Virus record (IMG/VR): IMGVR_UViG_3300017744_000175
Location: 1 to 22,850 of that record
DNA length: 22,850 nt
Reading direction: 5' to 3' (one strand)
Origin: a virus
The position numbers and the translations under genes are program-made. Below are positions 1 through 22,850 of this stretch, one piece after another (within the stretch, counting starts at the first letter, position 1; each line of letters opens with the position of its first letter). The notes under the pieces are model-generated. The model was given only the letters and a program-made list of their open reading frames with translations. It was not told the DNA's origin and did not search any database.

Positions 1-1
1 C

Positions 2-136
2 AACGCAGATTATGCGACTAAAAGAGTCAACGAGTACCCCAGCATAGAAGATCAATTAGATAAAATTTTTCACCAAGGTGTAGATGCTTGGAAAGCAGAT
101 ATACAGGCAATTAAGGATAAGCACCCTAAAGGATAA
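2..136 (+). CDS. 3' end of plus-strand phage protein, XkdW-like C-terminus (partial)
   Basis: An open frame runs in from the left edge and ends at TAA 134-136, giving 44 residues. They include the pattern YPSIEDQLDKI, then a Gly-Val-Asp-Ala-Trp-Lys stretch, then Ile-Lys-Asp-Lys at the end. From memory, this pattern is common at the C-termini of tail-associated or tail-fibre-assembly proteins of many phages (XkdW-type family). It is the only plus-strand gene seen and converges on the minus-strand replication block, with an intrinsic terminator directly downstream. The role (virion or tail) is inferred from that pattern and the opposite orientation. The start and most of the protein lie outside the window. 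Confidence 0.65.
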   Translation, partial: NADYATKRVNEYPSIEDQLDKIFHQGVDAWKADIQAIKDKHPKG

Positions 137-150
137 TATAACAAACAATA

Positions 151-176
151 AAAAACCCGCTATGAAGCGGGTTTTT
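151..176. terminator. Bidirectional intrinsic terminator between convergent blocks
   Basis: The perfect inverted repeat AAAAACCCGC / GCGGGTTTTT has a 6-nt loop (161-166) and runs of A and T on both sides, so it can terminate transcription in both directions. It separates the plus-strand virion gene from the minus-strand replication operon. The last codons of the 80-aa minus-strand gene lie in one arm, and its TAG stop (160-162) falls at the arm-loop junction. Confidence 0.93.
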
Positions 177-402
177 CGTCTGATGAATCTTCATCGGGCT
201 CAGTAAGAAGCTGTTTCAATCTAGCTGTATAACCTTCTCGGGCTAATACTAGTCTATCCATTTTTCTTCTTGCATCACTTTCATCTTGTGCTAAAGCATT
301 TAACTCTATCACGAAAGCTTTTTGCTGGTCAGTCATATCATTTATAAGATACTTCTCCCCATCTAATTCCAATACTGGTTCATTTTTTATTTCTTCTGTC
401 AT
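160..402 (-). CDS. Conserved small marine-phage protein (DUF6447-like), 80 aa
   Basis: This is an 80-residue acidic protein. Its N-terminal part reads Val-Leu-Glu-Leu-Asp-Gly-Glu-Lys-Tyr-Leu-Ile-Asn-Asp-Met, followed by a helix likely to form a coiled coil (about residues 25-65) and an acidic, Ser-rich tail. Small proteins with this 'LDGxKYxxxDM' opening are, as I recall, frequent in marine phages (DUF6447-like). That assignment is from memory and the function is unknown. The start overlaps the nrdB stop as ATGA (399-402), so translation is probably coupled. It is the last gene of the long P1 operon, and its stop codon lies inside the terminator hairpin. Confidence 0.75.
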   Translation of the reverse strand: MTEEIKNEPVLELDGEKYLINDMTDQQKAFVIELNALAQDESDARRKMDRLVLAREGYTARLKQLLTEPDEDSSDEKPAS

Positions 403-1361
403 TTGAATATATCCTGCCAGTTTCCTTGTGTACTCGCCTTAGCATACTCGGTAGCACGGTTTTCAAAAAAGTTGGTATGCTCAACTGCATTAACTTGCAT
501 ATCTATCCAAGGTAAAGGATTTTCTGTACTGTGAAATATTTTTTTCATTCCTATTCCCAGTAATCTTCTATCCGCAATATAACGAATATACTCCTTAACC
601 TCTTTTGCTGTCAACTCTGGCACATCTGCTTTATCAAAACAAATATCAATAAAGTTATCCTCTAACTCCACAGTTTTTTCAGCAGCACAATAGATTTCAT
701 ACTTTAATTTATCAGTCCATAACTCAGGGTTCTCTTGCATAAAAGTTCTAAATAGTTTTGACAAACCTTCTACATGTAATGATTCATCACGAATACTCCA
801 TGTTACTATCTGTCCCATTCCTTTCATTAAGTTATGTCTTGGATAATTTAGAAGTATAGCAAAACTACTAAATAGTTGTACTCCTTCTGTAAATGCGCTG
901 TATACAGCCATAGTTTTTGCTATATTAAATGGAGTTTTCATACTAAAGTCTTGTAAGTACTCATGTTTCTCCATCATAGCATTGATATCAAAAAACTCTT
1001 GGTACATATCATCAGATTTCCCCAAAGTTTCTAGCAGAAGAGAGTATGCTTCTTGATGAACTGCTTCCATTGCAGCATAGCTCACTAGCATCATTCTTAC
1101 TTCTGGTTGTTTAAATGTTGGTAGATAATGTTTAGCATATCCACAACATACATCAACATCAGCTTGGGTAAAAAACTTAAATATATTGTCTATAAGTGTT
1201 CTTTCTCCATCTGATAATTTTTCTCTATAGTCTTTTATATCGTCTTGTAATGGCACCTCTTCAGGTAGCCAATGCATTTGTTGTTGTTTTTTATAAAACT
1301 CAAATGCCCAAGGGTATACAAAAGGTTTATAGTATTCTCTTTCTTCTAATAATTGACTCAT
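399..1361 (-). CDS. nrdB: Class I ribonucleotide reductase, beta (radical) subunit
   Basis: NrdB holds the di-iron/tyrosyl radical cofactor and passes the radical to NrdA for reduction of ribonucleotides to dNTPs. In this 320-residue protein the ligand set is readable: Asp68, Glu99, His102 and radical Tyr106 (pattern ExxHxxxY), then Glu159, Glu193 and His196. The spacing matches E. coli Asp84, Glu115, His118, Tyr122, Glu204, Glu238 and His241. I chose the ATG at 1361, not one 8 codons upstream, because it has a GAGGGG Shine-Dalgarno and lies two bases after the nrdA stop. That Shine-Dalgarno is made from the last two nrdA codons, so the subunits are probably co-translated. No NrdI or glutaredoxin gene is seen nearby. 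The length is somewhat short for the family, but no key residue is missing. Confidence 0.95.
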   Translation of the reverse strand: MSQLLEEREYYKPFVYPWAFEFYKKQQQMHWLPEEVPLQDDIKDYREKLSDGERTLIDNIFKFFTQADVDVCCGYAKHYLPTFKQPEVRMMLVSYAAMEAVHQEAYSLLLETLGKSDDMYQEFFDINAMMEKHEYLQDFSMKTPFNIAKTMAVYSAFTEGVQLFSSFAILLNYPRHNLMKGMGQIVTWSIRDESLHVEGLSKLFRTFMQENPELWTDKLKYEIYCAAEKTVELEDNFIDICFDKADVPELTAKEVKEYIRYIADRRLLGIGMKKIFHSTENPLPWIDMQVNAVEHTNFFENRATEYAKASTQGNWQDIFK

Positions 1362-1363
1362 AG

Positions 1364-3130
1364 TTACCCCTCGCAACTCAAACAATCTTCTTGTTCAAAG
1401 ATTATTTCTCTCTTTACCTGTGAAGAGACATTATCAGCACGGCTGATAGCTTCACTTCTTAGATAGTATAATGTTTTTAAATTTTTAGCCCATGCTAACA
1501 TATGTACATTGTGTAGATCACCTTTATTTACATCTGGTGGGAAAAACAAGTTTACACTCTGAGATTGACAAATAAACTCCTGTCTCATAGAAGCATGTTC
1601 TATAATCCAAGATTGGTTTATTTCTACAGCAGTCTTAAATACTTCTTTTTCATCGTCTGTAAGAACATCAAGATGTTGTACACTACCTTTATTTGCTACT
1701 ATGCTTTTCCAAGTTTTATCATCATTTGAGTTATACTCATTTAGTACTTTTTCTAGGTACTTATTTTTATGTAGATGAGATCCAGACTTTGTTTTCTGTG
1801 TAAAAGCATTTGCCCTAAAAGGTTCTATACTAGGTGATGTATTACCACATATAATAGAACTACTCGCGTTTGGAGCAATTGCTAGTAAATGTGCATTTCT
1901 TACTTTGCATGAATCATCATCAGGGCAAGCACCTTTTTCTACAGCAAGCTTGTGTGTAGTTTCTACAGCTCCGTCTTTAATATGCCTAAACATTTTCATA
2001 TTCATAGCTGTTGCATACATTCCTTCAAAAGACAAGTTGTTTTTCTGTAAGTATGCATGAAATCCCATAGCACCTAGTCCAATACTTCTTTCTCTCATTG
2101 CACTAAATTTAGCTTTTTCAAGAGAGTCAGGAGCATTTTTAATAAATACAGTCAAAACATTATCTAACATTCGTACTAAGTCTGGTATAAATGCTGGTAT
2201 CTTAGACCATTCATCAAAGTGTTCTAGATTCACACTAGATAAACAACATACTGCTGTACGCTCTTCGTCTGTTGCAAGAGTAATTTCAGAGCAAAGATTA
2301 CTATGATTAACTCTTAGTCCTTTTTTCTTTTGAAAGTCTGGTAGTCCTTCTTGTACTGCATCTTCAAACATGAGATAAGGTTCTCCTGTTTCCATACGGT
2401 TCTGTAGTAATTTTACCCACAATGTTCGTGCAGATACTACTTTTTTAACTTGCTGAGTATGAGGATCAATAAGCTCCCAACTATCATCAAAGTCAAGTTC
2501 TTTTGTAGCTTTATAGATTATTTCCATAAAGGTATCTGGTATAACTACTCCATGATGTAAGTTTGTACACTTACGGTTAACATCTCCACCTGTCGGCTTA
2601 CGAATGTCTAAAAATTCTTCTATTTCTGGATGACTCATATGGAGGTACGAAGCATAGCTTCCCCTACGAGTTACGCCCTGTGAAAAAGCTAACATTTCTG
2701 CGTCTACTACTTTCATAAAAGGTATAACTCCTGTACTTTCAGAGCCTTTTGATGTCTTTGTTCCTTGTGCTCGAATAGAACTCCAAGAACCACCTATACC
2801 ACCCCCAAAAGAAGATAAATAGGCATTCTCTGTGTAATGCTCTGTGATACCTTCTCTGCTGTCGTCTACATAGTTTAAAAAACAACTAATAGGTAGACCT
2901 CTTTGTGTGCCACCGTTTGATAATAATGGTGTGGCAAACATAAACCACTGCTTACTAACATAGTCATACAATCTCTGTGCATGAGCTTCGTCATCAGCAA
3001 AAGCTTCTGCAGCACGTGCAAAAGCTTCTTGTGGTGATTTTTCATCACCTACCATATATCTTTCTTCCAAAGTTCTCAAACTGAACTCGTCTAGCAAAGA
3101 ATCCTTGCTATAATCAATCTCTAACTTCAT
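1364..3130 (-). CDS. nrdA: Class I ribonucleotide reductase, alpha (catalytic) subunit, no ATP-cone
   Basis: NrdA reduces ribonucleoside diphosphates using the radical from NrdB. It has 588 residues against about 760 for E. coli NrdA, yet the catalytic residues are present: Cys83 and Cys295 (redox pair), the Asn278-x-Cys280-x-Glu282 active-site loop, the Tyr-Tyr radical relay in 'KTLYY', and a C-terminal Cys583-x2-Cys586 thiol shuttle. The shortening is at the N-terminus, where the ATP-cone (overall activity site) would be, so dATP feedback control is probably absent. The start ATG has AGGAG 7 nt upstream and overlaps the exonuclease gene by 17 bp. It belongs to the P1 operon with nrdB immediately downstream. 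Confidence 0.95.
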   Translation of the reverse strand: MKLEIDYSKDSLLDEFSLRTLEERYMVGDEKSPQEAFARAAEAFADDEAHAQRLYDYVSKQWFMFATPLLSNGGTQRGLPISCFLNYVDDSREGITEHYTENAYLSSFGGGIGGSWSSIRAQGTKTSKGSESTGVIPFMKVVDAEMLAFSQGVTRRGSYASYLHMSHPEIEEFLDIRKPTGGDVNRKCTNLHHGVVIPDTFMEIIYKATKELDFDDSWELIDPHTQQVKKVVSARTLWVKLLQNRMETGEPYLMFEDAVQEGLPDFQKKKGLRVNHSNLCSEITLATDEERTAVCCLSSVNLEHFDEWSKIPAFIPDLVRMLDNVLTVFIKNAPDSLEKAKFSAMRERSIGLGAMGFHAYLQKNNLSFEGMYATAMNMKMFRHIKDGAVETTHKLAVEKGACPDDDSCKVRNAHLLAIAPNASSSIICGNTSPSIEPFRANAFTQKTKSGSHLHKNKYLEKVLNEYNSNDDKTWKSIVANKGSVQHLDVLTDDEKEVFKTAVEINQSWIIEHASMRQEFICQSQSVNLFFPPDVNKGDLHNVHMLAWAKNLKTLYYLRSEAISRADNVSSQVKREIIFEQEDCLSCEG

Positions 3131-3977
3131 TTAAATACTCCTGTATTTGTGAGGACAAGTCCTCTAAGTTCATGTCTGCTTCGATTAATGCCTGTTCTGA
3201 GTAACTCTCTAAATCCATGAGTTCAGCATTAAGTAATAATCTATCTGCGTTTTCATTAAGAGACTGTATAAACTTATACTTGCTGTCTATTGGACAGGCA
3301 TTGTATATATCAAATAAGTCTCCGTACTGTTCTATAAGAGATACTGCTCTCTTAGGGCCGATACCTACGATACCAGGAACATTATCTCCTGTATCACCAG
3401 CTAGACATTTGAGCGTTAGATATTTATCTGGCTCTACATCATAGTGGTCTTCCCAGTTATCCAAAGTAATCTCTTTTCTAGTTACTGTACTAAATCTAGA
3501 TACTTTATCTTGTATAAGTAAATCCCAGTCTTTATCTGATGATATCAACCAAATTTCATCTATACCAAATTCTTCTTTTTTTGCTACTATCCAAGCTGCT
3601 AAATCATCAGCTTCTAGTCCTTTTTGTTTTATAGTTAGGTGTCCTTTCTTTCCTAACTGTGTAAAAGCATTACCAAACTCACCCATAAACTGGGCAAACT
3701 CTGCTTTTTCTTGCTCTGTTTGTTGAGCATACTTTTCTGCCCGATTGCCTTTATAATCGGGTGCTAATCTTTTTCTGTAGGTACTGCCACCATCAGCAAG
3801 TATTATAATGTTTCCACAGTTATAAGACTTTGCTAGACTTTCTACGGTTCTTACATAGTCATGTTTGAATTCAAGTTGTCGTGAGTGTTTCCACCGAAAC
3901 GCAACGTTGAGCCCATCAACTATAAGTAAGTTCCCATTCTGGATCTGGTTCCCAAGGCTTGAGAAGGTTGTTGCCAT
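3114..3977 (-). CDS. 5'-3' exonuclease / flap endonuclease (T5 D15 and T7 gp6 type)
   Basis: This 287-residue FEN-superfamily nuclease would remove RNA primers and flaps and degrade DNA from 5' ends. Metal-binding acidic residues are visible in order: Asp21 in 'VDGLN', Asp62 in the ADGG motif followed by the conserved 'YRKRLAPDYKGNR' arch, Glu122/Asp124/Asp125 in LEADD, Asp148 and Asp150 in SSDKDWD, and Asp195 and Asp198 in the GDTGDN motif. The last is followed by a helix-hairpin-helix (GIVGIGPKRA) that grips duplex DNA. The only usable start (ATG 3977) lies 62 bp inside the upstream nuclease gene and puts about 15 extra residues before the usual N-terminus (NLLIVDG). No strong Shine-Dalgarno is seen, so coupled translation is likely. 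Confidence 0.93.
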   Translation of the reverse strand: MATTFSSLGNQIQNGNLLIVDGLNVAFRWKHSRQLEFKHDYVRTVESLAKSYNCGNIIILADGGSTYRKRLAPDYKGNRAEKYAQQTEQEKAEFAQFMGEFGNAFTQLGKKGHLTIKQKGLEADDLAAWIVAKKEEFGIDEIWLISSDKDWDLLIQDKVSRFSTVTRKEITLDNWEDHYDVEPDKYLTLKCLAGDTGDNVPGIVGIGPKRAVSLIEQYGDLFDIYNACPIDSKYKFIQSLNENADRLLLNAELMDLESYSEQALIEADMNLEDLSSQIQEYLNEVRD

Positions 3978-4407
3978 TTGTAAATTCTATTCTTTCGTTT
4001 TCTAGCCACTTTTCTGCGTTCATTATATATGCACCGAGCCAGTTTATGTACATATATCTTTTTTCTTTTATTGGTTCTCTTGTTGTTGCAACATACCAAT
4101 TTGCGTAATTCTGTTTCATAAATAACAGAGGCTCTTGTTCCATTAACTGAGCCTGATCTATTGCTTTATTCCACCACACTACAAAATTATTACTTTTTTG
4201 AGTAAATATTTTATGTGAGAAACCCATATCCTTATAGTGTTTTACTTCCATAAGAAATAGATTATGTTTGTGTTCAACATACAAGTCTCCTTTAATTTTA
4301 CCACTACCACTTCCTGGTGTTTGAATAAAATTTAGATTAGTATGTCTCTTGAGCATTGCTGCTACTTCTTTTTCTGCTTTTGTTCCTTTTTGTCTTGCGT
4401 TTACCAT
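3916..4407 (-). CDS. PDDEXK-fold nuclease, Holliday junction resolvase-like
   Basis: This is a 163-residue protein with an archaeal-resolvase-like nuclease core: Glu12 in 'GTKAEKE', the glycine-rich 'TPGSGSGKIKGD' leading to Asp41, and Glu54-x-Lys56 in 'MEVKHYK'. This E..D..ExK layout is the PDDEXK catalytic set. In the family such enzymes cut branched DNA or act as recombination endonucleases. The branched-DNA role here is inferred from the neighbours (gp46/47, flap exonuclease). The ATG at 4407 keeps Glu12, which the next Met would lose. It lies inside the zinc-ribbon mini-gene and lacks a clear Shine-Dalgarno, so it is probably translated by coupling. Its end overlaps the exonuclease gene by 62 bp. 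Confidence 0.8.
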   Translation of the reverse strand: MVNARQKGTKAEKEVAAMLKRHTNLNFIQTPGSGSGKIKGDLYVEHKHNLFLMEVKHYKDMGFSHKIFTQKSNNFVVWWNKAIDQAQLMEQEPLLFMKQNYANWYVATTREPIKEKRYMYINWLGAYIMNAEKWLENERIEFTNGNNLLKPWEPDPEWELTYS

Positions 4408-4495
4408 ATTTTTTACAATCAGTGCAGGTTGAACCTACGGGTATAAAGAATGTACGCTTAAGTACTGGACATTCGTGTTTAACGAATGTATCCAC
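4337..4495 (-). CDS. 52-aa zinc-ribbon-like mini-protein
   Basis: A 52-codon frame starts at GTG 4495, sharing one base with the gp46-like gene's TAG stop (TAGTG), and ends at TAA 4337-4339. The protein has a His7-x-Cys9-Pro motif, about 14 residues, then Cys24-x2-Cys27, which could bind one zinc. A very basic Lys/Arg-rich stretch (about residues 28-43) follows and could contact nucleic acid. It fills the gap between the gp46-like gene and the nuclease gene and overlaps the latter by 71 bp in another frame. The same TAGTG start arrangement is used by the GIY-YIG gene at 18607, which supports the GTG start. Function unknown. The overlap with a real gene keeps confidence moderate. Confidence 0.6.
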   Translation of the reverse strand: MDTFVKHECPVLKRTFFIPVGSTCTDCKKYGKRKTKRNKSRKRSSSNAQETY

Positions 4496-6285
4496 TACTC
4501 AAGCCTACTTATATTGTCCTCTTTTATTACTTCTATCTTTGCTAGAAGTGGATGAGTCCAGCCGTGAGAAACTAAATATGTATTTAGTTCTTCTCCAAGC
4601 AATATTTCTACTAGCTTCTCTTTGCCCTCTTCGTCAAGTACACTTATTATCTCATCGAGAAATAGTGTGTTGATACGAGAACTCGAAATGCTACTCATTA
4701 GCTTTCGTATTGCTAGTAGTGTCGCAGTATTTACTCTTGCAAGTTCACCACTTGAAAGTGCTAGAATATCTACTACTTTTGCGTTATCTGTAATCTCTAC
4801 ATTTAACTTGTCGTTTGTAACTACAAACTCTAAACTGAATCTACCTTCAGAAAGTTCTGCAAGGTAGTCGTTTGTTATTTCTTCTAGGTCTTTTACTAGA
4901 TTTTCAATCTTATAGGCTAACAATCCGTTTGTGGAGAAAGCTTTCTTAAGTATCTCTAAGTGTGTTGCTTTCTCTTCTACTTGACCCAATGCCGCGACAA
5001 TTTCTTCCAACTCATTCTCGAAACCCTCCGTTTGTTCGTTAATGATAGAGAGGCGAGTATTGTGGCGTTCTGCCACTAAGTTACTCGCACTTACATCTTC
5101 TATATCCTTGCGGACATTTGAGATGCGGGAAGAAAGTTCGTCAATTTGGGAAGACAGGTCATCTCCGTCTAAAATTTGAGAAGGTAGACTACTGTCCCAA
5201 TCTCGAATACAACTTTCGTATTCTCGTTGTTGATTGTTTCGAATTATAACTTTTTTGTTATTTTCGTTTCCTCTCTCAAGTTCTTCTTCTATGTCCTCTT
5301 CTACATCTACACCATGTGTAATCGTACGTACATAGCCCATGCGAATTTCTTCCATCTTGTCCCAATCTATTTCTTGCTCACAAGTTGGACATTGTCCTTC
5401 AAGTTCCGAGATCTTTTCCAAATGCGCTTGAGCATCAGATAATTGTGCACGAATAGTGCCAAGTTTCTGCAGCTTAGCGTCAAGGTTAATTTCCTCACCC
5501 TTGAATAATCTATGCTCACTTGATTCAAGTTCGTCAAGTTGTTCTTTCACAAAATTATTATCTATAATTTTTTTATTTTTTTCTGAGATTTTTTCAAAAT
5601 CGCTTCGTAATCTCTGTAAAGTATCTTCGTCATTTTGTGAGAATTTTGGCAGATTTAATATAGGAAGTATATCCATACTCTCCAATTTATTTTCATCTAA
5701 CCATTTCACTATTGTGTCGGTCTTACTGTTGAGGCTATTCACTTCAAATGAAATCTCTCTTGCAGCTTCTTTGAATATATCAAAGAACTCTACATATTCT
5801 TCTAGCTTTAAAAGATCAATGAGAAACTTTTTTCTGTTTGTATCTGTCGCAGTTAGAAACTGTAGTGATGTATTCGTGTTCTGATACACGAGTTGAGTAA
5901 AAGTTTTAAAATCTAATCCAAGTAATTCTTGGACTGTTTTGTAAGTATTTGTAGCTGTGTGGCTAGAAATATCTTCTCCATTCTTATAGAGTTTACACTT
6001 TATACTTGCTTTACGAGTTACATCTATCTCGTACTCATTTTCGTCTACTGAGAAAACTATGTTAATCCAGTAACCTTCGTTTACAAACCTGTTTTGGATT
6101 TCTTGTTTTTTAATGCCTTTCGAGTTCTTATTAAATAATACTTCTTCGATAATAAGTGGTATGGAAGACTTACCTTGTCCATTTGTCCCAACGAGTTGGG
6201 TAAGGTTGCTATCATGAAGGTTAAGAGAATTGTCTTTGCCATAACTAAAGCAATTATCCCAGCGTAGCGTCTTTAGAGTAATCAT
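4495..6285 (-). CDS. Recombination endonuclease subunit, T4 gp46 / SbcC / Rad50-like ATPase
   Basis: This 596-residue SMC-like ATPase partners the gp47-like nuclease in processing DNA ends. Domains in order: Walker A GTNGQGKSS (residues 33-41), coiled-coil arms (about 170-450) interrupted by a zinc hook CPTC (about 299-302), the ABC signature LSSGE, Walker B ending in 'LFLDE', the D-loop 'SVLD' and a final His loop 'YLVSHG'. The length is close to T4 gp46 (about 560) and far below bacterial SbcC (over 1000), so the coils are short, as in phages. The ATG at 6285 is preceded by a G-rich Shine-Dalgarno (GGGGGTG) and lies 32 bp inside the gp47-like gene, which suggests coupled translation of the complex. 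Confidence 0.95.
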   Translation of the reverse strand: MITLKTLRWDNCFSYGKDNSLNLHDSNLTQLVGTNGQGKSSIPLIIEEVLFNKNSKGIKKQEIQNRFVNEGYWINIVFSVDENEYEIDVTRKASIKCKLYKNGEDISSHTATNTYKTVQELLGLDFKTFTQLVYQNTNTSLQFLTATDTNRKKFLIDLLKLEEYVEFFDIFKEAAREISFEVNSLNSKTDTIVKWLDENKLESMDILPILNLPKFSQNDEDTLQRLRSDFEKISEKNKKIIDNNFVKEQLDELESSEHRLFKGEEINLDAKLQKLGTIRAQLSDAQAHLEKISELEGQCPTCEQEIDWDKMEEIRMGYVRTITHGVDVEEDIEEELERGNENNKKVIIRNNQQREYESCIRDWDSSLPSQILDGDDLSSQIDELSSRISNVRKDIEDVSASNLVAERHNTRLSIINEQTEGFENELEEIVAALGQVEEKATHLEILKKAFSTNGLLAYKIENLVKDLEEITNDYLAELSEGRFSLEFVVTNDKLNVEITDNAKVVDILALSSGELARVNTATLLAIRKLMSSISSSRINTLFLDEIISVLDEEGKEKLVEILLGEELNTYLVSHGWTHPLLAKIEVIKEDNISRLE

Positions 6286-7201
6286 TAAACACCCCCATAA
6301 TTTGTTTTATTTTGTCATCTGTTAAATTAAGTATAGCACTCATGTACTCTACTAGTTCTTCCTCTATTGTCAAATCCTTTAGGTTAAGAGTAGCCTCTGA
6401 ACTTCTCTTGACTACTTTCTTGTCGAGAAGCTCAGAGTTTTTAACATTTGCTAAATCAGCTACGTCTCCTTCAATCTCATAAATGGTGTGATGAAATTCT
6501 GAAGCTATCATGTCGTCTGGGTTATCTACAGTCTTCCGAAGAAGTTGTGGTAAATCAAACTCATGCCATGTCCAGTCATACAAGTTATCAATTATAAGAT
6601 ATCCTGTTTTAACTACATCTCTGTGAAAAGATGTAGTCATGGGAGAGCCTGGATAAACAATGTTTCTCTGCGTATTGGAGTGGCTATGTAGGTCACCCGC
6701 GTATACTACAGGAAAAGCATTGAATCGTTCAAGGTCTACCTCAGGAGTTACATGAGGAGGTATCTCACCCCTCACATGCGTATATAAAGGTTTGTTAGGA
6801 TTGCATTTTTCTATAGCACCTTTTTTGTGCAAGTCTGCGTAGGGTAGTATTGTACCCCACTCATACTCTTTAGTTTCATCTACAATCTCAACTAGAGGGT
6901 TTACATCAGAGGTGGCTCTCTTTAAATTAGAAAAGAAAGTCTTATTCTTTTTAGTAGCTTCATGGTTACCATCATAAATGATAGTAGGAATTGTAATATC
7001 TTTAATAAAATCAAAGTATACTGTTAGTTCGTCCATTGAAGGAACTCTGTCAAATAAGTCTCCGCCTATAATATGCAGAGTTACTTCTTTCTCTAAGCTA
7101 TGAATTGTCTCAAAGAATAAATCGTATCTTGCACAAGCCCAAGGCATGGGTACATTCTTTTGTCCCAACTTAAGATGCCAGTCTGCTGTAAATAAAATCA
7201 T
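6254..7201 (-). CDS. Recombination endonuclease subunit, T4 gp47 / SbcD / Mre11-like nuclease
   Basis: This 315-residue calcineurin-type metallophosphoesterase is the nuclease half of the gp46/47 pair. Two-metal-site motifs are in the usual order: Asp7-x-His9 (ADWHL), Asp48 in GGDLFD, Asn79-His80-Glu81 (DGNHE), a later conserved His, and 'AGDLHSH' followed by 'VYPGSPM'. The family resects double-strand ends for recombination-dependent replication and host-DNA degradation. It starts one base after the ssDNA-binding protein gene's TAG stop. The nearest GGAG is about 17 nt upstream, so translation is probably coupled. Its C-terminal coding region overlaps the gp46-like start. Confidence 0.94.
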   Translation of the reverse strand: MILFTADWHLKLGQKNVPMPWACARYDLFFETIHSLEKEVTLHIIGGDLFDRVPSMDELTVYFDFIKDITIPTIIYDGNHEATKKNKTFFSNLKRATSDVNPLVEIVDETKEYEWGTILPYADLHKKGAIEKCNPNKPLYTHVRGEIPPHVTPEVDLERFNAFPVVYAGDLHSHSNTQRNIVYPGSPMTTSFHRDVVKTGYLIIDNLYDWTWHEFDLPQLLRKTVDNPDDMIASEFHHTIYEIEGDVADLANVKNSELLDKKVVKRSSEATLNLKDLTIEEELVEYMSAILNLTDDKIKQIMGVFNDYSKDATLG

Positions 7202-7202
7202 A

Positions 7203-7838
7203 CTACGAAATACTGAACTCCGAGTCTACGTCAGAGGGGGCTTCCGCTCCATCAGCAGGTTGAGTTACTCTTTGCAGTAGCTCTAATTGAGCATCTGCTG
7301 TTGGTCTCGCAAGTACGTCATCCATTGAACGCAAGTCAGCAATAGAAGCCAGCTCTTGTTCATTTAGAGGTCTTGGTTTGCACTTAAGTGCTTGGAGCCT
7401 ATACTCTACATTAAAAGCCATAGGTCCAGTTTTAACTCTTTGGAAGAAAACATCCCACCCTGTTTCAGGGTCAGTAGGATCGCCTAAGTCTTCTGCGGCA
7501 ACCATTATTTGTTCCATGAGTTTCTTTTTTAGATTAACAACTTTAACGTTGCCATCTGCTGGGTCAATAGCTTGAATAGCGTATGCCCAACCACATTTTA
7601 AGTCAGGAAAGAAAGACCTTACATGGTCTGTATCCTTGTTATTAAATGTTTCTGTGTTACGGTCGAAAGCAAGACATTCCATAGGAATATTTTTGCCGTT
7701 CTCACCTTTGATCCAGTAAACATACCTCGGAAGTATGTCGCCTACTAGTCTGAAGACGTTGTCTCCTTCTTTGTAAGTGTACTGATCTATTGAGGATTTT
7801 TTTGCACTCCCCTGTGCTTGATTAAATTTTAATGCCAT
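7203..7838 (-). CDS. Single-stranded DNA-binding protein (gp32-like)
   Basis: This 211-residue protein has a Lys-rich N-terminal segment, a central beta-rich core (about residues 20-170, with an OB-type look: 'NVFRLVGDILPRYVYW', 'CLAFDR', 'CGWAYAIQAID') and an acidic disordered tail ending Asp-Val-Asp-Ser-Glu-Phe-Ser-Ile-Ser. An OB core plus an acidic tail is typical of replication SSBs (T4 gp32, T7 gp2.5), where the tail recruits partners. No zinc-finger cysteine set like that of T4 gp32 is evident. I chose the ATG at 7838, not an in-frame ATG 10 codons upstream, because it has GGAGAA at the right spacing and follows the previous gene's TAA by one base. Its place just before gp47/46 fits recombination and replication. 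Confidence 0.8.
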   Translation of the reverse strand: MALKFNQAQGSAKKSSIDQYTYKEGDNVFRLVGDILPRYVYWIKGENGKNIPMECLAFDRNTETFNNKDTDHVRSFFPDLKCGWAYAIQAIDPADGNVKVVNLKKKLMEQIMVAAEDLGDPTDPETGWDVFFQRVKTGPMAFNVEYRLQALKCKPRPLNEQELASIADLRSMDDVLARPTADAQLELLQRVTQPADGAEAPSDVDSEFSIS

Positions 7839-7839
7839 T

Positions 7840-8238
7840 TTATGTTCTCCATTTAGCGTTATCTTCAAATAAAAAGTGTACTAGACCATTCTCTATTCGA
7901 AGCAATCTGTTGCGATTTACTATCGTTGTCTCAACAGGTAAGTGTATCAACTCTAGTGTTGTCTTTCCTGTTTGGTTATAATTGAAATAATTACGGTACG
8001 AAGCTACTGCCACATATTCGGCAGCTTCTTTGTTGCTATAATACTTTCGTTCAGCCAAAAGCTGTCTCGGATTTAACAGAAAACTGTCCCCGAGAAAACT
8101 TTTCCCAAAATATTTAAAGGTTTTGTCTTTACGACTGGCTGGAATTCTCTTGTAAGTCAAGAGGTGGATAATAGTGAGAATTGAAACACTATCGCCTTTC
8201 GCTTCTCTAAATATCTTTTCCCAATTATATTTTATCAT
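7840..8238 (-). CDS. Unrecognised 132-aa basic protein, first gene after promoter P1
   Basis: I do not recognise this protein. It is basic and rich in Lys, Arg and Tyr, with mixed helix and strand, no obvious catalytic motif and no membrane segment. It is the first gene downstream of P1 and heads the SSB-gp47-gp46-nrd operon, ending one base before the SSB start. The start is odd: ATG 8238 lies only 2 nt after the -10 box, upstream of the expected transcription start, has no Shine-Dalgarno, and the protein contains no other Met. Either transcription starts unusually close to the -10 box, or the gene is read from read-through transcripts, or it uses a non-ATG start further in. Confidence 0.75.
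   Translation of the reverse strand: MIKYNWEKIFREAKGDSVSILTIIHLLTYKRIPASRKDKTFKYFGKSFLGDSFLLNPRQLLAERKYYSNKEAAEYVAVASYRNYFNYNQTGKTTLELIHLPVETTIVNRNRLLRIENGLVHFLFEDNAKWRT
7845..7850 (-). promoter_or_regulatory. Ribosome binding site fixing the SSB start
   Basis: GGAGAA lies 6 nt before ATG 7838 and inside the upstream in-frame extension. It argues for the shorter, 211-residue SSB. Confidence 0.8.
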
Positions 8239-8240
8239 AT

Positions 8241-8269
8241 ATTATAACAAATTTTAAAACTGTTGTCAA
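8241..8269 (-). promoter_or_regulatory. Promoter P1, consensus sigma-70
   Basis: Read on the minus strand, TTGACA (8264-8269) and TATAAT (8241-8246) are separated by exactly 17 bp. An A-rich GAAAAATA-type tract and CT immediately precede the -35 box. It heads the operon running to the terminator at 151-176. It matches P2-P5 in layout and flanks. Predicted start of transcription is near 8234. Confidence 0.95.
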
Positions 8270-8289
8270 GACATATTTTTCGGAGGTGG

Positions 8290-9570
8290 TTACAGGGTTG
8301 ATATCTCGTACCCTTGTTTAATGTAGTAGCCTGTGCGCATACTAGCCTGCCTCTTTGCAGTCTTTCCAATTAAATTAATATCCACTACTATAGGTTGTTG
8401 TTTGCCCTCGTAGTCCCTAATTATTCTTCCAATGAGCTGTGTAAGTAACGGCTCATTGTTTACTGGTGTTGCAAGTATTAAACAGCTAAGAATATTTAGA
8501 GAAATACCCTCTGAGAATATAGCTTGTGTCCCATACAGAACATCTTTATCCTCATAAATCTGATTAATTATTTCGCCTCTGTCTTCGTGATGGACTGCAC
8601 CCGTCACACAAACTGCGTTATCACCAGTGAGTTTCGCGCAGTTCTTTAGGAAATCAACTCTATCAGATACCACTAACACTTTATGACCTTTTGCTGCATA
8701 TGATGATGCAGTCATAGCCACAGAATGTTGGTACTCTGGGTTGTAAGCTAATTCATTTATTCGATTAGCCCAAGGGATAGAGTTTCCATCCATGAATCGT
8801 ATATCCATTGGTAGGATATGTATTTTTGGCATCATAAAGTTTTCCTTTGGTGGTCGTAATACATTACTTCCAAAGTAATCTCTAAATACTACATGTCTGC
8901 CATCTTTTCTTTCTAGTGTGCCAGTAAGACCAATCTTATATCTAGCACAATTTTTATCTATAATTCTTGAGAAAGTTGGTGCACTACAATGATGCATTTC
9001 GTCAAGTATGATAGTTCCAAAAAGTTGTCTTATCTGCGGAATTTTTCTGTATAAACTCTGTATATTCCCAATGACAACAGGCTTATCAATTTCAAATTTA
9101 CCACTACCAATAATGCCAGCTTTAAAACCAAATACTTTTTCTACTTCATCTTCCCACTGTTTACGTAATGCTAAAGTATGGGTAACTACTAATGTTTTCT
9201 GTCCAAGTTTACCAGCTATTGCAAGACCTGTAAAAGTCTTGCCCCAACTTACCCAAGCGTTTATTATACCTCCGTCCCCAATCTCGTCATAAACAGATTG
9301 TTGACTTGGTCGTAATTCTAAATTAAACTCAGGGAACTCTTCTGGCTTTAGTACTCGTTTATCTGTGACTTCGTGGTCATTTGGAATTAAGTCTTGTCTG
9401 CCTACTGGAATTGCAACCAGCCCCTGTCTTATCATTGCCATATTTTTTATAATCAAAGGAGGATCGCCAAATTTAAAAGACGGCACAGAGTAAGTTAACT
9501 CTTTGTCAATCTTTTGTTGTTGATGTGGAAGTACTTCTAAGTAAATCCTGTCGCTTATAACTGCTTTCAT
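8290..9570 (-). CDS. SF2 DNA helicase, UvsW/RadH/XPB-like
   Basis: This 426-residue superfamily 2 helicase is likely used for branch migration and for unwinding R-loops and D-loops, as T4 UvsW does. Motifs in order: an ATP-binding loop 'VSWGKT' (Lys111) that lacks the first Gly of a standard Walker A, motif Ia 'VVTHTLALRKQW', motif II DEMHH, motif III 'GLTGT', motif V region 'FSEGISLN' and motif VI 'QLIGRIIRD'. An N-terminal region of about 85 residues precedes the helicase core, as in UvsW. I chose ATG 9570 because it overlaps the upstream peptide's stop as TAATG and gives the usual opening MKAxIS. A TTG 13 codons upstream would lie inside that peptide gene. Confidence 0.92.
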   Translation of the reverse strand: MKAVISDRIYLEVLPHQQQKIDKELTYSVPSFKFGDPPLIIKNMAMIRQGLVAIPVGRQDLIPNDHEVTDKRVLKPEEFPEFNLELRPSQQSVYDEIGDGGIINAWVSWGKTFTGLAIAGKLGQKTLVVTHTLALRKQWEDEVEKVFGFKAGIIGSGKFEIDKPVVIGNIQSLYRKIPQIRQLFGTIILDEMHHCSAPTFSRIIDKNCARYKIGLTGTLERKDGRHVVFRDYFGSNVLRPPKENFMMPKIHILPMDIRFMDGNSIPWANRINELAYNPEYQHSVAMTASSYAAKGHKVLVVSDRVDFLKNCAKLTGDNAVCVTGAVHHEDRGEIINQIYEDKDVLYGTQAIFSEGISLNILSCLILATPVNNEPLLTQLIGRIIRDYEGKQQPIVVDINLIGKTAKRQASMRTGYYIKQGYEISTL

Positions 9571-9728
9571 TACCAATGATGTATTATGCCTGATACAATA
9601 AAGAAACAAGTAATAAAGTTTGCTAGTACTATTAAAGTACGGAACAAAGCTATAGTGTCTGCTTCTACAGAGTTATCAGATGCTTTTTCTCCTAGGCTTT
9701 TTGCCCACAGTTTCCAAATCTTTTTCAT
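9570..9728 (-). CDS. 52-aa single-pass membrane peptide
   Basis: This is a 52-codon gene. Its N-terminal half is amphipathic and basic (opening MKKIWKLWAKSLGEK), followed by a conserved-looking EADT segment and one hydrophobic helix (about residues 27-49). As I recall, peptides with this 'LWAKxLGEK...EADT' pattern are frequent in marine T4-like phages, with no known function. The reading is strengthened by its junctions: ATGA overlap with the oxygenase stop upstream and TAATG overlap with the helicase start downstream. An inner-membrane location is likely, and a role in lysis or superinfection control is only a guess. Confidence 0.8.
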   Translation of the reverse strand: MKKIWKLWAKSLGEKASDNSVEADTIALFRTLIVLANFITCFFIVSGIIHHW

Positions 9729-10234
9729 TTATTATATAGTTGTGTATTCCAAGGATTAACATTTATAGATGTTCTAATACCATCAAATTGTTCTACTCCA
9801 TGGTATAAACCTGGGGAAAAGACTACTAATCTATTCTCTCTTGGTATAACTTCTACACCGTTTTTAAACTGTAACTTACCATTCTTTAAGTTTTCTACTT
9901 CTAAGTAGAATACTGTAGAGCATATGGGGTATCTAGTTACTCCTTTTGTTGTGTACGCAATTTCATCTTTATCATAGTGCCATTGCATAGGTCTAGTATT
10001 TGTGTGTGTCCAATAGTCATAGCCTACCATTTTGCTAATATCAAAATATTTATTAGCATGTCTAAGAATTTGAGTACACATTTGTGAGTTCTCATGCTCA
10101 CATTCTATAGAGTGCCAGCCTTCTCCCTCTTTATCTAGGACTCCGCTAACAAAATTATCTGTAGAACGATTTATACTCTTCTTCCAAAACTTTATTTGTA
10201 AGTCAGTAAATACTCCATCTACTATTGCAATCAT
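9725..10234 (-). CDS. 2-oxoglutarate/Fe(II)-dependent oxygenase
   Basis: This 169-residue protein has a double-stranded beta-helix oxygenase signature: His86-x-Asp88 (WHYDKD), distal iron ligand His145 (YHGV) and Arg154 for 2-oxoglutarate binding (GIRTSINVNPW). Such enzymes hydroxylate proteins, nucleic acids or small molecules and are common in marine T4-like phages, usually with unknown substrate. I chose ATG 10234, four codons into the longest frame, because GGAG lies 6 nt upstream and the ATG overlaps the previous stop as ATGA. It sits between polA and the UvsW-like helicase in the P2 operon, which may point to a DNA or replication-protein substrate (inference). Confidence 0.85.
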   Translation of the reverse strand: MIAIVDGVFTDLQIKFWKKSINRSTDNFVSGVLDKEGEGWHSIECEHENSQMCTQILRHANKYFDISKMVGYDYWTHTNTRPMQWHYDKDEIAYTTKGVTRYPICSTVFYLEVENLKNGKLQFKNGVEVIPRENRLVVFSPGLYHGVEQFDGIRTSINVNPWNTQLYNK

Positions 10235-10710
10235 ATTTTTCTCCATGAGTTCTTTTTCTTTTCACTAGATGTATCGTATAAGAGCCAAGGAATATTATCT
10301 CTATAAAGTATTCCTGCCCATGCTTGGTCATCTTTGAGGGGTCTATCTAAGGTAAAGGGAAATGGGCAATCTTTTACCCACAACACACTTGCTACTGTTT
10401 TTAAGTCTACTCTTAATATCTTATGATACTTTAGAGTGGCTTTTTTTATTTTTTCTTTGCGAAAGAAATATCCTGTGTTATCTATGTAAAACTTTCCTTT
10501 GTGGTCAAGATATGACCGAATGTCTTTTATCATATACTTCACAGGATATATACTTTTCATCGGACTTTGGATTCTTCTCATGCCCAGTGTCTTGCCTTTC
10601 ATATTTTTATCGTCAAGAACTTGGTTTTCAATCCAAAGGATTCCATCTACTAATGTTATTTCATCAGTATGTACGGGAAAAATGGGAAATTGTATTTTAT
10701 CATATATCAT
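10231..10710 (-). CDS. Conserved marine T4-like phage protein, unknown function
   Basis: This 159-residue protein opens with a short Phe-Pro-Ile-Phe-Pro segment and 'VDGILWIENQVLDDKN', then 'GMRRIQSP' and a basic middle (KEKIKKATLKYHKI). A later 'ASVLWVKDCPFPF' and 'PWLLYD' precede the end. I recall proteins of this pattern downstream of replication genes in cyanophages, with no assigned function. The start is taken as ATG 10710, overlapping the polA stop by 11 bp, because the alternative in-frame starts lie well inside polA. The Shine-Dalgarno is weak. It ends in an ATGA overlap with the oxygenase gene. Confidence 0.75.
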   Translation of the reverse strand: MIYDKIQFPIFPVHTDEITLVDGILWIENQVLDDKNMKGKTLGMRRIQSPMKSIYPVKYMIKDIRSYLDHKGKFYIDNTGYFFRKEKIKKATLKYHKILRVDLKTVASVLWVKDCPFPFTLDRPLKDDQAWAGILYRDNIPWLLYDTSSEKKKNSWRKI

Positions 10711-12982
10711 ACATCTTGGTAAATTTTCCCAAAGAGTAATCATCATGTACATCAAAGTCACAGCCAACTGGTGTGCCTGGTATACTGAATCCTCTATCTT
10801 TTTGAATGAACTCCTGTAGCTTTTGTGAGTACAGGTCTATTTCATCTTCTGGCACTTCTGCTAGAATGGAGTCATGTACTAAAGCAAATATCTTTGATTT
10901 CATATTGTTACTTTTAACATACTCATTCATGTCAACAGCACCAAGTAAATTAATATCAGAAGCAACAGACTGAACTAAAAAGTTTAGACCAGACCTTACT
11001 TCATGACTTTGTATTCCTTGATTGTCAGATTTAACATTTGGTAGTCTTCTCTTTCTGCCTGTAGCACCATAAATAAATCCATTATCCATAATAAACTTAC
11101 TAGAAAGATCAATCCACTTTTTAAGTTTATGAAACTGCCTAAAGTAATCATCAATAACTTCTTGAGCATCTTGCTTAGTAAAAGGTTTGCCTGAGTCTGC
11201 TGTGACTTGCTGAGATATTTTACTTGCTCCAGCACCATACATTATGCCAAAGGTGACGGCTTTTGCAGCCTGTCTTTGTGTGGGATAAAGGTCTACAACT
11301 TCATCCGCCTCACAAGGTAAACCAAACACTAATTTAGCAATACTACTGTGGAAATTACCACCAGTCTTAAATACTTCCATTAGGTTCTTATCATCAGCAA
11401 GCACAGCAGCTACATATACTTCTGCAGTTGTTAAATCCATTGCAACAATCTTATTACCTTCTTTGGCACGAATACATCCTTTCACTATAGGATTGTCTCT
11501 AGGTATCTGTTGCATATTCATTTTTCCACTAGAAGATAGTCTGCCAGATGTCGTGCCGTGTAGATTAAACCCTGTGCGTAATCTACTATCTTTATCTAAT
11601 TGTGGATATATTTTGTCTAAATAAGTATTCTTAATCTTTGACTTCTGTCTTATACTAAGAATATGTTTAGGAATCTCATGTTCCTCTGCTAATTGTTTTA
11701 GTACTTCTGCATCTGTTGAGTGCTGACCTGTACCTGTCTTTTTGCCTGTTGGTTTTAACCCGACAAAATCAAACAGTAGTTCTCTTAGCTGTACTGTACT
11801 GTTTGGATTAAATTCTTTTTTCTTTGCATCTTCGAATCTTTGTACTGCTTCAAACTCATACAACTCATTCACTGCATTATCTATATCTGTTTGCATTAGG
11901 TCTCTGCCTTTAAGTAATCTTAGCTTATCAAAAGGTACACCGTTATCCTGTATATCTGTCAACATTCTACAGCCAGGTATAAGTATATTCTCATATACAC
12001 TAAACAGCTTTGCATTCTTTCGTACTGCTGGATATAACTTCTCAAATACTAATAGTGTTACTACTGCATCCATTGCCGCATATGTTTTCATAACTTCAAA
12101 AGGAATGCTGCCCCACTGAAAGTCTGCTTTCAGTATTCGGTTCTGCCTTTTATAGTTATCAATCCAATCATGCATAGGCTTCTCGTAGTCACCATAGTCA
12201 GTATGTTCCATAGCTAATTGTTTAAGACCATGTCCCCCAGGAACTTCGTCTAGGCAATAATGTAATAACATTGTATCTTCAAACTTTGGAAATTTAAAAT
12301 TGAAATGATACTCAAAGAAAGCCAAGTCAAACTTAGCGTTATGAAATACTACTATCTTTGTGTTGAATATTTCTTGCATTATATTTTCCATCTGCTCTGT
12401 AATAACATCTGTAATTATATAAGCACCTTGATGTTTTTTATATGACATACTAAATCCAAGCATATATCCATCACGAGGGTATAGTCCTGTAGTCTCAGAG
12501 TCAAGTGCAACATACTTATTTTCATGCTCTAATGCTTCTTGCAAGAATTTTAGCGCCTCATCTTCGGTATCTATACCTAAAGCCTGTTCTTCACTAACTT
12601 TCTTTACTACTAAATCTCCACTAATAAAATCAATTATATTAGTCTTGCTTTTGTCCCATAAAGGCTTAGCCTCGGGTTTGAAAGAAAGCATAGCAGGATT
12701 GATGACAGGTAGAAACTTATCTTCTACACATCTGCCACTATATTCTGTTATAGAATTGATACTAGTAAAAAACTTGAGTGATTCAGAGCCAACTAGTATA
12801 ACCCAGTCATACGTATCAACATCTATCTCGATGTCTACGTCTGCTTTGAGTATTTTCTTTTTGCTACTATCTGAGCATAAAGCATACCTGTCAAATTCGA
12901 AAGCATCATCAAATCGGTCAGACCAATTTGTTCTACTCATCTTTGATTCTATTATTGCTACTTGTGTCATTTGTTTTTCCAT
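10700..12982 (-). CDS. polA: Family A DNA polymerase with 3'-5' exonuclease
   Basis: This 760-residue replicative polymerase has no 5' nuclease domain; that activity is encoded separately at 3114-3977. After an N-terminal region of about 150 residues come the proofreading motifs: Asp161-x-Glu163 (DSETTG), 'FHNAKFD' and 'YAAMDAV'. Polymerase motif A is DLTTAEVY (Asp516, Glu521) in place of the usual DYSQIELR. Motif B is RQAAKAVTFGIMYG (Arg570, Lys574, Phe578, Tyr582). Motif C is His703-Asp704-Ser705, where most enzymes have His-Asp-Glu. Phe578 corresponds to E. coli Phe762. ATG 12982 lies exactly 6 nt after the P2 -10 box, so the mRNA is predicted to be leaderless. An alternative ATG four codons in would have GGA 7 nt upstream. 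Confidence 0.95.
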   Translation of the reverse strand: MEKQMTQVAIIESKMSRTNWSDRFDDAFEFDRYALCSDSSKKKILKADVDIEIDVDTYDWVILVGSESLKFFTSINSITEYSGRCVEDKFLPVINPAMLSFKPEAKPLWDKSKTNIIDFISGDLVVKKVSEEQALGIDTEDEALKFLQEALEHENKYVALDSETTGLYPRDGYMLGFSMSYKKHQGAYIITDVITEQMENIMQEIFNTKIVVFHNAKFDLAFFEYHFNFKFPKFEDTMLLHYCLDEVPGGHGLKQLAMEHTDYGDYEKPMHDWIDNYKRQNRILKADFQWGSIPFEVMKTYAAMDAVVTLLVFEKLYPAVRKNAKLFSVYENILIPGCRMLTDIQDNGVPFDKLRLLKGRDLMQTDIDNAVNELYEFEAVQRFEDAKKKEFNPNSTVQLRELLFDFVGLKPTGKKTGTGQHSTDAEVLKQLAEEHEIPKHILSIRQKSKIKNTYLDKIYPQLDKDSRLRTGFNLHGTTSGRLSSSGKMNMQQIPRDNPIVKGCIRAKEGNKIVAMDLTTAEVYVAAVLADDKNLMEVFKTGGNFHSSIAKLVFGLPCEADEVVDLYPTQRQAAKAVTFGIMYGAGASKISQQVTADSGKPFTKQDAQEVIDDYFRQFHKLKKWIDLSSKFIMDNGFIYGATGRKRRLPNVKSDNQGIQSHEVRSGLNFLVQSVASDINLLGAVDMNEYVKSNNMKSKIFALVHDSILAEVPEDEIDLYSQKLQEFIQKDRGFSIPGTPVGCDFDVHDDYSLGKFTKMYDI

Positions 12983-12988
12983 TTATAT

Positions 12989-13017
12989 ATTATATCAAAT
13001 TCTGAACGCTGTGTCAA
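12989..13017 (-). promoter_or_regulatory. Promoter P2, consensus sigma-70, drives polA (leaderless)
   Basis: TTGACA (13012-13017), 17-bp spacer, TATAAT (12989-12994), then ATATAA and the polA ATG. The A of ATG is at predicted +1. The -35 box contains the TGA stop of the HNH endonuclease gene. The downstream stretch TATAATATATAAATGG is identical to that of P4. Confidence 0.95.
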
Positions 13018-13676
13018 GAAATGTTTTTGAATATCTTTCCAGTCAGTTCCCTAAGCTCTTCGAGTAAATTATCTCCTTTTAGTTGATTACACTCTTTATG
13101 ACTAGGTACTATATTGCTGGGTTCACTACTTCCACCTTTACTGTGCGGTGTAATATGGTCTAACTCCATATTTTCTCCTTTTGGATTTATAATTAGTTTT
13201 TCTCCACAAAGATAACAAGGCATATGCCATTCTGTTTCTGATACTTTTACTAAACCTCTGTGGTCTTCCCAATATTTTATGTATGTTGTTGCTAACATTC
13301 CGTTTCTCCCTTTTACATTTTTTAATCTCTCTCTTATTAATTCCGATACAGTTTGATGTCTATTTGGTAACATTTCTACTATATCACTTTTCTTTTTTTG
13401 TTTTTCATTAAAGCTATGAAGTCGCTTATTAATCATACCTTCAATAGTACTTCTATACTTATTAGTTCTTTCTAGTATTTTTTCTCTAGTTGCCTTATTG
13501 AAATGAGGACTTATACTTCCTTTACTTGGTGCATCTCCACATATTTCAATACATCTTCTTCTAACTTCTGGAATAGTAAGCGTACCACCATCTTTAGTAA
13601 AACCACCAGCTTCTGTATGCCAGTCCTCAATCGTTTCCCAACCTATTTCTGTTTTCCATTTTCCCGCGCTAGGCAT
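13014..13676 (-). CDS. HNH endonuclease (putative free-standing homing endonuclease)
   Basis: This 220-residue protein has a basic N-terminal region with possible DNA-binding helices (about residues 30-125) and a C-terminal HNH nuclease. Zinc cysteines Cys154-x2-Cys157 (CYLCGE), the catalytic Asp173-His174 (LDHITPHSKGG), Asn188 and His193 with Cys196 (NIVPSHKECNQLKGD) are visible. It lies between primase and polymerase genes, a typical place for free-standing homing endonucleases in phages. A role as a mobile endonuclease is therefore inferred. ATG 13676 overlaps the primase end by 8 bp and has TGAGGA upstream. Its TGA stop lies inside the -35 box of promoter P2. Confidence 0.9.
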   Translation of the reverse strand: MPSAGKWKTEIGWETIEDWHTEAGGFTKDGGTLTIPEVRRRCIEICGDAPSKGSISPHFNKATREKILERTNKYRSTIEGMINKRLHSFNEKQKKKSDIVEMLPNRHQTVSELIRERLKNVKGRNGMLATTYIKYWEDHRGLVKVSETEWHMPCYLCGEKLIINPKGENMELDHITPHSKGGSSEPSNIVPSHKECNQLKGDNLLEELRELTGKIFKNIS

Positions 13677-14505
13677 ATAATCTATTCCTCACTTCTTGTA
13701 CCTTAGCTTGAGCAAGCCCGCCAGGGTCTATGTTTTGTCCTAAATTTATATTTCTAGCTGTAAGTCCAACCTTTTCTGCTAGTCCTTTGAGTAACTCTGC
13801 TGCATCTTGCCCTGCCGCATCGCCATCAAACATTATATCTACTCCCTCAACGTTCTGCATTTTTAGTATAGATAGTTTATCTTCATCTATATTCTTTGTA
13901 CCAAAGCAACAAACTGCATTTGGTAAACCTTTGTCGAAGAGATTTATCATATCGAAAATCCCTTCAACTAGGATTACTCTGCCTTTAATTGGTTTGACAG
14001 AGGCAGGGTAAAGTGGTAGCTTCGCGTTTGGAGGGTATATGAGATACTTTGGGATCTCAGTCATGGTCATATGTCGACCATTAAAAGCTACCACCTTTCC
14101 TGTTATATCACGAACTGGAAAAACCACTCTTCCATTAAATTGTGTTTCGTGATGCATAAAAGCATCGAAATGCTTATATGTCTCGGGTTGAATTCCTCTC
14201 CAGTTTCCGACATATGGAGTGAAGCCTTTAGGGAATTCAAACCCTATACTTGCTGAGCGTTTTTCATCTATAGAGGATTTCAACCTTTGTCTCTTTATCT
14301 CTAAGAAGTTTGCTGCAGCACCAAAATGTTTAAATAGATTACCTCTGAAGCCACAAGCAAAGCAATTAAATATACCAGTGATATTATCAATACGCATACT
14401 TGGATTGCTATCCTCGTGGTCAGGGTTAAGGCATTTAACTAAATAATCTCTGCCAGAGACTTTAAAGTCAATGCCTTTTTCTTGTAGTAATTCGTCTACT
14501 CTCAT
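13669..14505 (-). CDS. DnaG-type DNA primase
   Basis: This 278-residue primase is about half the length of bacterial DnaG and has no helicase-binding C-terminal domain. The N-terminal zinc-binding set is Cys25, His30, Cys48 and Cys51 (CLNPDH...CFAC), which reads template DNA. The TOPRIM catalytic core has Glu181 (VILVEGIFD) and Asp227-x-Asp229 (MFDGDAAG), which bind the metal ions for RNA primer synthesis. The start overlaps the ParB-like gene stop as ATGA. It is co-transcribed with the separate helicase (15284-16639), unlike T7, where primase and helicase are fused. Confidence 0.94.
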   Translation of the reverse strand: MRVDELLQEKGIDFKVSGRDYLVKCLNPDHEDSNPSMRIDNITGIFNCFACGFRGNLFKHFGAAANFLEIKRQRLKSSIDEKRSASIGFEFPKGFTPYVGNWRGIQPETYKHFDAFMHHETQFNGRVVFPVRDITGKVVAFNGRHMTMTEIPKYLIYPPNAKLPLYPASVKPIKGRVILVEGIFDMINLFDKGLPNAVCCFGTKNIDEDKLSILKMQNVEGVDIMFDGDAAGQDAAELLKGLAEKVGLTARNINLGQNIDPGGLAQAKVQEVRNRLYA

Positions 14506-15050
14506 TTAGGTTTCATACCCTTATCGCTAGAACTATTACCAACAGTGCGATCATTACTATTGTTTCTATCATGCTTCCATTTTAGTTTATCACCGAGATC
14601 TTCATACTCGGTCATTTTAGTTCCGTCACTATCTACATCATGCTCATAGAATCGAGTCTTGAACACAGCTTCTTGCATCTGAAACCAGATAGCAATAGCT
14701 TGACTTCTAAACTCTTCATCAGGCCATAGGTAGTAACAATTATGCCAATCATCTAAAAATCTATGAACTGTTATGTTCAGATCAAAGTCAGGATTGGTTT
14801 CTTTTATTATCTGTACTGCTCTTAGTCTTTGACTACCAGCAATAGGATACCAACTCTTCATAGCTAAGAATGGATTCTTAATTCCGTTTTCTTTTATACT
14901 AGCTATAAGAGGTTCGTTTGCAGGAACATTATGTATGTTCTGCGCGACTGTAGGCTCAATTAAAAGTCTATCTGTCGTAGTAAAAATTATTTCGTATGGA
15001 GGTACTGCAACTAACTCTGCAGCTTTGCCTCCTATTCTATCACTTGCCAT
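14502..15050 (-). CDS. ParB/Srx-like nuclease-domain protein
   Basis: This 182-residue protein contains a ParB N-domain-like segment: 'PLIASIKENGIKNPFLAM' (residues 47-64) followed by 'YPIAGSQRLRAVQII' (68-82). These match the ParB pattern of a helix ending in Gly-(ILV) then Pro, plus AG(ES)xRxRA. In chromosomal ParB this motif binds CTP, and in other proteins it is part of a nuclease or regulator fold. No helix-turn-helix or dimer domain is obvious, and the C-terminus (about 140-182) is charged and Asn/Ser-rich. It sits between the 85-aa gene and primase in the replisome operon. Function uncertain: a DNA-modification or replication accessory role is possible. The start has GGGAGAG upstream and overlaps the previous gene by 11 bp. 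Confidence 0.75.
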   Translation of the reverse strand: MASDRIGGKAAELVAVPPYEIIFTTTDRLLIEPTVAQNIHNVPANEPLIASIKENGIKNPFLAMKSWYPIAGSQRLRAVQIIKETNPDFDLNITVHRFLDDWHNCYYLWPDEEFRSQAIAIWFQMQEAVFKTRFYEHDVDSDGTKMTEYEDLGDKLKWKHDRNNSNDRTVGNSSSDKGMKPK

Positions 15051-15297
15051 ATGGGTCTCTCCCTATACTAACATCTGCCATAAACTCTGAAAATCTATCT
15101 ATTAATGTTTTATTTGAAAAAGCTACTCCTTCTTTCCATTTTCTTCCTGTAGCTGTTTCTTCAAAATGTTTTTCTCCGTTATTATAAGCAACTTCTAAGA
15201 TTCCGCTTGAAGCGTGTAAGTACTTTACTTGTTTACCCCACTCTTCAGCTTCCATTTTTTCTTTGTGTTTTTTCACTTTATCACTATATTGCGTCAT
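15040..15297 (-). CDS. Unrecognised 85-aa charged protein in the replisome operon
   Basis: I do not recognise this protein. It has a highly charged N-terminal helix (about residues 4-24, Lys/Glu-rich), then a short region that looks beta-rich ('GILEVAYNNGEKHFEE'), and a C-terminal helix. No enzyme motif is seen. It overlaps the helicase gene by 14 bp and has AGGAG 8-9 nt before its ATG. It ends inside the ParB-like gene start. The tight packing between helicase and ParB-like/primase genes suggests a replication accessory role, but that rests on position only. Confidence 0.75.
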   Translation of the reverse strand: MTQYSDKVKKHKEKMEAEEWGKQVKYLHASSGILEVAYNNGEKHFEETATGRKWKEGVAFSNKTLIDRFSEFMADVSIGRDPYGK

Positions 15298-16639
15298 GAA
15301 TATCTTCTCCTGTTGATAGGCTATCTTTTATTGCATCTCTGTCTTTGGGATTCATAGTTGACTGGGGGCCTATCTTTAATGTTTCCCAGTCCATTACACT
15401 TGTAAATCCTTCCATTTTAGCACTTCTCATTTTAGTACAATTAAAAGTGATAGCCTCATCTTCTGGTGACCATGTTTCTAATGTAAAGGCTGCATCTGCT
15501 GCATCGAGAATACCTTTTGCAAATCTTGCCTCACCTGTACTGTCTGTTTGGTAAGGGGCAAACACAGGAATCTCATACTCCTGTGCAATACTTTTCAGAG
15601 TCTTACTAACTTCTATCTGCTCTGTCCAGTCATACTGTCCACTCTTGGAGGGAACATTGGAGCGTTTAACTTGATTTAAATAATCAACTACTATTACTCC
15701 ATAATCTGTTTGTGATACTTTACTCTCTAGTTCTTGTCTGATTCTAGAAAGACTAAGTACTGGGTCATATACTACATCTATCTGCTTATCTTTGTGCAGA
15801 GGTCGTGTCTGTAGTTTTTTGTGAAACTCATCAAAGTCTCGTGTTTGATTGAATTCAGGTACTAATGTTTCTCCGCCTTCAAATCTTCCTGCCCACCAGT
15901 CTGCTACTCTGTCCCACTCAGTAGTGGTCAAGTTTCGTGTAGCTAATCTGGAGATAGGTATGCGTGCACCTAATGCACACATTCTTTGTAAAATGGAACG
16001 ACTGTCCATTTCTATAGTAAAGTACATGGCGCTCTTTCCTTGTTCGTAAACATTGTTTGCAATATTACAACAAGTTATAGACTTACCAGCACCTCTTCGA
16101 CCACCTACTAATATTAAATCTCTCGGTGAGAATTTTAGTGATTGGTCATATTCATCATTGAGTCCTAATGGTAGATACTTCTTGAGATCTTTTTCTGAAT
16201 CAAATAGAGGAATTGTTTGCATATTCTCTTCGGGAGCTTTGAGATCAACTCGTTCTCCTACATCTAAAACAATTTGTTGTATTGCTTCTACATTTTCTTC
16301 TGCGGAAGATATTGCTACAGTCTTGTCTATGAATCCATCTAGCTCATTTAGTATTTCTACTTGTGTGTACTCATTTTTTACATATTCGAGCAGAACCCAA
16401 GCGTCAATATCTATATCAACAGCTTCGATTGCGAATACTTTTTCTTGTAATTTTCTATCGCGAATGGATAGTTTTAAGTCATCAAAAGAAGGTAGGGCAT
16501 TGAAATTTTTTATGTGAGTATCTATGACCTTGTGCAAGGACTGATAATCCGCGCCAAGATAATTTTGTCTTAGGTTTCCCCAAGTATCAAAATCTTCTTG
16601 CGTAATAATTTGCTTCAACAGAGCTGAAGTTAAGTTCAA
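15284..16639 (-). CDS. Replicative DnaB-type helicase
   Basis: This 451-residue hexameric RecA-fold helicase unwinds the fork. Walker A is GGRRGAGKS with Lys186, Walker B is VIVVDYLNQ with Asp319, the downstream 'FAPYQTD' carries the sensor Gln, and 'KMRSAKMEG' matches the arginine-finger region. The N-terminal part (about 1-150) is helical, like the DnaB N-domain. The start is TTG 16639 with a strong GGGAGGG Shine-Dalgarno 6 nt upstream. No in-frame ATG lies nearby. The Shine-Dalgarno follows directly after an intrinsic terminator that separates this gene from the regulator upstream, so expression may depend on read-through. Confidence 0.94.
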   Translation of the reverse strand: MNLTSALLKQIITQEDFDTWGNLRQNYLGADYQSLHKVIDTHIKNFNALPSFDDLKLSIRDRKLQEKVFAIEAVDIDIDAWVLLEYVKNEYTQVEILNELDGFIDKTVAISSAEENVEAIQQIVLDVGERVDLKAPEENMQTIPLFDSEKDLKKYLPLGLNDEYDQSLKFSPRDLILVGGRRGAGKSITCCNIANNVYEQGKSAMYFTIEMDSRSILQRMCALGARIPISRLATRNLTTTEWDRVADWWAGRFEGGETLVPEFNQTRDFDEFHKKLQTRPLHKDKQIDVVYDPVLSLSRIRQELESKVSQTDYGVIVVDYLNQVKRSNVPSKSGQYDWTEQIEVSKTLKSIAQEYEIPVFAPYQTDSTGEARFAKGILDAADAAFTLETWSPEDEAITFNCTKMRSAKMEGFTSVMDWETLKIGPQSTMNPKDRDAIKDSLSTGEDIHDAI

Positions 16640-16645
16640 TGTCTA

Positions 16646-16652
16646 CCCTCCC
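16646..16652 (-). promoter_or_regulatory. Strong ribosome binding site for a TTG-initiated helicase gene
   Basis: GGGAGGG lies 6 nt before TTG 16639, the best Shine-Dalgarno match in the window, paired with a weak start codon. It lies directly after the T-run of the terminator. Confidence 0.8.
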
Positions 16653-16656
16653 AGAT

Positions 16657-16687
16657 AAAAAAGTGCAAGAGAATGAATCCCTTGCAC
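16657..16687 (-). terminator. Intrinsic terminator/attenuator between regulator and helicase genes
   Basis: Read on the minus strand, GTGCAAGGGA pairs with TTCTCTTGCAC (ten pairs including one G-T) around a 5-nt loop, followed at once by six T. It lies 15 bp after the regulator's stop and just before the helicase Shine-Dalgarno. No promoter of the P1-P5 type follows it, so the helicase-primase genes would need partial read-through or antitermination. Confidence 0.88.
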
Positions 16688-16702
16688 AGAATTTTAAAAG
16701 AA

Positions 16703-17428
16703 TTAGCTAGATGCTTTTTCTTTTCTTGCAGCGCCGTCGTAATCAGCACAAGTTAGACCTCTTCTGGTCAACATTGTTTTAACGCCTCTTACAGTTTTGC
16801 CAATGTCATCTGCAATAGCTTCAACAGTTAAGTCTCCGATATTTTCGATGTCCGCCAAAGGATCAGCTTTGCTAGAACCTTTAGTTTCTTTTTGCTTAGG
16901 TATAGCGTTAATGTCGCCACTTCTAAGCAAGCTAAGAGCCTTTCCTCTAATTGAATTGACAGATTTGCCAAGGGCTTCTGCTATTTCTTCAACAAAAGAC
17001 CCACCATTTACCATTGAGGTAAAAGTAGCTTCTTCTTCGGGAGAGTAAGTTCTGACTGATTCAGGCTTCTCAGCTGGTTTTACATGGGAAGTAAGTTCCA
17101 TTGAAAGAATTTTCCCTTGTATTGATTTAGCAGAGAATTCTCCACCTTCAAATGAAGATGCGATATCTGCATATGTGTATGTTCCAGAGTTATCTGTTAC
17201 AAACGCTTGTAGTGTAGCTTCTTGATCTTCAGAAAAAGTTCTGTTAGATACTGATGAAGCAAGTTCTACATCGTGACCCATTTTTCTTAATTTGCTAGAG
17301 ACACTTCTTGTAGAAGTTTCTAACTCATCAGCTGCGTTAGCAACTGTGGCTTGTGAGATTGGTGACTCACTGCCTACGAAATCAACTAATTGTTGAGTTC
17401 TTTCATCTGTCCATTTTGGTAATGCCAT
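16703..17428 (-). CDS. Putative DNA-binding regulator with repeated HTH/SANT-like units
   Basis: This 241-residue protein is built of about four similar units. Three open with an aromatic-Ser/Thr-x-Glu motif (Trp6-Thr-Asp-Glu, Phe65-Ser-Glu, Tyr128-Ser-Pro-Glu), and all contain an Ile-Ala- or Val-Ala-type helix and a likely recognition helix of the form Ser-x-x-(V/I)-x-x-K-x-L (around residues 39-47, 99-107, 156-165, about 205-217). A Myb/SANT- or sigma region 4-like helical fold is plausible. The 118-aa protein at 20806-21162 contains one unit of the same kind, so the two are probably paralogues. It follows the ligase C-half gene by 2 bp and is followed by a terminator, as expected for an abundant protein. 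Target unknown; transcription control or nucleoid binding are guesses. Confidence 0.75.
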   Translation of the reverse strand: MALPKWTDERTQQLVDFVGSESPISQATVANAADELETSTRSVSSKLRKMGHDVELASSVSNRTFSEDQEATLQAFVTDNSGTYTYADIASSFEGGEFSAKSIQGKILSMELTSHVKPAEKPESVRTYSPEEEATFTSMVNGGSFVEEIAEALGKSVNSIRGKALSLLRSGDINAIPKQKETKGSSKADPLADIENIGDLTVEAIADDIGKTVRGVKTMLTRRGLTCADYDGAARKEKASS

Positions 17429-17430
17429 GA

Positions 17431-18183
17431 TTATTTTCCTATTTCGTTTAAGTTGGTTATTATTTTAACACCCCTTTCTTGGGCTGTCCTCGTTTTTGCG
17501 GACTCAATACCGCTTTCATTCACTAATATATTTACATCTTTAGTCAAACTACTTTTAACAAGATAGCCCAGTTTTTCTAAATATTCTGTTGCTTGAGCTT
17601 TTGTCTTGTAGCTTTTTAGTTTTCCAGAGATACAAACAACTTCTTGATTTTCTGTGGGTTTGGACACTTTTAGTGTCTGTATCCAGCGAAATGGAAGTCG
17701 TTCATATCCGTCAATAAACTCTTCGTAATACCAGTCCAATAAATGTTCTGTTGCTACTGGTCCGAGGCCTGCCTCCTTACAAGTGTCCTCACTAATCTCT
17801 GCCATGTTTTTGATAACAGAACAAAGTTTAGCGGAAGCTGACCGACCAATTAGTTTAATAGAGAAAGCGGGTAATAAGTCAACCAAATCAGTAGCCTTAC
17901 TACTTTGAATTTCTCTATGCAGTTTAACTGCTAGTTTTTCGGATTGCAGTGCCTCAATCATAATTTCTAGAGGCAGCTCGTATATATCATACAAATCTTG
18001 AATTTGTAGTTTTTCTACTGTGCGAGGTCCGAGACCTTTGATTTTGAGAGCTGAAGCAAAGTGTTCAATTTTCTTTGTTGTCTTACCACCACACTTGGTG
18101 TTATGACAGAAAAGCTGATCTTTTTCCCACACTAAGTCTAACATACATGATGGACAGACTTTTGGCGGGACTATTTGTTTCAT
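17431..18183 (-). CDS. NAD+-dependent DNA ligase, C-terminal subunit (Zn finger, HhH, BRCT)
   Basis: This 250-residue protein equals the C-terminal half of a bacterial LigA. Zinc cysteines are Cys10, Cys13, Cys26 and Cys31 (CPSC...CHNTKC). Helix-hairpin-helix motifs follow ('KIKGLGPRTVEKL' near residue 50 and a second around 'LIGRSASAKL'). A BRCT domain closes it (about 180-250, 'VVCISGKLKS...KLGYLVKSSLTKDVNILV'). It has no adenylation domain, so it must work with the N-terminal subunit at 19179-20138; T5 has a similar two-gene ligase. It is the first gene after P3, with a leader of about 20 nt containing an AGAGAG-type Shine-Dalgarno. Confidence 0.92.
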   Translation of the reverse strand: MKQIVPPKVCPSCMLDLVWEKDQLFCHNTKCGGKTTKKIEHFASALKIKGLGPRTVEKLQIQDLYDIYELPLEIMIEALQSEKLAVKLHREIQSSKATDLVDLLPAFSIKLIGRSASAKLCSVIKNMAEISEDTCKEAGLGPVATEHLLDWYYEEFIDGYERLPFRWIQTLKVSKPTENQEVVCISGKLKSYKTKAQATEYLEKLGYLVKSSLTKDVNILVNESGIESAKTRTAQERGVKIITNLNEIGK

Positions 18184-18210
18184 TCTTTCTCTCTTAATTT
18201 CTATTTATAT

Positions 18211-18239
18211 ATTATAGCAAAAATCAGTTGCCATGTCAA
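18211..18239 (-). promoter_or_regulatory. Promoter P3, consensus sigma-70, drives ligase C-half
   Basis: TTGACA (18234-18239), 17-bp spacer, TATAAT (18211-18216), then ATATAAATAG. The spacer starts TGGC as in P4. Unlike P2 and P4, no ATG lies at +1; the leader is about 20 nt. The -35 box contains the TGA stop of the GIY-YIG gene. Confidence 0.95.
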
Positions 18240-18607
18240 GAACTATTTTTCGGGAAGTCCTGTAGAATAAGCGAATCAATTTTGAAACACTCTGTATGAC
18301 CTCCAAACTTAAACATTGGAACATGTTTATCTTGCTTATAAATTTCATGTAGGTACTGTTCGTGTGCCCACACATTATAAAGAGTACTAGACCAAGTCTT
18401 TTGAATACGAATATCATATCCTTTAAAACCTCTACTACGCTTTATAATATGCCGCCAATCTTTTCCACTAGCTATGCCGACTTTGATGCACTCTCTTTCA
18501 AAAGTTCTTTCATTGACCAAGACTATACCGTAGAGAACTCCCTCTCTATCTTTTTCTTCGGGATGGTTCTCAAAATAAGTATGATTATACTTACCTATAC
18601 TTGGCAC
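18236..18607 (-). CDS. GIY-YIG-like endonuclease (T5orf172/Mug113 type)
   Basis: This 123-residue protein has a variant GIY-YIG layout: 'LYGIVLV' (25-31) for the first strand, 'KVGIAS' (42-47) for the second, an Arg/Lys-rich helix ending 'RGFKGYDIRI', a candidate catalytic Glu83 in 'AHEQYLH', and a closing 'FGGHTECF' (101-108). The family includes homing and restriction-type nucleases. It lies between the two halves of the split DNA ligase, which fits a mobile endonuclease (inference). The start is GTG 18607, sharing a base with the upstream TAG (TAGTG). Its final codons and TGA stop run into the -35 box of P3. Confidence 0.75.
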   Translation of the reverse strand: MPSIGKYNHTYFENHPEEKDREGVLYGIVLVNERTFERECIKVGIASGKDWRHIIKRSRGFKGYDIRIQKTWSSTLYNVWAHEQYLHEIYKQDKHVPMFKFGGHTECFKIDSLILQDFPKNSS

Positions 18608-19179
18608 TACTGCTCGTCAAACCAGTTGTAAACAGCATCGTCTAACCACTCCTGTGGAACTATACCACTATCTTCGTATTCTTCCCACCACTCAAAATCG
18701 TCTGGTAGTTCGTCTATACCTAATTCTTCGCATAGTTGTTCTACAAAGTCGTCACCGTCTGTTTCTTCATAAGAAGTGTTGCCCTTACTATCTGACCAAG
18801 CAACTCCCACAAAGTTTCTAAACTCATCTTCGTAATTCATTCGTAGATTTGTTTTCATATATCCAGCTAAATGCCCTAACATTTCTATTGGGGGTGACCA
18901 AGCTGAGTACCCATAAACTTGAGTCTCTTCTACTTCTTCAATATTGCACCACTTTGCTCCAACATTATCACAGTACCAACTATAACTATCACAAAGATAA
19001 GCATCTTCATCAAATTCTGGTTCAGCTGCTTGCATAAAGGGTTGTTTTTCTAGTTCTATTGCTTCTGTAACCTCCCAAGAGTTATCCTCCCAAGTACGGG
19101 TGTAGGTATGCATTTTGAATGATTCTGTAAAATCTACTTCTTTTTCCGCTGTTATATAAAATGATACATGATTTGCCAT
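18607..19179 (-). CDS. YubB/Api92-like (DUF1281) acidic protein
   Basis: This is a 190-residue, very acidic protein rich in Asp, Glu and Trp. Its opening MANHVSFYIT, the middle 'DNVGAKWCN' and 'YGYSAWSPPIEML', and the following 'YEDE' match, from memory, the plasmid YubB / phage Api92 family (DUF1281, ferredoxin-like fold). That family often sits in accessory regions of plasmids and phages, and its function is not established. The C-terminal 50 residues carry a dense run of Asp/Glu/Trp, so a DNA-mimic role (anti-restriction or anti-nuclease) is conceivable but unproven. The ATG has AAGGAG upstream and overlaps the ligase N-half stop as TAATG, so both are in one operon from P4. Confidence 0.75.
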   Translation of the reverse strand: MANHVSFYITAEKEVDFTESFKMHTYTRTWEDNSWEVTEAIELEKQPFMQAAEPEFDEDAYLCDSYSWYCDNVGAKWCNIEEVEETQVYGYSAWSPPIEMLGHLAGYMKTNLRMNYEDEFRNFVGVAWSDSKGNTSYEETDGDDFVEQLCEELGIDELPDDFEWWEEYEDSGIVPQEWLDDAVYNWFDEQ

Positions 19180-20138
19180 TAGACTCTCCTTACTATTCGT
19201 GGAATAATTTCTCCACTTCTAATTACTTCTACTCTACAACCAATCTCTAAGTCTAAATCAGATATATAACGCATGTTATGTAAAGTTGCTTTACTTACCA
19301 TTGCACCATCAATCTCAACAGGTTCTAAGTATGCTACTGGAGCAACTACTCCTGACTTACCCACATTCCAAACAACATCTAGTAGGGTTGTCTCAACTCC
19401 TTCTTGTATTTGTTTAAGAGCATAGGCTCCTCGTGGATGGTGTGCGGTGTATCCTCTACTTTCAAACTCTTTATGATTGTCTATGCGAAACACAAGTCCA
19501 TCGTCTGGGTACTGAGTCCAATTACTCATTGTAGCAGTACAGAAAAAAGAATCTTGTAAGAATATCATATCTTCAGCCCATAACGTATTCCAGCTTTCTT
19601 GTAAGCCATACGCTATAAAGCGCAGTTCTCTTTCACGAAATTCGTCTGTGGACTTTAGATTGAGTGCACCCGCTGCATAGTTGCGGGCATTTTTGATAGT
19701 CTTAGGGGCAACAACTTCGCCAGTAACTTGGACAATGTTCTGAACCTTCATACCATCAAAGTTTAAATGTTCAGGAACTAAGGTAGAGATATGGTTTGTT
19801 ATATCCAAACCACGCTTACCATCGCCTCTTGTTAATGCACGAAGTAGTTGTCCTTCGACATATAATAATGACACAGCAGCCCCATCTAACTTGGGTGTTA
19901 CAAGGACTGAACCCTTGTAGTTGTTAAATGGATCTTTTGTGCCAATCTCATTGGAAAATACCTTTTGTAATGAATACATAGGATACATATGAGGTACTCT
20001 GTTATCTGTTGAAGATGAACCAACTTCCTCATAGTCTATTAACTTAGCTAATCTATCAAACTGTGTGTCTGACATTGTTGGATTGCCATTATAGTAATCT
20101 CTTGATGCTGAGTCTAATACTTCTTTTAAATTTTCCAT
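19179..20138 (-). CDS. NAD+-dependent DNA ligase, N-terminal (adenylation + OB) subunit
   Basis: This 319-residue protein carries the catalytic half of an NAD+ ligase. A domain Ia-like segment comes first (YYNGNPTMSDTQFDRL, residues 15-30), which binds the NMN part of NAD+. Next is the nucleotidyltransferase with adenylated Lys83 (TPKLDGAA), 'TRGDGKRGLD', 'ARNYAAGAL', 'DDGLVFRID' and the final Lys-Gln. An OB fold follows (VGKSGVVAPVAYLEPV ... 'VSKATLHN'). It ends right after 'EIIPRIVRRV', exactly where bacterial LigA continues into the zinc finger, which is a separate gene here (17431-18183). ATG 20138 is 6 nt after the P4 -10 box. No later Met occurs before residue 22, so a leaderless mRNA is the simplest reading. 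Confidence 0.94.
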   Translation of the reverse strand: MENLKEVLDSASRDYYNGNPTMSDTQFDRLAKLIDYEEVGSSSTDNRVPHMYPMYSLQKVFSNEIGTKDPFNNYKGSVLVTPKLDGAAVSLLYVEGQLLRALTRGDGKRGLDITNHISTLVPEHLNFDGMKVQNIVQVTGEVVAPKTIKNARNYAAGALNLKSTDEFRERELRFIAYGLQESWNTLWAEDMIFLQDSFFCTATMSNWTQYPDDGLVFRIDNHKEFESRGYTAHHPRGAYALKQIQEGVETTLLDVVWNVGKSGVVAPVAYLEPVEIDGAMVSKATLHNMRYISDLDLEIGCRVEVIRSGEIIPRIVRRV

Positions 20139-20144
20139 TTATAT

Positions 20145-20173
20145 ATTATACAATTTTTTCGAAGCCATGTCAA
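20145..20173 (-). promoter_or_regulatory. Promoter P4, consensus sigma-70, drives ligase N-half (leaderless)
   Basis: TTGACA (20168-20173), 17-bp spacer starting TGGC, TATAAT (20145-20150), ATATAA, then ATG with its A at predicted +1. The stretch from the -10 box through the start codon is identical to P2, including the following GGAAAA. Confidence 0.95.
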
Positions 20174-20182
20174 GACTTATTT

Positions 20183-20485
20183 TCAGGATTGGTAAATTTC
20201 ATCTAATATATCTTTGAAGTGTTCTTCCAAGATACCTTTAGCTTCCGCTAAGGATAAAATTTCTACCAGTCCTTCAAATAACCCTCTAGAATTATTGAAA
20301 TCCAGCTTCATTGCTAACCCGTCTTTAGATGGCTTAAAATCGCCATCAAAATCAAGGTAATATTTTCTTAGATGTAAGTATTCAACATCTCGAAAAGTAT
20401 TGATAGTAAGTCTAATTTGTTCGGTTGCTTCTTCATTCTCGGAGATAATCTTTTCGTATATCTCTGGAGCCTCATGCAACATCAT
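20183..20485 (-). CDS. PC4-like putative ssDNA-binding/transcription coactivator protein
   Basis: This 100-residue protein has a central segment 'IRLTINTFRDVEYLHLRKYY' followed by a Asp-Gly-containing turn, 'KPSKDGLAM' and 'LFEGLVEIL'. A four-stranded sheet of the form strand-turn-'LRKYY'-'KPxKxG' then a helix is the pattern of the PC4/Sub1 family, which binds ssDNA or melted promoters. The family call is mine from pattern and is moderately sure. Phage PC4-like proteins may help replication or transcription. It overlaps the 88-aa gene as ATGA and is the last gene before P4. Confidence 0.65.
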   Translation of the reverse strand: MMLHEAPEIYEKIISENEEATEQIRLTINTFRDVEYLHLRKYYLDFDGDFKPSKDGLAMKLDFNNSRGLFEGLVEILSLAEAKGILEEHFKDILDEIYQS

Positions 20486-20748
20486 CGTTTATTCCTCAGT
20501 ACAGAACTAAGGGGTTGAATGTTAGTTACATTTTTAGGCAACAATAATCGGTAAGAATCAGTATCCCAACAAAATAAAAGAACCGAATCCTTTGTTTCTT
20601 TGGCTCGGTTCTTTTTACTTTGTATATACTTATTATCAAAATCTAAAGTACAAACATTGTACTTGAGTTTTCGAGAGTTAGTACTTCGGTATGTGATGAT
20701 TGCGTCTCCACAATTCTTCACTTGACTTATAAAGTCTTGCTTTTTCAC
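20482..20748 (-). CDS. Unrecognised conserved-looking 88-aa protein, GTG start
   Basis: I do not recognise a functional family. The protein is basic in its first half ('YRSTNSRKLKYNVCTLDFDNKYI'), then has 'VLLFCWDTDSYRLL' and ends 'VTNIQPLSSVLRNKR'. The closing 'FxWDTDSxR...V..I.PLSSVL' pattern looks conserved in marine phages, from memory. The start is GTG 20748 with GGAG 7 nt upstream. A hairpin (20759-20794) ends on the first G of that site. Inside the gene is an 11-bp perfect inverted repeat (20576-20615) followed by T-rich sequence, resembling a terminator or attenuator. It lies in the P5 operon between the small DNA-binding protein and the PC4-like protein. Confidence 0.75.
   Translation of the reverse strand: MKKQDFISQVKNCGDAIITYRSTNSRKLKYNVCTLDFDNKYIQSKKNRAKETKDSVLLFCWDTDSYRLLLPKNVTNIQPLSSVLRNKR
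20576..20615. repeat. 11-bp perfect inverted repeat inside the 88-aa gene, terminator-like
   Basis: AAAAGAACCGA (20576-20586) and TCGGTTCTTTT (20605-20615) are perfect reverse complements around an 18-nt spacer. T-rich sequence follows on both strands. It lies wholly within coding sequence. A premature terminator or an RNA-structure element is possible; the long loop makes it a weak intrinsic terminator. Confidence 0.6.
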
Positions 20749-20758
20749 TATAATACTC

Positions 20759-20794
20759 CATTACTATTAAGAAAACTCTTTCTCTTTAGTAATG
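20759..20794 (-). promoter_or_regulatory. Hairpin abutting the GTG ribosome binding site
   Basis: CATTACTA and TAGTAATG are perfect 8-bp arms, with AAGA/TCTT pairing inside across a 2-nt bulge. On the minus strand the 3' arm ends at the first G of the GGAG site (20756-20759). No T-run follows, so it is not an intrinsic terminator. It may protect or tune ribosome access, or mark an RNA-processing point between the two genes. Confidence 0.5.
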
Positions 20795-20805
20795 GGTAGT
20801 ATTAA

Positions 20806-21162
20806 TTAGTTATTTATTGCGTTGATAACACCTGTAAAGTATACTGATGCTTTGCCTGTCAATTTGTCAATGATGTCGTCATCGATTTCTTGACCAGCGT
20901 CACTCAATGCATCTTTCAATGACTGAGCAGCGTCAGCTTTACTTACTCTAGTACTACCGCCACCTGAGGCTTTAGCTGTACCAGTTGCAGGGGCTTTCTT
21001 GACATACACGCCAGCTTTAGTCAAAATCATTCTGACTCCGTTAGGGCTTTCGCCTAACTCTTCAGCTATATCTTTTACAATCTCCATTGAAGTTTCTGGA
21101 GTTGGTTCAGCTTCTGTGTACATCTCAACGGCTTGAGCTTTGGATTCATCTGTCCATGCCAT
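20806..21162 (-). CDS. Small putative DNA-binding protein with one WTDE/HTH unit
   Basis: This 118-residue protein has an N-terminal helical unit opening Ala-Trp-Thr-Asp-Glu and ending 'GESPNGVRMILTKAGVYVKK' (about residues 2-57). The unit resembles those repeated in the 241-aa regulator at 16703-17428. An Ala/Gly/Ser/Thr-rich linker (about 57-72) and an acidic helical C-domain (about 75-118) follow, perhaps for dimerisation. I chose ATG 21162, not an ATG 27 codons upstream, because AAGGAG lies 7 nt before it and the upstream ATG sits at the predicted transcription start. It is the first gene after P5, with a leader of about 80 nt. A transcription or nucleoid role is inferred. Confidence 0.75.
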   Translation of the reverse strand: MAWTDESKAQAVEMYTEAEPTPETSMEIVKDIAEELGESPNGVRMILTKAGVYVKKAPATGTAKASGGGSTRVSKADAAQSLKDALSDAGQEIDDDIIDKLTGKASVYFTGVINAINN

Positions 21163-21169
21163 GCGTCTT

Positions 21170-21175
21170 CTCCTT
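21170..21175 (-). promoter_or_regulatory. Consensus ribosome binding site fixing the 118-aa start
   Basis: AAGGAG lies 7 nt before ATG 21162. It decides against the 145-residue version that would begin at 21243. Confidence 0.85.
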
Positions 21176-21182
21176 TTTGTAC

Positions 21183-21216
21183 CTCGATAGCCAGGGCAAG
21201 TCCCTAATCTGTCGAG
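21183..21216 (-). promoter_or_regulatory. Possible folded leader of the P5 transcript
   Basis: Within the roughly 80-nt leader, CTCGA (21212-21216) and TCGAG (21183-21187) can pair. Inside them AGGG pairs with CCCT (21193-21196 with 21202-21205) around a 5-nt loop. The strong Shine-Dalgarno lies just downstream. P5 is the only one of the five promoters with a long leader, so translational control is possible; no known riboswitch is recognised. Confidence 0.4.
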
Positions 21217-21251
21217 TTGTTGTTGATAAAATCTATCTCCCATATATTAAT

Positions 21252-21280
21252 ATTATACAGAAAAATAGACGCTAAGTCAA
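21252..21280 (-). promoter_or_regulatory. Promoter P5, near-consensus sigma-70
   Basis: TTGACT (21275-21280, one mismatch), 17-bp spacer, TATAAT (21252-21257). It is preceded by AGTTC as in P3. A 6-bp inverted repeat, GAACTA/TAGTTC with a 5-nt loop, lies immediately before the -35 box (just after the 66-aa gene). Confidence 0.92.
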
Positions 21281-21298
21281 GAACTATATTTTAGTTCC

Positions 21299-21499
21299 TC
21301 ACCATTTTAGGCTATTAACATAGTCTAATTTTTCTTGTGCATGAACAGCTTTTTCTACTTGCTCATTTACTGCACCTATTATATCTGAGTGTTCTCCAAT
21401 ACCTACAGAGTTTCTAAGATATATTCTTATATTTGCTTCTGCTTCTGCTATGTCACCTGTGTACCTAGCTTTTAGTGCATTTCTTATATATTCATTCAT
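21299..21499 (-). CDS. 66-aa conserved marine-phage protein
   Basis: This is a small, mostly helical protein opening MNEYIRNALKARYTGDIAEAE and continuing 'ANIRIYL', 'GIGEHSDIIGAVNEQVEKA'. I recall closely similar proteins in many T4-like cyanophages and other marine phages, always without a known function. The start overlaps the previous gene as ATGA and GGAG is present upstream. It is the last gene of the rightmost block before P5. Confidence 0.8.
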   Translation of the reverse strand: MNEYIRNALKARYTGDIAEAEANIRIYLRNSVGIGEHSDIIGAVNEQVEKAVHAQEKLDYVNSLKW

Positions 21500-21759
21500 T
21501 TTTTTACTCCTAAAATTCCGTTAACATAGGCTATTACCCATTTTCTTCTTGATTCTTCAAGAAATGTTACTTGCCATATAAACGGAGTCATGACAAACAT
21601 TCCTAATGCATACACTATAAAGTGTAAGGCTTTGTTTTTTGTTATATAGCGTCCTTTTGGGTGGTCTTTAATCATGCGCATACTAACAGAGTATGTTCTC
21701 CATATTAGCATGAACCATGTACTTAACCATATGGACACTACTATCGTCCATGGTTCCAT
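21496..21759 (-). CDS. Two-segment membrane protein, 87 aa
   Basis: There are two hydrophobic segments (about residues 5-20 and 46-65) joined by a basic loop (SVSMRMIKDHPKGRYITKNK), with a basic C-terminus. This suggests two inner-membrane helices. The gene has GGAG 6 nt before ATG 21759 and lies 9 bp after the stop of the HTH protein gene. Function unknown. Small early-region membrane proteins in phages may act in host takeover or superinfection exclusion, but nothing here shows that. Confidence 0.75.
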   Translation of the reverse strand: MEPWTIVVSIWLSTWFMLIWRTYSVSMRMIKDHPKGRYITKNKALHFIVYALGMFVMTPFIWQVTFLEESRRKWVIAYVNGILGVKK

Positions 21760-21768
21760 GCGTTTCTC

Positions 21769-22449
21769 CTATATTTCTACGCCGTACTTTTCTAAATGTT
21801 TTAGTCTGCCTAAATCATAGGCTATTGCGTGGGCATTAAAACCCCCTAATTTTTGAAAGCCAAAGTAAGAACTCTCAAAATTTCTTAATTGTATTACATA
21901 TACATGGTAACAGTCTGCACCATATTTTTCTTTGTAATTTGTTTGTTTACTGTTTGGCATTACTTTTTTAACTATGCCAGGCAAGTCATATCTTGCACAC
22001 CAGACTTTTTCTCCTTCTTCAAAACTTTCAGAAACGCACTCATCTGGTAAATACCCAACTTTAGCACCTCCACCTTGTTCTGTTTTGGGTCTTTTTTCTG
22101 GCACACCAACTTTATTGATTATGTTTTTTACAAAAGTAGAACTACGATACATAGACTTTCCTATTTCTGATACAGGCATTTCTTCTAAGTACCACTCAAT
22201 AACTTGTTTTATCTCTGTATCTGTAGCCTTAGTGCCTTTTAGTTGCGACTTTCTTTTAGCTCTATACTGCATAGTATCTCTATGCTCTTCTAATATATTA
22301 TTGAGCCTAGTAGTATTATATGTAATATTGAGCATTTCACAAGCTTCTTTCTTTGTTATAGGCTTATTACTGTTGAGGGCTTCCCATACTCTTTGTAAAT
22401 TTATGTCATCTAGTTTTTCATGTGATTTCGCACGAACTCCTCTTGGCAT
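21769..22449 (-). CDS. Putative DNA-binding protein with two HTH-like segments
   Basis: This 226-residue protein has a basic N-terminus and a first helix-turn-helix-like segment (about residues 32-58, 'TKKEACEMLNITYNTTRLNNIL'). A basic linker (RAKRKSQLKG) leads to a second such segment (about 76-118, 'TDTEIKQVIEWYL...VSEIGKSMYRSSTFVKNIINKVG'). A C-terminal part (about 135-226) looks beta-rich with conserved-looking Trp and Tyr ('VWCARYDLPGIVKKVM', 'YHVYVIQL'), perhaps an SH3- or KOW-like domain. I do not recognise the family; a transcription or host-takeover regulator is plausible. The start overlaps the DUF3310-like gene as TAATG, with GGAG 7 nt upstream. Confidence 0.75.
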   Translation of the reverse strand: MPRGVRAKSHEKLDDINLQRVWEALNSNKPITKKEACEMLNITYNTTRLNNILEEHRDTMQYRAKRKSQLKGTKATDTEIKQVIEWYLEEMPVSEIGKSMYRSSTFVKNIINKVGVPEKRPKTEQGGGAKVGYLPDECVSESFEEGEKVWCARYDLPGIVKKVMPNSKQTNYKEKYGADCYHVYVIQLRNFESSYFGFQKLGGFNAHAIAYDLGRLKHLEKYGVEI

Positions 22450-22763
22450 TATTCTGCTCCTTCTTGCATATGGTCTTGAAAATCTCTATATTCTTTTTCT
22501 TTGTCCTTATCCATCTGTCCTAGTAGAATGATTGCATAGTGAATAATTTTATATAAATCTTTTTCATTCTTGCCATCTTTCTTACCAAAGCGTTGAGCAT
22601 ACTTTATAATATTACCTAGACAGAACCCTTCTCCATGACCTGCATCAAAAGTTACTTCTGTAGTTTGTATATCTCCCTTTCCGTAGTGTTGAGCATATGT
22701 ATTATCAATATAAGTTTTTAATCTACGTAAGATTATATCTTCATTAAACTTATTACCCTGCAT
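22449..22763 (-). CDS. DUF3310 / SaV-like small phage protein
   Basis: This 104-residue helical protein contains the pattern 'YIDNTYAQHY...DIQTTE', 'GHGEGFCLGNIIKYAQRFGKKDG' and 'DLYKIIHYAIILL'. This resembles the phage DUF3310 family, with its conserved Gly-x-Gly-Phe-Cys-x-Gly-Asn-(IV)-(IV)-KY-x-x-R block. The family is often labelled nucleotide-kinase-like, without firm proof. It has GGGAG 7 nt before ATG 22763 and overlaps the end of a further gene upstream by 11 bp. Confidence 0.82.
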   Translation of the reverse strand: MQGNKFNEDIILRRLKTYIDNTYAQHYGKGDIQTTEVTFDAGHGEGFCLGNIIKYAQRFGKKDGKNEKDLYKIIHYAIILLGQMDKDKEKEYRDFQDHMQEGAE

Positions 22764-22850
22764 CTAATTTCTCCCTGATTTTTGAACTTATGTTAAAATA
22801 CCAATCAGACTGTTGTATAAATACTATTAGGTAAAACCAAAAAGCTAAAG
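22753..22850 (-). CDS. 3' end of a possible membrane protein (partial)
   Basis: One minus-strand frame is open from the right edge to TAA 22753-22755, overlapping the DUF3310-like start by 11 bp, as neighbouring genes do. The 31 visible residues begin with a hydrophobic run (LAFWFYLIVFI) and end in a charged tail (SSKIREKLDAG). A membrane anchor is likely. With only the end visible, it may also be chance. Confidence 0.5.
   Translation of the reverse strand, partial: LAFWFYLIVFIQQSDWYFNISSKIREKLDAG

Follow-up and report, generated by a model that had tools for sequence, protein, structure and literature searches.

Sigma70-type promoters six bases from the start codon predict a dual-start polA and clade-wide leaderless expression in marine T5-like phages

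Results and discussion

In our study, the DNA polymerase gene (polA) of a T5-like virus was found to start exactly six bases behind the -10 element of a perfect sigma70-type promoter. It is likely that the polA mRNA begins at the first AUG, that translation is initiated at both Met1 and Met5, and that polA is one instance of a leaderless arrangement shared by the clade. On balance, we lean slightly towards the broader view that a clade of T5-like phages as a whole has shifted much of its early gene set, the replicative polymerase and the ligase among it, to leaderless expression driven by perfect sigma70 promoters; perhaps the host translates such mRNAs well, or infection shifts initiation towards recognition of the 5'-AUG. 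As was suggested earlier, leaderless initiation might also favour translation when ribosomes or initiation factors are altered. This predicted clade-wide habit is more interesting than polA alone. The preliminary description had centred on polA, and the arrangement is real there, but the window and the related contigs show that it is not peculiar to that gene.

Identity of the phage

The window, i.e., the whole stretch analysed, is a virus record of 22,850 bases and represents a 22.85-kb fragment of a genome. It contained the genes nrdB, nrdA, a D15-type exonuclease, D14, D13, D12, a D11-type ssDNA-binding protein, helicase, polymerase, primase, helicase, D5, ligB and ligA, in this order. Gene-order comparison and domain searches showed that the order is largely that of phage T5 and its relatives. 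The assignment to the T5-like phages (Demerecviridae) is drawn entirely from the replication-region genes of the fragment, which contained the T5 replication gene order, a split NAD ligase, D5, a primase, a family A polymerase and D10-D15. The polymerase was at best 44% identical to those of T5-family isolates, and many closer relatives were found in IMG/VR; these form a clade of uncultured marine bacterial viruses related to T5. A host search, in which genome contigs were scanned for a relative of polA, found none. A tRNA scan of seven stretches detected tRNA-Ala alone, in three of the seven, and gave no clue to the host. The promoters of T5 are of the sigma70 type and are used through the host RNA polymerase (PMC7472727); those of the window are of the same type.

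The polA promoter and start region

The polA gene (10700-12982, minus strand) encodes a family A DNA polymerase of 760 aa with a 3'-5' exonuclease domain (Pfam DNA_pol_A, E 9.9e-78; DNA_pol_A_exo1). The minus-strand sequence across its start reads ...ttcTTGACAcagcgttcagaatttgaTATAATatataaATGGAAAAACAAATGACACAA. The -35 element TTGACA (13012-13017) overlaps the TGA stop of the HNH gene and is kept in most promoter-bearing relatives. It is followed, after a spacer of 17 nt, by the extended -10 element TGATATAAT (TGnTATAAT; 12989-12997), with the TG at 12997-12996 and the TATAAT at 12994-12989, so that the promoter matches the sigma70 consensus at 12 of 12 positions. The discriminator ATATAA (12983-12988) forms the six bases between the -10 element and the first ATG (Met1; 12980-12982). 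Transcription from sigma70 promoters usually starts 7 nt after the -10 hexamer, and the predicted +1, hence the predicted 5' end of the mRNA, is the A of this ATG. A second in-frame ATG (Met5; 12968-12970), homologous to the polymerase start in relatives, is present 12 nt or four codons further on. It is preceded at 7 nt by a weak Shine-Dalgarno-like GGA (12978-12980), with a duplex energy of -3.3 kcal/mol. Met1 itself has no Shine-Dalgarno sequence (+0.2 kcal/mol), and the first 46 nt of the polA mRNA are predicted to be unpaired.

Re-reading of the minus strand gave exactly the layout that had been described before, with TATAAT, six bases and ATG, and also the second ATG and GGA that had been added as a caveat. 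The further claim, that the A of the start codon coincides with +1, is a prediction for the transcript end; a 5' end at the first AUG or within 1-2 nt of it is well supported by the conserved promoter, its conserved spacing and the recurrence of the 6-nt distance at numerous unrelated genes of these phages, all of which lack a Shine-Dalgarno sequence.

A free-standing HNH endonuclease gene (13014-13676, minus strand) was found between the primase gene and polA. In the related contig L003, whose polymerase is 98% identical, the end of the primase gene directly precedes the promoter. The HNH insertion left the promoter-polA junction intact.

Other promoters of the window

Only four promoters with 12 of 12 matches and 17-nt spacing were found in the window, starting at 8269, 13017, 18239 and 20173, together with one of 11 of 12 at 21280. 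All five are on the minus strand, and the reversed-pattern control gave none. The promoter class (TTGACA, 17-nt spacer, TATAAT) therefore exceeds chance in the window, with five sites against zero reversed at one mismatch or fewer. The distance from TATAAT to ATG was 6 nt in polA and ligA, and 8, 2 and 27 nt in the others.

The ligA promoter (TTGACA-17-TATAAT; 20145-20173) is a second one of the leaderless type, in which ATATAA and the ligA ATG follow. The ligA gene (19179-20138) encodes the adenylation and OB part of an NAD-dependent DNA ligase and has no Shine-Dalgarno sequence (+0.4 kcal/mol). The promoter with 11 matches (TTGACT-17-TATAAT; 21252-21280) has an ATG 8 nt downstream, which opens a DNA-binding protein gene (phrog_1725; 20806-21243), also devoid of a Shine-Dalgarno sequence (+0.9 kcal/mol); in its relatives the distance is mostly 7-8 nt. 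The promoter of ligB (promoter 18211-18239; gene 17431-18183) belongs to the same class and is followed by a leader with a GAGAG Shine-Dalgarno sequence, an internal contrast to the others.

The fifth promoter (8241-8269) precedes a 132-aa ORF (phrog_4258; 7840-8238), the ATG of which lies 2 nt past the TATAAT and upstream of the predicted +1. Almost every relative has a distance of 2-3 nt here, with 8 nt in L047, and the start is homologous to that in isolates. The start codon of this ORF thus appears to be overlapped by a promoter whose own transcript could not use that ATG. The promoter class can therefore overlap a start codon for other reasons, which tempers the leaderless conclusion. At the DNA level, the first codons of this ORF (ATG ATA AAA TAT AAT) are near-invariant among the relatives.

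The genes of the window without a Shine-Dalgarno sequence were polA (at Met1), ligA, the DNA-binding protein gene at 20806-21243 and the 132-aa ORF, whereas most others had values of -4 to -10 kcal/mol. Three promoterless genes were exceptions, being also without a Shine-Dalgarno sequence; two of these overlap their upstream neighbour.

Spacing and Shine-Dalgarno sequences in the clade

The survey covered the window and 13 related contigs (20 stretches). A promoter was defined as CTTGACA-N17-TATAAT with at most one mismatch, which gave 123 distinct promoters, and the start counted was the first ATG (ATG only) opening an ORF of at least 45 aa within 50 nt. Such an ATG was present in 99 of the 123. 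It lay at exactly 6 nt in 41 promoters and at 5-8 nt in 56, so that in 56 of the 99 promoters with a nearby start the start codon is at the predicted +1 or within about two bases of it. Pure chance as the source of the 6-nt spacing was rejected, since control TATAATs without a -35 element had an ATG at 6 nt in only 4 of 604 cases, as against 41 of 123.

When the genes were grouped by protein similarity, 6 nt was the commonest distance in 8 of 18 families, including ligA, polA, a DNA-binding protein (phrog_624), a PPK2-like kinase and a short WTDEQV-type protein. The phrog_624 family had 6 nt in all 11 of its promoters with eight different hexamers; the length is thus held while the sequence drifts. 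In contrast, the offsets of ligB ranged from 8 to 27 nt. The spacing of ligA was 6 nt in 35 of 36 related loci, and at both polA and ligA the start in the loci read was ATG, not GTG or TTG. Where promoters had no start codon at this position, the first transcribed bases were mostly not ATG, and the ATG is therefore not simply a feature of the promoter.

A Shine-Dalgarno sequence was scored when the duplex with the anti-Shine-Dalgarno reached -3.4 kcal/mol or lower. None of the 56 starts located 5-8 nt past the -10 element reached this value (mean duplex +0.5 kcal/mol), whereas 56% of the leadered starts, the same share of other ORFs and 14% of random sites did so. The absence of a Shine-Dalgarno sequence before the start, as is expected of leaderless genes, was thus found for Met1 of polA, for ligA and for the class of 56.

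The polA start among relatives

The 12/12 sigma70-type promoter of polA was conserved in dozens of marine T5-like contigs, and four arrangements were found among the relatives. In several relatives the promoter is absent and polA overlaps or abuts the end of the primase gene. In L048, L055, L057, L061, L075, L081 and their near copies, the promoter is followed by a sole usable ATG 6 nt past the TATAAT, behind the hexamers ataata, atataa, aaagtt, atagat or ataaaa. The window and its sisters contain two ATGs, the first at 6 or 7 nt and the second 12 nt on, always in frame. In the fourth arrangement the offset is 20-25 nt, with AAGGA in its largest group. In L010/L232 (from 3976; 91-kb contig), the conserved promoter is separated from polA by a 70-aa ORF, which has a Shine-Dalgarno-like AAGG of its own.

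In a maximum-likelihood tree built from 60 polymerases, the dual-start state was not confined to a single subclade. Next to dual members sits the nested main leadered clade; it has lost the first ATG and has an offset of 22-25 nt with AAGGA, with Met5 as the sole start. The Shine-Dalgarno sequence of the second start had -3.3 kcal/mol in the duals versus -5.6 in this clade. L081, nested among the duals, has lost the second Met and retains the +1 ATG alone. Each start has been dispensed with in some lineage; this pattern of loss suggests that both polA starts can work. The earlier description of polA as leaderless holds in part: Met1 lacks a Shine-Dalgarno sequence and lies at the conserved 6-nt spacing. 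The gene is best called dual-start and not purely leaderless, because Met5 is homologous to the start of other T5-family polymerases, and one nested clade with AAGGA has no other start. Read in this way, the window polA probably has a 5'-AUG mRNA that carries two in-frame starts, a leaderless Met1 and, to some extent, Met5.

Alternative explanations for polA

The alignment of Met5 with polymerase starts of leadered relatives and T5-family isolates, the GGA duplex of -3.3 kcal/mol and the loss of the first ATG in one nested clade would all be expected if Met5 were the only working start. The mRNA would then carry the 12-nt leader AUGGAAAAACAA with GGA as a weak Shine-Dalgarno sequence, and the first AUG would be a by-product of the initial transcribed sequence. 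We consider this doubtful. Ten dual-start sequences have retained the first ATG, in frame and without exception 12 nt before the second, whereas the offsets of leadered relatives vary; L081, inside a dual subclade, has lost the second Met and retains the +1 ATG alone; and the same spacing occurs in genes without any second start. A leader of 12 nt would also fall within the range of 4-14 nt that was not found in Lactococcus cremoris (PMC10986495).

Translation of polA mainly from read-through mRNA of the primase/HNH operon, in which case the promoter would serve downstream genes and overlap the start codon only incidentally, is very improbable. Such an mRNA would offer Met1 no Shine-Dalgarno sequence (+0.2 kcal/mol), random overlap does not predict an exact 6-nt spike in eight gene families, and T5 has a working promoter, Ppol, before its polymerase gene (PMC7472727). 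This holds even though polA overlaps the primase end in several relatives that lack the promoter, and a promoter overlaps the start codon at the 132-aa ORF. Read-through mRNA from upstream genes could nevertheless be an additional supply of polA.

With dual initiation as the preferred reading, the strong sigma70-type early promoter would fire polA, and the mRNA would begin at the A of the first AUG. The ribosome would bind this 5'-terminal AUG for leaderless initiation at Met1, and some initiation may occur at Met5, 12 nt on, helped by the weak GGA. Both products would be the same polymerase, four N-terminal residues apart. The spacing of exactly six bases and the lack of Shine-Dalgarno sequences were observed at many early promoters, and the genes behind them would be leaderless across the clade.

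Comparison with known systems

Outside actinobacteria, archaea and Thermus-like hosts, leaderless genes are usually regarded as isolated cases, and leaderless early genes are uncommon among lytic phages. The literature search found no description of leaderless genes in T5-like phages. In T5, promoters with a downstream ORF start are located 27-55 nt from the ATG (13 cases, two mismatches or fewer), and in the Vibrio phage Ceto 30-49 nt from the start, with one at 3 (10 cases, two mismatches or fewer). In the polymerase genes of T5-family isolates, a promoter at leaderless distance was not found, and most contained a purine-rich Shine-Dalgarno leader. Judged from promoter spacing, the marine clade is alone among the phages compared in showing the shift to 6 nt. 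The early promoter Ppol of T5 resembles that of the window in being of the sigma70 type, placed before pol, with an AT-rich discriminator (ATATT in T5 early promoters, PMC7472727; ATATAA in the window), whereas T5 promoters lie 27-55 nt from the ATG and that of the window polA lies at 6 nt.

The lambda cI and transposon tetR mRNAs are naturally leaderless in E. coli, and their 5'-terminal AUG binds 70S ribosomes (PMC4965119). They share with the window a start codon at +1 (predicted in the window) and the lack of a Shine-Dalgarno sequence. Both are single regulatory genes, whereas the marine arrangement would involve many genes from the replication region of a T5-like and presumably lytic phage. 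The Thermus phage phiYS40 has middle and late leaderless transcripts of many genes (reviewed in PMC3594737), and leaderless mRNA is common in hosts of the Deinococcus-Thermus phylum (PMC12340547). Many leaderless genes in one phage are likewise predicted for the marine clade; however, those of phiYS40 are middle/late genes in a Deinococcus-Thermus host, whereas those of the marine clade are early-type genes with perfect sigma70 consensus. Beck et al. (2016) described mRNAs of E. coli in which a 5'-terminal AUG, to which ribosomes bind, precedes a start with a Shine-Dalgarno sequence (PMC4965119). The window polA likewise has a 5'-AUG and then an internal AUG with a Shine-Dalgarno sequence, but the first AUGs of those mRNAs open short separate upstream ORFs, whereas the two starts of polA share frame and protein. 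The E. coli 5'-AUG mRNAs may also initiate internally, which fits the dual arrangement of polA.

A clade with so many start codons at or near the predicted +1, next to sister phages with ordinary leaders, makes the switch between leadered and leaderless initiation, its course and its causes, open to study by natural comparison, and the polA lineages even show the loss of either start. In such phages, starts may be misplaced by gene callers that depend on Shine-Dalgarno sites.

Observations in other contigs

In L231, a PPK2-type polyphosphate kinase gene was found at 7558-8193 (Pfam E 1.5e-44); the gene has leaderless spacing in two marine contigs. Viral contigs were also scanned for the promoter followed by N6 and ATG. 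Among the at least 120 matching loci listed, a biased set chosen for the match, the other promoters peaked near 30 nt from the start, with a small second mode at 6-7 nt, some of it apparently from this marine clade. The viral contig L361 contained four promoter-like sites, one exact and three near TTGACA-N17-TATAAT, each with an ATG 6 nt downstream; three of the four were near-identical around the ATG.
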